Origin: Deltaproteobacteria bacterium Ga0077539 | Lineage (GTDB): Bacteria > Myxococcota_A > Polyangia > Polyangiales > Ga0077539 | Reading direction: 5' to 3' | Assembly (NCBI GenBank): GCA_001465015.1 | Contig: LNEO01000246.1 | Span: forward strand, 124,001-188,000 | Length of the DNA: 64,000 nucleotides | Shown: one piece after another, positions 1 to 64,000 of the stretch | How the letters are laid out: the number at the start of each line of letters is the position of its first letter | How positions within the stretch are numbered: position 1 is the stretch's first letter | Made by a program: the position numbers and the translations under genes | The notes under the pieces: generated by a model | Told to the model about the DNA's origin: nothing | Database searches by the model: none | The model's input: the letters and a program-made list of their open reading frames with translations, nothing else

Positions 1-145
1 GAGCATCACCAACGGTCGCCGCGTTACCACGTTCTGGCATCGACGCACAGAAGAGCGACCAAGGCTCCTTGCCAGATAGTTGCAAAGCGCTACAAACTAC
101 TTCGCCGTGGACAATCGACCGCAGAGAAAGGCGCTTTCGCGCGCG
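1..145. other. left-edge stretch without a clear gene
   Basis: No convincing coding region or RNA gene is visible before the dioxygenase. The frame of the next gene is open back to a TTG at 80 and a GTG at 107, so part of this stretch may be its 5' end. No Shine-Dalgarno or sigma-70-like promoter stands out. Confidence 0.4.
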
Positions 146-2269
146 ATGTGGGGTGACCGACGCTCGGCGCGCGTGCTGGACGCGGGCGGCGCGCTGCTCG
201 AGGGACGGACCCTCGTCGACGCTCGGGCGACGCTCGAACAATTCGGGGCGGTGCACGTAAAGCGCACGGGGATCGCGGACCTCGCGGGGGCACGAGAGGC
301 GCTCGAGGGGCTGGGGTTTGGCGAAGCAGAGCGCTTCGTGCTCGGCGGACGGACGAGCGCGTCGTGGCAGAACAAGTGGGTCGAGCCGGGGCTGCGACGG
401 CTCGACTTCTATCCGCCCGACCTGTGGCTTCTGCCCAACAACGAGGTGCAGTACCAGCGCTGCTCTCCGCGGTGGGTGCTCTTCTACTGCCATCGCGCGC
501 CCATGGTGGGAGGCAGGACCTTCGTTCACAGCGCGGACGAAGTGCTCCGCAGCCTGCGTCGAGACGGCGCGATGGGCACGGCGCTCGCGGACAAGATCGT
601 CCGCAAGGGACTGATGATCGAAACGGGATTTCTCGATCGAAACGACCCTCGCAAGGCAGAGAACTACTTTCAGTCGTGGCAAGAGCGCTTTCAGACCGAC
701 GACCCGGACGCAGCCCTCGCGCGCGCTCGCGCGGCGCGAGACGACTACGATCAGTGCTGGTTTCGCGAAGAAGAGCTCCTCGGAGAGCACGGCGTGAAGC
801 TCCGCACGCTCATGACCAGGATCACGCTGACGGCCTTGTTCGATGACGAGCGCGACGGCGCGCGCTACCTGCGATTTCCCCGCCTGGCGCTCGATGCGCC
901 GTGCGCGAAGAACGGGTATCGACGCTTTCCGCTCGGCGACGGCGAAGAGCTCGACCCGCGCGAAGCGTCCCTGCTGCTTCGGGTCTATGACGAGACGCGA
1001 GAGGGCGTCGAATGGACCGACGGCGACCTCGTGCTCTTCGACAACCTGCGCTACGGACACTCTCGCGAGAGCTTCGAGGGCGAGCGCGAGGTGTACGTCG
1101 CGATGGCCGGCGAGCTCTGGGACCCGCGCGAAAAGAGACCCGAGCGAACACAGCGCGCGCCGTCGCACGCCGCCGAGCGAGCGCGCTTCGCCCCGGGACC
1201 GTCGGGCGCTCGTTACGCGCTCAGCGCGCAGAGCACCGACCGCGAGACGCGCCTCGCAGCGCGGACGTTCGACTGCCGTGGCGCGATCGACGACGAGACC
1301 GCCGCGACGATCCGCGAGGAGTTTCGCAAGCACGGCGCGCTTCACCTCCGTCGGACGGGGCTCGGCGCGGACGACGCCGCGGCCCTCGATGAGCGGACGC
1401 TCTCGCTGCTCGGGTTCGGCGGCGAGCACACGTTTTCATGGGGCGGGATGAACAGCGGGCGGACGACGCGCAAGGCGCTCTCGCGCGAGCTGCGCGCGAC
1501 CGACGAGTACCCCAGTCACTTGTGGCTCCTGCCCCACAACGAGGTGCTCTACCAGCGCACGATGCCGTCGCGGCTGCTCTTCTACTCGCCGCGCGCCTGC
1601 GAAATCACCCAGGGAGGACGCACCTTCGTGCACTCGGCGCGCGAGCTCGAGCGGTGGCTCCTCACCGAGGGACGCCGCGGGCGAGCGCTCGTCTCGCGGC
1701 TGCGCGCGGTGGGCCAGCGCATCGAGATGGGCTTCCTCGACGAGCGCCACCCGGCCAAGCGCAAGAACTACTTTCGCTCGTGGCAAGACCGATTCGAGAC
1801 CGACTCGCGCTCGGTGGCCGAAGAGCGCTGCCGCGCCAGCGCACACCAGTTCGACGAGTGCTGGTGGAAGGAAGAAGCCTCGATCGACGGAGAAGCGCGC
1901 TTCACGTTGATGACCCGAGTGACCGTTCCGGGCTTCTATCGAGAGCCCGAGACCGGCGAAGAGTGGCTCTTCTTTCCGAGGATCTCGCTCGATCCACCGG
2001 CCATCGAAAACGGCCACCGCCGCTATCCATGGGGCGACGGAAGCGAGCTGTCGGACGACGAGGTCACGCTGCTGTTGCACGGGTTTCTCGCGACGCGAGA
2101 GGGCGTGCACTACGAGGCCGGCGACGTGCTCATCGTGGACAACGTCCGCTTCGGCCACTCGCGAGAGTCCTTCGACGGGCCGCGCTCGATCGGCGTCGCG
2201 ATGGCAGGATCGTTCTCGACCACGCACATGCTCGCTTCTTCGAGCGCCGCGCAGGGAGGCCCTACGTGA
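146..2269 (+). CDS. tandem-domain TauD/TfdA-type Fe(II)/2-oxoglutarate dioxygenase
   Basis: Two homologous TauD/TfdA-like halves lie in one polypeptide of about 707 residues. Both carry the blocks LWLLP-x-NEV, GGRTFVHSA, NYF-x-SWQ-RF and GHSRESF. Such enzymes use a His-x-Asp/Glu...His triad to bind iron and oxidise small molecules with 2-oxoglutarate. The second half keeps the triad: H464-N-E466 and H671. In the first half the proximal His is Asn (N98-N-E100), with the distal H305 kept, so that half may be inactive, altered or structural. The frame is open to a TTG at 80 and a GTG at 107; I chose the ATG at 146 because the repeat homology begins just after it. The stop overlaps the start of the radical SAM gene (TGATG), so the two are coupled. 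Substrate unknown. Secondary metabolism or peptide modification is an inference from context only. Confidence 0.8.
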   Translation: MWGDRRSARVLDAGGALLEGRTLVDARATLEQFGAVHVKRTGIADLAGAREALEGLGFGEAERFVLGGRTSASWQNKWVEPGLRRLDFYPPDLWLLPNNEVQYQRCSPRWVLFYCHRAPMVGGRTFVHSADEVLRSLRRDGAMGTALADKIVRKGLMIETGFLDRNDPRKAENYFQSWQERFQTDDPDAALARARAARDDYDQCWFREEELLGEHGVKLRTLMTRITLTALFDDERDGARYLRFPRLALDAPCAKNGYRRFPLGDGEELDPREASLLLRVYDETREGVEWTDGDLVLFDNLRYGHSRESFEGEREVYVAMAGELWDPREKRPERTQRAPSHAAERARFAPGPSGARYALSAQSTDRETRLAARTFDCRGAIDDETAATIREEFRKHGALHLRRTGLGADDAAALDERTLSLLGFGGEHTFSWGGMNSGRTTRKALSRELRATDEYPSHLWLLPHNEVLYQRTMPSRLLFYSPRACEITQGGRTFVHSARELERWLLTEGRRGRALVSRLRAVGQRIEMGFLDERHPAKRKNYFRSWQDRFETDSRSVAEERCRASAHQFDECWWKEEASIDGEARFTLMTRVTVPGFYREPETGEEWLFFPRISLDPPAIENGHRRYPWGDGSELSDDEVTLLLHGFLATREGVHYEAGDVLIVDNVRFGHSRESFDGPRSIGVAMAGSFSTTHMLASSSAAQGGPT

Positions 2270-3402
2270 TGGCGGCACGAGTCAGCGCCATGCCGCTCGC
2301 GAGCGAAGAGCGCTTTCGCCCCAATCAGTTTCGGCACGCCGCGTCGATCACGACGCCCGGCGCGTATCGAGACGGACGGTGGCACACCTTCGAGCCCAAA
2401 GCCCCCGTCGAGCGCACGCTGCTCGGCCGCGTCTTTCGTCTACGCCCGGGGCTGACCTTTACGCCCTACGCCAACCCCACGGCGTGCAACGCGCACTGCT
2501 CGTTCTGCTCCGAAGAGCTCCTGCGCATCGACGCCGATCGGCTCACGGCGAAGCGCACCATCGTCGACTACGACCGATACTTCGCAGCGCTCGACCGCGC
2601 CTGGCGCGAGCTCGCGGGCTTCACGATGGGCCTCTCTCTCAGCGGACTCGAGGCTACGTCCGAGCCCGAGTGGCTCTTGCGATTGATCGACTTGATGAGC
2701 GCGCACCCCGAGCTCTTCGCCGAGCGCGTGCTCTACAGCAACGGCTCCGGCCTCGCGACGGACCGGCGGCTGGTCACGGCTCTCGGACGCGGTCGCTTCG
2801 ATCGCGTCGAGCTCTCTCGCGCCCACTTCGACGAGAAGCGCAATCACAGGATCATGCGCTTCGACCTCGCGCAGCCAATCCGACGGCGAGCGGTCTTCGA
2901 AGAGACCGTCGGAGCGCTGCGCGAGTCGGGTCTCGAGGTTCGCCTCGTGTGCATCCTCAATGACGAAGGGGTCTCGACGATCGACGAGGTCGAGCGCTTC
3001 CTCGACGACGCCGCGCGGCTCGGCGTCGAGCGCGTCGTGTTTCGCGAGCTGAGCGCGCTCGGCGAGATCTACCGCGAAAACCGCGAGACCCGATGGATCG
3101 CCAGGCACAGGGCCTCCGTTCGCGCGCTGATGGAGCGCGTGCTGCCGACGGAGCGCGGCGCGGCCGAAGTCGAAAACGTGTGCCGCGATGGCTGGGCGCT
3201 CGAGGGCGTGACGGCGGGCTATTACTATTACAACGAGGTGTATCGCCGCGGCGCGATCGAGGTGGTGCTCGAAGGGTCGAGCTACGTCGCCCACCGAGAC
3301 GCGGTCGAGTCCGGCGTGCTGCAGAAGCTCGTGTTTCACTCGAGCATGGAGCTCTGCGGCGATTGGGTTCCCAACGCGCAGGTGATCGGCTGCTATGGCT
3401 GA
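2269..3402 (+). CDS. radical SAM enzyme
   Basis: A 377-residue protein with a CxxxCxxC cluster motif (C73, C77, C80, in CNAHCSFC), preceded by a beta-strand-like TFTPYANPTA segment and followed by a glycine motif region (LSLSGLEATSEPEW). This is the [4Fe-4S]/SAM binding arrangement of the radical SAM superfamily. The C-terminal part has only two further cysteines of note (ENVCRDGW and MELCGDW), too few for a typical SPASM domain, but one auxiliary cluster cannot be excluded. The ATG at 2269 overlaps the stop of the dioxygenase, and its own 3' end overlaps the next gene by 8 bases. The three products therefore very likely work in one pathway. I do not recognise the subfamily or substrate. Confidence 0.85.
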   Translation: MAARVSAMPLASEERFRPNQFRHAASITTPGAYRDGRWHTFEPKAPVERTLLGRVFRLRPGLTFTPYANPTACNAHCSFCSEELLRIDADRLTAKRTIVDYDRYFAALDRAWRELAGFTMGLSLSGLEATSEPEWLLRLIDLMSAHPELFAERVLYSNGSGLATDRRLVTALGRGRFDRVELSRAHFDEKRNHRIMRFDLAQPIRRRAVFEETVGALRESGLEVRLVCILNDEGVSTIDEVERFLDDAARLGVERVVFRELSALGEIYRENRETRWIARHRASVRALMERVLPTERGAAEVENVCRDGWALEGVTAGYYYYNEVYRRGAIEVVLEGSSYVAHRDAVESGVLQKLVFHSSMELCGDWVPNAQVIGCYG

Positions 3403-3913
3403 TCCGTTCGACCTGCTTCGCGCGCTCGCGGCCCTGGGCGTCCCCTTCGCGCTCTATGGAACGTCGGGGCTCGCGCTCTTGCACCCGCACGTCCGCCGCG
3501 CGTTGCCCGACGCCGAGCGGGACCTCGACATCGTGCTCGTCCCTGGGATCGAACACCTGCGAGCCGTCGTCCGATTCGCCGAAGCCCACAGTGCCGCGGT
3601 GACGTGCTGGGGGACGCCCTTCGATCACTCGTGGACCGAGCGAGAGCTCGCGGGCAAGTACTATGTTCGCGCGGTGTTTTCTGGGCCCGAATGGGAGACC
3701 CAGCTCGACGTGACCTTCGAGTGCGACTGGCTCGATTCGCGCGAAGCGATCGCGCGAGCGACGGTCATCGAGGGCGTCCCCGTGCTCTGCGAAGAGGACC
3801 TCTGGTTCTCGAAGCTCACCAAGAACGCAGAGGGCGGACAGAAGCTCGCCGCGCGGCTCGCGCTGACGATCCCAGCGGACGCGTTGGCGAGGCTCGCGTC
3901 GATCCGCCCGTGA
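3395..3913 (+). CDS. nucleotidyltransferase-like protein
   Basis: A 172-residue protein with the layout of minimal nucleotidyltransferases: GTSGLA at residues 22-27 (the GS motif position), RDLDIVL with D43 and D45 as candidate metal ligands, and a third acidic strand in QLDVTF. It overlaps the radical SAM gene by 8 bases and is the third member of the coupled operon. It may add a nucleotide to the pathway substrate or be a degenerate regulator. It is not paired with a HEPN protein, which argues against a MNT/HEPN toxin-antitoxin unit. Assignment rests on motif spacing only. Confidence 0.6.
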   Translation: MADPFDLLRALAALGVPFALYGTSGLALLHPHVRRALPDAERDLDIVLVPGIEHLRAVVRFAEAHSAAVTCWGTPFDHSWTERELAGKYYVRAVFSGPEWETQLDVTFECDWLDSREAIARATVIEGVPVLCEEDLWFSKLTKNAEGGQKLAARLALTIPADALARLASIRP

Positions 3914-3934
3914 CCGAGCGCGTCGATCGACGCA

Positions 3935-3999
3935 ACTATCGGTCCCGCCGATAGTGACTCGGACCATACGAGTTCTCACCGATAGACTTCGTCGCTATC
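3935..3999. promoter_or_regulatory. two adjacent GATAG/CTATC dyads
   Basis: Between the NTase-like gene and the next small gene lies a perfect 8-base inverted repeat (ACTATCGG at 3935-3942, CCGATAGT at 3948-3955, 5-base spacer). A second dyad follows (GATAG 3981-3985, CTATC 3995-3999). The second CCGATAG (3979-3985) could also pair with CTATCGG at 3936-3942, so alternative hairpins are possible. It could be an operator, a terminator or an attenuator. There is no T-run. Confidence 0.45.
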
Positions 4000-4006
4000 C
4001 ATCAGC

Positions 4007-4249
4007 GTGGCGATGACCCAAGAGCGTAAACACAACCCGGAGAGATGCACGCTTCGCGACCTTCTCGATTGCGCGCTGGTCGTCCTCTTTCTGTTGTTCA
4101 TGCCGGTGACCTTTCCCGTCACCGTGCTCTACCGCCGCGTCAGCAAGCGACGCCGGTACAGTAAGGGCGCCGCCGTCGCCTTCATGCTCTGGGTCTTCAC
4201 GAGCGCGCTCTGGCTGTTGGCGCTCGCGATCTACCTGCGGCGACGATGA
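4007..4249 (+). CDS. small two-span membrane protein
   Basis: An 80-residue hypothetical protein with a hydrophobic helix at about 22-41 (ALVVLFLLFMPVTFPVTVLY), a strongly basic loop (RRVSKRRRYSK), a second helix at about 57-76 and an RRR end. By the positive-inside rule the loop and C-terminus should be cytoplasmic. The start is the GTG at 4007 or the ATG at 4013. I do not recognise the family. It follows the GATAG dyads directly, which may control it. Confidence 0.55.
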   Translation: MAMTQERKHNPERCTLRDLLDCALVVLFLLFMPVTFPVTVLYRRVSKRRRYSKGAAVAFMLWVFTSALWLLALAIYLRRR

Positions 4250-4333
4250 TGAACGCCGATCGGCGCTCGAAGCACGGCTCTCCAAAGAGGCGCAGTGTCG
4301 AACATGCGCCACGATGCGATACCGTGCGTCGCG

Positions 4334-4744
4334 ATGAACATCACGCGCACGATCCTCTTTGTGCAGTCGCTCGCCCTGCTCGGAGCCGGATGCCGCAGCG
4401 GTCGCCCGACGATGCCTCAGCGAACCAGCGAGGACAGCGGGGTCATCGAGGACACCGGCGTCGCGACAGAGCCCGAAGACAGCGGCGTCGCGCTCGTAGA
4501 CACTGGCGTCGACACCATGGGGCTGCGCAGCGACCTGTGTCCCGAGGCTCAGCCGCAAGAGAGAGCGCCGTGTGTCGAGCGCAAGTACTGCATCTACCCG
4601 CAAGGCGCGATGCAAGGGACGTCCTGTCGCTGTCTGCTCGGCGACGAAGCGCGGCAGCAAAACCAAGCATCCAACGAGTGGCGCTGCGGGCCCTATCAGT
4701 TCGTGGGCGTCGGACCGCTCGCGCCGCCCGAGCTCGACGGCTGA
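4334..4744 (+). CDS. small secreted lipoprotein
   Basis: A protein of about 136 residues. I chose the ATG at 4334 because it opens a type II signal peptide: basic-polar start, hydrophobic ILFVQSLALL, lipobox LGAGC. A low-complexity linker with repeated DSG/DTG/TGV units follows. The C-terminal half has six cysteines (DLCPE, APCVERKYC, TSCRC, WRCG), so a small disulfide-bonded domain outside the cytoplasm is likely. This layout is common in Polyangia exported proteins. Function unknown. Confidence 0.6.
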   Translation: MNITRTILFVQSLALLGAGCRSGRPTMPQRTSEDSGVIEDTGVATEPEDSGVALVDTGVDTMGLRSDLCPEAQPQERAPCVERKYCIYPQGAMQGTSCRCLLGDEARQQNQASNEWRCGPYQFVGVGPLAPPELDG

Positions 4745-4884
4745 GCGCGTCCCGTGCTCGATGACGCACAGCGACACGGCTACACCGTACGCTTCGAAAT
4801 CCTGCAGGGCCGCGAGGGATCGCGGATTACCCTCTTGTTTCCGGCGTGTCGTCGGTGCGAACGTCGCGCCCAGCGTCCCTCCTG

Positions 4885-7578
4885 ATGAGCACGAACGTCA
4901 CACGTTTTCGAGAGCGATGCCGTTGCCACGGCGTCTCGTCCAGCTACGCGTTTCCCGTCGATCCCGGCGCTGGACCGCGACCCTTCAAGCTGCCCGGCGA
5001 CCCCGAGCGCTTCGGCCGCCCGCGCGCTTTCGACGTCGAGCAGCTCACCGTCGAGCTGTCGTTCGACCTCGCTGTGCATGCGGTCGACGCGACCGCGACG
5101 CTCACGGTGGCCCGAAAGAATCCTAGCGCCGAGACGCTCGTGCTCGACGCCGTGGGCTTTCTGCTGCACGGGGTCACCGACGGCGACGGCCGCGCGCTCG
5201 AGCACCGCTACGACGGCGATCAGCTCCACGTGACGCTGGCCAAAGGAGCTGTGGGCGCCCGGTGCGTCGTGCGCGTTCGCTACCGAGCCGTGCCGCAGCG
5301 CGGGCTGTACTTCATGGGCCCGGCAGAGCATCGGCCCGCTCGTCCGTGGCAGGTCTGGAGCCAGTGCCAGGACGAAGACGCGCGCTACTGGATCCCGTGC
5401 CACGACTTTCCCAACGTGCGCATGAGCACGGAGTTCATCGTGCACGCGCCCGAGGGCTGGCACGTGCTCTCCAACGGGACGCTCGTCTCCCGCGCCCCCG
5501 TTGAGGGAAAGCACGGGATGAACCCCGCGCTCATCGGCGCCACCGGCCCCGGCCTCGAGCGCTGGCACTGGCAGCAGCGCGAGCCGCACGTCGCGTACCT
5601 GATGACCCTCGTCGCGGGACGGTTCAACGAGATCGTCGCGGACATGCCGTCGCTCAGCGTTCGCTACTACGTAGACCCCGGGCGCGAAGAGGACGGCAAG
5701 CGCTCGTTCGGTCGCACGCCCGAGATGATCGCGCATTTCGAAACGCTGTTCGGCGTGAAGTTTCCCTGGGCAAAGTACCACCAGATCGCGGTGCACGACT
5801 TCACCTTCGGCGGCATGGAGAACACGTCGGCCACGACGATGACGGACCGCATCTTGCTCGACGCCCGCGCGGCGCTCGACAACACCGCGGACGACATCGT
5901 CGCGCACGAGCTCGCGCACCAGTGGTTCGGCGACCTCGTGACGTGTCGAGACTGGTCGCACGCCTGGCTCAACGAAGGCTTCGCGACGTTCTGCGAAAAC
6001 CTCGACGCCGAGAAGAAGCACGGCTGGGACGAGTACCGCTACTCGCTCGAAGAGCACGCGCACGGCTACCTCTCGGAGGACGGCGGCCGCTATCGACGCC
6101 CCATCGTGTGCTCGACGTACAACAACCCGATCGACCTGTTCGACCGGCATTTGTACGAAAAGGGCGGCTGGGTCCTGCACATGCTGCGGTGCGAGCTGGG
6201 CGACGAGCAGTTCTTCGCCGGCGTTCGTCGCTACCTCGAGAAGCACCGCGGCTCCATCGTCGAGACGCGAGACCTGCTCCGCGCGATGGAAGAAGAGTCC
6301 GGCCGCTCGCTCGAAGGCTTCTTCGATCAGTGGGTGTATCGCGCCGGACACCCAGAGATGGACGTCAAGGCCTCGCACGATCGCGACAGCGGGCTGCTCA
6401 CGGTCCGCGTGAAGCAGAAGCAGACCGTCGACGCAGTCACGCCGTTGTTTCGCTTCGCGCTCGACGTGACGGTCGTGCACGGGCGAGACGAGCAGACCCA
6501 CAGCCTCGATGTGTCCGGCGCCGAGCACGTGTTCGTGCTTCCCTGCAAAAAGGCCCCTGATCGTGTCAGCGTCGACCCGCGCGGAACGCTGCTCGCGACC
6601 TGGTCGTTCGACCTCCCGCGAGACTGGCTGCTCGACGCGCTGAAGAACGACGGCAGCTCCGTCGTTCGCTTTCGAGCGGCGCAGGCGCTGTCCAAGCGCG
6701 ACGAGCCCACGGCGGTCGATGCGCTCGCGGCCGCCGTGCGCGGCGATGAATTCTGGGGCGTCTCCGTCGAGGCCGCCGCCGCCCTCGGCGCGATGGGCTC
6801 GAGGCGCGCGTACGAAGCGCTCGCGACGCTCGTCGACGTGGCCCACCCGAAGGTCCGCCGCGCGGTCGTCGCGGCGCTCGGCGAGTTCAAGAGCGACGCG
6901 GCCGCAGAGCTGCTCGCCAAGAAGCTCGACGCTGGCGACGCGAGCGTCCTGGTCGAGGCCGAGCTCGCTCGCAGCGCCGGGCGCACCCGCAAGCGCGAGC
7001 GCGTGTGGGGCTCGCTCGTCACCGCGCTGGGCCGCGACTCGTGGCGCGACGTCGTGCGCTCGGGCGCGATCGACGGCTTCGCGCGGCTCCGCGCCAAGGA
7101 GGCCATCTCGCTGATCGAGCCGTACTCGTCGCGATCGGCGTCGCTCGGGACGCGCCGCACGGCCGTCGCCGCGATGGCTGAGCTCGGCCACAAAGACCGC
7201 TCCGTCCGCGAGAAGCTCGAGGCCCTGATCGACCTCAACGATCCATACTTCACGCCCGAGCTGTTTCGCTCGCTCGTGCGGCTCGGCGACAGCGACGCGC
7301 TCGGCGCGATCGAGCGAGCCGTCGCGCAGACGATCGACGGGCGCGTGCAGCGACACGGACGCGAAGCCTCCCGCGCGCTGCGCGGAGAGGGCGGCGCCTC
7401 CGACGAGCTGCGCCGCTTGCGAGACCAGCTCGAGCAGGTCGAGCAGCGGGCCAGGGCGCTCGAGGACGCGATGGCGACGCTCGAGGCGAAGGTCGCTCCC
7501 AAGAAGCCCGCGAAGGGCGCGAAGAAGGCCGCTCGAAAGAAGGCCGCGAGCCCGGCGAAGAAGAGCGCGCGGCGCTGA
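4885..7578 (+). CDS. M1-family zinc aminopeptidase with HEAT repeats and basic tail
   Basis: An 897-residue member of the M1 aminopeptidase family, which removes N-terminal residues from peptides. The exopeptidase motif is GGMENTSA, and the zinc site is HELAHQWFG with the third ligand in NEGFATFCE. The N-terminal beta domain precedes the thermolysin-like domain. From about residue 570 the ERAP1-type C-domain is replaced by HEAT-like repeats (RFRAAQALSKRDEPTAVDAL, SVEAAAALGAMGS and others). Then come a short coiled coil (ELRRLRDQLEQVEQRARALE) and a Lys/Ala-rich tail (KKAARKKAASPAKKSARR) resembling histone H1 tails. The frame is open to a GTG at 4846; I prefer the ATG at 4885. No signal peptide is seen, so it is probably cytoplasmic. 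Confidence 0.9.
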   Translation: MSTNVTRFRERCRCHGVSSSYAFPVDPGAGPRPFKLPGDPERFGRPRAFDVEQLTVELSFDLAVHAVDATATLTVARKNPSAETLVLDAVGFLLHGVTDGDGRALEHRYDGDQLHVTLAKGAVGARCVVRVRYRAVPQRGLYFMGPAEHRPARPWQVWSQCQDEDARYWIPCHDFPNVRMSTEFIVHAPEGWHVLSNGTLVSRAPVEGKHGMNPALIGATGPGLERWHWQQREPHVAYLMTLVAGRFNEIVADMPSLSVRYYVDPGREEDGKRSFGRTPEMIAHFETLFGVKFPWAKYHQIAVHDFTFGGMENTSATTMTDRILLDARAALDNTADDIVAHELAHQWFGDLVTCRDWSHAWLNEGFATFCENLDAEKKHGWDEYRYSLEEHAHGYLSEDGGRYRRPIVCSTYNNPIDLFDRHLYEKGGWVLHMLRCELGDEQFFAGVRRYLEKHRGSIVETRDLLRAMEEESGRSLEGFFDQWVYRAGHPEMDVKASHDRDSGLLTVRVKQKQTVDAVTPLFRFALDVTVVHGRDEQTHSLDVSGAEHVFVLPCKKAPDRVSVDPRGTLLATWSFDLPRDWLLDALKNDGSSVVRFRAAQALSKRDEPTAVDALAAAVRGDEFWGVSVEAAAALGAMGSRRAYEALATLVDVAHPKVRRAVVAALGEFKSDAAAELLAKKLDAGDASVLVEAELARSAGRTRKRERVWGSLVTALGRDSWRDVVRSGAIDGFARLRAKEAISLIEPYSSRSASLGTRRTAVAAMAELGHKDRSVREKLEALIDLNDPYFTPELFRSLVRLGDSDALGAIERAVAQTIDGRVQRHGREASRALRGEGGASDELRRLRDQLEQVEQRARALEDAMATLEAKVAPKKPAKGAKKAARKKAASPAKKSARR

Positions 7579-7592
7579 TCGCCGAGTGGCGA

Positions 7593-7598
7593 TACACT
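7593..7598 (+). promoter_or_regulatory. possible -10 element TACACT
   Basis: The hexamer TACACT lies 33 bases before the ATG of the SUMF1-like gene, in otherwise GC-rich sequence. It matches the TAnAaT-like -10 pattern seen before several other genes here. No convincing -35 box was found. Confidence 0.3.
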
Positions 7599-7631
7599 CG
7601 CGGCGTCGGCGAACCACAGAGAGGGTGTGCG

Positions 7632-9020
7632 ATGGCGAACGTTATGGCGATCGTGAGCAAGGCGGTCTTCGACAAGATGCTCGGCAAGACCAAGCCGAAG
7701 CTCGGCGATGTGCTAGCGACCAATCAATACGTCAGCAACAACCCCAGGCTCGAGTCGGTCAAGGGCGGCGGGGCGCTGTTTCTGGTGACCGTTCGTCCTC
7801 CCAACGAGGACCTCTGGCTGGTCGCGATCCTCGAGTCCCCGAAGCACAACGGGACCGCGTGGGTCTCCGCTGCCAACAGCACGCCGATGACCGACCTCGG
7901 CAAGGTCAAGGACAAGCTCAAGTTCGACTCGGGCAACGGGATCCAAGCGAAGGCCGGCGCGCTCGGGATGTCCCTGCAGACTCCGCGCGTGCTCACGGAC
8001 GGCGACGTCGCGCTCTTGCGCGCGGCCTCCGGCGGAGCCGCGAAGCCCGACGCGAAGGCGGCCGAAAATGCGCCCACCAATTCAAAAGACCAGGCAAAAA
8101 CCAAGGCAGTTTCGATCGACCCGTGGCGTTGGCGCGCTCCGCGCTCGCGACGCGAGGCGCTGTCGCTGGCGTTTTGGACGGCGCTCAACCCGACGGAGCA
8201 AGAGCGGCACGCGCGCGCGATCGAGCGCGCGTCGAACGGCGCTGTTCGGTACGTGCGCGGGCACGCCTTTGGCGGCCCAACGATCCCGCTGTTTGTTCAT
8301 CGTGCGACCGGGATGCCGATGCACCTCGTGCCGGGCGGCTCTTTCGCGATGGGTCTGTCGCCGAGGCAAACAGAGCTGCTCTCGAAGCTCGACGGCGGCG
8401 GTTCGATCGCGGATGACGACGCGCTTCGCGCATCGGGGCCGATCGAGGTCGCGCCGTTTCTGCTCGCCGCTCGACCGATGAGCGCCGAAGGAATGATGGC
8501 GCTGCTCACCGGCGAGAGCGCGGACGCGAGCTCAGCGCAGGCGATTCGCCGCTCGAACACCGGCAAGTACGCCGCGCTGTTGGCCGAGAGCTCCATGGCG
8601 CGCGCGGCCTCCTCGCGGCTCGCTGTCATCGAAGCAGCGCTCGACAGCGCGGGGCTTCGCCTGCCGTCGGAGGCCGAGTGGGAGTGGGCGGCGCGCGGAG
8701 GCGGCGACGCGCTGTTTGTGTCGGGGTCGGACGAGCTCCCCACCGCAGCGAAGACCGCGACGAATCGACTGGGACTCGCGAGGATGGCCGAAGAGCCCGA
8801 GCTGTGCGCGGACGGGTGGAGCTCTTCGCACGAGGGAGCGCCGAAGGACGGACGCGCCCGCGCCAAGAGCGCCAACGGGCTTCGCGCGGTTCGCGGCGGC
8901 GCCGCCAAAGCGTGGGCGCAACGAACGGGGTGGAAGTGGCTGCTGACCGCCGCGCGACGTTCGAGCGCGGATGCGGCGGATGGCGCCGCGCTGCGGCCCG
9001 CGTTGTCGATCGCGTTGTAG
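7632..9020 (+). CDS. SUMF1/FGE-like domain protein with novel N-domain
   Basis: A 462-residue protein. Residues 1-130 form a separate domain (GGGALFLVTVRPPNEDLWLVAILE, GMSLQTPRVLTDGDVALL) that I associate only loosely with Myxococcota SUMF1-type proteins. A basic linker follows. The C-terminal part has the formylglycine-generating-enzyme fold signature: MHLVPGGSFAMG, LPSEAEWEWAARGG, NRLGLARMAEEPELCADGW and LRAVRGG. The cysteine pair that sulfatase-activating enzymes use is not visible near the end (only ELCADGW), so formylglycine synthesis is unlikely. Regulatory or EgtB/PvdO-like roles are possible. A GAGAGGG stretch precedes the ATG. Confidence 0.7.
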   Translation: MANVMAIVSKAVFDKMLGKTKPKLGDVLATNQYVSNNPRLESVKGGGALFLVTVRPPNEDLWLVAILESPKHNGTAWVSAANSTPMTDLGKVKDKLKFDSGNGIQAKAGALGMSLQTPRVLTDGDVALLRAASGGAAKPDAKAAENAPTNSKDQAKTKAVSIDPWRWRAPRSRREALSLAFWTALNPTEQERHARAIERASNGAVRYVRGHAFGGPTIPLFVHRATGMPMHLVPGGSFAMGLSPRQTELLSKLDGGGSIADDDALRASGPIEVAPFLLAARPMSAEGMMALLTGESADASSAQAIRRSNTGKYAALLAESSMARAASSRLAVIEAALDSAGLRLPSEAEWEWAARGGGDALFVSGSDELPTAAKTATNRLGLARMAEEPELCADGWSSSHEGAPKDGRARAKSANGLRAVRGGAAKAWAQRTGWKWLLTAARRSSADAADGAALRPALSIAL

Positions 9021-9067
9021 AGCGGCGCCTGCGGTGGTGCGAAGCGCGCGACTCACCCCGAGTGCGT

Positions 9068-9080
9068 AGCGTGTCACGCT
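9068..9080. promoter_or_regulatory. perfect 13-base dyad
   Basis: AGCGTG-T-CACGCT lies in the 282-base gap before the HPPD gene. The rest of the gap holds a weaker TTAGC/GCTAA hairpin about 25 bases before the HPPD start and no gene I can support. It could be a transcription factor site or part of a terminator for the preceding gene. Confidence 0.3.
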
Positions 9081-9302
9081 GTGCGCACGCCGCGCGGCAG
9101 GGGTCACCGCGTCGTGACGCCGCAAAACGCGCGCGCCATGCGCTGTCGTGCGCTCGCGGCGCGGGGCGATCTGCGGTAGAAGGCCGCCGCAATCGTTGCA
9201 GACTGCGCGCGTCAGCGACACAGTCTCGACGATCGTCCTACGAACCCCGCGTGGAACGATCTGTGCGTTCTTAGCGCGAGAGCTAACACCACGAGAGCAG
9301 GC

Positions 9303-10364
9303 ATGGACACCAACAATCCCCTCGGGCTGCGCGGCATCTCTTTCGTCGAGTTCGCCTCGGATGACCCAGCAAGGCTACACGCGCTGTTCACGGCATTTGG
9401 TTTCTCGCGTGTCGCGAAGCACTCGACGCGCGCGATCGACCTGTATCGCCAGAACGACATCGTGTTTCTGCTGAACTGCGACGCCAACAGCGTCGGCCAG
9501 CGCTTTGCGAAGGTGCACGGCCCGTCGATCGCGTCGATGGGTTGGAGCTTCGACGCTCCGGCGAGCGCGCTCGAGGGAGCCATCGAGCGAGGCGCCAGGC
9601 GCGCGACGAGCGTGGACCTGCTCGCTGGATCCGCGGACATGCCGGCGATCTTCGGCATCGGGGACAGCCTGCTCTACTTCGTCGACGCCACGGACAAAGA
9701 CCCCTTCGCGTCGATGGGCTTCGTGCCTCACGACCAGCCGGTGACCGTGAAGGACATGGGCTTCACCGTCATCGATCACCTCACCAACAACGTCTACAAA
9801 GGCACGATGGATCAGTGGGCGGGCTTCTACAAGTCGATCTTCGGCTTCACGGAAGTGCGCTACTTCGACATCCGCGGTGTGAAGACCGGCCTGACGTCGT
9901 ACGCGCTGCGATCGCCGGACGGATCGTTCTGCATTCCGATCAACGAGGCGGACGAGAAGAAGTCGCAGATCAACGAGTACCTCGACGAGTACAAGGGTCC
10001 GGGCGTTCAGCACCTGGCCTTCGCGACGACGAACATCCTGCGGTCGCTGGCCGCGATGGAGGGAGCTCCGATCGAGTTTCTCGACATCGAAAACGGCTAC
10101 TACGAGACAGTGTTCGACCGCGTGAAGAACGTCCGCGAAGACCACGCGGAGATCGCCCGACGCAACGTGCTGGTCGACGGCGACGACAAGGGGTACTTGC
10201 TGCAGATCTTCACGAAGAACCTCGTCGGTCCGATCTTCATCGAGCTCATTCAGCGCGAGAACAACCTCTCGTTTGGAGAGGGCAACTTCGGCGCGCTCTT
10301 CCGCTCGATCGAGCGTGACCAGATGAAGCGCGGGGTCTTCGCGGACAAGGGGGCGGCGCCGTGA
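9303..10364 (+). CDS. hppD: 4-hydroxyphenylpyruvate dioxygenase
   Basis: A 353-residue vicinal-oxygen-chelate enzyme that converts 4-hydroxyphenylpyruvate to homogentisate in tyrosine breakdown. The N-terminal VOC half (GISFVEFASDDPARLHALF) is catalytically silent. The C-terminal half carries the iron ligands: His in TVIDHLTNNV, His in GVQHLAFATT, Glu in IFIELIQREN. The family end signature GEGNFGALFRSIERDQ is intact, and the length is normal. The related hydroxymandelate synthase cannot be excluded by eye. The stop overlaps the desaturase start by 4 bases (GTGA). Homogentisate dioxygenase and the other catabolic genes are not adjacent, so the product may serve a pigment, quinone or special metabolite. 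Confidence 0.9.
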   Translation: MDTNNPLGLRGISFVEFASDDPARLHALFTAFGFSRVAKHSTRAIDLYRQNDIVFLLNCDANSVGQRFAKVHGPSIASMGWSFDAPASALEGAIERGARRATSVDLLAGSADMPAIFGIGDSLLYFVDATDKDPFASMGFVPHDQPVTVKDMGFTVIDHLTNNVYKGTMDQWAGFYKSIFGFTEVRYFDIRGVKTGLTSYALRSPDGSFCIPINEADEKKSQINEYLDEYKGPGVQHLAFATTNILRSLAAMEGAPIEFLDIENGYYETVFDRVKNVREDHAEIARRNVLVDGDDKGYLLQIFTKNLVGPIFIELIQRENNLSFGEGNFGALFRSIERDQMKRGVFADKGAAP

Positions 10365-11464
10365 GCACGGACGTTCAATTGACGATGGACCAGGGACCGT
10401 ACACGCCCGAGATCCCGAGCGACGACTCGCCAGCGATGGCGGCGGTGGGCGAGTCGAGCGCGGGCGAGGCGACGCGCAGCGGAAGGGCGCTCATCGAGGC
10501 CTCGCGCAAGTTCGCCTACGAGTCGACGGCGCGCAGCGCGTGGGAGAGCTTCACGACCTTCGCGGTGCTCTCGACCTGCCTCGTCGCGGCGGCGATGAGC
10601 GCGGTCCCCCTGCCCGCTCGCGTCGCGTGCTCGGTGATCGCGGGACTGACGATCGTGCGAGGTTTCATCCTCTATCACGACTGTCTCCACGGCGCGCTCT
10701 ACCGAGGAAAATCCCTGTGGGCGCGCTTCATGCGCGGCGTGATGTGGCTCTACGGGCTGCTGGTGCTGACGCCTCCTGCGGTCTGGCGCAGCTCGCACAA
10801 CTACCATCACGCCAACACCGCGAAGCTCGTCGGCTCGCACATCGGGTCGTACCCGACGATGACGATCGAGATGTATCGCCGCGCCAAGCCCGCGCAGAAG
10901 CTGCTCTACCGAGCGGTCCGTCACCCGCTGACGATGATGTTCGGCTACGCGACGGTGTTTCTCGTCGGGATGTGCCTCGCCCCGGTGGCGCGCGACCCGA
11001 AGAAGAACTGGGATTCAGGGCTCGCGATCGTGTTGCACGCGGCGATCTCGGCGCTCGTGATCGCGAAGTTGGGAGCGCTCGCGTGGGTGCTCGCGGTGCT
11101 CGTTCCGCTCATGGTGGCGTGCGCGACGGGGGCGTACCTCTTCTATGCGCAGCACAATTTCCCGGGCATCATGATCCAGGGCCGCGAGAAGTGGAACTAC
11201 ACCACCGCGGCGCTCGAGTCCTCGAGCATGATGGAGACCGGCCCCGTGATGGCGTGGTTTACCGGCAACATCGGCTATCACCACGTGCACCACTTGAACC
11301 CGGGGATCCCCTTCTATCGCTTGCCCGAGGCGATGGCCGCGATCCCCGAGCTGCAGAATCCCCACAAGACCTCGCTCAGCCCCAAGAGCATCGCGGCGTG
11401 TTTGCGCCTGGCGCTCTGGGACATGCGTCAGAAGAAGATGGTCGACATCTCGGCCGCTCAGTGA
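10361..11464 (+). CDS. membrane fatty acid desaturase
   Basis: A 367-residue integral membrane di-iron desaturase/hydroxylase. The three histidine boxes are HDCLH (about residue 107), HNYHH (about 147) and HHVHH near 307, with an additional QHNFPG. Hydrophobic helices surround them. These enzymes use O2 and electrons from ferredoxin or cytochrome b5 to put double bonds into acyl chains. Boxes two and three resemble the FA_desaturase type 1 family, which includes carotenoid and acyl-lipid enzymes. It is translationally coupled to hppD, an unusual pairing that hints the two act on one metabolite or are co-regulated. The first 50 residues are disordered-looking. Confidence 0.85.
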   Translation: MSTDVQLTMDQGPYTPEIPSDDSPAMAAVGESSAGEATRSGRALIEASRKFAYESTARSAWESFTTFAVLSTCLVAAAMSAVPLPARVACSVIAGLTIVRGFILYHDCLHGALYRGKSLWARFMRGVMWLYGLLVLTPPAVWRSSHNYHHANTAKLVGSHIGSYPTMTIEMYRRAKPAQKLLYRAVRHPLTMMFGYATVFLVGMCLAPVARDPKKNWDSGLAIVLHAAISALVIAKLGALAWVLAVLVPLMVACATGAYLFYAQHNFPGIMIQGREKWNYTTAALESSSMMETGPVMAWFTGNIGYHHVHHLNPGIPFYRLPEAMAAIPELQNPHKTSLSPKSIAACLRLALWDMRQKKMVDISAAQ

Positions 11465-11482
11465 CGGAGCAGGTCGAGCGGG

Positions 11483-12415
11483 TCACCCCCGCTCGAACAC
11501 AAACGGGATCGTCGCGCTCGAGGGGGCCTTCTGCGCTGGAAAGCTCCACACGCGCATCGCGCTGAGCATCGCGCGCACCAGTCGAACGCGGTGCTTCTCT
11601 TCTGGACGCGGCACCCGCGTCGTGTCGCTGAGCACATCGACGGCGGTCACTCTTCCGCTCGTCGAGACCTTTACGCGCACGCTGAGCAGCCCCGAGAGCT
11701 CGAGCCCCGCGGCGAGCTCGCGTTGAACCACGGGCTCGAGCGACGCGGTGCGAGACGCGAGCTGTCGCGACGGCAACGGGCCGTCGATGAACGGGCGCGG
11801 CTGGACGAACCACCCGTGAATCACCAGGCGACCGAAGCGCGGGTCGTTGGTGCCGCGCACCTCGCGGACGCCGTGAGGGATCCTCGGGTCGAACACGACC
11901 AATCGATTGAACTCTGGCTCGATCGCGCGGACGATCTCCGGCTCTTCGACGCTGCGAATCGACACGAAGTCCGACCAGAAATCGAGCACTTCGTCGCGGA
12001 GCATCAGGGTCTCGCCGCCGCGAAACACCCGCTCTTTCCAGGGCGTAAGCGAGAGCACGAAGGCCCAAGGTCCGTGCGGAAGGTCTCCGTGCAGGTGCTG
12101 CACGCAGCCATCGACGTAGCAGGACATCCACGGCGGGCTGATGTCGTGACAGCCGAGCGTACGGCGGCCCCAGTCGACCAATCGCCGATGAAATCGCTCG
12201 TAGATCTCCGTGGGAAAATAGGTCCACGCCGGGGTCCTGAGCGCGGTGTACTGCCCGGGGACGTGCCAGTAGTCCCACACGAAGCGCCCCGCCGTCGCCG
12301 AGCGGGGGTCCGCGAAGCGCTCGTCGAAGTGCCTTCGAAGCGCGGGCGCTTCGGGCGCGAATTTGTCGACGACGTGCAGCGAGCGAGCGGGGGACTGAGC
12401 CTTCTCTTTGGCCAT
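11483..12415 (-). CDS. 2OG-Fe(II) oxygenase fused to a TonB-C-like domain
   Basis: A 310-residue protein. Residues about 30-220 fit a double-stranded beta-helix dioxygenase: HLHGD gives the HxD pair, then GGETLML, then PHGVREV for the distal His, then FGRLVIHGW for the 2-oxoglutarate-binding Arg. The last 90 residues (LSGLLSVRVKVSTSGRVTAVDVLSD ... AMRVWSFPAQ ... ATIPFVFE) match the C-terminal domain of TonB/AgmX-type proteins. That domain is usually periplasmic, but no signal peptide or membrane helix is present, so an exported partner is not indicated. The gene converges on the desaturase with an 18-base gap. Confidence 0.75.
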   Translation of the reverse strand: MAKEKAQSPARSLHVVDKFAPEAPALRRHFDERFADPRSATAGRFVWDYWHVPGQYTALRTPAWTYFPTEIYERFHRRLVDWGRRTLGCHDISPPWMSCYVDGCVQHLHGDLPHGPWAFVLSLTPWKERVFRGGETLMLRDEVLDFWSDFVSIRSVEEPEIVRAIEPEFNRLVVFDPRIPHGVREVRGTNDPRFGRLVIHGWFVQPRPFIDGPLPSRQLASRTASLEPVVQRELAAGLELSGLLSVRVKVSTSGRVTAVDVLSDTTRVPRPEEKHRVRLVRAMLSAMRVWSFPAQKAPSSATIPFVFERG

Positions 12416-12433
12416 TTCTGAACGCTTTGTGTG

Positions 12434-13351
12434 TTACCGACGGAGCAGCGCCACGTCGACCTGACCGACCGAGAGCTGATCGACGAACGCTCCGGTGGTC
12501 ATCCAGAGCCCTCCGTACGGACCGGGCGGCGCGACGAAGGACGATCGCTCTGCGTCCGATCCCATCACGCGAAGCTCGGACATCGGAACGAAGGACACGC
12601 TCCAGCTCGTGCCTTCGAGCGAAATCGAGACGCGCGAGCATTGTCCGATGAGGTCGCCGACCACCTCGTAGCAAATCCCAGGAGAAGTACAGCCGTTGCG
12701 ATGCACGACCCTGAGCGAGGTCAGCACGGTGTCGACCGGGCACGCCTCGCGAAAGCCCGAGCCGCCCGAGCCGCCGTGCGCGGGCAGCTCGGTGATCGCG
12801 CCGGTTCGAACCTGATACACGAAGGGCGTCCGGGTGGTGTCAGCGACGATCGAGAGGGGTGAGACGAGCGCGCCGAGGTTGTCGATCACGCCGGCTTTTC
12901 GGCCGTAGAACCCGACGAGCACCTCGTCGCGACCGGCGACGCCCTGCGCGCGGTTTCCCGAAGCGGCGCCGCGCGAGAGCGGGCCGAAGCGCGGGGGCAT
13001 CGAGACCGAGACGCCGCGCGGACAGCCTTCGTCGACGACGCCATCGCAGGTGTCGTCGCGGTCGTTGCACTCCTCTCGCATCGCGCATCGGTCCGGCATC
13101 GACGAGGGAACATCGGGGCGATCGGGGTCTGGCCCGATCGGCGCGTCCATGGTCAACCCGGTGTCCGTCCCCGTGTCCGTCATCGCGCGCGCGTCCAACG
13201 CGTCCCCCACGTTCGACGCGTCCGACGCGTCCGCCGCGTCGCTGCGAGCGTCGCGCGAGCGGAGCCGCTCTTCTTCTGTCGCGCAGCCGGCGACAGAGAC
13301 GATGGCCACCGAGACGATCGAGGCCGCAGCGCGAAGCCACTGAAACGTCAT
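12434..13351 (-). CDS. MopE-motif secreted lipoprotein
   Basis: A 305-residue exported protein. The signal peptide ends in a lipobox (VSVAGC), and a long linker rich in Asp, Ala, Thr and Ser follows. A MopE-type motif then appears (EECNDRDDTCDGVVDEGCP), which in other proteins binds metal and is common in Myxococcota surface proteins. The C-terminal 190 residues (GAASGNRAQGVAGRDEVLVGFYGRKAGVIDNLGALVSPLSI and a tail with paired cysteines) look like a beta-rich lectin-type fold; jacalin-like is my guess. It is divergent from the moaCE gene with a 50-base gap that must hold both promoters. Confidence 0.7.
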   Translation of the reverse strand: MTFQWLRAAASIVSVAIVSVAGCATEEERLRSRDARSDAADASDASNVGDALDARAMTDTGTDTGLTMDAPIGPDPDRPDVPSSMPDRCAMREECNDRDDTCDGVVDEGCPRGVSVSMPPRFGPLSRGAASGNRAQGVAGRDEVLVGFYGRKAGVIDNLGALVSPLSIVADTTRTPFVYQVRTGAITELPAHGGSGGSGFREACPVDTVLTSLRVVHRNGCTSPGICYEVVGDLIGQCSRVSISLEGTSWSVSFVPMSELRVMGSDAERSSFVAPPGPYGGLWMTTGAFVDQLSVGQVDVALLRR

Positions 13352-13386
13352 TGCGCCATTGAAGCTACCAACGAGCAGAGACGGCG

Positions 13387-13392
13387 TACACT
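13387..13392 (+). promoter_or_regulatory. possible -10 element TACACT, very short leader
   Basis: TACACT ends 9 bases before the ATG of the moaC-moaE fusion. Transcription starting about 7 bases downstream would give an almost leaderless mRNA. There is no good -35 at normal spacing; TTGAAG at 13359 is too far. Confidence 0.35.
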
Positions 13393-13401
13393 CCGCGCGT
13401 C

Positions 13402-14430
13402 ATGAGTGACCAGCAGGGGCCGCCCAAAGGCGCGCTAGAGCATCACCCGCTTTCGACGCACCTCGACCGCGATGGCAACGTCAGGATGGTCGACGTCGGG
13501 GAGAAGGCGATCACCGCCCGCCGCGCCGTCGCGACCGCGCGAGTGACGATGAGCCCCGAGACGGCCAAGGCGCTTCGCGACGAGACGACGCCCAAGGGCG
13601 ACGTGCTCGCGACCGCACGAATCGCAGGAATTCAAGCGGCCAAGCGCACCCACGAGCTGATCCCGCTCTGCCACGGGATCGCGCTCACCAAGGTGTCCGT
13701 TGAATTCGTGTCCATCGATGACGACGGAGTGTCGATCGAGGCGACCGCGCAGGCGACGGACCGCACCGGCGTCGAGATGGAGGCGTTGACGGCGGCGTCC
13801 ATCGCGGCGCTGACCGTGTACGACATGCTGAAGGGCGTCGACCGCGCGATGGTGATCCAGGACGTGCGGCTGGAGGCGAAGGACGGAGGGCGCACCGGCT
13901 CGTGGCGACGAGAAGCGGCGTCGGAGAGCGACGGACGATCACTGCCCCGCGAACGAGCGCGAGACGACCGCCCGGCGCCGACGGCGATCGCGGTGGACCC
14001 CGAGAGCTTCGCGCTCACGCGAGAGCCCATCGATCTGCTCGCCGTTCGTCAGCGCGTCCTGCACCCGAGCGCCGGCGCGGTGTGCGTCTTCGAGGGCGTC
14101 GTGCGCGACCACAACGAAGGAAAGGCGATCTCGCTGCTCGAGTACGAGGCGTACGACAAGATGGTCACCGCCGAGCTCCGCCGAATCGCCGCAGAGCTGC
14201 AAGCGGCGCTGCCCGGAACGCGCCTCGCGGCCACGCATCGGGTGGGCGCCCTCTCCATCGGAGACACCGCGGTGGTGTGCGTCGCGAGCGCGGCGCACCG
14301 CGCTGAGGCCTTCGAGGCCGCGCGACGCTTGATCGACGAAGTCAAAGCGCGGCTGCCCGTGTGGAAGCGCGAGCACGGATCCGCTGGACCCTATTGGGTA
14401 GGCTGGGAGGACGCGCGATGCCTCCCGTAG
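13402..14430 (+). CDS. moaCE: MoaC-MoaE fusion (molybdopterin biosynthesis)
   Basis: A 342-residue two-domain fusion. Residues 1-165 are MoaC, cyclic pyranopterin monophosphate synthase: MVDVGEK, TPKGDVLATARIAGI with its Lys, KRTHELIPLCHG, GVEMEALTA and MLKGVDRAM with the catalytic Asp/Lys region. After a linker rich in Arg/Glu, residues about 205-342 are MoaE, the large subunit of molybdopterin synthase: VCVFEGVVRDHNEGK, LEYEAYDKM, HRVGALSIGD and VWKREHG with the conserved Lys. The fusion joins two consecutive steps and would pair with MoaD encoded 2.5 kb downstream. moaA is not in the window. The stop is 1 base from the next frame, suggesting one operon. Confidence 0.93.
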   Translation: MSDQQGPPKGALEHHPLSTHLDRDGNVRMVDVGEKAITARRAVATARVTMSPETAKALRDETTPKGDVLATARIAGIQAAKRTHELIPLCHGIALTKVSVEFVSIDDDGVSIEATAQATDRTGVEMEALTAASIAALTVYDMLKGVDRAMVIQDVRLEAKDGGRTGSWRREAASESDGRSLPRERARDDRPAPTAIAVDPESFALTREPIDLLAVRQRVLHPSAGAVCVFEGVVRDHNEGKAISLLEYEAYDKMVTAELRRIAAELQAALPGTRLAATHRVGALSIGDTAVVCVASAAHRAEAFEAARRLIDEVKARLPVWKREHGSAGPYWVGWEDARCLP

Positions 14431-14491
14431 TGTGTGGAAATCGCTCGACGCCACCCGAATCGACCGCTCGCGACCCGCAGGAGTGTACGAC

Positions 14492-15616
14492 GTGCTGAAG
14501 GCTCACCTGACCGACCGAAACATCCGCCGACTGCTCACGCTGGCGCTCTTTCTGGGGCTGCTCTGGGTGTTTCGGCACCTGCTGCTGCTGCTTGTCTTCT
14601 TCGTCGTGTTCGAGCGCACGATCGGGCTGTTCGCGGGACTTCTCCAGCGCGCTACGAAGCTGCAGTTCAAGTGGTGCGTGCTGATCGTGCTGCTCTTGTC
14701 GCTCGGCCTGGTCACGGGCGGAGTCTGGGCTGGCATCGCGACGATCCGCGCGAAGATCCCCGAGATCGAAGCGGGCGGCGAAGCGATCATCACCACGATC
14801 CAGCGCAGCGACCTCTACGCGAAGTACGGCCACTCGCTGTCGCACTTTCGAGGGCAAGAGCTGCTCACGCACGCGCGGGCGCACGCCGGAGACGCGCTGC
14901 GGGTGGGCGCTGGGTTCGCCAAAGAGACGCTGTACGTGTTCATCGGGCTGGTGTTCGCGATCGTGTTCTTGCTCGAGCGCGACGAGCTCCAGGCGTTTCG
15001 CGAGAAGCAGCCGATCGACTCGGTCCCGCGCACGTTGATGCGCTACGGAGGGCACGTCGCCGACGCGATCGCGATCACGCTCAAGCTCCAGGTGATCGTC
15101 GCGGTGGTCAACGCGCTCATTACGTTGCCGGTGCTCATCGCGCTCGGGCTGCCGGGCATTCCCGCGCTCGTCGCGATGCTCGTGGTCACGGGGCTGATCC
15201 CGGTGGTGGGCGGCCCCGTGGCGGGCGGCGTACTCATGACGCTGGCCTATGTCACCAAGGGGCCTGTGGGGCTCGGGATCTTCATCGGCAGCACCTTCGT
15301 GCTGCACAAGATCGAGAGCTACTACCTCAACCCGCGGCTGACGGCGAAGCACGTGAAGCTGCCGTCGTTTGTGATCATCACGAGCCTCGTGTTGTTCGAG
15401 CACGCGTTCGGGTTGATCGGGCTTTTTCTGTCGTTTCCGACGTTGTACGTGGCCGCCAAGATCCGCGACGAGTGGATCGACCCAGACGAAGAGCGTCGCG
15501 ACGAAGAGGCGCTCACCGAGGCGATGCGCGGAGCGCTGCCGAACTTCAAGCTCGCGTTCTCGCGATTGAAGAACAAGTCCGAGCCCGTCAAAGAAGAACG
15601 AGAGGCCGGCGAATGA
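14492..15616 (+). CDS. AI-2E transporter family permease
   Basis: A protein of about 374 residues with seven or eight hydrophobic spans and the PF01594 signature in the second half (VVTGLIPVVGGPVAGGVLMTL; YLNPRLTAKHVKL). The frame is open to a GTG at 14432, but an AGGAG at 14479-14483 sits 8 bases before a GTG at 14492, so I use that start. The family includes autoinducer-2 exporters and Na+/H+ antiporter-like proteins; the substrate cannot be read from sequence. It stands inside the molybdenum cofactor cluster, which may be chance. The last 50 residues are charged and cytoplasmic. Confidence 0.85.
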   Translation: MLKAHLTDRNIRRLLTLALFLGLLWVFRHLLLLLVFFVVFERTIGLFAGLLQRATKLQFKWCVLIVLLLSLGLVTGGVWAGIATIRAKIPEIEAGGEAIITTIQRSDLYAKYGHSLSHFRGQELLTHARAHAGDALRVGAGFAKETLYVFIGLVFAIVFLLERDELQAFREKQPIDSVPRTLMRYGGHVADAIAITLKLQVIVAVVNALITLPVLIALGLPGIPALVAMLVVTGLIPVVGGPVAGGVLMTLAYVTKGPVGLGIFIGSTFVLHKIESYYLNPRLTAKHVKLPSFVIITSLVLFEHAFGLIGLFLSFPTLYVAAKIRDEWIDPDEERRDEEALTEAMRGALPNFKLAFSRLKNKSEPVKEEREAGE

Positions 15617-15680
15617 GCGCTCGAGCGTGCGCGGGACGCGGCCGCTACCGAGGCGCGCTTCTCCCGAGGAGATCCATCCC

Positions 15681-16898
15681 GTGTTGACCTTCGATGAAGC
15701 CCGTCGGCGCGTGATCGAGAGCGCACCCATCGTCGCGACCGAGCGCGTGCTCGTGTACGAAGCGGCGGGGCGGATCTTGCGAGAAGACGTGCTCGCGCCG
15801 AGCGACCTTCCGGCCTTCGACTACAGCGCGATGGACGGATACGCGCTTCGCGCGCAGGACACCCTCGGCGCGAGCGAGGCCAGCCCCTGCTCGCTGTCGG
15901 TGCGCGACGGAGAGAGCCGCGCGGGCGGCGAAGACCCTCCCGAGGTGCTCGCGAACACATCCGTGAGGATCTTCACGGGAGCGCGGATTCCCGGCGGGGC
16001 AGACGCGGTCGAGATGCAGGAGAACGTGCGGCGGGATGGCTCGATCGCACAAATGATTCGCAGCGTGACCGCAGGTCAGAACATTCGGCGTCGCGGCGAA
16101 GACCTCCGCGCAGGCGCGCGCGCGCTCGACGAAGGAATCCGACTGACCCCGAGTCAGCTATCATTGCTCACGTCACTCGGGCGAGTGCGGGTGGTGGTCT
16201 CGCGAAAGCCCATCGTGACGATCATCGCGACCGGCGACGAGCTGCGCTCTCCCGAGGACCCCGAGCGTCCGGGCTCGGTGATCGAGAGCATCTCGCCGGG
16301 AGTCGCGGCGTTTGTCGCGCAGTGCGGCGGCGTCGCGAGGCTCGCGCCGGTGGCGAGGGACCGCGAAGACGAGGTCGTCGCGGCGCTCGTCGCGGCGCTC
16401 GCGGGGAGCGACCTGGTGGTGACGGTCGGCGGCGTCTCCGTGGGAGAGCACGACGTCGTGCGACGGGCGCTCGAGCGCGCGGGGGTCACGCTCGACTTCT
16501 GGAAGGTGGCAATCAAGCCCGGAAAGCCCGTCGCCCTCGGACACGCTGGCGACAAGCGATGGCTCGGGCTTCCGGGCAACCCGGCCTCGGCGCTCTTGAC
16601 CTTTACGCTGTTCGGCGCGCCGCTGCTGCGTGCGATGCAGCGAGACGCTCGGCCGAGCGCGCCGCTCACGAGCGCGACGCTCGCGCGCGCGGCGCAGCAC
16701 GGGACGGGGCGGCTCGAGTTCGTCCGCGCGGCGCTCGACGAGCGCGAGACTCCGTCGCGCGTCTCGCCGCTCAAGGGACAGGCGTCGGGCTCGGTCGTGT
16801 CGATGGCGCACGCGGACGCGTACGTGCTGCTCGACGCCGATCGAGCGACGTTCGACGAAGGGACGAGCGTCCCGGTGATGAGGCTGCGCGATGTCTGA
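15681..16898 (+). CDS. moeA: molybdopterin molybdenumtransferase MoeA
   Basis: A 405-residue enzyme that inserts molybdate into adenylated molybdopterin. Signatures are PAFDYSAMDGYAL, IFTGARIPGGADAVEMQE, IIATGDEL, TVGGVSVGEHDVV and GLPGNPASALLTF. Domains run in the usual order, with the MoaB/Mog-like domain at about 180-320. The start is the GTG at 15681 with GAGGAG at 15666-15671 upstream; the frame is open back to 15627. It overlaps moaD by 8 bases, a clear operon link. Confidence 0.93.
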   Translation: MLTFDEARRRVIESAPIVATERVLVYEAAGRILREDVLAPSDLPAFDYSAMDGYALRAQDTLGASEASPCSLSVRDGESRAGGEDPPEVLANTSVRIFTGARIPGGADAVEMQENVRRDGSIAQMIRSVTAGQNIRRRGEDLRAGARALDEGIRLTPSQLSLLTSLGRVRVVVSRKPIVTIIATGDELRSPEDPERPGSVIESISPGVAAFVAQCGGVARLAPVARDREDEVVAALVAALAGSDLVVTVGGVSVGEHDVVRRALERAGVTLDFWKVAIKPGKPVALGHAGDKRWLGLPGNPASALLTFTLFGAPLLRAMQRDARPSAPLTSATLARAAQHGTGRLEFVRAALDERETPSRVSPLKGQASGSVVSMAHADAYVLLDADRATFDEGTSVPVMRLRDV

Positions 16899-17154
16899 AG
16901 GCGCAGCGAACACCGTGAACGTCTTGTTCTTCGCGGCCGCGCGGGACGCGGCGCGAGCGAGCGAGTGGCGCGCGACCGTGAGCGACACCGAGACCGTGGC
17001 GAGCTTGCGAGCGAAGGTGCTCGAGGCGTTTCCAGCCTTGAAATCGTGGGCGCGTGCGCTGCGGTTCGCGGTCGACGGCGAGTACGCGCGCGACGACGAT
17101 CGCGTGCTCGCGGGCTGCGAAGTGGCGGTGATCCCGCCGGTGGCGGGAGGGTAG
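16891..17154 (+). CDS. moaD: molybdopterin synthase sulfur carrier MoaD
   Basis: An 87-residue ubiquitin-fold protein: NVLFFAAARDAAR at the start, VLAGCEVAVIPPVAGG at the end. The terminal Gly-Gly, which is thiocarboxylated to carry sulfur into the pterin, is intact. The length is typical. It overlaps moeA by 8 bases and supplies the small subunit for the MoaE half of the fusion upstream. Confidence 0.92.
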   Translation: MSEGAANTVNVLFFAAARDAARASEWRATVSDTETVASLRAKVLEAFPALKSWARALRFAVDGEYARDDDRVLAGCEVAVIPPVAGG

Positions 17155-17188
17155 TCACGCAATCGGAGGCGCGGTAAGGTGCAGCCGC

Positions 17189-17674
17189 GTGGCGAGGGAC
17201 CCAACAACCCAACCGTGGAACGTGCGCTCGACCGGGCCGCTCACGCTCGATGAAGCGCTCGAGTTGCTTCGAGCGAGAGGGGTGCATGTGCCGGATTGGG
17301 TGCGATTCTTCATCGTCGAGAACGACGACGTCGATCTCATCGCCGACCCCGCAGTCCATGCGCAGTACTTGTCTCTTCGAGAGTCTCCGGCGACTCGCAT
17401 ACTTTGGCCAAGGCTGCTCAGTTCGAAGACCGGACGGGTGCCGGTGAAAGTCCGTCGTCGCGCGCTCGACGGCGAAGAGTGGGCGCTCGCGATCTTCGGT
17501 CACGAGCTGTTCGAGCTGAACGCACTCTACGCGCTGTTCTCGAACGGAAGTGGCTCGATGACGTTCGCGACGCTTGCTCGGCACATCGACCCAGCGGGTA
17601 GTGCTAACCTGCACACACAGGCATGGGACGAGGCTGATCGCCTCGTCAACGAATGGAGACGGTCACAAACATGA
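17189..17674 (+). CDS. unknown protein, first gene of KaiC-like operon
   Basis: A 161-residue protein starting at a GTG, with AAGGTG seven bases upstream. It has no signal peptide or membrane span. The N-terminal part (LTLDEALELLRARGVHVPDWVRFFIVEND) is helical. The C-terminal part has a compact conserved-looking block (VPVKVRRRALDGEEWALAIFG, then HELFELNALYALF, then NLHTQAWDEADRLV). The HExxE-like HELFE and the NLH-AWDEAD tail faintly recall domains from polymorphic toxins, from memory only. The stop overlaps the next start (ATGA). Base composition is less GC-rich than the flanks, for example 34 G/C in 17641-17700, which hints at transfer. Function not recognised. Confidence 0.6.
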   Translation: MARDPTTQPWNVRSTGPLTLDEALELLRARGVHVPDWVRFFIVENDDVDLIADPAVHAQYLSLRESPATRILWPRLLSSKTGRVPVKVRRRALDGEEWALAIFGHELFELNALYALFSNGSGSMTFATLARHIDPAGSANLHTQAWDEADRLVNEWRRSQT

Positions 17675-18021
17675 CGGCCATCGAACGACTGTTGCGCCTG
17701 CACGACGAAGGCGTCATCGCTGACGGCGAATTCGTCGCGCGTGCCGTCGAACTGGCGACGTCTCCCGACGAGGCGGTCACCCTGCTCCGCTCTCTGCCAC
17801 TTTCATTGCAGAAGCAACTCCGCGACTATGCGTCGAGCGTGGCGAACGATAGCGCCGTGGTCGGGTTCAGCAGCGGCTCGGGACTGCAGCGCGTCGACGG
17901 GACGTTCGTCGATGGTGCGCGCTTCCTGATGGCTGCCATGAAGCCCGACGCAACGCGCTCGCTGCGCGACACGCGAAGAGACGTCTACTCGCACTCTGTG
18001 TTCGCGAGCCCGAATGGTTGA
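17671..18021 (+). CDS. unknown small protein, second gene of KaiC-like operon
   Basis: A 116-residue protein using the ATG at 17671, which overlaps the previous stop (ATGA). The first 60 residues are helical (AIERLLRLHDEGVIADGEFVARAVELA, then SPDEAVTLLRSLPLSLQKQLRDYA). The rest (DSAVVGFSSGSGLQRVDGTFVDGARFLMAAMKPDATRSLRD) has no family I recognise. It overlaps the ATPase gene by 8 bases. The pattern of two small unknowns before an ATPase fits an effector/partner pair, but that is inference. Confidence 0.6.
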   Translation: MTAIERLLRLHDEGVIADGEFVARAVELATSPDEAVTLLRSLPLSLQKQLRDYASSVANDSAVVGFSSGSGLQRVDGTFVDGARFLMAAMKPDATRSLRDTRRDVYSHSVFASPNG

Positions 18022-19423
18022 TTCATTGCGCCATGTCGTCCCCACTGGGATCGCAGGGCTCGATCTCGCGCTCGGCGGCGGCGTCGTGCTCGTCGAGAAG
18101 CTCGCGGGCGTCACACCCTCGACGACAGTCTTGGTGAGGGGCGGCCCCGGCGCAGGAAAGACGCTCCTCGCGCTGTCGCTCACAAAGGGCCTCATCGGCA
18201 ATCTTGGCGAGGACTACGCGCTGTACGCGTGCGTCGAGCTGTTGCCCCGTGAGCTGCGCGCGCAAGCGCTGGGTCTCGACCCGTCGCTCGATGTTGCGCT
18301 GGTCGAGGACGGACTCTGGCCCGCCGGGCGGATCGTCGCCGCGAATGTCGTCACTGGTCCCGGAGAAGACCTCGCGAACGCGATCGAGACCGCCGTCCCT
18401 GCGTTGATCGATCGCGCGAGCGTTGAGCGCGGACGGAGCCCCTCAGTGCTCGTGATCGACGCGGCGACCAGCGGTTACGGGCTCGGGGCGAACGCAGAGC
18501 GCGCCCTCGTCGACGCGCTTTCGAAGCTCTCGGCACAGCAGGGCCTCGTGCTCATCGTGGTCGAAGAGACCAGCGATTTGACAGAGAGCTCTCCGTGGCC
18601 GTTCGCGTTCGATCATGTGTTCGAGCTCGCGCTGAGCAACGACCAGCGCACGCTATCGATCCCCAAGGCGCGCTTCAGCGCGGCGGTACGTGGGCCTCAT
18701 CTGGTGCGCTTCGGGTCGCCCACGCTCGTGTTTCCTGCGCTCGAAGCGTACGCAACCGTCGCGAGCCTCGAGGGGTTGGCGCGGTCAGCCGTACCCATCG
18801 AACGGCAGTGGTCGCGACTCTATCGGCTCACCGACAGCTCGGATTCGCGCTGGACGCCATGGCCGGCTCGCGCCTACGTCGTCGGATCGAACGAGCCGAT
18901 CGTTCGAGCGTTCGCCGCCGACCTCTTGTACACGTCGCACTCCAACGCCGTCGACGTGTCCGTTGAACTCGGTGCTTCGGAGCTGGATCGCCGCGACCCA
19001 ACGGGGTCGTTTCCCGATTCCGTCGTGATCGCAGGAAGGGCCCGACCCGAAGAAGTCCTCTCGAGGGTGATGCGCGTCGTCGACCAACCACACCGCAAGG
19101 TCCTGGGTCGAATATTCTGTGGGGATTTGCGGGGAGTCGAAGCGTCATCGCGACGCGGCGATTGGAGGCTGTTCTTCGAGACCCTCGGCGACGTGTGTCG
19201 GGCGCTCCGCGTGCCGCTCATCCTCTGGGATTCGTCGCCAGCGCGGTTCGATCCATCGAATGTCGTGATTCCTGTCCGTGACCTTCCGCCGCTCGCTGGG
19301 TTGGCCGACTTCGTATGTGAGCTCGTCCCGACGAGTACACTCAAAGCGATCGTCGTTCCGCGCGCTGGTAGCTTCATGGGCGCTCAAGCCGAGCTCTCGT
19401 TCGAGAAGCTGTTCGTACCGTGA
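18014..19423 (+). CDS. KaiC/RadA-like P-loop ATPase
   Basis: A 469-residue protein. Residues 1-240 form a RecA/KaiC-type ATPase: TGIAGLDLALGGG lead-in, Walker A GGPGAGKT at 43-50, and a Walker B strand SVLVIDAATSG near 150. Residues about 280-469 look like a second, degenerate copy with no P-loop (YVVGSNEPIVRAFAADLL in its place). KaiC-family proteins act as autokinase timers or signal switches and often work with histidine kinases. Here the stop overlaps the possible GTG start of a histidine kinase (GTGA), so the ATPase may feed directly into the two-component pair downstream. It is not a RadA: no zinc finger and no Lon-like domain. Confidence 0.75.
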   Translation: MVDSLRHVVPTGIAGLDLALGGGVVLVEKLAGVTPSTTVLVRGGPGAGKTLLALSLTKGLIGNLGEDYALYACVELLPRELRAQALGLDPSLDVALVEDGLWPAGRIVAANVVTGPGEDLANAIETAVPALIDRASVERGRSPSVLVIDAATSGYGLGANAERALVDALSKLSAQQGLVLIVVEETSDLTESSPWPFAFDHVFELALSNDQRTLSIPKARFSAAVRGPHLVRFGSPTLVFPALEAYATVASLEGLARSAVPIERQWSRLYRLTDSSDSRWTPWPARAYVVGSNEPIVRAFAADLLYTSHSNAVDVSVELGASELDRRDPTGSFPDSVVIAGRARPEEVLSRVMRVVDQPHRKVLGRIFCGDLRGVEASSRRGDWRLFFETLGDVCRALRVPLILWDSSPARFDPSNVVIPVRDLPPLAGLADFVCELVPTSTLKAIVVPRAGSFMGAQAELSFEKLFVP

Positions 19424-20430
19424 CCCACGAATTCATGTCCCCGTCGCCTCCACAGCCCAGCGCCGACGCACCAGACGGGCACCCCCCGTCTACGCCCCCG
19501 ACGATCCGCTTCGGGATCGACCTGCGCTCTCGGCGTCTGCGCACGACCAACCGCCTGGTGATCTACGTCGCGGGCGTCCCGTCGCTGGCGCTCATCACCG
19601 TCGGGATCATCGTCATGGCCACCGGAACCGGCGGCCGCGACGTCATCATGGGCGTGCTCATCCTGGGGATGGCCCTCACCGTCGCGACCGCGGTGGTCGT
19701 CAGCTCGATCCTCATCGCGCGCGAGGCAGAGCTCGCGAGGCTCCAGGGCGAGTTCGTCTCGCGCGTGTCGCACGATTTGCGGACGCCGCTGACGTCGATC
19801 CAGATGTTCGTCGAGACGCTCCAGCTCGGGCGCGCCAAGGACGCGGAGACCACGCGAGCGTGCCTGGACGCGCTCGGCCAAGAGACAGGACGGCTCTTGG
19901 CGCTCGTCGATCGGCTGCTCGATTGGGCGCAGATCGAGAGCGCGCGGCGCATGTACGAGCAGCGACGATGCCGGGTCGTCGACGTCGTCAACGCGGCGCT
20001 CGACGCCTTCGAAATCGTGCGAATCCAGGGCGAGGTCGAGCTCGAGCGGGACGTCCCCGAGGGGCTGCCGGACATCGACGTCGACGCGCGCGCGATCGTG
20101 GACGCGCTGAGCAACGTGCTGCAAAACGCCGCGCGATACTCGCTGCCGGCGCGCAAGATCGCCCTGCGAGCCAGGCTCGTAGGGGACATGATCGAAGTCT
20201 CGGTCGCCGACAACGGCCCCGGAATTCCGGCGAACGAGCGGGGCAAGATCTTCGAGAAGTTCTACCGCGGCAGCACCGCCAAGGCGCTCGGCCTCGCCGG
20301 CTCGGGCCTGGGGCTCGCCATGGTCCGAGCGATCGTCGACGCCCATCGCGGGAGCGTCCGCGTCGAGGCCAACCAACCCAGCGGAAGCGTGTTCATCCTG
20401 TCGCTGCCCCTGGCCGACACGCCTCGCTGA
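19420..20430 (+). CDS. sensor histidine kinase
   Basis: A 336-residue membrane kinase. Two close hydrophobic helices (about 44-66 and 72-97) leave almost no extracytoplasmic sensor loop, so it probably senses in the membrane or from a partner protein. The phosphoacceptor box is VSRVSHDLRTPLTSI; then come N box NVLQNAARYS, G1 VADNGPGIP and G2 GSGLGLAMV. The start is the GTG at 19420, overlapping the ATPase stop; the ATG at 19435 is the alternative. The cognate regulator follows after 44 bases. Confidence 0.9.
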   Translation: MTHEFMSPSPPQPSADAPDGHPPSTPPTIRFGIDLRSRRLRTTNRLVIYVAGVPSLALITVGIIVMATGTGGRDVIMGVLILGMALTVATAVVVSSILIAREAELARLQGEFVSRVSHDLRTPLTSIQMFVETLQLGRAKDAETTRACLDALGQETGRLLALVDRLLDWAQIESARRMYEQRRCRVVDVVNAALDAFEIVRIQGEVELERDVPEGLPDIDVDARAIVDALSNVLQNAARYSLPARKIALRARLVGDMIEVSVADNGPGIPANERGKIFEKFYRGSTAKALGLAGSGLGLAMVRAIVDAHRGSVRVEANQPSGSVFILSLPLADTPR

Positions 20431-20474
20431 GCGCTCGACGTTTCTCGCGAAGGGTGTCATGTGTCGAGCCGAGC

Positions 20475-21161
20475 ATGGCTGCGACCGTTTTGCTCGTCGA
20501 AGACGATCCGTCGATCCAAAAGGGTCTCGAGATGAACCTCAAGATCGACGGCCTCCGCGTGCTCTGCGCGAGCGACGGCGTCGCGGCGGTGCGCGCGATT
20601 CGCGCCGCGATGCCGGACTTGATCATCCTCGACCTCGGGCTCCCTGGGATGGACGGCTTCGATGTCCTTCGCGAGGTGCGCAAGGATGACACCGAGGTTC
20701 CGATCCTCGTGTTGTCCGCCCGCGCGTCGGAGGCCGAAAAAGTGCTCGGTCTTTCGCTCGGCGCCGACGACTATGTGACCAAGCCCTTCGGTCTGGCCGA
20801 GCTGCTCGCGCGCGTCCGAGCGCTGCTTCGCCGCAGCCGTCGACGTTCGTCAAACTCGGTCTTGAAGTTCGGCCCCGTCGAGCTCGACGTCGAAGCGCGG
20901 GTGATGAAGGTCAGCGGCGCCGAGGTCGAGGTCACGGCGCTCGAGTTCGATCTGCTCAAGTATTTCGCCGAGCAGCCCATGCGCGCGGTCACCCGAGAGC
21001 AGATCATGCAAGCGGTGTGGGGAGCAGGACACGCGGGCACGCCGCGAACGGTGGACAACTTCATCGCGCGGCTTCGCAGCAAGATCGGCGACGACCCGGC
21101 GAACCCGAAGTACATCGAGACGGTCCGCGGCGTCGGCTATCGCTTCAACCCTGGCGGCTGA
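20475..21161 (+). CDS. OmpR/PhoB-family response regulator
   Basis: A 228-residue transcription factor. The receiver domain has acidic VEDD, phosphoacceptor Asp in LIILDLGLPG, LSARAS and the Lys of YVTKPFG. The winged-helix DNA-binding domain follows (LTALEFDLLKYFAEQPMRAVTREQIMQAVWG; RTVDNFIARLRSKIG; ETVRGVGYRF). It is partner to the upstream histidine kinase. Its 3' end overlaps the convergent TIGR02757 gene by 17 bases. Confidence 0.92.
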   Translation: MAATVLLVEDDPSIQKGLEMNLKIDGLRVLCASDGVAAVRAIRAAMPDLIILDLGLPGMDGFDVLREVRKDDTEVPILVLSARASEAEKVLGLSLGADDYVTKPFGLAELLARVRALLRRSRRRSSNSVLKFGPVELDVEARVMKVSGAEVEVTALEFDLLKYFAEQPMRAVTREQIMQAVWGAGHAGTPRTVDNFIARLRSKIGDDPANPKYIETVRGVGYRFNPGG

Positions 21162-21954
21162 CGCGTCGAGCGATCTCCGTGTGACACAAGGCGAAGTCGA
21201 ACTTCACCGGGTCGTCGGGGTCGAGCTCCGCGAGCGCCGCTGTTACCTCGACAGCCGCGCTCCATGAAGCGGACGGTCGCCTCGTGAAGCCCAGCGCGCG
21301 AGCGACTCTGTGCACGTGAACGTCGAGCGGAACCACAAGCGCGCTCGTCGGAAGCGCCACCAGGCCGAGGTCCACGCCGTCATCGGGGCGCGCGATCCAG
21401 CGGCACAACAGAACGAGGCGCTTGCACGCGCTGCGCGCGCTGGGGTCCGGCAAGAGATGCTGCTGGCTGCGCGAGAGCGTTGCTCCAAACGCGCGCTCGC
21501 GCAGCAGGTGCGCCCACGCGACGAGCGCCCCGTGCAGCGATCGCTCGCGCTCGAACGCTGACACCAGCGGCGCGTACAGCGATCCGCTCTCTCGCTGCAT
21601 CGCGCGCGCAGCAAAGAGCAGCGCGGCGATGTCTTCGCCCAGAAACGTGCGGTGCACGAAGCCCTCGAGCGCCCGGCCCAGCTGCGCCCGCGAACGCGCG
21701 TCGATGAACGCCGCCGGACGATCGTCCAGCCGATTGACCAACAGATCGCGGAGCTTGTCGCCGATGGTCGTGACGTTGCCGAAGGCGAGCAGCGCAGAGA
21801 CCAGCGCGGCGAGCTCTCGATCTTCGCGGGTGTGGTAGCGACGCGCGAAGCGAACAGGGTCTCGCGCGAGGGCGCTCGTTCGATCGAGAGCCGTGTGCGT
21901 CGCGAGGACGCGCGCGAGGGCGAGCGAGCGACGAGGGTTCGGTGCGCGGACCAT
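21145..21954 (-). CDS. TIGR02757-type (DUF2400) protein
   Basis: A conserved bacterial protein of 269 residues, with the frame open to a GTG at 21975. Signatures are DPVRFARRYHTREDRELAALVSALLAFGNVTTI near the start and KRLVLLCRWIARPDDGVDLGLV with PLDVHVHRVARALG near the end. The family has a helix-hairpin-helix-like fold reminiscent of DNA glycosylases, but no biochemical role is established that I know. It is convergent with the response regulator and unlikely to be functionally tied to it. Confidence 0.8.
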   Translation of the reverse strand: MVRAPNPRRSLALARVLATHTALDRTSALARDPVRFARRYHTREDRELAALVSALLAFGNVTTIGDKLRDLLVNRLDDRPAAFIDARSRAQLGRALEGFVHRTFLGEDIAALLFAARAMQRESGSLYAPLVSAFERERSLHGALVAWAHLLRERAFGATLSRSQQHLLPDPSARSACKRLVLLCRWIARPDDGVDLGLVALPTSALVVPLDVHVHRVARALGFTRRPSASWSAAVEVTAALAELDPDDPVKFDFALCHTEIARRVSRQG

Positions 21955-21975
21955 GTGGGACCGCAAGCCTGCCAC

Positions 21976-22432
21976 GCCGCGTCACCAAGAAGAGCGCTGC
22001 GGTCAACGACGAGACAGAGCGCTCGAACGATGCACCCGACGGCCGCGATGCTCGAAGTCACCAACGGTTGCGCGCGCCCCTGAAGGCGCTTCGAAGCCGA
22101 GCAGACCGTCGCCACGCTCCGGCGAATCTCGCTTGAATTGCGGGACTTTCTGACGGAGCGCCGAGCCTGGCGACGGTCGGCGGCGATGTGGGTGTCTAGG
22201 GGACCGCGAGAAAAGGCACCCGCGTGAACTCTGCGTGTACGGCTTTACGCAGGTTGAGGGTACAACTTGACGCGCTATCAACGGACCCGCCTCGGTGCGG
22301 TCATCGGGATCGACCGATCGAGCACGATGACGCGTCGGCTCTCGAGCACATCGACGCGGTGTTCCAGAGACTGCTTCTCGACCTTCACAGGGCAAGAGCG
22401 CCCCAGCAACACCGCCATCATTGGAGGCATTC
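21976..22432. other. 457-base gap before citrate synthase
   Basis: No gene here survives scrutiny; the open frames are short or antisense continuations. It probably holds promoters for gltA and the minus-strand gene. I see a weak hairpin (TGCGT...ACGCA near 22232-22251) and a TTGACG at 22267 without a matching -10. Confidence 0.4.
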
Positions 22433-23722
22433 GTGAGCGATACGGCAGAGATCAAGTACGGCCAGCACACCCTGGCAGTGCCCGTGGTCACCGGAACGGA
22501 GAACGAGAAGGGGTTGGACATCGGCCAGCTCCGCGCAAAGACGGGGCTCGTCACGCTCGACCCCGCGTTCATGAACACCGCGTCGACAAAGAGCGCGGTC
22601 ACGTTCATCGATGGCGACCAGGGCATCCTGCGATACCGCGGCATTCCGATCGAGGAGCTCGCGGAGAAGAGCACCTTCGTCGAGACCGCGTACTTGTTGA
22701 TCAACGGGCACCTGCCCAGCAAGAGCGAGCTCGCGCGATGGAGCAACCTGCTCACGCGCCACTCGCTCATCCACGAGGACATGAAGCGATTCTTCGACGG
22801 GTTTCCGTCGACCGCGCACCCGATGGCGCAGCTCAGCGCGATGGTGTGCTCGCTCTCGAGCTTCTATCCCGAGACCCTCGACCCCGATAAGAAAGAGCAC
22901 TTCGAGATCACCGCGGCGCGCTTGATCTCGAAGGTCCGCACCCTCGCGGCGTACGCGTACAAGAAGTCCATCGGGCAGCCGATGATCTACCCGGACAACA
23001 AGCTCGCGTACTGCTCGAACTTCTTGCGCATGATGTTCGCGGTCCCGTCCGAGGAGTACGTGATCGACCCCGAGATCGAGAAGGTGATGAACCTCCTCTT
23101 CATCCTCCACGCCGACCACGAGCAGAACTGTTCGACCTCGACCGTGCGCGTGGTGGGATCGTCTCGCGCCAACCTCTTTGCGTCGATCGCCGCAGGCATC
23201 TGCGCCCTCTGGGGACCGCTGCACGGCGGAGCCAACCAAGAGGTCCTCGAGATGCTCGAGATCATCCGTAAAGACGGCGGCGACGTGAACAAGTTCGTCG
23301 GCCTCGCGAAGGACAAGAACTCGAACTTCCGCCTGATGGGCTTCGGCCACCGCGTCTACAAGAACTTCGATCCGCGCGCGAAGATCATCAAGCAGGCGGC
23401 GGACAAGGTCCTCGCCAAGCTCAACATCAACGACCCGCTGCTCGAGATCGCCAAGCGACTCGAAGAAGCCGCGCTCCAAGACGACTACTTCGTCCAGCGC
23501 AAGCTCTACCCGAACGTCGACTTCTACTCGGGCATCATCTACCGCGCCCTCGGGTTTCCGACGGACATGTTCACGGTGCTGTTCGCGATCGGCCGCATGC
23601 CTGGCTGGATCGCGCACTGGCGCGAGATGATCGAGGACACCTCGACCAAGATCGCGCGCCCGCGCCAGATCTACACGGGCCCGGCGATGAACCACTACGT
23701 CCCGCTCGACGAGCGCAAGTAA
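22433..23722 (+). CDS. gltA: citrate synthase
   Basis: A 429-residue type II-like citrate synthase that condenses oxaloacetate and acetyl-CoA at TCA cycle entry. Active-site blocks are HADHEQNCSTSTVR, GPLHGGANQEVLEML with its His, GFGHRVYKNFDPRA, and DFYSGIIYRALGFP with the catalytic Asp. The start is the GTG at 22433, 5 bases after GGAGG (22423-22427). It appears monocistronic. Confidence 0.95.
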   Translation: MSDTAEIKYGQHTLAVPVVTGTENEKGLDIGQLRAKTGLVTLDPAFMNTASTKSAVTFIDGDQGILRYRGIPIEELAEKSTFVETAYLLINGHLPSKSELARWSNLLTRHSLIHEDMKRFFDGFPSTAHPMAQLSAMVCSLSSFYPETLDPDKKEHFEITAARLISKVRTLAAYAYKKSIGQPMIYPDNKLAYCSNFLRMMFAVPSEEYVIDPEIEKVMNLLFILHADHEQNCSTSTVRVVGSSRANLFASIAAGICALWGPLHGGANQEVLEMLEIIRKDGGDVNKFVGLAKDKNSNFRLMGFGHRVYKNFDPRAKIIKQAADKVLAKLNINDPLLEIAKRLEEAALQDDYFVQRKLYPNVDFYSGIIYRALGFPTDMFTVLFAIGRMPGWIAHWREMIEDTSTKIARPRQIYTGPAMNHYVPLDERK

Positions 23723-23798
23723 GCGCCGCGGGAGTGGGGGGTGCTTGGGCGCCGGAGCTGAGACTGCCCCGCTCGCCGTCACACGACGGGCGCTTCGC

Positions 23799-24680
23799 TC
23801 ACCAGCCGCGCCTGGCGCTCAGGCACCCGGCGTGGACGGTCAGCTCGAATACACGCCCACGAAAATACGTGTCGATCGCGTTCTGCACCTGGTAGAGCAC
23901 CGCCATCGGATCCGGCGCGGCTTCGGCGCACCACTGGCACTCGGGCAAGGTCGCCACGTGCAGCGCAGGGTCCGAGAGGACCTCGGCGCCCGAGGTGTAG
24001 CCAAGCACCAGCGAGTCGTCGTCGACCTGCGCGTCGACGAACCCGCAGTCCTCCGCCTCGCGCGCCCACTGCTCGGCGCTCGGCAGCGACTGGGCGTACT
24101 GCTCCACGCGCTCGGTGAGCGCGGTCATGTCGTACTTCGTCGCCACCTCGCGGAGCATGTCGAGCAGCTCCATGAAGCTCCCGCGGAGCGGCTGCGAAAC
24201 GACGAGCTGGCCGCCAGGACGAAGCACGCGCAGCACCTCCGAGAAGAGCGCCTGCCTGTCATTGGTCGCCCTGTCCACGAGCGAGCCGACGACGTTGCTG
24301 AACGCCCCGTCGGAGAACGCCAGGTGCACCAGGTCGTCCTGCTGCGCCACGAACAATCGCCGGCCGTCTTCTTCGGCGTTGCGAGCGCGCGTCACGTCGA
24401 GAAACGCTGGATCCGAGTCGAGCGCCATCACCGTCGCGTCCGGCACCGCCCGCAGGATCTCCGACGTCAAGACGCCGGTTCGACACGAGATGTCGAGCAC
24501 CGCAGCGCCTTGCGGAAGCGCTACGGCTCGCGCTGCGAGCTCACCGAATACACGGGCGTATCGTGGCCAGACGATGCCGTCGTAGCGAGTCGCACGCAGC
24601 GATGAGTCCTCGTCCTCGTCGAACACAGCAGAGGGCACGAAGATAGACCAACTCCCACAGGCATGGCTCGCGGATCGCAC
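23799..24680 (-). CDS. class I SAM-dependent methyltransferase
   Basis: A protein of 293 residues at most. The Rossmann motif I is AAVLDISCRTGVLTSEIL; here the usual Gly is Cys/Arg (ISCRTG), a slight deviation. Then come VMALDSDPAFLDVTRARN (motif II acidic residue), FSNVVGSLVDRAT and VLRVLRPGGQLVVSQPLRGS (motif III). It belongs to the Methyltransf_11 type, with a variable C-terminal region. The GTG start at 24680 is the longest option; GTGs at residues 15 and 19 are possible. Substrate unknown. Confidence 0.75.
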   Translation of the reverse strand: MRSASHACGSWSIFVPSAVFDEDEDSSLRATRYDGIVWPRYARVFGELAARAVALPQGAAVLDISCRTGVLTSEILRAVPDATVMALDSDPAFLDVTRARNAEEDGRRLFVAQQDDLVHLAFSDGAFSNVVGSLVDRATNDRQALFSEVLRVLRPGGQLVVSQPLRGSFMELLDMLREVATKYDMTALTERVEQYAQSLPSAEQWAREAEDCGFVDAQVDDDSLVLGYTSGAEVLSDPALHVATLPECQWCAEAAPDPMAVLYQVQNAIDTYFRGRVFELTVHAGCLSARRGW

Positions 24681-24749
24681 GACGGCTACTCCGCCTTCGG
24701 TTGGCGACGCCGCCGGTCTCTGCCGCTTTCGACTTCGCGCCGGGCGCGA

Positions 24750-25406
24750 CTACTTCGAGGGTCCGGCGTGCTCGAGCACAGACACTGCGTCCGTGGCCAG
24801 CTCGCCCAACGTCGCGCCGCTGTCCTCTTCGCCGGCTTCGTCCTCTTCCGACGAGAGCGGGCGCTTGTCGCCGACGAGCTTCTTGATGGCGTCCAGGTGC
24901 GAGGCGTCGCCGAGCTCGACGAGCGCCTCGATGGCCGAAGCCGCGACGTCCGCGTCCGAGTGCGCGAGGAGCTTCGCGACGATCGACCCGCCTGCCGGCT
25001 CTCCCACTTCGGCGAGCACAAACGGAAGCTCCTTGAGCGCCTCGGTCGTGAGCGTCGTGGACACCGCCGTCTCGACGACGCGAGACGCCTCGCCCCATCG
25101 GTCCGACAGGACCTCGACCAGCGCCTCGCCCGCGCTCACGCGAATGCCAGGATCCTCGTGGCCGAGGATGCGCAAGAGGCTCTGGACCGACTCGTTGCCC
25201 GGGATCTCGACCAAGAGATCCGCCAGCAAAATCAGGCGCATTCCGGCGTCGACCGACGGCTCGCCCGCCATGGCGCGGTCCACTTCGGCGGCCAGCGCAC
25301 GGGAGCGGGCCTTGTTGTCGCCGCTCGAGAAAAACGCGTCGCGCGCGCGATAGAGACGTCGGTTCGCTTCGATCAGTTCGCTGAGGTGCTTGCTCTCGTT
25401 ACCCAT
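24750..25406 (-). CDS. HEAT-repeat protein
   Basis: A 218-residue alpha-helical repeat protein (ESVQSLLRILGHEDPGIRVSAGEALVEVL; AGGSIVAKLLAHSDADVAASAIEALVELGDASHLDAI). HEAT repeats serve as protein-binding scaffolds. The acidic stretch SSEEDEAGEEDSG follows near the C-terminus. There is no catalytic motif. Its ATG (25404-25406) lies opposite a plus-strand ATG at 25405, so divergent regulation depends on which start the M23 gene uses. Confidence 0.7.
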   Translation of the reverse strand: MGNESKHLSELIEANRRLYRARDAFFSSGDNKARSRALAAEVDRAMAGEPSVDAGMRLILLADLLVEIPGNESVQSLLRILGHEDPGIRVSAGEALVEVLSDRWGEASRVVETAVSTTLTTEALKELPFVLAEVGEPAGGSIVAKLLAHSDADVAASAIEALVELGDASHLDAIKKLVGDKRPLSSEEDEAGEEDSGATLGELATDAVSVLEHAGPSK

Positions 25407-25500
25407 GAGGGCCGAGCTTATACAGCGCTTCTTCGTCGGGTTGGGATCGACGTGGGAATGGACAGCAGCCGACCGGGCGTTTCATCGTGTCGAGCGCTCG

Positions 25501-26418
25501 GTGCACGGACAGCTTCGACCGACTCAGTGGCTCCCGATCGCGATCGCCGCGCTCGCCCTCGTCCGCCCAGCCAAAGCGCGCGTCCGGCCGCTGAGCGCCG
25601 TCGTCCACGCAGGATCCGCGAGCGCGCGCTCGGGGCCCGCGCCCTCTGCCTCGTGCGCGCACAGGACAGCCTCGGGTCGATGCCTCGAAGACCCCGCGTG
25701 CGCCGCGGGAGAACTGCTCATCGACGGCCTGTGCGTTGCGTCGAGGACCGTCGCCATCGACGACCCCAGCCTCGGCGTCGAGTCCAACACCCACACCGAC
25801 CGCGGAGGGCGGCTCGTCGTGTACGAGCACGTCCCGAGACGCCCTGATTTGCCGGCAGAATACGATAGGTACCTCTATCCAACCGAGCCGTGGGGCGGGC
25901 AAACCGTGAGCTCGGGCTACGACCTCGGGCGTCCAGACGCGCTGCAACGGCGCGGCGTCGACCTCACCGCGATCGGTCACGGCGGCGTGGATCTGCCGCA
26001 AGAGCGAGGAGCGCCCGTGCGCGCGGTGGCCCTCCGCGGTCAGCAAGGCGACGCCGAGGTGCTTCACGTCGGACCGCTCTTCGGAAACACCGTCGTCCTC
26101 TCGCACATCGTCCGCGAGGCCGGCGCCACGCGCGTCTACCTCGCGCTGTACGGCCACCTCGACGGGTTCGCGCCGGGGCTGCGCAAGGGCCAGTCGATCA
26201 CCGCGTCGACGCTGCTCGGCTTCGTCGGAGACAGCGGCGCAGAGGGCGTCGTTCACCTGCACTACGAGATTCGTCTGGCGCGACCGGGCGTCGACCCGAC
26301 GCGCGTCGAGCGGCCCGCCACGCTCATCGAGCAGAGCACCAGCGTTCCGTGCGACCCGCGCAACGTCCTGCCGCTGCGAACAGAGCCGATTCGCCGAGGC
26401 GACGCGGGTCGAAGCTGA
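25501..26418 (+). CDS. exported M23 (LytM-type) peptidase-like protein
   Basis: About 305 residues from the GTG at 25501, chosen because it gives a signal peptide (WLPIAIAALALVRPAKARV); the frame is open to the ATG at 25405. After a Cys-rich spacer (SCAHRTASGRCLEDPACAAGELLIDGLCV) comes a LytM domain with all zinc ligands visible: HGGVD (HxxxD), LYGHLDGF and HLHYEIR (HxH). Such enzymes cut peptidoglycan cross-bridges in the periplasm or serve as inactive activators; the intact ligands argue for activity. Confidence 0.8.
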   Translation: MHGQLRPTQWLPIAIAALALVRPAKARVRPLSAVVHAGSASARSGPAPSASCAHRTASGRCLEDPACAAGELLIDGLCVASRTVAIDDPSLGVESNTHTDRGGRLVVYEHVPRRPDLPAEYDRYLYPTEPWGGQTVSSGYDLGRPDALQRRGVDLTAIGHGGVDLPQERGAPVRAVALRGQQGDAEVLHVGPLFGNTVVLSHIVREAGATRVYLALYGHLDGFAPGLRKGQSITASTLLGFVGDSGAEGVVHLHYEIRLARPGVDPTRVERPATLIEQSTSVPCDPRNVLPLRTEPIRRGDAGRS

Positions 26419-26483
26419 GCTCTCAGCGCACTGCGAGGCGCGAGGCAGGACGAAATCAGGACAGTCCCGTAAGCTCGCGCACT

Positions 26484-27446
26484 ATGTTCGAAGACGTCGA
26501 GCTCCTCGGGCCGATCCTCGTGTTTCTGGCGTTGGCGGTGATCTTCGCGCTGCGGTCCCTACGCCAGATCAACCAGTGGGAGGTAGCGCTCAAGTTCACC
26601 TTCGGAAAGTACTCGGGTCGCCTGCAGCCCGGCCTCAATTTCGTCGTGCCCCTCGCGCAGAAGATCTACCGCATCGACACACGTATTCGAAATCGAGACC
26701 TGCCCGCGCAGATGGTGATCACCCGCGACAACGTCACGGCCATGATCGACGCGGTGGTCTATTACAAGGTCATCGACGTCGAGAAGGCCGCGCTCAACGT
26801 CGAGAACTTCGAGACCGCCGTGAAAGATCGCGCGCGGGTCGTGCTCAGGGACATCGTGGGAGAGATCACGCTGGACGAGCTGCTCTCGCGACGCGACGAG
26901 GTGTCCGCGCAGGTTCGCGCGCAGGTCGAGCAGTTCGTCTCGCACTGGGGCCTGCACATCGAGGCGATCGCGCTTCAAGACATCCAGCTCCCGCAAGAGA
27001 TGCAGCAGGCGATCGCCCGCAAGGCCATCGCCGAGCGCGACAAGCAGTACGTGATCATCAAGTCCCAAGCGGACGTCGAGTCCGCGCGCAACTTCGCCGA
27101 GGCCGCCCGCATCCTCGCCGAGGCCCCTGGCGCCCTCGAGCTCCGTCGCCTCGAGGCCCTGCAGGGCATCACCGGAACGGGCAACACCAAGGTCGTCTTC
27201 GACCTCGCCAAGTACGAGTCGGGCCCGAGCAACACCCGCAAAGAAGCGATCGCCGCCGCGGCCGCGATGCAAGAGCCCACCGGCGTTCGTGTCGACGCGA
27301 GCGCCGCGCCCGCCGCGCAGCCCATGGTGAGCAACATGAAGCTGCAAGCAGAACAAGCGGCGATTCAAGGCGCCCAGTCGTCAGGCAACATCACCGCCGT
27401 GGGCATCCCAGCGGTTGATCCAAGCACGCTCAAGACCGGTGGATAG
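26484..27446 (+). CDS. slipin (stomatin-like SPFH protein)
   Basis: A 320-residue protein with an N-terminal membrane helix (LGPILVFLALAVIFALRSL), an SPFH/band 7 domain (QINQWEVALKFTFGKYSGRLQPGLNFVVPL; NVTAMIDAVVYYKV) and a helical oligomerisation region (ARKAIAERDKQYVIIKSQADVESARNFAEAARIL). SPFH proteins form large rings on the inner membrane and act with proteases or NfeD partners. No NfeD gene is adjacent. The next gene overlaps its 3' end by 8 bases. Confidence 0.88.
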   Translation: MFEDVELLGPILVFLALAVIFALRSLRQINQWEVALKFTFGKYSGRLQPGLNFVVPLAQKIYRIDTRIRNRDLPAQMVITRDNVTAMIDAVVYYKVIDVEKAALNVENFETAVKDRARVVLRDIVGEITLDELLSRRDEVSAQVRAQVEQFVSHWGLHIEAIALQDIQLPQEMQQAIARKAIAERDKQYVIIKSQADVESARNFAEAARILAEAPGALELRRLEALQGITGTGNTKVVFDLAKYESGPSNTRKEAIAAAAAMQEPTGVRVDASAAPAAQPMVSNMKLQAEQAAIQGAQSSGNITAVGIPAVDPSTLKTGG

Positions 27447-28002
27447 CGCCCAGGACATCGATCCCGGCGTGTGGCTCGCCCGCGCGAGCGCGCACCGAGC
27501 GTGCGCCGCGGACGCGCGGGTCGGAGAGCTCTTCGCGAGCGCCCGCATCGAGTGCGACGGGCGCCCCGTTCGACAGTGGCAGGCGACCGGCGGCCTCGTG
27601 CGCGCGTATCGAGTCGTGCTCGTGACGACCGCGCGGAGCATCGCGCACACGCGACGCTCGCCCGCCGTCATGGACGCGGTCATCGAGGTGCTCTCGAGCG
27701 CGGTGAGCGCCGACAAAGGCGCCGCGCTCGACAGCGTGAACCTGCGATGGGGTCGCGTCGCGAGCGAAGCCGCCAGCTACCGAGAGACGACCGTGCGCGA
27801 CCTCGCGATCGGCAACGAGTCCGAGCTGCGCCGCGAGGCCATCGTCTTCTTGCGCGCCACGGACGCGAGCGATGCCGTGATCGACGCCGTGCAGCGCGCG
27901 CGGTTGACCTACGACGGCCATGCGATCGTCCTGAGCGACATCGAGCGCGACCGCGCGCGCGATTGCGCTCGCGCGCTGCGGGGTCTGACCGAAAGCGACT
28001 GA
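27439..28002 (+). CDS. unknown protein downstream of slipin
   Basis: A protein of about 187 residues from the GTG at 27439, which overlaps the slipin stop; a TTG at 27415 would extend it. It is mostly helical, with no membrane span, and has Arg-rich segments (RVVLVTTARSIAHTRRSPAVMDAVIEVL). The family is not recognised. The overlap suggests co-expression with the slipin. Confidence 0.5.
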   Translation: MDSAQDIDPGVWLARASAHRACAADARVGELFASARIECDGRPVRQWQATGGLVRAYRVVLVTTARSIAHTRRSPAVMDAVIEVLSSAVSADKGAALDSVNLRWGRVASEAASYRETTVRDLAIGNESELRREAIVFLRATDASDAVIDAVQRARLTYDGHAIVLSDIERDRARDCARALRGLTESD

Positions 28003-28049
28003 GCTCCCACCGAGAAGGGGGCTTCGTGTAGAGTGCCGCGCTCGACTCG

Positions 28050-30530
28050 ATGCCAGCTCGCACACTCTCGATCGGGCGCGCCCGCCCCCTCGACGCTACG
28101 CCCGATACCGCAACGACGCTCGAGCTCCCTCCGCACCACCTCGTCACGCACGGCGTCGTCGTCGGGATGACTGGGTCGGGCAAGACGGGCCTCGCGATGG
28201 TCCTCGTCGAAGAGGCGCTGCGCTCGAAGGTTCCGGTCTTGATGGTGGACATCAAGGGGGATCTGCCCAACCTGTTGCTCACGTTTCCAGGGCTCGACGG
28301 CCCGTCGTTTGCGCCGTGGATCGACCCCGAGTCCGTCGCTCGCGACGAGACGACGGTCGACGTCGCGGCCACCGCGATCGCGAACACGTGGCGCGACGGG
28401 CTCGCGAAATGGTCGCTCTCGGGCGACGACGTCCGCTCGCTGAGAGAGACGATCGCCCCGCGAATCCTCACGCCGGGCGCCACCTTCGGCGAGCCAGTCC
28501 ACGTGCTCTCGGCGCTCGAGCAGCCTTCGGACCTGTGGTCCATCGACGAAGAGACCGCGCGCGAGGCGCTCAGCGCCGCGGTGTCGCTGCTCTTGCGCCT
28601 GCTCGATCGCGACGGAGACCCCACGCGCTCGCGCGAACACGTCGTGCTCTGCCAGCTCGCCGAGCGAAGGCTCCGAGAAGGACAGGGCGCCACGCTCGAA
28701 GCGCTGCTCGAAGACCTCGCGCGCCCGCCGTTCGCGCGGGTGGGCGCGATGGCCATCGACGAGTTTCTGCCGCCCAAAGAGCGGCAATCTCTCTCGCAAG
28801 ACCTCAACACACTCTTGGCGTCGCCGTCGTTTGCGACATGGCGCAAGGGAACGTCCCTCGACGTCGGTCGCTGGCTCGCGCGCCCCAAGGACGGCCGCGT
28901 GCCGGCGGTGATCGTCTCGGTCGCGCACCTGGATGACGACGAGCGCTCGCTCGTGCTCGGGCTGTTGTTCGACGCGATCCTCGGGTGGGTGCGAGGGCTG
29001 TCGGGCACGAGCGAGCTGCGCGCGCTGGTGGTGTTCGACGAGGTGTACGGGTTCATTCCGCCGCACCCAGCGAACCCGCCGACGAAGAAGCCTCTCATGT
29101 CGCTCATGAAGCAAGCGCGCGCCTTTGGCGTCGGCGTGCTGCTCGCGACGCAGAACCCGATGGACCTCGACTACAAGGCCCTGTCCAACGCAGGCGTGTG
29201 GTTCGTCGGAAGGCTGCAAACCGACGCCGACCGCGAGCGCGTCGTCGAAGGCCTCGCCGGCACCGACGGAGGAACGGGCGGACTCACCGCCAGCGACCTC
29301 GCAAACTCGCTGAAATCGCTGCCAAAGCGAACATTCTTCGTGCGCAACGTTCATCGCACCCCGCAGTGCGGGCTCGTCGAGACGCGCTGGTGCTTGTCGT
29401 GGCTGAGAGGCCCGATGACGCGGCTCGAGATGAAGAAGCTCGCGGCCCCTCTGCTCGAAGCAGCAAACCCAGCAACGGCGCCGACAGCGCCCGCGGGTGC
29501 TCGACGCACGGCACCCGCGACCACAACTGCAACTGCACCGGCGCCCGCACCGGCGGCAGCGCCAGCGTCGAAGGACATTCCGCCGACGATCACGTCGATG
29601 CCTGCGGTGACCCCTGCCGCCGCGGCTGTCGCGGCGCCGAGCACCGTCACAGAGGCGCTACCCGAGGGAATGGTGGCGAGCGTTCCGCTCGCGCCCGAAG
29701 GGTGGAAGACATGGCACGGATACGCGGACTCTGCGCCCGTTTCGCGGTGGAAGTACGTTCCGTACGTGGCGGTGAAGGCCGTCGGACACTTGCGCGACGC
29801 CAAGGTCGGGCTCGATCAACGCGTGACAGAGATCATCGCGGCGCCGCTGCTCGAAGACGGCCGGGCAGACATCACCCGCGCCGTGATCGTGGATCCCAAA
29901 TTCATCGCCAACGCGGCCGCGCCGGGCGCGCGATACCTCGCGCTTCCGAGCGCGCTCTCCAAGGCTCCCACGCGAAAGAACGCCGAGCGCGCGATGAAAG
30001 ATCACGCCGCTCGCACCTTCACGATCGAGCGCCTCGTGCACGAAGAGCTCTCGCTCGTGCAGACCGAAGGCGAGTCGCGAGAGGCGTTCGCGCAGCGCTG
30101 TCGCGAAGGCGCGCTGCGACAAGCGGCCGCCGAGCGCGCGAGCGTCGAAGCGAAGCACGCACCCAAGATCCAACGACTCGCCGAAAAGGCGCAGACCGCG
30201 CGCTCGGTGTACACAGCGGCAGAGACCGCAGTGCGCGCGTCCCCTGGAGGCGCAGAGCTTCTGGCCACAGGGTTCTTCATGGGAAAGGGCGCCGCCAAGC
30301 GCGCTGCTTCCAAGCGCGACAAGGCGTCAGAGAAGCTCTTGAAGGCCAAGACCGCCGTCGAAGAGGCAGACAGCGCGTGGCGCGAAGCGGTCAACGTCCG
30401 TGATCACGCGATCGCCGAGCTCTCGCGAGGCGCCGAACGCGCAGGCGAAGGCATCGCGAGCAAAGTGGTGACCCCGAAGAAGGGCGACGTCGAAGTGATC
30501 GAGATCGGCGTCGCCTGGGCCCGCGGATAG
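28050..30530 (+). CDS. HerA-like P-loop ATPase with coiled-coil C-domain
   Basis: An 826-residue protein. The N-terminal 470 residues are a HerA/FtsK-superfamily motor: Walker A GMTGSGKTGLA, strand LMVDIKGDLPNLLL, Walker B LRALVVFDEVYGFIPPHP and sensor-like QARAFGVGVLLATQNPMDLDYKAL. An Ala/Pro/Thr linker (about 475-545) joins a C-terminal part of about 280 residues with a long coiled coil (EAKHAPKIQRLAEKAQTARSVYTAAE onward). HerA ATPases pump DNA with NurA nuclease in repair or in defence islands; neither NurA nor SIR2 is adjacent. A bacterial DUF853-like housekeeping role is possible. TAGAGT at 28026-28031 may be a -10. Confidence 0.8.
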   Translation: MPARTLSIGRARPLDATPDTATTLELPPHHLVTHGVVVGMTGSGKTGLAMVLVEEALRSKVPVLMVDIKGDLPNLLLTFPGLDGPSFAPWIDPESVARDETTVDVAATAIANTWRDGLAKWSLSGDDVRSLRETIAPRILTPGATFGEPVHVLSALEQPSDLWSIDEETAREALSAAVSLLLRLLDRDGDPTRSREHVVLCQLAERRLREGQGATLEALLEDLARPPFARVGAMAIDEFLPPKERQSLSQDLNTLLASPSFATWRKGTSLDVGRWLARPKDGRVPAVIVSVAHLDDDERSLVLGLLFDAILGWVRGLSGTSELRALVVFDEVYGFIPPHPANPPTKKPLMSLMKQARAFGVGVLLATQNPMDLDYKALSNAGVWFVGRLQTDADRERVVEGLAGTDGGTGGLTASDLANSLKSLPKRTFFVRNVHRTPQCGLVETRWCLSWLRGPMTRLEMKKLAAPLLEAANPATAPTAPAGARRTAPATTTATAPAPAPAAAPASKDIPPTITSMPAVTPAAAAVAAPSTVTEALPEGMVASVPLAPEGWKTWHGYADSAPVSRWKYVPYVAVKAVGHLRDAKVGLDQRVTEIIAAPLLEDGRADITRAVIVDPKFIANAAAPGARYLALPSALSKAPTRKNAERAMKDHAARTFTIERLVHEELSLVQTEGESREAFAQRCREGALRQAAAERASVEAKHAPKIQRLAEKAQTARSVYTAAETAVRASPGGAELLATGFFMGKGAAKRAASKRDKASEKLLKAKTAVEEADSAWREAVNVRDHAIAELSRGAERAGEGIASKVVTPKKGDVEVIEIGVAWARG

Positions 30531-30556
30531 CGCGCCGCGACGGGGCCCCGCCAACG

Positions 30557-31831
30557 CTATCGCTTCGTCGCCTTGGCGTCGCGCGCGTCACCGTCGGCGA
30601 TGGTCCCCGCGCCGCCCTGCTTGAGCTTCTTCTTCGAGTACCAGGGGCGACTCGTGAGCGCGAACACGGGATACAGGATCATCCACAGCAACGCAGCGAG
30701 CACCGAGATCGCGAGTCGTCCGCCGCCGGTGTGGGGCTGGCTGCCGAACTGGTGATACTCGGCGTCGAGCGTCGAAACGAGGAAGGGAACCGTTCGAACC
30801 GAGCCGCCCTGCGCTTGTTGAAAGAGCGAGTAGCTCACTTCGTCGGTGACCGGACGACCGTTGGCCGTCGCGCGGATCTCGTAGTGGTGGCGCCAGTAGC
30901 CTGGGCTGTTCTTGGGCTTGACCCACTCTCGCCACGTCCGCGTCGCCTCGATCGTCGCCGGCACGACGTCGCCTGTCAGCGCCAGCACCGTGTACGAGTG
31001 AAACACCACCGAGACCGCGAACACGATCCACACGAGCGACGCGATGGCGAGGTTGCGAAACACACCCGCGCGCTTTCGCGGCGTCTCACCGGGCTTCTCG
31101 CGAGAGATCACCATCGGGGCGAAGCTCGCCGCCGACAGCACCGGCATCGTGGCCGCCGCGCGATAGGCGTTTGCGCTCTGCTGATGGGCGCCCGAGAGCG
31201 CGCCGTACACGTGCACTTCGTCGCCATGTTTGACCTCGAGCACCTGGGTGCGGTGCGCGTGGTCGTGGCGCACGCTCTGGTCGATCTCGCCGTGAACCTT
31301 GACGCCCTGGGGAGGATCGACGCGAACCGCCACGCCGGTCGCCGTGCGAATCACAAACGAGCGCTGCTGCTGCTGACGCGCGCTCTCCTCCCACGCGTGG
31401 TTCCACGCGCCCTTGTACTGCCACTCGCGGCCAGCTTGCGCGATCTCCAATCGCACCGCGGGCCCGCGGTCTTCGGTCTCGACGCGGCCGAAGACCACCG
31501 CCGCGCCGTCCTGCAGCGGAGCGTTGGGGTTGAAGCCCTCTTCGAGCTTCGCCCTCCGTCGGTGCATCCAGTAGAGCAAGACGCTCAGCGTGAGCAGTCC
31601 ACCGAAGACGACGAAGTTGCTCCCGACGTACACGCCCGCGCTGCTCTCTGGCGAGGACTGCGAGCGGTCGTAGTAGGTGTCCTCGTTGTCTTCGGTGACG
31701 ACGCGGCCGCCGAAGTCGCTTCCGACCACCGGGATCCACGGGTCGTTATCGTGGTTGTTGCAGCCGTTGAGCACGAGCGCCGCGACGAGCGCGAGCGCAA
31801 CCGACGTCCCCATCGAACGAACTCGATTCAT
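30557..31831 (-). CDS. membrane lipoprotein with GIDE/DUF3592-like region
   Basis: A 424-residue protein. The start at 31831 gives a lipoprotein signal peptide (ALALVAALVLNGC). A membrane helix follows at about 73-90, then a beta-rich soluble region (AVVFGRVETEDRGPAVRLEIAQAG; GVAVRVDPPQGVKVHG; EVHVYGALSG) that resembles GIDE-type domains. More helices lie near 285-310 and 385-410, flanking a stretch like DUF3592 (VPATIEATRTWREWV ... YEIRATANGRPVTDEVSY). Function unknown; envelope located. Confidence 0.65.
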   Translation of the reverse strand: MNRVRSMGTSVALALVAALVLNGCNNHDNDPWIPVVGSDFGGRVVTEDNEDTYYDRSQSSPESSAGVYVGSNFVVFGGLLTLSVLLYWMHRRRAKLEEGFNPNAPLQDGAAVVFGRVETEDRGPAVRLEIAQAGREWQYKGAWNHAWEESARQQQQRSFVIRTATGVAVRVDPPQGVKVHGEIDQSVRHDHAHRTQVLEVKHGDEVHVYGALSGAHQQSANAYRAAATMPVLSAASFAPMVISREKPGETPRKRAGVFRNLAIASLVWIVFAVSVVFHSYTVLALTGDVVPATIEATRTWREWVKPKNSPGYWRHHYEIRATANGRPVTDEVSYSLFQQAQGGSVRTVPFLVSTLDAEYHQFGSQPHTGGGRLAISVLAALLWMILYPVFALTSRPWYSKKKLKQGGAGTIADGDARDAKATKR

Positions 31832-31893
31832 GCTGGGCGCGAGTGTACCAGCTCGGCTCGCGAGCGCTCGTAACCCGCGAGGCTTCTGGCGCG

Positions 31894-33411
31894 TCAGCGA
31901 AAGAGCGAGCGGCGCTGGCGTACGCGCGCGTCGAGCTCGTCTTGGATCGCCGCGCGAACCTTCTCGTTGAGTCTGCCGACGAGCAGCTCGTCGTCCGCGG
32001 ATTTTTCGTCGTATCCGTCCACGCTGATCGGCGGAAGAAACGAGATCGACCACTTCGCCGGGAGCGGCACGAGTCCGAGCGCGCCGAACCACGGAAACGT
32101 CGGCGTGACGGGAACGATGGGGAGGTTGAGCAGCTTGGCGAGGGGCCCGGTCGGCAGCATCGGGTGCGTCTCTTCGCTGCCCACGATCGCGACGGGAACG
32201 ATGGGCGTCCGCGTCCGAAGCGCGAGCTTGATGTGTCCGCCGCGGCCGAAGCGCTGGAGCTGATAGCGCTCGCGGTAGCTCTTGGACACGCCCTTGACGC
32301 CCTCGGGAAAGACCCCGACCACCGTCGAGGTCCGCAGCAGCCGCTCGGCGTTCTCCTGGCATGCGCGCACGGCGCCCAGTCGATTGAGGGCGACGCCCAT
32401 GAACGGAAAATGGAACACGAAATCATCAGCCAGCCAGCGCAGCGGCCGACGCGCCGGGTGTTCGCGCCGAAGCGCGGCGGCCAGCATGAGCCCGTCGTAC
32501 GGCACGGCGCCGGCGTGATTGGCGCAGAGGATCACGCGACCTGCGTCCGGGACGTTTTCGATTCCGTGTGTCTCTACGCGCCACCACTTGGTGTACAGCG
32601 CGTCGATCAAGGGCCTCGCGGTGGCCGAGAACTGCTCGTCGAGGCCGAACTCGTCGACGTCCTCTGCGCGATCGCGCAGGGCCACCCTGCCCCATTGCTT
32701 CGCATAGAACTCGCCCGTGGCGATGTCCGACGTGCTGTCCTGCGTCTCTTCGTCGGTCGCCGCTCGCTGCGCCTCGCGCACCGTGCCGCCGCCTTGCGCG
32801 CTTCGCGCAGGAAGCTCATCGGGCACGAGCGCGACTTCGTCGTGCGGGTCCGGCGTCCGCTCGCGGCCCGCGCGCGCGAGCAGCACGTCGAGCTGCGATT
32901 CGAGGGCGCGGATCTTGTCCTCGATGCTCCCCTCGGGCTCGGGGGCGCTGGCTTCTGCGGGGGCGTCCGCGTTCGCGAGGGCCTCGCTCGTGGCCGGCGA
33001 GACGGACGCCTCGGCGCCGACGTCGTCGATGGCGCTGTCTTCGTCAGCGTTGCTCGATTTGATGGGCGCTGCTTGTGGCGCTTCTGGCGGCTCGCTCGCT
33101 GCGATCGGAGCGTTCGCCGCGGTCGGGTCGCTCGCGGCGTCCGACGTGAGCTCGAGCGGCGCGACGGCGTCGCTCGACGCGTCCATGTCGATCAGCGCCT
33201 CTGCGGGCACCTTCGCGGCCTTCGGCGCGCGCGTGATCTCTTGCTTCTCTCCGGCGCTGGCCTTCGCGCTGGGGCGCTTGGAGGGCCTGGCCGAGGGGCG
33301 CTTGGAGCTCTTGGCGCCCGGTCGCTTCGAGGGGCGCGGGGCTTCGCTCTCTTTCGACTCGTCGTCACCTTCGCGCGTGAACGGGTCGCTTCCGAGTACC
33401 TTCTTCGTCAT
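31894..33411 (-). CDS. lysophospholipid acyltransferase family protein
   Basis: A 505-residue protein. The first 180 residues are low complexity, with degenerate SKRPSA repeats and a long Ala/Glu/Ser stretch, probably disordered. The C-terminal half has the PlsC/LPLAT fold: ILCANHAGAVPYDG (block I with His and Asp, spaced H-x6-D rather than H-x4-D), VVGVFPEGVKG (block III) and TPIVPVAIVG. The spacing fits the MGAT/DGAT-like subgroup of this family. It likely transfers an acyl chain to a glycerol lipid at the membrane. Confidence 0.82.
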   Translation of the reverse strand: MTKKVLGSDPFTREGDDESKESEAPRPSKRPGAKSSKRPSARPSKRPSAKASAGEKQEITRAPKAAKVPAEALIDMDASSDAVAPLELTSDAASDPTAANAPIAASEPPEAPQAAPIKSSNADEDSAIDDVGAEASVSPATSEALANADAPAEASAPEPEGSIEDKIRALESQLDVLLARAGRERTPDPHDEVALVPDELPARSAQGGGTVREAQRAATDEETQDSTSDIATGEFYAKQWGRVALRDRAEDVDEFGLDEQFSATARPLIDALYTKWWRVETHGIENVPDAGRVILCANHAGAVPYDGLMLAAALRREHPARRPLRWLADDFVFHFPFMGVALNRLGAVRACQENAERLLRTSTVVGVFPEGVKGVSKSYRERYQLQRFGRGGHIKLALRTRTPIVPVAIVGSEETHPMLPTGPLAKLLNLPIVPVTPTFPWFGALGLVPLPAKWSISFLPPISVDGYDEKSADDELLVGRLNEKVRAAIQDELDARVRQRRSLFR

Positions 33412-33460
33412 GGTCTGAGCGTTCCTTGAAGAGAGCCGCGGGGGGCTATCGGTCGAGCCG

Positions 33461-34489
33461 TCACGCGCGCAGCAAGCGCGCGTCTCTTAGCCGCTGAGCG
33501 CCTGCGTAGTCGAGCACGGCTTCGCGCGTGGTAAACGCCGGGCGAAACTCGAGCTGCTTGCGCGCCCGCTCTCCGTCTGCGACGCAGATCCACCGCAGGT
33601 AGTCGACCCAGCTCGAGGGCGCCTCGAGCAGCTGTGCGGCCCAGAGCAAGCTCGCCGCGGGTTTGGCGACCGGCGCAGGAACGGGCCAGTTGCTGCGGCC
33701 CGCCAGCTCGATCACCTTGTGCAAAGGAAGCACGCCATCGCCGACGATGTTGAACACGCCCGGGACGTCGCTCATCGTCGCGAGCTTGAGCGCCGCGAGC
33801 GCGTCGACCTCGTGAAGAAACTGCATGAGCGGGTCGTAGCCCATCAGCGTCGGCACGAGCCTTCGTCCGAGGTAGCGCGACAGGTAGTTGCGCACCGTCG
33901 GGCCCAGGATCGGCGCCATGCGCAGAACGGTCACCACCGTCTGCGGCATCTGCCTGGCGAACCGCTGCACGACCGCCTCGGCCTCGATCTTGTCGACGAG
34001 AAAGCGACTCTCGCGGTTGCCCTCGAGCTTGTGGCTCTCGGTGAGAAAGTTCGGGTTGCTGGGCCGCGCTCCGTAGAGAATCGTCTGCGACCACAGGATG
34101 AACTTGCGCACCGGGCGCTCGCGACAGGCGTTGAGCACGTGCATCGTCCCCACGGACTCGAGCTCGTGCGCCCACGCGCTCGCGTAGGTGGGCGACGCGA
34201 GAAACGCGAGGTGGAGAAACGTGTCGACGCCCTCGGCCGCGAGGATCTCGGCCATTCGCGCGTCCACGGTGGGCTGCGTGAGGTCGACTTTGTAGAACCG
34301 CGTCTTGCGGCCAGCGGTCGTGGGCTGCTCGACGTCGAGCGCGACGATGCGCCCGATGCGATCGTCGTCCTCGAGCAAACCAATGAGGTTTCGCCCGAGA
34401 AATCCAACTGCTCCAGTGAGCGCCACCGTTCGTCGTGCTCGCGGCGTCCGCGCCACGGCGCGCCCTCGGGCGCCGGTCGAGTCCGTCAT
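33461..34489 (-). CDS. NAD-dependent epimerase/dehydratase (atypical SDR)
   Basis: A 342-residue extended SDR. The nucleotide-binding motif is VALTGAVGFLGRNLIGLL (GxxGxxG), followed by VALDVE and the VDTFLHLAF block. At the position of the YxxxK catalytic pair it has FLVDKIEAE, so Tyr appears replaced by Phe while Lys is kept. That suggests a non-classical reaction or a binding role. The C-terminal half is like other sugar/NAD epimerases (GVFNIVGDGVLPLHKVIELAG). It lies between the acyltransferase and the propeller gene on the same strand. Confidence 0.8.
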   Translation of the reverse strand: MTDSTGARGRAVARTPRARRTVALTGAVGFLGRNLIGLLEDDDRIGRIVALDVEQPTTAGRKTRFYKVDLTQPTVDARMAEILAAEGVDTFLHLAFLASPTYASAWAHELESVGTMHVLNACRERPVRKFILWSQTILYGARPSNPNFLTESHKLEGNRESRFLVDKIEAEAVVQRFARQMPQTVVTVLRMAPILGPTVRNYLSRYLGRRLVPTLMGYDPLMQFLHEVDALAALKLATMSDVPGVFNIVGDGVLPLHKVIELAGRSNWPVPAPVAKPAASLLWAAQLLEAPSSWVDYLRWICVADGERARKQLEFRPAFTTREAVLDYAGAQRLRDARLLRA

Positions 34490-34571
34490 GGCCGCGGATG
34501 GTGTGTGCTAACCGGGCGCCCTGGCAAGTGCGGACCGCCGTGCCCCCGAACACGGCGGCGCTACGAATCGC

Positions 34572-36167
34572 TCAGCGCTCGATCTTTTCGGGCACGAACT
34601 CGATCTCAGAAAAATCCGCCGGCCGCGCCTCGCCCGCGCGCCACGCGGACTCGACCCCGACGACCTCGTACCACTCGCCGCCTTCGACCTCGATCCACAC
34701 GCGGTTCTCCCGCGAGTAGAGCTTGCAGGGCGGCGTGTCGAAGCTCGCGAGCTCGCGCAGGGTCTCGTCGTACAGGCCCCACACGCGAACGCGCGGGGTC
34801 TGCGTGCACGCGAGCACGATCACGCGACCCGAGAAGAGCGAGGCGACGGCGTCGGCGCCGATGTCAGCGCGAGACATCACGCCCGGACGACGCCCTTCGA
34901 CGCCGCACAAAGCGGTCGAGCGAGCGTTGACCGCGAGCGCGAGTCCGCCAGCGGCGAACGCGAGCCCCTTCACTTCGTCCTCGAAGGTGGCGATCTGGAT
35001 GACCTTTCCGTGCCGCAAATCGACCATCCACACGCGGCTGTCGCGCGCGGTGGTCGCGAGGCACGTCGAGCGATCCCAACGCAGGGTCATGACCGAGCCT
35101 GGGTCTTTGACGCGAAGCTCGCTCTCGACGAAGCGCCCGCCATCGTAGACCGCGAAGCGCTTCTGGCCTTTTCCGCGCTTCCACCCGAGGACGGTGTCTT
35201 CGTCCTCGACGTGCCACTCGTTGCTGTACTCGAAGAGCCTCGCTGCGTCGCGCGGCACCTCGGTGTCGTCCGCGCCGAGCTCGCGCGGGCGCGCTCCCGC
35301 GAACTGAAACCCGACGACCCCTTCGCTGGGATCGACCGCGAAAGCGCCCTGCTTTCGCACGGGCCCCTTCGCGCGCTCGCCCACGTTGGGGACAGCCTCG
35401 AAGGACTCGGGGCTGACGTCGAGGCCCATCAAGAACCGATCGAGCGTCGCGATCTCGCGCGTCTCGAAGGTGCGGACGAAGATCCGTCCGCCCTGCGCAT
35501 AGAGCGCCTCGGCGTTGCACTTGACCCGCCCGAGCTTGCGAAACTGGTTGTTGTGCCAGCCGAGCAGCACGACGTGGTGACCGTCGCTGTCGTGCGTGAG
35601 GGTGGCCACGAGGCGGCCGTTGCGCGTCGACGCGAGGAGATACGCGCCGATTTGCACTTTGCGCTCGACCTCGATCTTGCCTGCGTCGTTGCGCTTCAAG
35701 ATCTTGAGGTGGGTCCCTTCGGCGACGATCACGCGCGACTCTGGGCCGTACGCGACGCCGTACAAGCTATCGCCGAGCAGGGCGAGCTTGGTGGCAGACT
35801 TTGCAGCGAAGTCGACCTCCCACAGCGAGTCCTGGCTGAACGCGAGCAACACCGCGCCGTGGTCTTCACGGACGGTGACGATGGGTTCTTCGTGGGGCAG
35901 GTCGAATTCTTCTACTTCGACGATTCCTTCATCGGTGGTGAAGAGAAAGCGCGGTGACTGCTTCTTCGGGCGAACAACGGCGTACGCACGACCGTCGAGC
36001 GTGGCACCGATGACCGAAGCACGGTCGAAGCGGGCTTTCTGGTTCTGGGTTGGCCGCGGCTGTTCGGAGCCGGGATCCCGGGCGGGGGTGAGGATCAGAT
36101 CGGAGCCAGCCGCTTCGCGGCGTTCGCTGTTGCGGCGGCTCGTCGAGGTCGACGTCGTCATCGTCAT
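34572..36167 (-). CDS. beta-propeller-like protein
   Basis: A protein of about 531 residues. I chose the ATG at 36167 (a second one lies at 36161); the frame is open to 36260, but the extension is compositionally odd. The sequence is a chain of short beta-repeats of about 40-50 residues with SLWEVDF, RVWMVDLRHGKVIQIATF and RVRVWGLYDETLRELASF, typical of WD40-like propellers. The N-terminal TMTTSTSTSRRNSERRE stretch is low complexity. There is no signal peptide. Role unknown. Confidence 0.6.
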   Translation of the reverse strand: MTMTTSTSTSRRNSERREAAGSDLILTPARDPGSEQPRPTQNQKARFDRASVIGATLDGRAYAVVRPKKQSPRFLFTTDEGIVEVEEFDLPHEEPIVTVREDHGAVLLAFSQDSLWEVDFAAKSATKLALLGDSLYGVAYGPESRVIVAEGTHLKILKRNDAGKIEVERKVQIGAYLLASTRNGRLVATLTHDSDGHHVVLLGWHNNQFRKLGRVKCNAEALYAQGGRIFVRTFETREIATLDRFLMGLDVSPESFEAVPNVGERAKGPVRKQGAFAVDPSEGVVGFQFAGARPRELGADDTEVPRDAARLFEYSNEWHVEDEDTVLGWKRGKGQKRFAVYDGGRFVESELRVKDPGSVMTLRWDRSTCLATTARDSRVWMVDLRHGKVIQIATFEDEVKGLAFAAGGLALAVNARSTALCGVEGRRPGVMSRADIGADAVASLFSGRVIVLACTQTPRVRVWGLYDETLRELASFDTPPCKLYSRENRVWIEVEGGEWYEVVGVESAWRAGEARPADFSEIEFVPEKIER

Positions 36168-36492
36168 CGTCGCTCGGCTCCCTGAAGATGAATCAATGGG
36201 CCACGCCGGCCCCGTGCAGAGTGAAATGGGAGCCCCGAAGGGGTGGGGACCGTAGCGCAACCCGGATCGGAATTACACGGAACTCCGACCACAATCCACG
36301 CGCTACAAAGGTATGCCTATGTAGGATATTCGCTGAAACCTCCGAGTTTCAAGGGATTCCGTGGAGAATCTTCGAGGGGGGTGTGGGGTCCAAGGGACTC
36401 CGATGGTGGCAGTCTGCTTCCGTTGTGCAGTTCGACTGCCCCCACCCACGGGAAATCGCGAAGCGGGGACTCTGGGCCCCCGACGGGCTCGA
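36168..36492. other. structured non-coding island (gap between genes)
   Basis: A stretch of 325 bases that is less GC-rich than the flanks and full of short dyads: CCCC-GAA-GGGG near 36233-36243; CGGA/TCCG with internal pairing near 36268-36287; CCTA/TAGG at 36316-36325; GAAAC/GTTTC at 36335-36350 with a 6-base loop; GATTC/GAATC at 36355-36370 with a 6-base loop; GTCC/GGAC near 36388-36398. It ends with a long hairpin: GGTGG-CAGTC at 36405-36414 pairs with GACTG-CCC-CCACC at 36434-36446, with CCC bulged. No open frame explains it. It could be a structured RNA or a decayed REP/MITE-like element. Confidence 0.5.
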
Positions 36493-36846
36493 TCAACCGA
36501 TGTGGGGCAGCGCCCAGCGCAACAGCGAGTTGCAAACGGCGACGAGCAGCGCGGCGATCGAGGCGACCAAGCAGCCGTCGATCTCGACCCCCCGGACGAG
36601 CTTGCGAGCCATCATGAACACCGCCCCGTTCAAGAAGAACGCGACGACCCCCAGCGTGAGCACCGCCGCCGGGACGCTGATGAACCCGAGCACGCCCCAC
36701 ACGACCGAGTTGAACAGCGCGACGACCACCGAAAAGAGCACGGCGTCGGTGAACTTCTTGACGCGGATACCGGGCAGGATCGCGGCGACGAGCAGGACGC
36801 TCAGGCCGCCGAGCAAGAAGTGAAACACCGTTTGGACAATGCTCAT
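36493..36846 (-). CDS. phage-holin-family (PF04020-like) membrane protein
   Basis: A 117-residue protein with four hydrophobic helices (about 5-23, 33-53, 57-78, 92-110), the arrangement of the four-span family named from mycobacteriophage holins. The IRVKKFTDAVLFSVVVALFNSVVWGVLG block is characteristic. Most bacterial members are chromosomal genes of unknown envelope function, and there are no phage genes around it. Confidence 0.8.
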   Translation of the reverse strand: MSIVQTVFHFLLGGLSVLLVAAILPGIRVKKFTDAVLFSVVVALFNSVVWGVLGFISVPAAVLTLGVVAFFLNGAVFMMARKLVRGVEIDGCLVASIAALLVAVCNSLLRWALPHIG

Positions 36847-36949
36847 CGCACGCTCCTTGTTCGCGCCGCAGAGACACTCGAGCGCGCGAACGGGGACTGA
36901 GCGTGCTTCGCGTCGGGCCCGTTGTCGAGCGATCCCCCAACAATCGTGC

Positions 36950-37330
36950 TCAGCGCCGCCGCATCAACGTACGAACGTGCGCCACGAGCGCGTCGCGAAG
37001 GGCGGTGTCCGTCGCGAGCTCGGGGTTGGGCGGCATCATGCCGCTGAGCCCCACGGCGCTGCCGCCGCCAGAGAGCAAGCGCCGTAGGTGCTCGTCCGTG
37101 GCGCGCGCGTGCCACACAGGGTCGGTGAAGTCCCGCGGCCTGGGCGTGAGTCCAGCAGCAGCCGCGCCATCGCCGCGCCCTTGCGGGCCGTGGCACGGCA
37201 CGCAGCGGGACGAGAACAGCTCTTGCGCGCGATCCGAGACAGATCGGGGCGCCTCAGGAGCGGAGGGCTTGCACCCGCCCAACGAACACAGCGCCGAGAG
37301 CGCTGCCACGAACAGCCAGCGAGCATCCAT
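36950..37330 (-). CDS. lipoprotein cytochrome c
   Basis: A 126-residue single-haem c-type cytochrome. The start at 37330 gives a lipobox (LGGC). Haem is attached at CVPCH; SGMMPP holds the likely distal Met. The fold is class I (cytochrome_CBB3 type). It is probably anchored in the periplasm and carries electrons to an oxidase or reductase not encoded nearby. Confidence 0.85.
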   Translation of the reverse strand: MDARWLFVAALSALCSLGGCKPSAPEAPRSVSDRAQELFSSRCVPCHGPQGRGDGAAAAGLTPRPRDFTDPVWHARATDEHLRRLLSGGGSAVGLSGMMPPNPELATDTALRDALVAHVRTLMRRR

Positions 37331-37381
37331 GACAGCGCGGGTCTGGCACGCCGCCGTCCCTCGCGCGAGCGAACAAGTTAC

Positions 37382-37408
37382 GCGGCGCGCGCCGCAAGTG
37401 CGCGCCGC
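37382..37408 (-). terminator. strong GC hairpin after hipA-like gene
   Basis: GCGGCGCGC (37382-37390) pairs with GCGCGCCGC (37400-37408) around a 9-base loop, and the first 14 bases are themselves a perfect palindrome. It lies just past the hipA-like stop and before the cytochrome gene on the same strand. There is no T-run, so intrinsic termination is uncertain. Confidence 0.4.
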
Positions 37409-37439
37409 GCGCAGCCCGCGACGACCCCGAGCATCGTCG

Positions 37440-38591
37440 CTACCCAGAGCGGTCATCGCTCTCGCGCACGTACCCCAGCCACCGCCCTCGAAACGCCTCG
37501 CTGATCGCGGCGTCCTCGCGCACCCTCGCGCAGAGAGCGGTCACGAGACGACGCACATCGTGCTCCTTGGTCCCGGCGATCGACGGCTCGATCCATCGGT
37601 CGGGCAACTCGTCCCCGCTCGGCGCGAACTTCATTGGAAGCACGTCGTAAAAGGGAGCGAGGCTCGGCTGGCCGCGTTCGTCGAAGAGCAAGCCGTAGTT
37701 TCCCAGGTGTGTGTCGTTGTTTCCGATCGCCCTCGAGAACTCGTGCACCACCTCGAAGCGTCGAAGCTCGTCACTCGACAGCCAGCCGGAGCAACGAAGC
37801 TCTATCGCGACGGTCCCGGCCTGCGCAGCGTTGACGATGCGGTACTGCGCTGCGGCGAGCCAATACCACGAAGCTGCGCCGATTCGGCCTCGCCCTTCGA
37901 CGCGGTCGAATCGCTCGGCGACGAGGCACACCCGATCGTCTACCAGCGTGATCCGCGCTCGAGCCGCAGGGATCGACGCGGCTGCAAGCGTCGCCGCGCA
38001 GTGCGACTCGAGTCGAAGAAGGTCTGCCCAACGCTGTCCGAGATCCGTCGAAACGGGCGGCGAAAACTTCACGAGCCAGCCTGTTCCGTCGGAGAGCCGA
38101 AGCGTGAATTTGGGTCGCTCGCCGCCCATCGAGCTCATCGCGTTCGTCTGCGCGCGCGCCTCGTCGATCAGCGCCGCGAACTGGGACTCCGCCTCCTCAC
38201 GCGCGGGCCCCGAGGTGCGTCCCTCACCGAAGATGCGCTGATAGCGCTCGTAGCTGCCGTCGCCCACGACGAGGTTGCCAGTCAGGTCATGGCCCGCGTT
38301 TTCGAGGGCCGCGAGCGTGTGCTCCGCCGTCCAGTCTCGCGGTCTCGCGGGCAACCCGAGCTCGGAAAACCACTGTGCGAACCGCGCGCCGATGAATCCT
38401 GACGGGGCCGCGTCCTGCATCGCCCAGGGGACGTCTTCTTCGACCGCGTGCTCTCCGACGTCGAGCAGCGGATAGCCGAGCGCTTCGAGCTCCAAACTTC
38501 GAACATGGGTCGAGAGTCGCAGCTGCCCGAGGCGACGCAGCTCGCCGCTCGGCGTCACGATTCGGATCGGCACGACGCGCGACGAACCCAT
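37440..38591 (-). CDS. HipA-like Ser/Thr kinase (orphan)
   Basis: A 383-residue protein related to HipA toxins, which phosphorylate glutamyl-tRNA synthetase and induce dormancy. Visible parts are the GERPKFTLRL-WLVKFSPP nucleotide strand with its Lys, LRLESHCAATLAAA, CLVAERFDR and the catalytic loop NNDTHLGNYG (the HipA N-x-D-x-H-x-G-N form), followed by YDVLPM. The N-terminal 140 residues resemble the HipA N-terminal domain only loosely. I chose the ATG at 38591; the frame is open to 38741. No HipB-like HTH antitoxin gene is next to it; instead a zinc-ribbon gene is divergent. Confidence 0.75.
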   Translation of the reverse strand: MGSSRVVPIRIVTPSGELRRLGQLRLSTHVRSLELEALGYPLLDVGEHAVEEDVPWAMQDAAPSGFIGARFAQWFSELGLPARPRDWTAEHTLAALENAGHDLTGNLVVGDGSYERYQRIFGEGRTSGPAREEAESQFAALIDEARAQTNAMSSMGGERPKFTLRLSDGTGWLVKFSPPVSTDLGQRWADLLRLESHCAATLAAASIPAARARITLVDDRVCLVAERFDRVEGRGRIGAASWYWLAAAQYRIVNAAQAGTVAIELRCSGWLSSDELRRFEVVHEFSRAIGNNDTHLGNYGLLFDERGQPSLAPFYDVLPMKFAPSGDELPDRWIEPSIAGTKEHDVRRLVTALCARVREDAAISEAFRGRWLGYVRESDDRSG

Positions 38592-38767
38592 CGCGATCGA
38601 TGATGGTAGGCGTTGCGACGAACCACAACGACCAACTTCGCGCGAGTCTCGAGGTCGGTGCCAGATCAGAGCGAAACGTCGATGGTGGGCTCCGACTCGC
38701 GAGGCACCGAGCGGTGCTCGCTGCAGCAGTTGCTGGGACACACACTTTCACGATAGCGACCTCGCCC

Positions 38768-39025
38768 GTGACCATCGTTCAACGATACGTCTGTCGAAGC
38801 TGCGCCTATCGATCCTCACCGATCGGCGTGATGCCGTTCAGCCCGACGAGCCCGACGAACCAACGCTTCTTCACCTGCGGCCCCTGCAAAGAGCTCGTGG
38901 CTGCAGTGTCGACTGTTGGCGGCGTCGGCGTTCGTTGCACTCATTGCCAGCGAGACGGGCTCGCGCCCCTCTCCGGCTGTCCGCGCTGCGGCAGCAAAGA
39001 CGCCCGCTTCGAGACCGACCGCTGA
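38768..39025 (+). CDS. small zinc-ribbon protein
   Basis: An 85-residue protein from the GTG at 38768, with four CxxC pairs (CRSC, CGPC, CTHC, CPRC) that make two zinc ribbons. There is no other motif. It is divergent from the hipA-like gene across 176 bases. The neighbourhood could make it a regulator of that kinase, but the sequence gives no direct evidence. Its stop lies 31 bases before the palindromic array. Confidence 0.6.
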   Translation: MTIVQRYVCRSCAYRSSPIGVMPFSPTSPTNQRFFTCGPCKELVAAVSTVGGVGVRCTHCQRDGLAPLSGCPRCGSKDARFETDR

Positions 39026-39056
39026 CGCGAGGACACGCGACGTCCCGATCCCCCAA

Positions 39057-39166
39057 CGCTTGATGCTCAGCATCATCCCGCTTGATGCTCAGCATCATCC
39101 CGCTTGATGCTCAGCATCATCCCGCTTGATGCTCAGCATCATCCCGCTTGATGCTCAGCATCATCG
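39057..39166. repeat. five tandem 22-bp palindromic units
   Basis: Five contiguous 22-base units (starts at 39057, 39079, 39101, 39123, 39145) are identical except the last base of the last unit. Each holds a perfect 15-base dyad, TGATGCTCAGCATCA (7+1+7), flanked by CGCT and TCC. The period is two helical turns, so all dyads face the same side. The array sits between the convergent 3' ends of the zinc-ribbon gene and glnA. It may be a protein-binding array, a bidirectional terminator or a VNTR. Confidence 0.9.
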
Positions 39167-39193
39167 CCGTCCCCCCGCGTCACGCCCTCGCGC

Positions 39194-40603
39194 TCACACG
39201 TCGTAGTACAGGAAGTACTCCATCGGCGTCGGGCGCAGGCGCACCGGGTCGTGCTCGTTCGAGCGCTTGTACTCGATCCAGGTCTCGAGCAGGTCCTTGG
39301 TGAACACGTCGCCCTTGAGCAAGAACTCGTGGTCCGCTTCGAGCGCGTCGAGGGACTCGCCGAGCGAGCCGCACACCTGCGGGACGCTCTTGGCCTCTTC
39401 GGGCGAGAGCGAGTAGATGTCCTTGTCCAGCGCGTCGCCAGGGGACAGGCGGTTCATCACGCCGTCGAGCCCCGCCATCATCATGGCGGCAAACGCGAGG
39501 TAGCCGTTGCACGACGGGTCGGGGAAGCGCACTTCGATTCGCTTGGCCTTCGGGCTCGACGAGAACATCGGGATGCGGATCGACGCCGAGCGGTTGCGCG
39601 AGCTGTACGCGAGGTTGACCGGCGCTTCGTAGCCCGGAACGAGCCTGCGATAGCTGTTCACCGTCGGGTTGGTGATCGCGTTGAGGGCCTTGGCGTGCTT
39701 CAGGATTCCCGCGATGTAGTGCATCGCCATCTCGCTCATGCCTGCATAACCGTCGCCCGCGAAGAGGGGCTTGCCGCCCTTCCACAAGGACTGGTGCACG
39801 TGCATGCCCGAGCCGTTGTCGCCGTAGAGCGGCTTGGGCATGAACGTCGCGCTGCGCCCGTTGCGAAACGCGACGTTCTTCACGACGTATTTGAACCACA
39901 ACAGCTTGTCCGCCATCGTCACGAGCGAGTCGAACTTCATGTCGATCTCGCACTGACCGGCGGTGGCGACCTCGTGGTGCGACGTCTCGACCTCGATGCC
40001 GACGGCCTCGAGGCACTGGCACATCTCCGTGCGCAGATCCATCAGGCGATCGTGGGGCGCGACGGGGAAGTAGCCCTGCTTGTGGCGGATCGTGTAGCCG
40101 AGGTTCTTCTCGCCGCTGCCCGAGTTCCACGTGGCCTCTTCGGAGTCGACCGAGAAGAACTGCGCGTGCGGCTTCACTTCGTAGCGCACGTCGTCGAACA
40201 CGAAGAACTCCGCCTCGGGACCACAGTAGATCGTGTCCGCGATGTTCGTGCTCTTCAGGTACGCCTCGGCCTTGCGCGCGATGTAGCGCGGATCGCGGCC
40301 GTACGGCTGGCGCGTGATCGGATCGACGATGTTGCAGATGAGCGACAGCGTCGGCTGCGCCATGAAGGGGTCGATCCGGGCCGTGGGCGCCTCGGGCAAG
40401 AGCAACATGTCCGACTCGTTGATGGCCTTCCACCCGCGGATGGAGCTTCCGTCGAAGCCGAAGCCATCCTCGAACGCGTCCTCCGTCAGGCGATGAAACG
40501 GCACGCTCGTGTGCTGCCACTGACCCAACAAGTCACAGAACTTGAGGTCCACCATCACGACGTTGTGCTTGCGTCCGAGCTCGATCGCGTCCTTCGATTG
40601 CAT
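39194..40603 (-). CDS. glnA: type I glutamine synthetase
   Basis: A 469-residue GSI-type enzyme that makes glutamine from glutamate, ammonia and ATP as a dodecamer. Active-site blocks are [53 protein letters not shown] and [14 protein letters not shown]. The adenylylation Tyr sits in [12 protein letters not shown], so it should be of the regulated beta subtype. The start at 40603 has AAGGACTC upstream; the frame is open to 40690. It follows glnB on the same strand after 93 bases. Confidence 0.97.
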
Positions 40604-40696
40604 GAGAGTCCTTCGCTTGTTTTTGTGTGTTACGTCACTGAGAACATAGAGTTGGGCCTCGTCGAGCGCGCCGCTCGATCGGTGTCCCAAACGTGA

Positions 40697-41172
<476 letters not shown>

Positions 41173-41201
41173 TCGCCCCACCCCGCTGTCTCAGCGGACG
41201 A

Positions 41202-41603
41202 TCACACGTCGAACGACACGAACGGCGGAGCGCCGTAGCGCGTCTGCATCATCGTTCCATCGCCGGGCGTCGGCGTCGTCGCGGGGCCGGCGTCCGCCGC
41301 AGATGCAGTCGTGTCGGTCGTCGGGGTGGTCGTGCCGTCCGTCGTCGAGCCGCTTCCGCCGCTCGTGGTGCCGCTCGTCGCGGCGCCCGTCGTGGATTGC
41401 GCCGAGGGCTGCGGGCCGTCGCACGCCGCGGCTGCGAGCGCCACGCCGAGCGCGACGATCGCCGAGCGCGAGAGCCCCTCGGTCGAGGCGCGATGGACCG
41501 AGGCGCGAGGCGCGAGCGACCGCGCGCAGAAGTGGCAGGTTGACTCGCACGAGCGGACGAAGCGCCCGCAGTGCACACAGGGAACGAGCGGCGAATCTGA
41601 CAT
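41202..41603 (-). CDS. small zinc-finger/lipobox-like hypothetical protein
   Basis: A 133-residue protein. The N-terminus has CxxC pairs (PCVHCG, CESTCHFC) like a small zinc ribbon. A hydrophobic helix follows (SAIVALGVALAAAACDG), then a Thr/Ser/Gly-rich tail ending in TRYGAPPFVSFDV. The helix plus Cys mimics an internal lipobox, but the preceding zinc ribbon would stay in the cytoplasm, so it is more likely a single-span protein with an exported disordered tail. Confidence 0.55.
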   Translation of the reverse strand: MSDSPLVPCVHCGRFVRSCESTCHFCARSLAPRASVHRASTEGLSRSAIVALGVALAAAACDGPQPSAQSTTGAATSGTTSGGSGSTTDGTTTPTTDTTASAADAGPATTPTPGDGTMMQTRYGAPPFVSFDV

Positions 41604-41637
41604 CGCCGCGACGATACTCCGTCCGTGGGTTTCTGCG

Positions 41638-44448
41638 CTACATCGCTCGGCCGAGGATCGACAGCAAATAGTCCCTCGGCGACGAGAACAGCGTGTCGGA
41701 CGCGCACGACGCCGCGGCGCGCGCGGTCATCGCGCCCCGAGCGATGGTGATCTCGCCAGAGGGCGAGAGCGTGAGCCGATCGAAGCCCATGCGCGCCATC
41801 GACGTCGGCGCTGGTTCGACGACGAGGCCCATCGCGTCCCGACGCGCCGTCATCTCGCTGTGATCGACGCCGAAGGACGCGTCCGTGGCCCAGCCGAGCG
41901 CAGAGAGCGCCGCGCCCCGCGTGCTGACGAGCACGCTCGCGTCGAAGGCCGTCTCGGCGTAGCCCACATCGGGCACGATCGATCGATCGGTCTGCACGCG
42001 AAGGGCCTCGATGATGACCGTGGTCGAGCCGATCGTCGCCTGGCAGCGATCGACGAACACGCGCCGAGCGCGGTGCAAAATGTCCCGCGGAACGGGCCAG
42101 AGCTGCGCCGCCGGCATGGTCGTGCGCGGGCCGGGCTCGAGCGTTCGAGCTTGCTTGAGCACGAGCCGCGCGGGGCGAGCGCTTCCGTCGCGCATCGCGG
42201 GCCAGCCCGCGAGCATGTCGTGAAACTCGAAGTCGATCGTGAGGGTGCGGCTGCGCTGCGCGGGGGAGCGCGGCGTGTTCTCCCGGGTCATCCAACGATC
42301 GGTGACCGCGAAGGTGTCGTCGAAGAGCTTTCGCAGCGCGGCGTCGTCGAGCAGAAGCGCCTCGGGCGAGAGCGTGCTTCGTCGCACGCGCTCGATGCGA
42401 ATCGCGCCGTCGCTGCGGCGACGGATCACGCGATCGACCTCGGGCAAGATCATCGGGTTGGGGTTGGCGACGCTCTCGGCGCCTCGCTGGACGTTGACCT
42501 CGAGCCGAACGCTGTCGTTGTCGTTGGGGGGAGTAATCGTGAGCGTGCACACGCCCGTTGCGCGCTCGAGCGGGTCGTCGAAGCGCGGGTGAATCGTGAC
42601 GCCCATCGCCGCCGAGAGGTGGTCGATGTTCTCTTGCTTGCGCTCTTCGAACGCCTCGAAGCCCCAGAACGAGCCCCACACTTGCTGAATCGCGCGCTCG
42701 ACGGTCTTGGCTCGATCGCTCGTGCGCGGCTGCAGCTGCGGCTCGAGAAAGCCCGTAAACGACTCGTAGAGCCCCGCTCCGTTGAAGCCCTCGATGTCTT
42801 CGACGTTGGACGACGATCGAAAGCGAATGCCCTGTGTGGGCGCGTAGTCTGCGAAGATCGTCGCGAGCTCTCCGCGGATGCGCGTGAGGGTGGCGGGGTT
42901 GATGGGCGTGTCCTGAACGAGCCCGCGGATGCCGAGTCCTCGCGAGAGGTTGCCGGTCGTCGTTCCCGCGGGGTTTTGCACGTTGAAGGCAGAGACCCAG
43001 GCGCGATCGTTGTTCGTGGGATGACGCTGGAGGTAGACCGTCTGGCCTTCGAGCAAGAGCTCGCGCACGCGGACGTCGCGGACGAAGTCGGGCAACGCGA
43101 GGACGGCGGCGATGCGCTCGCGCAGCGGCGCGAGGTGCTCTGTGTACGCCCGGACCGTGAGCGCGTGCGGGCGATCGGGCAACGCGAGCGTCCCGTGCGA
43201 GAGCAGCTCGATGAAGCCCGAGGACTTTCCGCCGATGGTGGACAAGAGCGCGGGGATCTCGCGCGGGGCTCGCGTGGCGAGGTCGATGAGGTACGAAATC
43301 GAGTCCGGCGCCGGCGTCGTGACCGAGCGCACTGGGCGCGACGACAGCATGACGTAGCGGTTGTACTGCTCGCCCGTGAGCGGCTCGATGCGAACGACGT
43401 CGGGCGACTGCGCGAAGTAGACCACCGGCGAGTAGCCTCGAATCAACTGTGCGAGCGCGGGGTCTTCGAGCGCGCCAGCGACGTGCGCGTTGGGGATCCC
43501 ACGGTTGCGCGCCAGAAGATTGATGTGCGCGAGCGGCGTCTGCGGAACGGCCGTGACCACCCCCGCGGCCGCCGGAAGAAAGTCCGGCACGCGCTCGAAG
43601 ACCAGCACCTCGTTGGCGTTGGTGTTGGGCATCCCCTCGCTCGCCCGCACCAGGCGTAGAAAGCCCGCGGTGATCCCGTCGCTGTACACCTCGCGCGTGC
43701 CCGGCACGACCACGTCCGAGTAGCGCAAGATGCGATCCCAGTACGGCAGACGCTCGCTCTCCATGCGTTGCGCCAGCGTCTCTTGCTCCGAGGACCGGAC
43801 GAGCCACTTGATTTGTGGTGCCACCGATGCGGGCATCCCCGGCTCGATGCGCTGAAAGAACCGAACGAGCTGCGCGTGCTCGAGGTTGTCGCTGAACTCG
43901 AGCTCGAACGCCCACCGCGCGCCCTCGCTCTCGTTGCGCGGCGGAACGCGGAGCACCGTCGCGACCCCGAAGCTCCGCGTCGGGCCGAAGGACCGCTCGT
44001 AGAAGCGCCAGGAGTAGAGCCTTCCATCGGCGATCTGCAGGTCGAGCGGCAGCGTCGGCTGCATGCGGGCCCAGGCGTAGGCGTCGGCGATGGTCGGCAG
44101 CGACAGTCCTGGGACTGGCATCACGTCGTCGCCGGGGACGCGCTGACCGTTGAGCAGCCGAAACCAGTACCACTCGTCGTGCAGGGTGTAGAAGCGGGTG
44201 TCGTAGAAGCGAACCTCGCTCGGATCGACACCGCCGCTGAACGAGTTGATCACGAGCTTGAGCGCGGGCATCCGCCCGGCCGACGCGAGCTGCATGAACT
44301 GCGCTTCGCTCTCGATGCGCGAGACCGTGTGATCGTCGAACGTCGACGCGGGCGGGCCGCAGCGCACGAGCGAGAGCCCCAACGAAACGGCGAGCGCGCT
44401 CGATCGAAGGCGAAAACCGAGAGCAGCGGTGTCAGCGCGCGACTTCAT
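41638..44448 (-). CDS. exported PEP/pyruvate-dikinase-like protein with permuted domains
   Basis: A 936-residue protein. The ATG at 44448 opens a signal-peptide-like start (FRLRSSALAVSLGLSLVRCGPP; Arg before Cys makes a lipobox doubtful). A phosphohistidine-type segment occurs at about 300-325 (TPLAHINLLARNRGIP, with His308). It is followed, not preceded, by an ATP-grasp region of the PPDK N-terminal type: IGGKSSGFIELL near 404 and RFRSSSNVEDIEGFNGAG near 540. In PEP synthase and PPDK the ATP-grasp comes first; the order seen here is that of glucan water dikinases. The C-terminal 290 residues are unknown. An ATP-using enzyme outside the cytoplasm would be strange. Confidence 0.7.
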   Translation of the reverse strand: MKSRADTAALGFRLRSSALAVSLGLSLVRCGPPASTFDDHTVSRIESEAQFMQLASAGRMPALKLVINSFSGGVDPSEVRFYDTRFYTLHDEWYWFRLLNGQRVPGDDVMPVPGLSLPTIADAYAWARMQPTLPLDLQIADGRLYSWRFYERSFGPTRSFGVATVLRVPPRNESEGARWAFELEFSDNLEHAQLVRFFQRIEPGMPASVAPQIKWLVRSSEQETLAQRMESERLPYWDRILRYSDVVVPGTREVYSDGITAGFLRLVRASEGMPNTNANEVLVFERVPDFLPAAAGVVTAVPQTPLAHINLLARNRGIPNAHVAGALEDPALAQLIRGYSPVVYFAQSPDVVRIEPLTGEQYNRYVMLSSRPVRSVTTPAPDSISYLIDLATRAPREIPALLSTIGGKSSGFIELLSHGTLALPDRPHALTVRAYTEHLAPLRERIAAVLALPDFVRDVRVRELLLEGQTVYLQRHPTNNDRAWVSAFNVQNPAGTTTGNLSRGLGIRGLVQDTPINPATLTRIRGELATIFADYAPTQGIRFRSSSNVEDIEGFNGAGLYESFTGFLEPQLQPRTSDRAKTVERAIQQVWGSFWGFEAFEERKQENIDHLSAAMGVTIHPRFDDPLERATGVCTLTITPPNDNDSVRLEVNVQRGAESVANPNPMILPEVDRVIRRRSDGAIRIERVRRSTLSPEALLLDDAALRKLFDDTFAVTDRWMTRENTPRSPAQRSRTLTIDFEFHDMLAGWPAMRDGSARPARLVLKQARTLEPGPRTTMPAAQLWPVPRDILHRARRVFVDRCQATIGSTTVIIEALRVQTDRSIVPDVGYAETAFDASVLVSTRGAALSALGWATDASFGVDHSEMTARRDAMGLVVEPAPTSMARMGFDRLTLSPSGEITIARGAMTARAAASCASDTLFSSPRDYLLSILGRAM

Positions 44449-44639
44449 TGACGGCGCCAGCTTGCCCAGCAACGACCGTGCCCACAAGGGACGCCCCGCG
44501 ATCGCGCGGTGTTTTGCAAGGAAAAGTCGGGATGGACGCCCCGAGCACAGTGTCACACTGAGCCACGGACGCGAGCGACCAGGGCGCCGCGCGAAGCGAC
44601 GTCGCCGCGGCGGTGAGTAACCAACGCGCCCGCGCCGCG

Positions 44640-44651
44640 TACAATGGAGGG
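44640..44651 (+). promoter_or_regulatory. TACAAT and strong ribosome binding site before msrA
   Basis: TACAAT (44640-44645) looks like a -10 but runs directly into GGAGGG (44646-44651), a Shine-Dalgarno 8 bases before the ATG at 44660. Both cannot serve the same transcript unless transcription starts further up. The Shine-Dalgarno fixes the msrA start. Confidence 0.4.
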
Positions 44652-44659
44652 TGACAGTC

Positions 44660-45439
44660 ATGAAGCCTCTGTCGTCGCTAGCGTTTGCCCTGCTCGTCGT
44701 GGCGGGCTGCCATCGCTCCTCGACGCCGCCCGCCCCCATGGCGCCGAGCTCGCCGACGGTGTCGACGGCGTCCGTTCGGGCCCCCGTCGGGGCGCATCAG
44801 GACACGCAGCCGAGCGCGCGAGCCGCAGACAATCAGCAGGGAATTCCCGCAGTGACCTTCGGCGTCGCGATGACGTCGCCGACCCACGGGCTCGCCGAGG
44901 CGACCTTCGCTGCGGGTTGCTTCTGGTGCGTCGAGTCGTCGTTCGAGGGCGTCCGGGGAGTCCGAGCGGTGTTTTCGGGATACACTGGCGGCCCCGAGCA
45001 GCGCCCCACGTACGAGCAGGTCTGCGATCACGCGACGGGCCACGCCGAGGCGGTGCGGGTCATCTACGATCCATCCGTCGTCACCTACCCTCAGCTGCTC
45101 GCGGTCTTCTGGCGCATCCACGACCCGACGACGCCCGATCGCAGCTTCTACGATCAGGGGCGTCAGTACCGCTCGGCGATCTACGTGCACAACGCCGAGC
45201 AGCGCGCGCAAGCCGAGGCGAGCAAGCGCGCGCTCGAGACCGCCAGGACGTATTCGCAGCGAATCGTGACGGAGATCAGCGACGCGGCTGCGTTCTGGCC
45301 CGCCGAGGACTACCACCAGGACTACCACCACACGCACCCCGAGCAGTACATGTCCTACCGGCGCGGCTCTGGTCGCGACGCGTACATCGAGCAGACCTGG
45401 GGACGCGGAGCGCTCGAAGTCGCGCAGCGCCACGAGTGA
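44660..45439 (+). CDS. msrA: lipoprotein peptide methionine sulfoxide reductase A
   Basis: A 259-residue protein with a type II signal peptide (SLAFALLVVAGC), so it is a membrane-anchored periplasmic form. After a Pro/Ala/Ser linker the MsrA domain begins: TFAAGCFWCVESSFEG with catalytic Cys, GYTGGPEQRPTYEQVC, GHAEAVRVIYDP and YHQDYHHTHPEQY. It reduces the S-epimer of methionine sulfoxide and repairs oxidised envelope proteins. A partner MsrB is not nearby. Confidence 0.93.
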   Translation: MKPLSSLAFALLVVAGCHRSSTPPAPMAPSSPTVSTASVRAPVGAHQDTQPSARAADNQQGIPAVTFGVAMTSPTHGLAEATFAAGCFWCVESSFEGVRGVRAVFSGYTGGPEQRPTYEQVCDHATGHAEAVRVIYDPSVVTYPQLLAVFWRIHDPTTPDRSFYDQGRQYRSAIYVHNAEQRAQAEASKRALETARTYSQRIVTEISDAAAFWPAEDYHQDYHHTHPEQYMSYRRGSGRDAYIEQTWGRGALEVAQRHE

Positions 45440-45508
45440 CGGAGTACGCCCGGCCCGGGCGGCGATCTGCTGCGCCGCCGAGCGAAACGCGGTAGTGCAA
45501 GCGCCGTC

Positions 45509-46288
45509 TTGAAGATCTACAGCTACAACCTCAACGGTTATCGAAGCGCCACTCGCAAGGGATTTCGCGAGTGGTTCACTCGAACCCAGCCCGACGTCCT
45601 GTGCCTGCAAGAGATCCGCGCGGACTGGGGTGAGCTCGACGACGAAGACCGCGCGCTGCTCAAGCAAAACCACGAGGTTTGCTGGTTTCCTTCGACCAAG
45701 AAGCGCGGCTACGCGGGGACCGCGACGCTCGTGAAGAAGGGCATGCGGTTCGAGCACCAGGCGGGCGTGGGCGTCGAAGCGTTCGACGAAGAAGGGAGGC
45801 TGATCGTGTCGACGCACCCGGCGTTTACGTTGATCGGCGGCTATTTTCCCAACGCGAGCGAGGGGCTCTCGCGGATGGACTACAAGCGATCGTTCTCTCG
45901 CTGGATCCGAAGCGAGATCGAGCGAAGGCACTCGAACGGCGAGCGCGTGATCGTGATCGGCGACCTCAACGTGGCGCCCGAAGAGATCGACATCGCGCGG
46001 CCCGACGCCAACCGACGCTCCCCTGGCTTCACCGACGAAGAGCGCGAGGACTTTCGCGGGTATCTCGCCGCGGGGGTCGTAGACGCGTTTCGCGAGCGAA
46101 ATCCCGGCAAAGTCGGGCAGTACACCTGGTGGAGCACCCGCGCTTCTTCCCGCGAGCGCAACGTCGGGTGGAGGCTCGACCTCGCGCTCGTGTCGCGCGA
46201 GCTCGACCCCTCGGTGATCGACGTCGTCCACCACACCAAGGTGCTCTCGAGCGATCACTGCCCGATCAGCGTCGAGCTCGACGTGTAG
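45509..46288 (+). CDS. xthA: exodeoxyribonuclease III (AP endonuclease family)
   Basis: A 259-residue EEP-family nuclease starting at TTG: KIYSYNLNGYRSA, VLCLQEIRAD (metal Glu), GYFPNASEGLSRMDYK, VIVIGDLNVAPEEIDIA and LSSDHCPISVELDV (catalytic Asp-His). It cuts DNA at abasic sites and trims 3' ends in base excision repair. The length and motif order are normal. Confidence 0.92.
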   Translation: MKIYSYNLNGYRSATRKGFREWFTRTQPDVLCLQEIRADWGELDDEDRALLKQNHEVCWFPSTKKRGYAGTATLVKKGMRFEHQAGVGVEAFDEEGRLIVSTHPAFTLIGGYFPNASEGLSRMDYKRSFSRWIRSEIERRHSNGERVIVIGDLNVAPEEIDIARPDANRRSPGFTDEEREDFRGYLAAGVVDAFRERNPGKVGQYTWWSTRASSRERNVGWRLDLALVSRELDPSVIDVVHHTKVLSSDHCPISVELDV

Positions 46289-46344
46289 CTCGCGCAGGCC
46301 GCCGTCGCGACGAGGTGCCCCCCGCCCGCGCGGCTGCGCGGCCC

Positions 46345-47988
46345 TCAATCGAGCTTGCTGACGAACTGCGCGAGCACGTCGTCGACCGCTGTCTCGTTGA
46401 GCGCGAGCAGGCCAGCGACGCCCTCGAGCGCGTCCCGCTCGCGCTTGGACACCCTTCCGTCGGCGCGCGCGACGAGCACCAGGTCCTCCAGGATCTTCTC
46501 GCGCTCCGAGTACGAGAGCGCCAGCGCCAACGCCTCGGCGAGCTCGACGAGCCGCACTTGCTGATCTTCCATTGGCAACGCGACGAGCTTCGCGTGCATT
46601 CGACGATACCCCTCGGCGAGCTGCGCGATCACGCGCGCCTCCGAGCGGCTCGTTCCGCCGGTGGCTTCGGCGACCGCGATCGCGCCGAGCAGCACGAACT
46701 CCGCGACGTCAGCGCGGTCGATTTGCGCGTCGAGCACCGAGGGGTTCATTCGCTTCACCAGCCGCTCGACCTGCGCTTCGAGCTGCGCTTCGCTGAGCGC
46801 TCCGCCGGTCTTGCCTCTGAGCCTGGCGAACGTGTGCGACCGATGAAACAAATCGATCGCGACCGCGCGCAGCTCGCCGTACGGGTGCGTGTCGAGCCCT
46901 TCGGCCGCCTCCGACGGCGGCGCGACGCGCTCTGCGCTCTGCCTCGCGTGCTCGAGAAAAGCCCGCGGCTCGCCGAGCGCCTTGCGCTTGCGCACGCCGG
47001 TCGTGAACATCATTTCGGCCCTGAGCGCCACCTCGAGGTCGGGGCAACAAAGAAGCCCCATTCGATCCGCAGAGAGCTCTTGATAGCGCTTGAGCGCGAA
47101 GCTGCGCAGGCTGGTGATCCCGCGGGTCTCGCCGGACATCACGCGAAACGTCTCCAGGTGGCCGAGCAGCGCGTGACCGAGCTCGTGACCGAGGACGTAC
47201 GCGAGCTCGTCGTCGTCGAGCGCGTCGATCGTCCCCGAGGTGACGTCGATCACGATGTGACCGTCGGTCGTGGTGGTGACCAGCGCGTTGAGCGACGCGT
47301 CGTTGATGCAAAAGAGCTCTATCGGCGCGCGAAGGCCGATCGCCGCCCGGCACCGCTCGAGCACCGCGAAGAGCCCGGGCATCATCCGTCGCGTGAGCCG
47401 GGTGCGCCCCGCGGCGAGCTCGCCGCGCTGCAGGGTGTCGGCGTCGGTCGCGTCTTTCTCAGCGTGAAATGACTGCAGCGCGCGGAGGTAGTCCTCGTCT
47501 TCGAGCAGCTGCGCGAGCATCTTCTTCTCGCCGTCGAACCGCACGAGCTCGAGGTCGATGTCGCACACCTTCTGCCAGGCCTTGGCGCGCCGGCGAAACA
47601 GCGACTGCGCCCCGCGCGCGCTCGCGTCGAAGTCCGTCATCGGCCCCGGAGCGAGCTCGAACGCCCCGAACAGCGACCCGTTGAAGAGCCTCCATCGACC
47701 TTTGAAGCCCTGGCCGTCGAGCTTTCCGACGTAGATGTACTGCTCGCCGCCCAGGTACTTCTTGTGAAAGCGAAGGACGCCGGTCGCGTGGTCGTAGGTG
47801 CCCTCGATCTCGAAGCGCACGTCGTCGAAGGCGCCCGCGCCCGTCACCTTTCCGCGCGCGAAGCGCAGCTCGCAGTCCATGAGCTTCGGCGGGCTCTCGG
47901 GTCCGTCCACCGAGCGAGCCTTGTACTGCTCGGTCCACGCGCCGCTCTTCGGAGCCGCATCCGCTGGTCGCTTGCCGTCGTCGGTCAT
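46345..47988 (-). CDS. M48-type metallopeptidase with TerB-like C-domain
   Basis: A 547-residue protein from the ATG at 47988. The zinc motif is LGHELGHALLGH, with ELSADRMGLL as the third-ligand helix of M48 peptidases. The N-terminal 130 residues are beta-rich (LRFARGKVTGAGAFDDVRFEIEGTYDHATGVLRFHKKYLGG). The C-terminal 120 resemble a TerB/helical domain (YSEREKILEDLVLVARADGRVSKRERDALEGVAGLL). No membrane helices are seen, unlike HtpX. Confidence 0.78.
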   Translation of the reverse strand: MTDDGKRPADAAPKSGAWTEQYKARSVDGPESPPKLMDCELRFARGKVTGAGAFDDVRFEIEGTYDHATGVLRFHKKYLGGEQYIYVGKLDGQGFKGRWRLFNGSLFGAFELAPGPMTDFDASARGAQSLFRRRAKAWQKVCDIDLELVRFDGEKKMLAQLLEDEDYLRALQSFHAEKDATDADTLQRGELAAGRTRLTRRMMPGLFAVLERCRAAIGLRAPIELFCINDASLNALVTTTTDGHIVIDVTSGTIDALDDDELAYVLGHELGHALLGHLETFRVMSGETRGITSLRSFALKRYQELSADRMGLLCCPDLEVALRAEMMFTTGVRKRKALGEPRAFLEHARQSAERVAPPSEAAEGLDTHPYGELRAVAIDLFHRSHTFARLRGKTGGALSEAQLEAQVERLVKRMNPSVLDAQIDRADVAEFVLLGAIAVAEATGGTSRSEARVIAQLAEGYRRMHAKLVALPMEDQQVRLVELAEALALALSYSEREKILEDLVLVARADGRVSKRERDALEGVAGLLALNETAVDDVLAQFVSKLD

Positions 47989-48033
47989 CGTCTGGCAAGG
48001 ATGCCCGATGCGACCAGCGAGCACCACGCGCGA

Positions 48034-50406
48034 TCAGGCTCGGGACGCGCGGAGCTGCTCGGCCGCCAGCAGGATGCGCTCGTGCGTCATGGGCAACGAA
48101 AGGGCGAGCGTTCGATCCCGCGGCGCGAGGCTGTGGAGGGCGTCCTTGATCGCCGTCCAGACGGAGATCGCCAACAACAAGGGCGGCTCTCCGACGGCCT
48201 TGGTCGAGCGGACGTTCTTGCTGTTGCCGAGGTTCTCGACGAGCTTGACGTCGAAGACGCGCGGCGTGTCTTGAATACTGGGGATCTTGTAGGTGCTCGG
48301 CGAGTGCGAGAGCAAGAGGCCCTTGGGGTCGTACACGAGGTTCTCGGTCGTGCACCAGCCCATCCCCTGCACGAAAGCGCCGGTGATCTGCCCGATGTCG
48401 AGCGACGCGTTGATCGGGCGGCCGAGGTCCATCAGCAGCTCGACGCGGCGCACCTCGAGCTCGCCCGTGAGGCGATCGATGAGCACCTCCGAGCAGGCGA
48501 CCCCCTGCGTAAAGTAGAAGAACGGATCGCCCTGGCCCGAGAGCTTGTCGAAGTAGATCCCTGGCGTCTTGAAGTAGCCGTAGTCGCCGAGCTGCACGCG
48601 CGAGAGGTACGCCTCTCGGCACACCTTCGCGAAGGCGATCCTCTGGTCGGGGTTGGCTCGGCGAGCGACGAAGCCGTCGGCGAAGACGATGTCGTCCGTC
48701 GCGCGTTCGAGCTCGATCTCGGGCATGGTGCCGAGTCCTGCGGTGCGCGAGGGCCAGCGATCTTCGGGCAACTCGAATAGTTGTGCGGCGACCTTGGCGA
48801 GTCGACCGCGGATGCGCTCGGCGGCCACGAGGGCGGCGCTCGCGTTGAGGTCGGTGCCCGCCGAGGCGGCCGTGGGCGAGGTGTTGTGGTTCTTCTCGGT
48901 GGAGGTGGGCATCACGCGGACGCTCGAGAGCGCGACGCCGAACGCCTCCGCGACGACCATGGCGATCCGCGTGTTGACGCCCTGCCCCATCTCGGTCGCG
49001 CCGGTCGAGAGCTGAATCGTCCCGTCCTGGTGAACGTTGACGAGCGCGTTGCCCTGGTTGAGAAACCTCGTCGTAAACGAGATTCCAAACTTCACCGCGG
49101 TGATCGACAGGCCCTTGATCTGGGTCTTGGACCGGGCGTTGAACGCGCGGAGCTCCTCGCGCCGCGCTCGGTAGTCGCAGCGCGACTCGATGGCGTCGAA
49201 GAGCTCGGGCAAGAGGTTGTTCGCGAGCTTCTGGCCGTAGTGAGTGACGTCGCGGTCGGGCCCGCGATAGACGTTGCGCTTGCGCACATCGAGCGGGTCG
49301 ATGCCGAGCCGGTGCGCGATGTCCTCGAGGACGTTCTCGATCATCGCCACGCCTTTGGGCCCACCGAAGCCGCGAAACGCGGTGTGCGGATGGACGTGCG
49401 TCCTGCACACCTGGCCGGTGACCTTCGCGTTGGCGAGGAAGTACGCGTTGTCCGAGTGGAGCATCGCGCGCTCCATGATCGACGTCGAGAGGTCCGCGTA
49501 CGCGCCGCCGTCGGAGTAGAGCCGGACGTCGAGCCCGACGATGGTGCCGTCGTCCTCGTAGCCGACGGTGTAGTCGATCTCGAACGGGTTGCGCTTGCCC
49601 GTCATCACCATGTCGTCGTCCTTGGTGATCACGCAGCGCGCGGCGCGGCCCGTGCGCGCGGCGACGAGGGCGGCGAAGAAGGCGAAGGGAGCGCCTTGGG
49701 ATTCTTTTCCGCCGAAGCCGCCGCCCATGCGCTTGACCACGCAGACGACGGCGTGCGCAGGAAGGCCCATGCCGTGAGCGACGACGTGCTGCACCTCCGT
49801 GGGGTGCTGCGACGAGGAGTGGATCTCGACCTGACCGTCCTCGCGGGGGTAGGCGATCGAGCACTGCGACTCGAGGTAGAAGTGATCCTGCCCCTGGATC
49901 TTCACGGTCCCGCTGGCGCGGTGAGGCGCCCGCGCGAGGGCCGCGTCGACGTCTCCGCGGACGATGTACCGCTCGCTGCCGATGAAGGACTTCGCGGCGA
50001 TCGCGGCGCGCACCGACAGAATCGCCTCGAGCGGCTCGTAGTCGACCCGAACGAGCCTGCGCCCTTGCTCCATCGCCTCGCGCGTCTCGCCGGCGACGAT
50101 CGCCACGGGCTCGCCCACGAAGCGAACGACGTCGTCCGCGATCAAGGGCTGATCTTGAATAATGGTGCCCCATAGGTTGTGGTGCACGTCCTTCGCGGTG
50201 TACACGCCGACGACGCCAGCAACGGCCAGCGCCTCGGCGCTGTGGATGGCGACGATCCTGGCGTGCGGCTCCGTCGAGAAGACGACGCCGACGTGCAGCT
50301 CTCCGGCGACCGCGGGGCGATCGTCGATGAACTCGCTCGCGCCGCGGACGTGGCCGCGCGCCGAGTCGTGCGAGGGGTCAGCGACGGGGTCGATGATCTT
50401 GATCAC
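48034..50406 (-). CDS. xdhB: xanthine dehydrogenase molybdopterin-binding subunit
   Basis: A 790-residue molybdenum hydroxylase large subunit. It binds the cofactor with GGGFGGKESQ, RTHVHPHTAFRGFGGPKG, TGATEMGQGVNTR and VGEPPLLLAIS (catalytic Glu). QDHFYLESQCSIA is also typical. It oxidises purines or related heterocycles. The GTG start at 50406 overlaps the upstream subunit stop by 4 bases. The order small-then-large subunit matches bacterial XDH. XdhC (sulfuration chaperone) is not in the window. The moa/moe cluster at 13-17 kb would supply the cofactor. Confidence 0.92.
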   Translation of the reverse strand: MIKIIDPVADPSHDSARGHVRGASEFIDDRPAVAGELHVGVVFSTEPHARIVAIHSAEALAVAGVVGVYTAKDVHHNLWGTIIQDQPLIADDVVRFVGEPVAIVAGETREAMEQGRRLVRVDYEPLEAILSVRAAIAAKSFIGSERYIVRGDVDAALARAPHRASGTVKIQGQDHFYLESQCSIAYPREDGQVEIHSSSQHPTEVQHVVAHGMGLPAHAVVCVVKRMGGGFGGKESQGAPFAFFAALVAARTGRAARCVITKDDDMVMTGKRNPFEIDYTVGYEDDGTIVGLDVRLYSDGGAYADLSTSIMERAMLHSDNAYFLANAKVTGQVCRTHVHPHTAFRGFGGPKGVAMIENVLEDIAHRLGIDPLDVRKRNVYRGPDRDVTHYGQKLANNLLPELFDAIESRCDYRARREELRAFNARSKTQIKGLSITAVKFGISFTTRFLNQGNALVNVHQDGTIQLSTGATEMGQGVNTRIAMVVAEAFGVALSSVRVMPTSTEKNHNTSPTAASAGTDLNASAALVAAERIRGRLAKVAAQLFELPEDRWPSRTAGLGTMPEIELERATDDIVFADGFVARRANPDQRIAFAKVCREAYLSRVQLGDYGYFKTPGIYFDKLSGQGDPFFYFTQGVACSEVLIDRLTGELEVRRVELLMDLGRPINASLDIGQITGAFVQGMGWCTTENLVYDPKGLLLSHSPSTYKIPSIQDTPRVFDVKLVENLGNSKNVRSTKAVGEPPLLLAISVWTAIKDALHSLAPRDRTLALSLPMTHERILLAAEQLRASRA

Positions 50407-51857
50407 GCGAACACCTCCCCGCGCAGCTCGTGGCCGAATTTGCGGGCGAGGTTGCCCGCGAGGACTCGGCGTCCCTGCTCGCTGCCGCGCAGGTCGGACC
50501 GGGGCGAGATCGCCGCTTCGACCGCGGCGGCGACGCGCTCCCACGCGGCCTCGTCTCGCAGCGGGCAGCCCACGAGCAGCGCCTCGACCTCGCGCAAGCG
50601 CAGCACCGTAGGCCCGACGCCCCCGTACGCGACGCGCGCCTCGCGGATCGTCGCGCCGTCGTGCGCGAGAAAAAACGCCGCGCCGACGAAGCTGATGTCC
50701 AGGTCCCTGCGCTGACAGACCTTGTAGACCCGAAACGTCGCGCCGTCGCCGAGCGCCGCGAAGCGAACGCGCGTCACGAGCTCGTCCGGCGCCATCACGG
50801 TCTCGCGATAGCCCCGGTAGAACTCGTCGATCGGCACGCGACGCACGCCCCGCGCGCTCGACAGCTCGACCTCTGCCCCGAGCGCAAACAGCGCGGGGAT
50901 CGTGTCGCCGATCGGCGAGCCAGTCGCGACGTTGCCCGCGAGCGTCCCGATGTTCTTGATTTGTGGTGACGCAAATACCCGCAGCAGCCTCGAGAAATCG
51001 GGCGCCGCCGTCGCCGCGGCGCGCTCGACTTCGCCGAGCGTGGCTCGCGCCCCGATGGTCAAGACGCCGTCTTCGAGCGTCGCGCCGTCGAGCTCGTGCA
51101 AAAGATGGAGGCTGATGGCGCGGCGCGACGTCCCCGCGGGCCAGAGCTTCTGCTTGTTGACCAGGACGCCGAGGTCGGTGTTGCCTGCGATGATTCGCGC
51201 GTCGGGGTGCGCGGCGCGAAGGGCGAAGAGCTCATCGAGCGTCGCTGGAGCGTCGATCGTCCCTCGCGCGCTGTCCTCGATGCGCAGCGAGTCCTTCGTG
51301 GCGGCGCCCAGCGACGACGCGATGTCCGCCGAGTGATGCCTCGCGACCACGGACTCGTACTTCTCGGGACGCACGTCCGCGGCGGCCTCGAGGATCGGGA
51401 GGTATCCAGTGCAACGACAGAGGTTGCCCGTCAGGTGATTGGCCACCGCCTTCGGCGACGCCTTTTCGTCGGGGTGGTGCTCGAAGTGGCCGAGCATCGC
51501 CATCACGAAGCCGGGCGTACAAAACCCGCACTGCGAGCCGTGCTTGTCGCACATCGCGCGCTGCACTTCGTGCAAGGCTCCGTCCCGCGCGACCGACTCG
51601 ATCGTGAGGACGTGCGCGCCGTCGAGCTGCGCCATCGTCAGGATGCACGCGTTGACCGGGTCGAATCGCCACGGTCGATCTCCGCCCGGCCGGCCGACGA
51701 GGACGGTGCACGCGCCGCAGTCTCCTTCGGCGCACACGACCTTGGTGCCTGTCAGGCGCTCTTCGTAGCGGAGCCAGTCGGTGACTGTGAGAAACGCGGC
51801 GTCGCCGCGAACCTCGCGGCGCACGCCGTTGACGAACAAAACGATCGCGTCTCGCAT
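50403..51857 (-). CDS. xdhA: xanthine dehydrogenase Fe-S/FAD subunit
   Basis: A 484-residue subunit. [2Fe-2S] cluster motifs are CAEGDCGAC near 42-50, then CGFCTPGFVMAM and NLCRCTGYLPIL. The FAD-binding half has AGNTDLGVLVNKQ, IKNIGTLAGNVATGSPIGD and YRETVMAPDELV. It passes electrons from the Mo site to NAD. It has the usual XdhA length. Confidence 0.92.
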   Translation of the reverse strand: MRDAIVLFVNGVRREVRGDAAFLTVTDWLRYEERLTGTKVVCAEGDCGACTVLVGRPGGDRPWRFDPVNACILTMAQLDGAHVLTIESVARDGALHEVQRAMCDKHGSQCGFCTPGFVMAMLGHFEHHPDEKASPKAVANHLTGNLCRCTGYLPILEAAADVRPEKYESVVARHHSADIASSLGAATKDSLRIEDSARGTIDAPATLDELFALRAAHPDARIIAGNTDLGVLVNKQKLWPAGTSRRAISLHLLHELDGATLEDGVLTIGARATLGEVERAAATAAPDFSRLLRVFASPQIKNIGTLAGNVATGSPIGDTIPALFALGAEVELSSARGVRRVPIDEFYRGYRETVMAPDELVTRVRFAALGDGATFRVYKVCQRRDLDISFVGAAFFLAHDGATIREARVAYGGVGPTVLRLREVEALLVGCPLRDEAAWERVAAAVEAAISPRSDLRGSEQGRRVLAGNLARKFGHELRGEVFA

Positions 51858-51909
51858 GGGATATTGGAGCCAGCGAGGGTATCACGCAGTGCCGGACGCG
51901 AGGCAGCGA

Positions 51910-52803
51910 CTAGCGTTGCATGGCCTCGCGAGCCACCTGCGCCATCGCCTCGGCGAGGTCGTCCTGGTCGTTGGGACACTCGGCGCGAACGAGCTCGATT
52001 CCGCGGTCGGACGCCCACGCCTTCGCTTCGATGTCCAGGTCGTAGAGCACCTCGACGTGATCCGAGAGAAACCCGATGGCGACGATGACCACTCGAGCTG
52101 CCTTTTCGCTGGCGAGCGCGTCGAAGCTCGCGACGAGGTCGGGCCCGAGCCAGGGGCCTTCGCTGGCCCCTTGCGACTGATAGGCGAGCGACCACCGATC
52201 GCGCGAGAGGCCGAGCTCCTTGGCGACCTCCTCGCACGCGTGCGAGACGAGCGTGGGGTAGGGATCTCCGCGCTCGACCACCATCGTGGGAAGGCTGTGC
52301 GCGGTAAACAGGACCCTCGTGCCTTCTTCGAGCGCTCCTGCGGCGCGCGCGCGCTGCGCAAAGACGCGGACCAGCGACGGGTGCGAGCCCCACGGCCCGA
52401 CCTTGATGAGCGAAACGCGCTTCTCGGGGTCGAGCTCAGCGAGCGCCTGGGCCACGGGCTCGTGGTAGATGCCCGTCGAAAACGGCGCCGCAGGCAGCGA
52501 GACGAGCCGCTCGACGCCATCCGAAACCGCGCGCGACACGGCGTCGCGGATCGACGGCCCCCAGAGGCGCATTCCAACGTACCCGAGCGCCCCGAGCTTC
52601 GCTGCGGCACCGCGCGCCTGGCCTTCGGTGAGCTCGGTCAACGGCGAGCGCCCGCCGATCGCGCGGTATCGGTGCGTCACCTCGGTGATCAGCGCTGGCG
52701 AGGCAGGGCGGCCCCGGCGAATCACCGTCAAAAAAGCGGGGAGCTCTTCGAGCGATTGGACTGTTCCGTGCGCGGAGACGAGCAAGCCTGTGCGTGGTGC
52801 CAT
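51910..52803 (-). CDS. hemH: ferrochelatase
   Basis: A 297-residue enzyme that inserts iron into protoporphyrin IX in the last step of haem b synthesis. VLFTAHSLPTMV carries the metal-binding His, and AIGFLSDHVEVLYDLDIEA the catalytic Glu. The ATG at 52803 is the simplest start (MAPRTGLLVSAHGTV). It is somewhat shorter than E. coli HemH, as in many bacteria. It is divergent from the ATP-grasp gene. Confidence 0.9.
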   Translation of the reverse strand: MAPRTGLLVSAHGTVQSLEELPAFLTVIRRGRPASPALITEVTHRYRAIGGRSPLTELTEGQARGAAAKLGALGYVGMRLWGPSIRDAVSRAVSDGVERLVSLPAAPFSTGIYHEPVAQALAELDPEKRVSLIKVGPWGSHPSLVRVFAQRARAAGALEEGTRVLFTAHSLPTMVVERGDPYPTLVSHACEEVAKELGLSRDRWSLAYQSQGASEGPWLGPDLVASFDALASEKAARVVIVAIGFLSDHVEVLYDLDIEAKAWASDRGIELVRAECPNDQDDLAEAMAQVAREAMQR

Positions 52804-52871
52804 CGGTGTCTTCGGTGCGATGCCCGGACAGCCAGAGCGTTGTAAAGAGCGTACTCGCGCGCGGTTTGCGA

Positions 52872-52877
52872 TACATT
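52872..52877 (+). promoter_or_regulatory. possible -10 element TACATT, very short leader
   Basis: TACATT ends 8 bases before the GTG start of the ATP-grasp gene, in the 82-base gap divergent from hemH. A leaderless transcript would follow. No good -35 was found. Confidence 0.3.
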
Positions 52878-52885
52878 GCCGCGCC

Positions 52886-54097
52886 GTGAGTGAGACGAGC
52901 CGCCCCAAGACCATTCTGTGCGTTTCGAGCTTCTTCAAGGGCAATCGCTTCATCGAGCAGGCCAAGAAGCTCGGATGGAAGACGGTGCTCTTGACCGTCG
53001 AGAGCATTCTCAAAGAGCCGTGGTCGCGCCACGCGCTCGATGAAGTGTTCGCGATGCCCAACTTCACCGACCGGCGAGCGGTCATCAACGCGGTGGCGTT
53101 TCTCGCGCGGACCCGCAAGTTCGACCGCATCGCGCCGCTCGATGACTTCGACGTCGAGCTCGTGGCGCACCTCCGCGAGCACCTGCGCATCCCAGGCATG
53201 GGAGACACCACCGCGAGGTACTTCCGCGACAAGCTCGCGATGCGCGCCCGCGCCAAGGACCGCGGGATCCTCGTGCCCGACTTCGTCCACGCGCTCAACC
53301 ACGACGAGGTGCGCCAGTACCTCGCCAACGTCGAGGGCCCTTGGGTGCTCAAGCCCCGCAGCGAGGCCTCGAGCGTAGGCATCAAGAAGATCCGCAAGCC
53401 CGAGGAGCTCTGGCCGATCCTCGAGCAGCTCGGCGACCAGCAGAGCTACTACCTCCTCGAGAAGATGATTCCTGGTGACTGTTATCATGTCGACTCGGTC
53501 ATCTGGGAGAAGAGCGTCGTGTTCGCCGAGGCGAGCAAGTATCGGCGTCCGATGCTCGAGGTCTCGCACGAGGGCGGGATCTTCGCGTCGCGCTCGCTGC
53601 CGAGAGACGGCGACGAGGCCACCGCGCTGCGCGCGATCAACGCCGACGTGATCCGCGAGTTCGGTCACGTGCGCGGCGTCGCGCACACTGAGTTCATCCG
53701 CAGCGCCAACGACGGTCGCTTCTACTTTCTCGAGACCGCTGCGCGCGTCGGCGGCGCGGGGATCTCGGACCTCGTCGAGGCCGCCACCGGGGTCAACCTC
53801 TGGGAAGAGTGGGCGAAGATCGAGATCTCACAGGGAGAAACGCCCTACACTCCGCCCGCGGCGCGCAACGACTACGCAGGCATCATCGTGTCGCTCACCC
53901 GCTTCGAGCACCCCGACAGCGCGCCCTTCAACGATCCCGAAATCGTGTGGCGCATGAACGACAAGCCGTGGCACCTCGGCCTCGTCGTTCGCTCGGCAGA
54001 CCCGGCGCGAGTCGAGCAGCTCATCGAGAACTACGTTCCTCGAATCCAGCGCGACTTCCACGCGGTGATTCCTCCCAAGGACCAGGCGACGAGCTGA
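52886..54097 (+). CDS. ATP-grasp family protein
   Basis: A 403-residue protein from the GTG at 52886; the longer open frame upstream is antisense to hemH. ATP-grasp features are GPWVLKPRSEASSVGIKKI, YYLLEKMIPGDCYHVDSVI and FIRSANDGRFYFLETAARVGGAG with the metal-binding acid residues. It resembles carboxylate-amine ligases such as PurK, BacD and carbamoyl-phosphate-like enzymes. The N-terminal preATP-grasp domain is typical (ILCVSSFFKGNRFIEQAKKLG). Substrate unknown. Confidence 0.82.
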   Translation: MSETSRPKTILCVSSFFKGNRFIEQAKKLGWKTVLLTVESILKEPWSRHALDEVFAMPNFTDRRAVINAVAFLARTRKFDRIAPLDDFDVELVAHLREHLRIPGMGDTTARYFRDKLAMRARAKDRGILVPDFVHALNHDEVRQYLANVEGPWVLKPRSEASSVGIKKIRKPEELWPILEQLGDQQSYYLLEKMIPGDCYHVDSVIWEKSVVFAEASKYRRPMLEVSHEGGIFASRSLPRDGDEATALRAINADVIREFGHVRGVAHTEFIRSANDGRFYFLETAARVGGAGISDLVEAATGVNLWEEWAKIEISQGETPYTPPAARNDYAGIIVSLTRFEHPDSAPFNDPEIVWRMNDKPWHLGLVVRSADPARVEQLIENYVPRIQRDFHAVIPPKDQATS

Positions 54098-54119
54098 GCG
54101 ATCACCAGGGACGATCCCG

Positions 54120-55700
54120 TCAGCGTGATCGGTCGAAGGTGGGCTGTCCCAGGATCAGCCCGTCGACGTCCTCTTGACCACGAGGGCGACGGGTGTTGGT
54201 CCGGCGACCGGGCGAGTTCGTGCGCCGTCCCGGAGTTGCCGAGGGCTCGGTCGCCGCAACGCCCGCGTCCTGATCGGCCGCTTGTTGCCCAGCGCCCGCT
54301 GCCCCGACTTGCTCGCCCGTCGACGGCCCCGCTGTGCCCAAAGGCACAACAGGAACGCTCACCACCCGCTCGACCACTCGCGTCTGAACGTCAGGCTTTC
54401 TGGTCATCGCCACGATCGCCGTGACGCCCAGAGCGACGATCGCGACCGAGCTGACCACGGCGATCGCGATCAGCTTGCTCTTGCCACTCACGCCTGGCTG
54501 AGCGATCGACGTGCTCGGGTTGGTCGTCGTACCCGTGCGACGCACCTCCGAGACCACGAACTCACCTGTCCGCTTCTGGGACGCGCTCATCGGCGTCGGC
54601 GTCTGCGTCGACCACCCGCTTCGAAGCCGCGCTCGCTCGCGCGCGAGCTTGTCACCGACGGTGAGCTTCACGAAATCCGCGACGACGTGCGTCGGCGCCG
54701 CGAACCCGAGCGCCTCGAGCGCTCGCGCGAAGTCCTGCGCGCTGTTCCACCGACGAGCGGGGTCGCGCTCGAGCGCTCGCATCACCACGGCCTCGACCTC
54801 AGCGGGGATCGACGGGGCCACGGCGCTCAACGGCGTGACCTCGTGATGCAGGATCACGCCGATCGTCTCCATGTCCGTCGCCGCGCGAAACAAGCGTCGA
54901 CCCGAGAGCATCTCCCAGCACACGACGCCCATCGCGAACACATCGACGCGACGGTCGATGCCGGTGGGGTTGGTGAGCTGCTCGGGCGCCATGTACGCGA
55001 TCTTGCCCTTGAGCTCTCCCTCTCTCGTGTGGCTCGCCCGGCCCGCGGCCTTGGCGATCCCGAAGTCCGTCACCCGCGCGACGCCGTCGATCCCGACGAG
55101 CACGTTCTGCGGCGAGATGTCGCGATGGATCAGGTCGAGCGGCGCTCCGTCGTCGTCCCTCAGGTCGTGCGCCGCGTGCAGCCCTTCGAGCGCGTCGATC
55201 GCGCAGCGCATCGCGATCGGCAGCGGAAGCCCCTCGCGTTGGCGCGTGACGTGCTCTTTGACGAGCCCCGAGAGCCGATCGCCCTCGACGTACTCCATCA
55301 CCAAGAAGGGCGCATCACCATCCTCGACGTCGAGCGTCGCGACCACGTTTGGATGGCGAATCCTCGCTGCGAGCCGCGCCTCTTCGATGAACGCCGAGAC
55401 GAACTCCTCGTCTCGCTCGAGGTGCGGGTGCATTCGCTTGATCGCGACCAGCCGAGAAAAACCTCGGGCTCCGACCGCGCGACCGAGAAACACCGTCGCC
55501 ATTCCGCCCGAGGCGATTTCACCCAACAGCTCGTAGCGACCGAGGCGAATGCCATCGGTGTTGGCTGCCAACGCTGTTTCGGTGCCCGCCTCTACGGTCA
55601 CTGCCCCGAAAGCGTGCCCCGTTGCCGAGGCGTTGTCACGTCCCGAGCACGCTTGCCGCCACGCCGATCGGATTTCGTCGACGACGCGGCGCTGCGTCAC
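54120..55700 (-). CDS. transmembrane Ser/Thr protein kinase
   Basis: A 526-residue Hanks-type kinase: glycine loop GEIASGGMATVF, VAIKRMHPH (Lys), HRDISPQN catalytic loop, DFG, APEQ motif and the end at about residue 320. A membrane helix (KLIAIAVVSSVAIVALGVTAIVA) follows a Thr-rich juxtamembrane segment, and the C-terminal tail of about 95 residues outside the membrane is Pro/Thr/Arg-rich with no PASTA or repeat domain. This kinase layout is abundant in Myxococcota. The GTG at 55700 is the longest start. Confidence 0.9.
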   Translation of the reverse strand: MTQRRVVDEIRSAWRQACSGRDNASATGHAFGAVTVEAGTETALAANTDGIRLGRYELLGEIASGGMATVFLGRAVGARGFSRLVAIKRMHPHLERDEEFVSAFIEEARLAARIRHPNVVATLDVEDGDAPFLVMEYVEGDRLSGLVKEHVTRQREGLPLPIAMRCAIDALEGLHAAHDLRDDDGAPLDLIHRDISPQNVLVGIDGVARVTDFGIAKAAGRASHTREGELKGKIAYMAPEQLTNPTGIDRRVDVFAMGVVCWEMLSGRRLFRAATDMETIGVILHHEVTPLSAVAPSIPAEVEAVVMRALERDPARRWNSAQDFARALEALGFAAPTHVVADFVKLTVGDKLARERARLRSGWSTQTPTPMSASQKRTGEFVVSEVRRTGTTTNPSTSIAQPGVSGKSKLIAIAVVSSVAIVALGVTAIVAMTRKPDVQTRVVERVVSVPVVPLGTAGPSTGEQVGAAGAGQQAADQDAGVAATEPSATPGRRTNSPGRRTNTRRPRGQEDVDGLILGQPTFDRSR

Positions 55701-55729
55701 GCGATCGCACGGCGCAGTGCATCACACGC

Positions 55730-55744
55730 GCGTACACTGTACGC
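55730..55744. promoter_or_regulatory. perfect 15-base dyad upstream of kinase
   Basis: GCGTACA-C-TGTACGC (7+1+7) lies in the 46-base gap between the TPR-like gene and the kinase gene, both on the minus strand. Read on that strand it contains TACAGT, a possible -10, so operator and promoter may overlap. Confidence 0.4.
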
Positions 55745-55746
55745 AA

Positions 55747-56742
55747 TCAGAATTGACCGACGACCGCAGCACCGCCAAGCGTCGGCAACAGAGAAATCGT
55801 TGTCGATTGCGAAGCCGGGGGCTGCTCGCTCGCCGCGGGACGAGCCGGCGCAAACGACCACCGCGTGAAGACCGCGAAGCCCACAGCAGCGGCGGTCACG
55901 ACGGAGCCGGCGACCAACAATCCCGTCGTTCGATCCTCCGCCGCGTACACGGCGCGCTCCTGCTCGGGGATAAAAATTCCCATATTCGCGTTCTCGATGA
56001 GGCGCCGTCCGCGCGGCAACGCATCGGCGACCCACGCGATCGTCGCGCCCGTCAGCAGCCCGAGGCCGACGACTCCGGTCGCGATCGGAACCGCTGGATG
56101 AAACCGAAACGCAGGCGGCGGCGGAGGAACCACCGGCGCCGTATCACGGCGCGGCGGTGGGGGCGGCGGCGGCGGACGGCTGAAGGCGACTTCGCCCGTC
56201 GCGCCCGCGCGCGCTTCGATCGTTCGACGCTGCGCGAGCGTCTCGCCGAAATGCGCGGTGAGCGTGCGCGAACCGGGCTCGAGAAAGAAGTCTCGTCGCG
56301 TCTGGAGCACGCCGTCGACCTCGACCTCGCACTCAGCGTCGCAGGCGATCACCGCGCGAAACAGCTGCGGTGTGAGCTCGGTCAACGACTGCTGCGCGAT
56401 GCGCGACGCGGCGCGCTGCGTGGGATAGCGCTCGAGCATCTCGAGGGCCAGCGTCGCGGCGCGAGTCATGTGATACGCGCCCTCGCTCTGGCGATGCGAT
56501 CGGATCGCGCCGAGCAACGCTTGCCACGACGGAGCGCTTCGATACGACGCTTCGTAGAAGTTCGCCGCGGCGTTGAAATCGCGGCGCAAGTAGCGCTCAC
56601 CCGCGCGGCGAAAGGCCTCTTCTGCGGCCCGAACGTCCTGTGCGTGCGCGTCTCGCGCGACGCTCGTGGTCGCGACGAGCGCGCTCAACGCGAGGATCGC
56701 AGGCAGCCATCGTGCTCTTCGGGCAGTGCGGCGAAGCTCCAT
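55747..56742 (-). CDS. exported TPR/PEGA-like protein with two membrane spans
   Basis: A 331-residue protein with a signal peptide (LPAILALSALVATTSVARDAHA). TPR-like helices follow (AEEAFRRAGERYLRRDFNAAANFYEASYRSAPSWQALL), then a PEGA-like beta segment (VIACDAECEVEVDGVLQTRRDFFLEPGSRTLTAHFG), a poly-Pro linker and two membrane helices near the end. This plan is common next to Ser/Thr kinases in Polyangia, and it sits directly upstream of one. TACCAT lies 15 bases before the ATG. Confidence 0.7.
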   Translation of the reverse strand: MELRRTARRARWLPAILALSALVATTSVARDAHAQDVRAAEEAFRRAGERYLRRDFNAAANFYEASYRSAPSWQALLGAIRSHRQSEGAYHMTRAATLALEMLERYPTQRAASRIAQQSLTELTPQLFRAVIACDAECEVEVDGVLQTRRDFFLEPGSRTLTAHFGETLAQRRTIEARAGATGEVAFSRPPPPPPPPRRDTAPVVPPPPPAFRFHPAVPIATGVVGLGLLTGATIAWVADALPRGRRLIENANMGIFIPEQERAVYAAEDRTTGLLVAGSVVTAAAVGFAVFTRWSFAPARPAASEQPPASQSTTISLLPTLGGAAVVGQF

Positions 56743-56779
56743 CTGCGGCAGCGATGGTACACCGTCTCGCCGTCGACAA

Positions 56780-57493
56780 TCACCGATCGTAGCGCTTCTC
56801 GATGGTCGATCGGCTGGTGACCGCCTCGCGCGCGAGCTCGTCGGCGCGCTCGTTGAGCAGCACGCCCGAGTGCCCAGGAACGTAGTGCAGCGTCACGTTG
56901 CGCCGCCCAGCGAGCTTCGCGCGGATGGCGAGCACCAGCTCGGTGTTGGCCTTCGCCTTCCAGCCCTTGGAGAGAACGCCGATCGAATACTGCGAGTCGG
57001 TGTGAATCGCGAGCGGCCGCGTGTCGTCCGGCGCCGCTTCGAGCGCGCGCAACACCGCCGTGAGCTCGGCGATGTTGTTCGTCCCTGTCCCGAGGTACTC
57101 GCTGCGCTCGAGGCGCGAGCGGCCGTCGATGAGCACCATTCCAAGCCCTGCGGGCCCGGGATTTCCGCTGCAAGCGCCGTCGGCGTACACGATGATCGCG
57201 CCGTCGGCGATCTTGGGTCCGTCGACCCCGCCCTTCGCGAGGGCCGCCGCCTTCGTCGTGCGCGTCCCGCCCTTGCTCGGCCCGGCCCCGTCTTCGACCA
57301 CCGCGCAGTGATCGTCGGGCATCACTTTGGAGCCGTCGATCGGCTCGAGGTTCTTCACCGCCGCGTGGTAGGCCTTCGGGACCTTCGCGTTGTAGCGGAT
57401 CTCGACGCGGCCCGCGGCTGCGATCGGGTTGCCTTCATCGTCGACGCGAGCCCACACCTCGCTGTCCCTCAATCGCATCTTTCGCCACGCCAT
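56780..57493 (-). CDS. rnhA: ribonuclease HI with N-terminal extension
   Basis: A 237-residue protein from the ATG at 57493. The RNase H domain is residues 100-230: IIVYADGACSGNPGPAG (first Asp), NNIAELTAVLRAL (Glu), IHTDSQYSIGVLSKGW (Asp), HYVPGHSGVLLNERADELAREA (His and last Asp). All catalytic residues are kept, so it should cut RNA in RNA-DNA hybrids. The N-terminal 100 residues (WARVDDEGNPIAAAGRVEIRYN and an Ala/Lys linker) are not the viroplasmin domain; I do not recognise them. Confidence 0.88.
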   Translation of the reverse strand: MAWRKMRLRDSEVWARVDDEGNPIAAAGRVEIRYNAKVPKAYHAAVKNLEPIDGSKVMPDDHCAVVEDGAGPSKGGTRTTKAAALAKGGVDGPKIADGAIIVYADGACSGNPGPAGLGMVLIDGRSRLERSEYLGTGTNNIAELTAVLRALEAAPDDTRPLAIHTDSQYSIGVLSKGWKAKANTELVLAIRAKLAGRRNVTLHYVPGHSGVLLNERADELAREAVTSRSTIEKRYDR

Positions 57494-57566
57494 CGTCGCT
57501 GACCTGTCCACGTCGGGATAACACCGCTCGCGACGAGCGGGGTACTTTTCGAGCGTCACCCATCGG

Positions 57567-58643
57567 ATGCAAACCTCCCCACCGAGCCCGGCGCTCCCGA
57601 GCACTGCTCGCGCGTTGATCGTTGTGGCGCTGATCGCCACGGCGCTCGGCGGGTACGCGCTCGGGCGGCGCGCGCGAGGGCGCGAGGGCGCGAGCGCTTC
57701 TCAGGCTCAGCGCGCGTCGATCGACCCTGCGACGATCGTTCCTCACGGAACGCGCTTCGTGCTCGCGGTGGATATCCACCGCGCGCGCAGCGCTCCGTCG
57801 ACAGCGGAGCTGTTCTCGTCGTTTGTCGGCGACGATTGCCGCGGGCGGATCGCGCCGCGCGTGCAGCGAATGTTCGTCTTTGCGAGAGACGCGACGCTCG
57901 ACGAGAGCGCCTTCGTCTTCGAGACCTCGGCGCAGCGCGACGAGCTCGCGCAGTGCCTCCGCGACGGTCGATCGAACCTCGACCGCACGACCGTTCGCTA
58001 CCGCGGGATCGAGCTGTCTCGCGCGGGCTCTCAGCGACCGAGGGAGCTGCTGCCTACGCAGGACACGAGCGACGTCGCCGCGCTGCCCGGCGGGCTCTTG
58101 ATCGCGGGCCCCTCGAGCGCCGTCGCCGCGATCATCGACCGCGCGTTGGACCCCGCGCCCTCCGACGCGGCCTCCGCGCTCGGGCCGCCGCTGAGCGCCC
58201 TGCACGACCGGCTCGACCGCGGCTATACGGTCGCGCTGTTGTCGCTCGCGCGACCCACGACCGGCAGGCTCGGCTCGCTGTTCGCCAACGTCGAGGGCTT
58301 CGCGGTCGGGCTCTACGCCCGCGATCGTCTTCGCGTCGAGGCGCACTTCGTGAGCAACAACTTCGACACGCCGCGGACGCTCGCAGACACGCTCGTGCTC
58401 CAGCGAGACGAGGCGCGGGCGCAGGTCGCTCTGCCGAATCTTCAGCGCATCCTCGGCGAGCTCCGCGTCGACCGACTCGCCACGAGCGTTCGGCTTCGCG
58501 CGGAGCTGTCTGCGAGCGACGTCGCGTCGGTCGTCGCCGCGCTTCGCCTCGCGCTCGCGAGCGCGGCGGACGCCCCCGACGGCCCAGCGGCTCTCGCAGA
58601 GGACTCCGCGGACGGAGGACGCCGCGCGGACGCAGCACGGTGA
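57567..58643 (+). CDS. unknown membrane-anchored protein
   Basis: A 358-residue protein with a single N-terminal helix (ARALIVVALIATALGGYALGRR) and an extracytoplasmic domain of about 310 residues rich in Arg/Ala (VLAVDIHRARSAPSTAELFSSFVG; GGLLIAGPSSAVAAIIDRAL; GRLGSLFANVEGFAVGLYARDRLRVEAHF). The pattern recalls DUF3352-like exported proteins of Myxococcota, from memory. The family is not confirmed. Confidence 0.55.
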   Translation: MQTSPPSPALPSTARALIVVALIATALGGYALGRRARGREGASASQAQRASIDPATIVPHGTRFVLAVDIHRARSAPSTAELFSSFVGDDCRGRIAPRVQRMFVFARDATLDESAFVFETSAQRDELAQCLRDGRSNLDRTTVRYRGIELSRAGSQRPRELLPTQDTSDVAALPGGLLIAGPSSAVAAIIDRALDPAPSDAASALGPPLSALHDRLDRGYTVALLSLARPTTGRLGSLFANVEGFAVGLYARDRLRVEAHFVSNNFDTPRTLADTLVLQRDEARAQVALPNLQRILGELRVDRLATSVRLRAELSASDVASVVAALRLALASAADAPDGPAALAEDSADGGRRADAAR

Positions 58644-58659
58644 TCCTCACTCCGTCGTT

Positions 58660-59979
58660 CTACCGCTTTTTCTTCTTCGGAACGTCCGTCCCCGCGAGCA
58701 GCGTCGGCGCTCCACCAGGCTCGTCCACCTTCACCGGATCTTCGACGGTGCGATCTTCGAGCGACACATCCCAGCTCTTGGCCGCGTCGCCCTTGGGCGC
58801 TCGATCGACAGCGCTCGACGCAGACTTGGACACCGGGCGAGTGCCTCGCGGCGCGCCGAGCAGCGCGTCGACGGCGTCGAGCAGACGATCAGCTTCTTCG
58901 CTGGCGACGCCCACCAGCTCGAGCGAGCGCGAGTCCTTGGTGCGCACGAGCAGCCGCGTCTTGCCGGTGACCCCCGGCCACACTGCGCGAAGGACAAGCT
59001 CGAGCCCGACGCCGAGCAAGATCATTCCGATCCCGATCGCCACGACGGCGAACCATTTCGCTCCCACGCCTTCGAAGACGCGTTTTGCGCCCAAAAGCGT
59101 GCCGATCAAGAGCCCGGCGATCGACAGCGCCGCGGGCGCCGAAGGAAAGCGAACCTCTTTGCGCAGCTCGACCAGCTCACGCACGGGCATGCGAACGTCC
59201 CACGTCTGCAACGTCCGACCGAGGACCTCGCTGTGCCCGACGAGCCTGAGCGCTTCGCCCTCGAGCGACAGGGTCGCGGGTCGCCGAAACGAAAAGACCC
59301 ACCCTCCGACGGTGCGCGTGAGGCCGCGAAGCGCGCCCCACCCGATGAGCGATCCCGCGAGCCGCGCCCAAAACCCTCGCGCGTACCCTTCGACGTCGAC
59401 CGCGACGCTCACGATCGAAGGATCGCCGTCGCCGCGCGAGGCCGGCGCTTCATCGCCGTCGTCAACGACGAGCCCTCGCAGCGCGCGAACAGCTTCCGTC
59501 GCCCGCAGCGAGCCTGCGTCGATCGAGGACTCGGTCAACAGCTTCTGAAACCGCTGCGCCGTGTCGGACTCGAGCGAGTCGCGCGCGGCTTCGTAGGGCG
59601 CGTACGGGCCGGTAAACTCCAGCCAATCGAGGTCGGCGAGGCGGGCGCGAACCTTCGCAGGACCTCCCTCTCCGTCGAGGATCTCGCCGACGTGCCGCGC
59701 GAGCAGGACGCTCACGACGGCGCGCTCGAGCGCGCTCTTGGGTCCGCGGCGCAGCACTTCGATGGGCCGGATGCCGTCGACCTCGCCGGTCGCGTCGGTG
59801 GCTCCGACGGCTCCGCAGCGAGCTTCGACTTGTTGGTGTGAAACGGCGCCGGTGCGCGCCTCGGCCTGTGCGAGGAGGACCTCACCCACGACCCTCGAGG
59901 CAGCGCGAACGTCAGCGCGTGTTTTTCGAGCGAGCGAGTCCGCTGCGGCGCGGAGCGTATCGCGGTCGAGGAGTGTCAT
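58660..59979 (-). CDS. unknown two-span membrane protein
   Basis: A 439-residue protein. The N-terminal 200 residues are soluble and helical, with ARHVGEILDGEGGPAKVRARLADLDWLEFTGPYAPYEAA. Then come a beta-rich part (WVFSFRRPATLSLEGEALRLVG), two helices (SAPAALSIAGLLIGTLLGAKRVF and WFAVVAIGIGMILLGVGLEL), a PH-like strand stretch (TRLLVRTKDSRSLELVGVASEEADRLLDAVDALL) and a low-complexity tail. Not recognised. Confidence 0.55.
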   Translation of the reverse strand: MTLLDRDTLRAAADSLARKTRADVRAASRVVGEVLLAQAEARTGAVSHQQVEARCGAVGATDATGEVDGIRPIEVLRRGPKSALERAVVSVLLARHVGEILDGEGGPAKVRARLADLDWLEFTGPYAPYEAARDSLESDTAQRFQKLLTESSIDAGSLRATEAVRALRGLVVDDGDEAPASRGDGDPSIVSVAVDVEGYARGFWARLAGSLIGWGALRGLTRTVGGWVFSFRRPATLSLEGEALRLVGHSEVLGRTLQTWDVRMPVRELVELRKEVRFPSAPAALSIAGLLIGTLLGAKRVFEGVGAKWFAVVAIGIGMILLGVGLELVLRAVWPGVTGKTRLLVRTKDSRSLELVGVASEEADRLLDAVDALLGAPRGTRPVSKSASSAVDRAPKGDAAKSWDVSLEDRTVEDPVKVDEPGGAPTLLAGTDVPKKKKR

Positions 59980-60004
59980 CGGTGTGCCTGCGGGCGGGAG
60001 GGTG

Positions 60005-62257
60005 TCACGAACCGCCCCCTTGCGTCTCGATCTGTCGAACCTCGCGCAACGACGCGCGAATTTGCTCGAATTGCGCCCGCTCGCGCGCCAGGACGTCGGG
60101 CCTCGACGAGGACAAGTCCGTGCGTTCGAGCGGATCGGACGAGAGGTCGAAGAGCTCGGGGCGTCGAGGGTTGCGGACGAGGAGCTTGTAGGGCCAGCGG
60201 ATCATGGCTCGGCGCGTTCCGTTGTAGGGGCCTTCGGGCAGCTCGCAGTAGACAGGTCGCGGCGTGGCTTCGGCGCCGAACATCTCTGCGACGAGGCTCT
60301 GGCCCGTGACGAAGTCTTCTGCGGTCGGCGCAGGGACCGGCAGACGAAGCAGCTCGAGCACGGTCGGCAGCAAATCGATGTGCCCTCGCGGCGTCTCGAT
60401 GTGCCTCGCCGCGACGCCCGGAACGTGAATCATCCACGGAACACGCACAAGCTCCTCCCACAGCTCGACGCCGTGCCAGGACATTCCGTGCTCTCCGAAC
60501 GCCTCTCCGTGGTCCGCCGTGATCACCACGACGGTGCGATCGGCGTATGGCCTCTGCGCGAGGCGATCGAGGATTCGACCGATCTGCCGGTCGGTGAAGG
60601 CCACTTCTGCGTCGTACTTTCCGCGCTCGGTCCGAGAAAACGGCGGGATTTCCGGGTGAAGTACGTACTGCTTGTGCGGGTCGAAGAAGTGCGCCCAGAG
60701 CATGAACCGCCCGGCGGTGAACTGAGCGTCGTCGAGCAACGCGAGGGCCTTGTCCGCGACGCGCGCGTCGGTGCTCACGCTCTCGCCGGCCTCGCCTCCA
60801 GGCGTGGCGCTCACGTCGATGCGCTCGACGCCCTGAAAGAGCCCGAACCGCGGGTTGAAATAGAAGTGCGAGGCCACCGACGCCGTGCGAAATCCCGCGC
60901 TTCGCGCGCGCTCGGCGAGAAACACGTTGCCTCGATCGGGATAGCGGACGAAGTGATTGTCGTCGCGGACGCACTCGGTCGGATAGCGACCGGTCATCAA
61001 GGGACCGATCGATCGACCTGTGTACGAGCTCATCGCGTAGGCGCGATCGAAGACCACCGATCGCGCGGCGAGCCGATCGAGGTTGGGCGACAGCTCTCTG
61101 GGGTTGCCCGCGTAGTGAAGGTCCCAGCGCAGCGTGTCGACGGTGATGAACACGAGGTTTGCGTCGCGGGGCAGCGTTCGCGCGATGCGCTCTGCCAACG
61201 AGGGCGGTGGCGGCGGCGGCGCGGCGCGCACGATCACGGGCGCGTCGGCGCCCGAGCAGTCCTCGTCGACGCCGTTTCCCGCGATGTCTCTCGCGTCAGG
61301 AAATCTCCTGGCGTCTCGGTCGTCACAGTCGCCACCGCCGAAGAGGGCGCTCGCGCCGTCGCGGTCGCGGTCGGTGCGCCTTCGGAGCGCCCGCAGCACG
61401 ACGCGGGCGACGCCCGAGCGCGACTCGATCACCGTCGCCGAGGGCGAGCGCTCGAAGCGAAGGGCCGTCTCGCGCAGCGCGGCGCCGGCGATCGCGAGGC
61501 TCGAGAGCGCGGTCACGACGGCGAGCGACCAGCGCCGAGAACACGCCCATGAAATCAAAGCGCCTAGAGAAAGCGCGCCCGCCAACGTGAGGACGGGGGA
61601 CAGATCCAGCTCGGGTTTCTTCAGCACGCCGTAGGCGCCGAGGACGCCGCCGCGTCCGTGGATGTCTCCGGTCGCGACCCCCACCGAGAGCAGAATCACA
61701 GCGGCGATCGCGCCGATCGCCCACGGTCGAGCGATCGAGCCGAGCGCTCCCTCGCGCGGGTCCGCAGAGAGCGCGCGTCCCGCGAGGCGCATCGCGACGA
61801 GCAGCGCGACACAGAGCGCGACGGTCAGCGCGAAGAGCGCGGCGGACTGAGCGAACGCCGCGAGCCCCACGTGATGAAACGCGGTCATGAAGAAGGCCCC
61901 CGCCCGCGCAGCGAGCCCCACCCAGAGCGCGGCGAACGCAGGCGCGCACAGGGCGAGCGCGCGCAACGTCCGAGCGCGCTCGATCGTGGCGTCGTGCCAG
62001 TCGGCGACGCGCGCGACGCGACGCGCAGAGACGAGCACCGCCAGCGGAACGAGCACGAGCGCGATCACCGCGGACGACGGCGCCTGAAGGGCCGCTTCGC
62101 GCAGCGCGGCGCCCCCGCGGTCGACGGGCGTTCGAAGGGCGCCCGCGAGGGCGGCGGCGACGAGGGTGCCGAGCAGCGAGCCGCCGAGCGCAGAGAGGGC
62201 GCGGCGCGGCGCGGACGCGCGCGGGTCCGCAGCAGAAGCGAGAGCTCCAGTTGTCAC
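60005..62257 (-). CDS. membrane sulfatase-fold hydrolase with MopE motif
   Basis: A 750-residue protein. The first 300 residues hold about eight membrane helices. A MopE-type motif follows (GGDCDDRDARRFPDARDIAGNGVDEDCSG) and then a sulfatase/alkaline phosphatase-fold domain: VFITVDTLRWDLHYAG (metal Asp), the nucleophile segment YAMSSYTGRSIGPLMTGRYP, and VVVITADHGEAFGEHG (metal Asp-His). The classical sulfatase CxPxR formylglycine motif is absent (SYTGR in its place). A Ser or Thr nucleophile, as in LtaS and phosphoethanolamine transferases, is likely. It probably acts on lipids or surface glycans. Confidence 0.78.
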   Translation of the reverse strand: MTTGALASAADPRASAPRRALSALGGSLLGTLVAAALAGALRTPVDRGGAALREAALQAPSSAVIALVLVPLAVLVSARRVARVADWHDATIERARTLRALALCAPAFAALWVGLAARAGAFFMTAFHHVGLAAFAQSAALFALTVALCVALLVAMRLAGRALSADPREGALGSIARPWAIGAIAAVILLSVGVATGDIHGRGGVLGAYGVLKKPELDLSPVLTLAGALSLGALISWACSRRWSLAVVTALSSLAIAGAALRETALRFERSPSATVIESRSGVARVVLRALRRRTDRDRDGASALFGGGDCDDRDARRFPDARDIAGNGVDEDCSGADAPVIVRAAPPPPPPSLAERIARTLPRDANLVFITVDTLRWDLHYAGNPRELSPNLDRLAARSVVFDRAYAMSSYTGRSIGPLMTGRYPTECVRDDNHFVRYPDRGNVFLAERARSAGFRTASVASHFYFNPRFGLFQGVERIDVSATPGGEAGESVSTDARVADKALALLDDAQFTAGRFMLWAHFFDPHKQYVLHPEIPPFSRTERGKYDAEVAFTDRQIGRILDRLAQRPYADRTVVVITADHGEAFGEHGMSWHGVELWEELVRVPWMIHVPGVAARHIETPRGHIDLLPTVLELLRLPVPAPTAEDFVTGQSLVAEMFGAEATPRPVYCELPEGPYNGTRRAMIRWPYKLLVRNPRRPELFDLSSDPLERTDLSSSRPDVLARERAQFEQIRASLREVRQIETQGGGS

Positions 62258-62345
62258 GAGCGATCGGCGCGCACCCTACGGTCGATCGCCGGCGCTCGTC
62301 GAGTCCACAGCGAACGCCGAGCGACGCTTCGTGGCGCCCCGACGC

Positions 62346-63578
62346 TCAGCGCACCACGCCCGACGCGCGCAGTCGCGCGATGGTCTCTGCGTCGTACCCG
62401 GCGCGTTCGCGCAGGACTTCGTCGGTGTGCTCGCCGAGACGAGGGACGGGGCCGTGCGTTTCTCCCTGCCATTCGCCCTCGAACTTGATCGGGTTGCCCG
62501 CAGCGCGCACGGCGCCCGCGGGCCCCTGATCGAGCGTGGCGATCATCTCTCGCGCCCGCACCTGCGGATCATCGAACACCTGGTCTACGCGCTGAACCGG
62601 CGCCGACGGAACGCCCTCTCGCTCGAACGCCTCGCACCACTCGCGGGCGCTCTTCTCTCGGAGCTTGGGCTCGATCGCCGCGAGCAGCTCGCCGCTGCGC
62701 GCGCGGCGTTGGGCGTGGGTCGCGAGGCTCGGGTCATCGACCCATGAATTCAAGCTCAACGCCCGGCAGAAGCACGGCCAGAACCGGTCGGTGAAGACCG
62801 CGACGACGACCGCGCCGTCCTTCGCCTCGAAGGACTGATAGGGCCACGCGTACGCGTGGGCGCTGCCTTGCGGGCCGAGCACAGGGCCGCCGTTGAGCGC
62901 GTACGTCGCTGCATACGCGAGGAGCGCCACCTGACAGTCGAGCAGCGAAAGGTCGATCGCCCGGCCGCGACCGGTCCGCTCGCGGTCGAACAGGGCGCTT
63001 GCGATGGCGAGGGCAGCGAACATTCCGCCCGCGAGATCGCCGAGCGGCGGGCCCATTCGAACGGCGGGGCGACCGGGCTCGCCGGTGATGGACATCGTTG
63101 CGCCGCGGGCTTGGAGGGTGAGGTCGAAGGCGGCGTTGTCTCGATCGGGTCCAGTGCGGCCGAAGCCGCTCATGCCGCAGACGATCAAGCGCGGGTTGAT
63201 TCGGTGCAACGTTTGGTGATCGCAGCCGAGCTTCTCTGCGACGCCGACGCGAAAATTCTCGATGACGACGTCGCTCTCTCTCGCGAGCGCCCAGAGCACC
63301 TCGCGCCCTTCGGGCCGCTCGAGGTCGAGCACGATCGAGCGTTTGGACCGATGAAACGCAGCGAAATACACGCTGAGCTTGTGCTCGCCTTCGCCCACGA
63401 AGGTGGGCCCCATCGCGCGCACCTCGTCGCCTCCGGGCCGCTCGACCTTGACGATGTCCGCGCCGAGGTCCCCGAGCAGCATCGCGCCGTACGGTCCGGC
63501 CACCATCCGCGTCAAGTCGAGCACGCGCACCCCTCGAAGCACTGAGAGCAATCGATCCTCCGGCGTGTTTGCGGTCAC
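62346..63578 (-). CDS. family III CoA-transferase (CaiB/BaiF)
   Basis: A 410-residue class III CoA-transferase. Typical blocks are RVLDLTRMVAGPYGAMLLGDLGADIVKVERPGGDEVR, SVYFAAFHRSKRSIVLDL, ENFRVGVAEKLG and AFDLTLQARGATMSITGEPG (catalytic Asp). A tail like GEHTDEVL ends it. It moves CoA between carboxylic acids. The substrate is unknown; formyl-, carnitine- and racemase-type relatives cannot be told apart by eye. Confidence 0.9.
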   Translation of the reverse strand: MTANTPEDRLLSVLRGVRVLDLTRMVAGPYGAMLLGDLGADIVKVERPGGDEVRAMGPTFVGEGEHKLSVYFAAFHRSKRSIVLDLERPEGREVLWALARESDVVIENFRVGVAEKLGCDHQTLHRINPRLIVCGMSGFGRTGPDRDNAAFDLTLQARGATMSITGEPGRPAVRMGPPLGDLAGGMFAALAIASALFDRERTGRGRAIDLSLLDCQVALLAYAATYALNGGPVLGPQGSAHAYAWPYQSFEAKDGAVVVAVFTDRFWPCFCRALSLNSWVDDPSLATHAQRRARSGELLAAIEPKLREKSAREWCEAFEREGVPSAPVQRVDQVFDDPQVRAREMIATLDQGPAGAVRAAGNPIKFEGEWQGETHGPVPRLGEHTDEVLRERAGYDAETIARLRASGVVR

Positions 63579-63606
63579 CCGACACAGCAGCGATCACGGC
63601 GAGCGG

Positions 63607-64000
63607 TCATGGAGCGGCGGCGGGGCGCGGGCCGATCCGAATCGGGTGGCTCGCGATCTCGTGCGCGAGCGCGGCGCGCGTGGGATCCGTGAGGGGCGAG
63701 ATGTTCCACTGGATCATGCGATCGAGCGCCGCGGCGAGCAGCGCCAGTTCGGTCTGCACCCGCACATCGCAGCCCGCCCCGCTGGTGAGCTCCGCGGGGA
63801 GCGACGCGCAACGATTCAGCGCGCCGTTCGCCAACGCCCCGGCCGCGCGCACCGACCCGAGCGCCTCGTGCGCCCGCGCGGTGTGCAAAGACACCCGACC
63901 GTCCCGTTGGACGTGAGCGGGCGCCCTCGAGACCACGTCGACCACGAGCCTGGGCGGCATGTGAAGGTCGAGGTAGCGCTGGGTGAGCGTTCGGAGGGCG
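63607..64000 (-). CDS. unknown protein, cut by the window end
   Basis: The frame is open to the right edge with no stop. A Met lies at 63960, but residues before it (LTQRYLDLH) look coding too, so the real start is probably outside. The visible part (about 130 residues) has VVDVVSRAPAHVQRDGRVSLHTARAHEALGSVRAAG and ends in HPIRIGPRPAAAP. No family recognised. Confidence 0.5.
   Translation of the reverse strand, partial: ALRTLTQRYLDLHMPPRLVVDVVSRAPAHVQRDGRVSLHTARAHEALGSVRAAGALANGALNRCASLPAELTSGAGCDVRVQTELALLAAALDRMIQWNISPLTDPTRAALAHEIASHPIRIGPRPAAAP

Follow-up and report, generated by a model that had tools for sequence, protein, structure and literature searches.

A translationally coupled radical SAM and nucleotidyltransferase gene pair, preceded in nine Myxococcota species by a tandem oxygenase gene

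Radical SAM enzymes and 2OG enzymes are both used elsewhere to modify tRNA and proteins, and the two can co-occur in RiPP pathways. We know of no described pathway that contains a tandem oxygenase, a radical SAM enzyme and a nucleotidyltransferase; the first-pass annotation of the locus presented here had said the same, and among the papers found in our searches of the open literature none relevant joined these enzyme classes in one pathway. Each of the enzyme families is already known, the combination was not found in the literature searched, and no curated family names the radical SAM enzyme or the nucleotidyltransferase of this locus. The closest described relative in structure of the latter, MenT1, adds nucleotides to tRNA acceptor ends, and the residues T39, D41, D43, K137 and D152 have been named for it (PMC11375011).

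The locus lies in a window of 64,000 nucleotides (C246:124001-188000), the whole stretch of DNA analysed, from a high-G+C genome of 9.7 Mb whose related genomes are those of Myxococcota. Its three open reading frames, termed A, B and C, were all present at the coordinates first given for them. Gene A (107..2269, + strand) encodes a tandem TauD/clavaminate-synthase-like protein with a first domain of oxygenase fold (146..1126, +) and a second oxygenase domain (1247..2266, +), gene B (2269..3402, +) encodes a radical SAM enzyme and gene C (3395..3913, +) a minimal nucleotidyltransferase. A and B meet in the sequence TGATG, the stop of A and the start of B both being placed at 2269, and B and C overlap by 8 bases (B ending at 3402 and C starting at 3395), so that the coordinates bear out both overlaps as originally described. 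Gene A had been read from ATG 146, which gives a protein of 707 aa. The reading frame and the end at 2269 were right, but the start is probably GTG 107 (720 aa), since the residues encoded 5' of ATG 146 are conserved in relatives when the alignments are read by eye. Directly 5' of GTG 107 lies the imperfect palindrome TAGTTGCAAAGCGCTACAAACTA (77..99, no strand), which is mostly kept in the same-genus locus L009 only and is a possible operator or promoter element.

Genome contigs were scanned for relatives of B with short peptide patterns, which detect close relatives only. Nine further loci were obtained, all of them from Myxococcota MAGs, and in eight of the nine A, B and C followed one another in identical order. 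Together with the window, the trio is thus found in nine Myxococcota species, whose B proteins are 58-83% identical; searched as a set, as the first-pass annotation had proposed, the three proteins proved to be conserved neighbours, and not one of them scored above the curated cut-off of a housekeeping family. Both junctions overlap in all nine trio loci, most often in a 4-base ATGA or GTGA, and this recurrence means that the overlaps are not due to chance. At the tenth locus (L010), B stands by itself after a CRISPR-type repeat array, an indication that C, too, may be dispensable or else that the contig is misassembled. Full-length A occurs in 3 of 377 Myxococcota genomes, exactly those that also hold a close B and a strong C match. 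The tree of A agrees with that of B in 5 of 6 splits, agreement being 4 of 6 for A with C and for B with C, and every part of the trio is under purifying selection (dN/dS 0.17-0.34). A, B and C are one unit travelling together across distant bacteria.

In distant species the genes around the trio bear no relation to one another and encode a histidine kinase, a pectinacetylesterase, a gluconolactonase-like protein, RecG, an arginase and others; those flanking the trio in the window are common only to L009 and, for two genes, to L011. Since what lies beyond the trio differs in this manner, the trio is a self-contained cassette without leftward continuation. The earlier suggestion that the operon might extend to the left was not borne out: the next gene left of A is divergent, and neither the precursor peptide or substrate gene that was to be sought there nor any further gene was found in the 18 kb that precede the window (L018). 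No conserved small open reading frame was called beside the trio in two congeners, a survey that was systematic for peptides of at least 40 aa only. No peptidase-transporter gene was seen, and no defence genes adjoined the cassette among the neighbours scanned.

The last two genes were also found as a pair. On a mobilisable plasmid of Hymenobacter swuensis, C comes after a relative of B (47% identity over 94%), which it overlaps by 4 bases; A is absent there. In the divergent Myxococcota genome G140, C (profile E 1.3e-10) lies close behind B (32% identity), and A was not found in the 0.2 kb of contig that remain on the upstream side or in the rest of the stretch fetched. As B and C occur without A in both cases, A is unnecessary for the core reaction, and B-C is the more widespread core, spanning two phyla (its spread outside Myxococcota being a lower bound), with A an upstream addition of a close Myxococcota group only. 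B and C, whose genes overlap, are the translationally coupled core pair, to which A is coupled upstream in the nine trio species.

The original reading of A as a tandem 2OG dioxygenase agrees with a Pfam TauD match of 2.8e-22 in three stretches and with a profile match to At3g21360 in the PDB (1.3e-12); both domains are clavaminate-synthase-like. Assignment to the clavaminate synthase Cs1 family (NF043003) was rejected at 32.2 bits against a cut-off of 450. Domain 2 holds the complete HxD/E...H triad in the form H464-N465-E466 (window 1535-1543) and H671 (window 2156-2158), and this HNE with its distal His is invariant in all nine loci. In domain 1 the triad is incomplete, N98-N99-E100 (window 437-445) replacing HxE in all eight loci that cover the domain, while the Glu, the distal H305 and the Arg after it are kept. 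HxE was present in 13 out of 13 other Myxococcota TauD relatives in which the motif aligned, and NNE is therefore most likely a derived state. Between the window and L009, dN/dS is 0.27 for domain 1 and 0.285 for domain 2; being on a par with its neighbour, domain 1 is retained in altered form and is not decaying, and we infer for it a putative non-catalytic or altered-metal role. The "two oxidative chemistries" at first attributed to the locus hold in part, in that the full iron triad is present in just one of the two A domains and radical SAM chemistry is not necessarily oxidative. The altered iron site of domain 1 was absent from that description.

The radical SAM model of Pfam scores 20.2 bits on B, below its cut-off of 29.5, and sequence comparison with the PDB gave weak matches only. 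B had nevertheless been rightly recognised as a radical SAM protein: the motif C73xxxC77xxC80 is invariant in ten out of ten loci and in Hymenobacter, and the AF2 model (pLDDT 80, lower near the cluster loop) has MoaA (Z 18.0 over 270 residues) and viperin (Z 15.9) among its best structural matches, so that motif and modelled fold both place B in the superfamily. SuiB and SkfB are further structural neighbours. B carries an invariant SGLEA in place of GGEP, and a conserved C-terminal motif (YYYYNE...KLVFHS...CGDW). No auxiliary-cluster Cys motif was seen after the barrel, where C363 is the single near-invariant Cys. B could not be assigned to MoaA, the cysteines of whose C-terminal second Fe-S cluster it lacks and whose models it does not match, nor to viperin (NF038283; 15.5 bits against a cut-off of 180), nor to the SPASM/twitch peptide maturases, whose auxiliary-cluster cysteines are likewise absent. 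The match of the PADLOC pVip model to B was weak (18.5 bits, 2.7e-4). B is a separate radical SAM subfamily, and the use of nucleotides by both MoaA and viperin may be taken, by analogy, as a mere hint at its substrate. A sister family in other Myxococcota, termed B-prime, is 31-35% identical to B along the entire barrel and C-terminal extension and scores 31-46 bits against MoaA models. A search of viral contigs with the B profile found no relative; annotated phages do hold distant ones. A match on an Embleya plasmid was set aside as a distant radical SAM protein whose neighbours carry no annotation.

C has no match of its own in Pfam or the curated families, and its sequence gave chance matches only in the PDB. 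Its AF2 model (pLDDT 93.2) resembles MenT1 (Z 13.2), ANT(2'')-Ia (Z 11.7) and LnuA (Z 10.6) along the full length, model and structure comparison both agreeing with the nucleotidyltransferase-like fold initially proposed. The motif residues are G22-T23, D43xD45, D105 and K140. G22, D43xD45 and D105 are conserved in all 11 C sequences, Hymenobacter and G140 included, residue 23 is S or T in all except that of L017, and K140 is conserved in 9 of 11; C combines G-[ST], DxD, a third Asp and the fold, the features of a minimal nucleotidyltransferase. The protein is small and its C-terminus variable. C shares the DxD and mostly the Lys with the MenT toxins, but the phosphoacceptor Thr that stands two residues before DxD in MenT1 is not conserved, and for this reason C should not be filed as one of them. 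ANT-like and MenT-like enzymes have one fold, and a modelled fold cannot tell a small-molecule from an RNA acceptor for C.

In the alignments B, C and domain 2 of A all have intact catalytic motifs. We propose, giving the idea an even chance, that A-B-C is a single enzyme cassette, self-contained and patchy in its distribution, for the making or tailoring of a small molecule via nucleotidyl transfer. B would use a 5'-deoxyadenosyl radical to rearrange a small substrate or to functionalise one of its C-H bonds; this substrate would quite possibly be nucleotide-like, as MoaA and viperin are the folds nearest to that of B. In Myxococcota, domain 2 of A would hydroxylate or desaturate the same scaffold, domain 1 serving substrate binding or dimerisation and not catalysis, and C would attach a nucleoside monophosphate either to a hydroxyl group of that scaffold or to the target of the product. 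That the three steps are joined in this manner, B acting by radical chemistry on the small substrate, A domain 2 oxidising that scaffold and C attaching NMP to the scaffold or target, seems to us about as probable as not. It is a more tentative suggestion, which we consider rather doubtful, that the locus specifies a new pathway with a radical SAM and nucleotidyltransferase core and a fused-oxygenase extension in Myxococcota, in which domain 1 is needed for a non-canonical function (altered metal chemistry, gating of the substrate or scaffolding) and the product is an undescribed nucleotidylylated metabolite.

The cassette might instead modify a macromolecule, tRNA or protein, with C acting on RNA in the manner of MenT and A and B making or maturing the modification. 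MenT1 is the nearest structure to C and has tRNA as its acceptor, and both partner enzyme classes modify tRNA and proteins, as mentioned above; we nevertheless consider this unlikely, as the phosphoacceptor Thr is missing from C, a protein of small size and variable C-terminus, an RNA-binding domain was seen in none of the three proteins, and so patchy a distribution is ill-suited to a housekeeping modification. An antiviral or mobile-element-linked module, for example a viperin-like producer of modified nucleotides with a nucleotidyltransferase partner, would account for the closeness of the B fold to viperin, the weak pVip match and the patchiness, and would be in keeping with a B-C pair on a mobilisable plasmid, a lone B beside a CRISPR array and distant B relatives in phages. 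The MoaA fold is, however, closer to B than that of viperin, the NCBIfam viperin model falls far below its cut-off, the neighbours scanned include no defence genes beside the cassette, and distant B relatives adjoin AMP-ligases, as in biosynthesis, all of which leaves this explanation less probable still than action on a macromolecule.

RiPP maturation with the precursor peptide encoded elsewhere would fit the presence of SuiB and SkfB among the structural neighbours of B and the known co-occurrence of radical SAM and 2OG enzymes. We judge it improbable: the auxiliary-cluster cysteines of SPASM proteins are absent from B, different species have different flanks, the two congeners gave no call of a conserved small open reading frame beside the trio, and a peptidase-transporter gene was not seen. 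High-GC genomes are dense and have many overlapping genes, and the adjacency of A, B and C could on that ground be a coincidence of functionally unrelated genes; this is refuted, to our minds almost completely, by the order and overlap kept in nine species despite differing flanks and by the B-C pair in another phylum.

Whichever substrate the small-molecule cassette that we favour may act on, the unit is compact and self-contained, so that expressing it in a heterologous host and finding its product are practical undertakings. The strictly conserved NNE domain beside an intact copy offers a natural test of the 2OG-oxygenase fold after loss of a metal ligand. The B family and B-prime indicate a broader set of uncharacterised radical SAM enzymes, present in bacteria as well as phages, among which partners have been exchanged.

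The proteins of the locus can be set against known systems one by one. A shares with At3g21360 (PDB 1y0z) and the TauD-TfdA Fe(II)/2OG oxygenases a common sequence family, hence the fold, and the HxE...H of its domain 2; it differs from them in consisting of two fused domains and in having the first His of domain 1 changed to N in every member. B is like MoaA, its best match in fold, in the N-terminal CxxxCxxC, and unlike it in sequence (13% identity), in SGLEA for GGEP and in the absence of the C-terminal cluster cysteines. With viperin and the prokaryotic viperins B has in common a barrel and a C-terminal extension without auxiliary cluster, whereas identity is about 16% and B has no nucleotide kinase neighbour. 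B-prime likewise lies in overlapping operons, but it has GGEP, and its partner genes encode an AMP-forming ligase and another small radical SAM protein instead of A and C. Finally, C resembles ANT(2'')-Ia, LnuA and MenT1 in whole-length fold, DxD and third Asp at 12-19% identity, and differs in the company it keeps, its partners being an oxygenase and a radical SAM enzyme and not an antitoxin.

In other Myxococcota, genes of a sister family of the radical SAM gene B were found in a sister operon (L034-L042) in which an AMP-forming ligase, a small radical SAM protein w/o a SPASM domain and a B-like radical SAM protein are encoded by three genes that all overlap, as exemplified by L034 (9259-12344) and L038 (7137-10287); in some of these operons the ligase and a radical SAM protein are fused. 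The same pair of small and B-like radical SAM genes was observed in a phage, Dulem virus 40 (L064 4081-6234), where it is followed by an acetyltransferase-like gene. A B-like radical SAM gene, annotated only as hypothetical, is also present in large (~264 kb) pEa_SNUABM phages of Erwinia amylovora, among them L065 (7043-8182).

At L010, where B stands alone, a CRISPR-type array of four repeats spaced by 61 bases (3956-4173) ends about 180 bases upstream of the gene. In the divergent Myxococcota genome G140, which carries B and the nucleotidyltransferase gene C, B is present once more in truncated form, coding for 180 aa (contig stretch G140:C271, L084 126-668, reverse strand).

In the window, a 22-base unit, CGCTTGATGCTCAGCATCATCC, is tandemly repeated in five perfect copies (39057-39165), and a short repeat-like stretch (4429-4515), lying inside the ORF 4334-4744, has 72-85% matches at several further sites of the same genome. 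Directly upstream of the likely GTG start of the dioxygenase-like gene A we observed an imperfect palindrome, TAGTTGCAAAGCGCTACAAACTA (window 77-99), which is mostly kept in the same-genus locus and, as judged by eye, is a putative MarR-like operator.

Follow-up and report, generated by a model that had tools for sequence, protein, structure and literature searches.

A phased palindrome array beside glnA as a candidate binding platform for an undescribed, expanded family of myxobacterial proteins

The window, meaning the whole 64-kb stretch of DNA that was analyzed, belongs to a myxobacterial genome (G000) assembled in fragments that total 9.7 Mb. A small zinc-ribbon ORF and glnA converge there on a tandem array of five identical 22-bp units (Table 1). 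The array begins 32 to 36 bp past the end of the plus-strand zinc-ribbon ORF and lies 31 bp from the glnA stop codon, which bears out an earlier sequence-only reading that had put it at the 3′ end of glnA between convergent genes. A simple codon-usage model served for gene calling; it did not call the zinc-ribbon ORF, which is nevertheless plausible. On the far side of this ORF is a HipA_C-domain gene, within a segment that differs from genus-mate G001. The G001 counterpart of the segment is about 13.4 kb long and contains a GmrSD-type gene along with a TGATGC array of its own. The TGATGC array (contig C9; L132 9609-9645) is flanked by the GmrSD-type gene and a divergent SEC-C gene, near glnA.

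Table 1. Positions of the array, its dyads and neighboring features in the window
Feature	Position	Strand	Basis
Array, five 22-bp units CGCTTGATGCTCAGCATCATCC	39057..39165	.	TRF and sequence
Dyad 1, TGATGCTCAGCATCA	39061..39075	.	Dyad scan
Dyad 2	39083..39097	.	Dyad scan
Dyad 3	39105..39119	.	Dyad scan
Dyad 4	39127..39141	.	Dyad scan
Dyad 5	39149..39163	.	Dyad scan
glnA, syntenic in G001 and G002 but there without array	39194..40603	-	
Small zinc-ribbon ORF, convergent with glnA, start probably about 38766	38600..39025	+	
HipA_C-domain gene, within segment differing from genus-mate, next to array	37440..38591	-	
Segment non-syntenic with genus-mate G001; array at its glnA-side edge	37382..39190	.	

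Each unit contains one 15-mer dyad, an odd-length palindrome with a central C, and the five dyads showed 0 mismatches. TRF described the array with a period of 22, 5.0 copies, 100% match and a score of 218, well above every other tandem repeat in the window (the runner-up scored 94). A scan for the dyad on both strands, allowing up to 3 mismatches, gave 11 matches versus at most 4 in 100 shuffles. The five phased, near-identical dyads of the sequence-only reading are therefore real, as is their location, but the end coordinate it gave, 39166, needs a small correction: the last unit ends in CATCG, which places the end of the exact repeat at 39165. The accompanying view that all dyads occupy one face of the DNA holds approximately. 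With a helical repeat of 10.5 bp, a 22-bp unit spans 2.1 turns, so adjacent dyads lie near one face but drift by about 34 degrees per unit and are not exactly aligned.

A genome-wide search for the 15-mer, proposed with the original reading, found the exact dyad in two further G000 arrays; in that genome it is confined to these three arrays, every one at a 22-bp period. The window array has 5 copies with the spacer CCCGC, an array on contigs C96 and C449 has 4 copies with CCGCC, split across overlapping contig ends, and an array on C337 has 3 copies with GCCCG. Contigs C96 and C449 overlap by ~98 bp inside the array (L029 8807-8904, L031 1-98), so the assembly broke at the repeat; G000 and its relatives are fragmented assemblies with contig ends inside arrays. 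Genus-mate G001 carries two arrays of the same dyad, of two copies each at 22 bp, and such arrays were absent from the other genomes of the family examined. When 84,980 species were scanned for two dyad cores with a gap of 4 to 24, many matches had spacings other than 22 bp, and the lone 22-bp case was G001. Because spacers are identical within arrays and different between them at one fixed period, these results suggest a conserved site combined with local duplication of units. The varying copy numbers (5, 4 and 3 in G000, 2 and 2 in the genus-mate) agree with the recent expansion proposed earlier. The window array is a dispersed, gene-less member whose extra copies probably reflect recent local expansion.

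The array on contig C96 starts 7 bp behind the stop codon of a gene (8069-8815) for a 248-aa basic protein, and the G001 orthologue of this protein (81% identity) has an array at the same place in different surroundings. Searches of Pfam, NCBIfam, PHROGs and PADLOC turned up nothing convincing for the C96 protein. Its AlphaFold model was confident (pLDDT 88, pTM 0.67) and consisted of a basic disordered tail, a helical domain and two beta-hairpin/helix units. Foldseek returned nothing significant for the whole model, which had no recognizable DNA-binding fold, or for the N-terminal domain alone (pLDDT 93). The nominal top Foldseek match, TasH, was rejected (E 1.1, probability 0.08, TM 0.15), and a TPR match in a PDB sequence search was disregarded as the sum of very weak repeats.

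Relatives of the C96 protein make up an undescribed, expanded myxobacterial protein family, about half of whose genes have their own array alongside. Members are basic (median pI, 10.1), with N-terminal tails rich in K, A and P. There are about 14 in G000, 8 to 10 in G001, 12 in G116 and 9 in G120. The family is patchy within the order, including between close relatives, and a phylum-wide sample contained only one weak member outside the order. No relatives were found in viral contigs (two queries), and no homologue was found in plasmid records. A search covering mostly open-access literature found no description of the family.

Linkage between gene and array extends across the family. A tandem palindrome array was detected within 400 bp of the gene in 32 of 64 members; the other 32 had no detectable array within that distance, perhaps owing to divergence or contig ends. 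Array matches near the 64 genes had a period of 20, 21 or 22 bp in 48/64 cases, the other 16 being doubles; at 20 to 22, there were zero matches in 20 surrogates of these flanks matched in composition. In a scan of 400 bp on both sides of the genes over periods of 14 to 59, 66 of 69 dyad pairs were at 20 to 22 or double, while the same palindrome scan of 116.6 kb of control DNA produced 8 dyad pairs, none at 20 to 22. Members from G116, G120, G010 to G012, G023, G026, G042 and G044 were obtained after the pattern had been seen and constitute an independent test: arrays were present beside members from all of these genomes but G120. Example dyads, with their periods, are GGACCGATCGGTCC (21), CGGCTACGTAGCCG (20), GGGCAGATCTGCCC (20), GCCAACGTTGGC (21 or 22) and CGGATCATATGATCCG (22).

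Related family proteins share dyad and period. Mantel tests showed a correlation of protein distance both to dyad distance (r=0.38) and to period (r=0.28); in each case 0 of 5000 permutations reached r. Among protein pairs at less than 50% distance, the period was common to 18/18. Four dyad classes are confined to genomes that hold the matching protein clade; when classes B, C and D were searched in 12 family genomes, each was present only alongside its clade. In G000 these three classes occupy about 10, 10 and 8 loci, respectively, with 0 for reversed-pattern controls. The array is usually on one side of the gene, and several clades carry it behind their own gene. Recurrence of the window dyad at a 22-bp period with other spacers, together with its linkage to a gene, upholds the earlier description of a multi-operator-like array under selection.

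The gene and its array behave as a unit with sharp borders. In G000, the paralogues on C315 and C36 are homologous over 840 bp (89%), with the gene's stop codon as one border and a point 4 bp past the array as the other, and have nothing in common outside the gene-array unit. The C96 and C75 orthologues share a stretch that opens 20 bp ahead of the ATG and closes at the edge of the array; their surroundings differ. Gene-less class-D arrays are flanked on one side, in fixed register, by 22 bp similar to the 3′ end of the coding sequence of the gene (matches of 19/22, 19/22, 17/22, 15, 15, 14 and 14; null maximum, 16 in 4000). Class-B arrays have outer units in common on both sides and are clustered near one another and near family genes. 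At one Septu locus, an array is present in G000 and missing at the same place in G001. These borders, flanks and the presence/absence difference indicate that arrays turn over faster than the surrounding genes.

Dispersed arrays are nearly all intergenic, with many in convergent and few in divergent positions and no preference for promoters. A considerable fraction borders defense or conflict systems: brxC/pglZ/brxD and pglW of a BREX type-2-like system, Septu ptuA/ptuB in several loci, HEC-01A/B, a GmrSD-type gene, a MoxR-vWA ternary system and a ParE-type operon. In several loci, arrays lie 50 to 135 bp upstream of brxC, ptuA, HEC-01A/B, the GmrSD-type gene, the MoxR-vWA system or the ParE-type operon. 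With kinases set aside, defense proteins accounted for 8/60 proteins flanking arrays versus at most 2-3/49 control genes from the window, at most a suggestive enrichment. At the BREX type-2-like system (L298 6918-17897, L297 13323-17644), one dyad class occurs at both brxC and pglW, and a family gene is divergent from brxC. Synteny with a close relative ends on one side within ~50 bp of the window array and of 3-4 of the 5 class-B arrays tested, which is partly expected for any intergenic site beside variable genes. One class-B array is conserved between relatives (C248, corresponding to G001 C55:30198).

Since about half of the family genes carry their own array, the window array is probably a platform for protein binding rather than a neutral repeat. 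A partnership between protein and site is very likely on these data. On balance, we favor reading the window array as a dispersed platform that a cognate DNA-binding protein, probably acting as a local regulator, would occupy cooperatively. The 248-aa C96 protein, encoded elsewhere in G000, would recognize the window dyads, with one protein dimer per palindrome. The fixed two-turn spacing of 20 to 22 bp suggests that dimers on adjacent dyads bind cooperatively, and neighboring dimers may touch one another along one side of the DNA. We infer for the family as a whole that each protein binds its dyad in this dimeric, cooperative manner with a regulatory output; the palindrome is particular to each clade, usually lies next to the clade's own gene and recurs at a few more intergenic positions. 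Most likely, such binding would exert local control (repression or silencing, perhaps via bridging) over neighboring variable genes, a good many of which are defense or conflict systems. Promoter-proximal copies at defense operons suggest such regulation or silencing. Against a regulator, many arrays, including the window array, sit at 3′ ends between convergent genes, unlike a promoter operator, and several clades have theirs behind rather than before their own gene.

Proteins with their own dispersed palindromic sites are of a known kind; the protein family involved here is undescribed. Closest in context is BrxR, a WYL-type defense-island regulator that binds inverted repeats (PMC9122601, PMC9122589): a small protein near BREX or other defense systems, with palindromic sites in promoter regions. 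BrxR has a WYL domain with a winged HTH, whereas no member of the present family had a WYL Pfam match. BrxR sites are upstream of the regulator gene and of defense operons; the arrays described here are upstream at brxC, at HEC-01 and at their own gene in several clades but downstream in other clades, and they also occur at 3′ ends and beside housekeeping genes, as tandem phased dyads. An anonymous repeat is now tied to an unnamed, expanded family that offers dozens of natural protein-DNA specificity pairs. With this system one can test how the specificity of binding coevolves with an operator spacing of 20, 21 or 22 bp and whether a protein that is not a transposase can move its own palindromes through a genome; it also bears on how large myxobacterial genomes control many defense systems.

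The regulatory reading is ranked first, and second comes the possibility that gene and array form a small spreading module, laid out like RAYT genes with REP palindromes. We regard this as a serious but less probable explanation, and both could hold. The array would then be the recognition sequence, gene-less arrays would be nonautonomous or decayed copies, and proximity to defense genes would merely reflect the tolerance of variable regions for insertion. The 3′-end copies, unit borders and local clustering suggest such a module, and the class-D and class-B flanks, the Septu locus and the intergenic placement without promoter preference fit it as well. RAYT genes have palindromes beside the gene, dispersed intergenic copies and a palindrome of their own in each gene lineage (PMC2817692; REPINs are described in PMC3116915), and REP/RAYT is the closest known system in layout: palindromes are scattered between the genes of one genome, are lineage specific and to some extent accumulate near the gene. 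The differences are considerable. REP/RAYT has a Y1/HUH transposase, defined by an HUH motif and a catalytic Tyr, to which the present family is unrelated: Pfam Transposase_17 had no match in 31 full-length members or 58 N-terminal domains, and among 64 members HxH occurred in 5, the best His column reached 41% and the best Tyr column reached 67%. Lacking this transposase-like catalytic signature, the family is not a member of REP/RAYT. The REP/RAYT gene lies between two inverted palindromes with a GTAG head, while here there is usually one tandem symmetric array, mostly on one side. REPs number tens to hundreds per genome and keep no fixed tandem period, but the present arrays are few (2 to 11 per dyad class per genome) and phased at 20 to 22 bp. 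Neither a clean empty site nor a target duplication was observed. With about the same probability as the spreading module, the system might be a new class of minimal self-spreading modules in Polyangia, in which a ~250-aa protein (fold unassigned) and a phased palindrome array specific to it relocate as one unit, leave gene-less arrays, have diversified into many mutually exclusive protein/palindrome pairs within one genome and have partly been taken up as regulators of defense loci.

It is unlikely that the arrays are chromosome-architecture or partition sites used like parS, with the family acting as centromere-like or domain-boundary proteins. The palindromes, at 14 to 17 bp, are similar to parS in size, some are clustered near the gene or, in class B, near one another, and the K/A/P-rich tails would suit this role. 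The family nevertheless lacks the ParB N-terminal and HTH domains and matched no ParB, ParA or partition family, a Borrelia partition family reaching just E 0.23. A housekeeping role sits poorly with as many as 14 paralogues per genome, each having its own sites, and with their patchy presence among close relatives; tandem phased arrays are themselves unlike parS. Plasmid iterons, another suggestion of the sequence-only reading, are likewise tandem repeats of about 22 bp, but the linked protein matched no replication-initiator family and the present loci are chromosomal (the glnA context) and dispersed, with a full palindrome as the unit. CRISPR and TIGR arrays share regular short repeats but have unique spacers, while the spacers here are 5 to 7 bp and identical within an array.

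A transcription terminator or RNA hairpin element is highly improbable. The window array folds strongly on both strands (z of -6.8 and -7.9), its position is convergent, and class-D spacers contain A/T runs. Yet the bidirectional terminator once proposed found no backing, with 0 terminator-like sites and no T-run in the array and no Rfam match near the gathering score; most spacers lack a T-run, and the conserved dyad sequence and exact helical spacing are unneeded by terminators. Least probable of all is a neutral VNTR or slippage product, which identical units and a copy number of 2 to 5 would fit and which the sequence-only reading had linked to variable copy number with no conserved dyad elsewhere: copy number does vary, but the dyad recurs at unlinked loci with different spacers and the same period, which refutes a simple neutral VNTR, the linkage to a protein family would be left unexplained, and slippage probably accounts only for the number of units.

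Some further features of individual arrays were observed. The outer flanks of class-B arrays (L199-L213; e.g., L209 and L212, ~1470-1570) contain A/T tracts about one helical turn apart, so that the core dyads are perhaps flanked by curved DNA. On G001 contig C55 (L291 17250-17282), a phased dyad pair, GTCACTGGTGAC/GTCACCGGTGAC, with a period of 21 and no family gene nearby, resembles the dyad beside the family gene on G000 C263. The longest gene-linked array seen comprises six copies of GGCGACGTCGC at 20 bp and lies behind a G116 family gene (L276 3765-3865).
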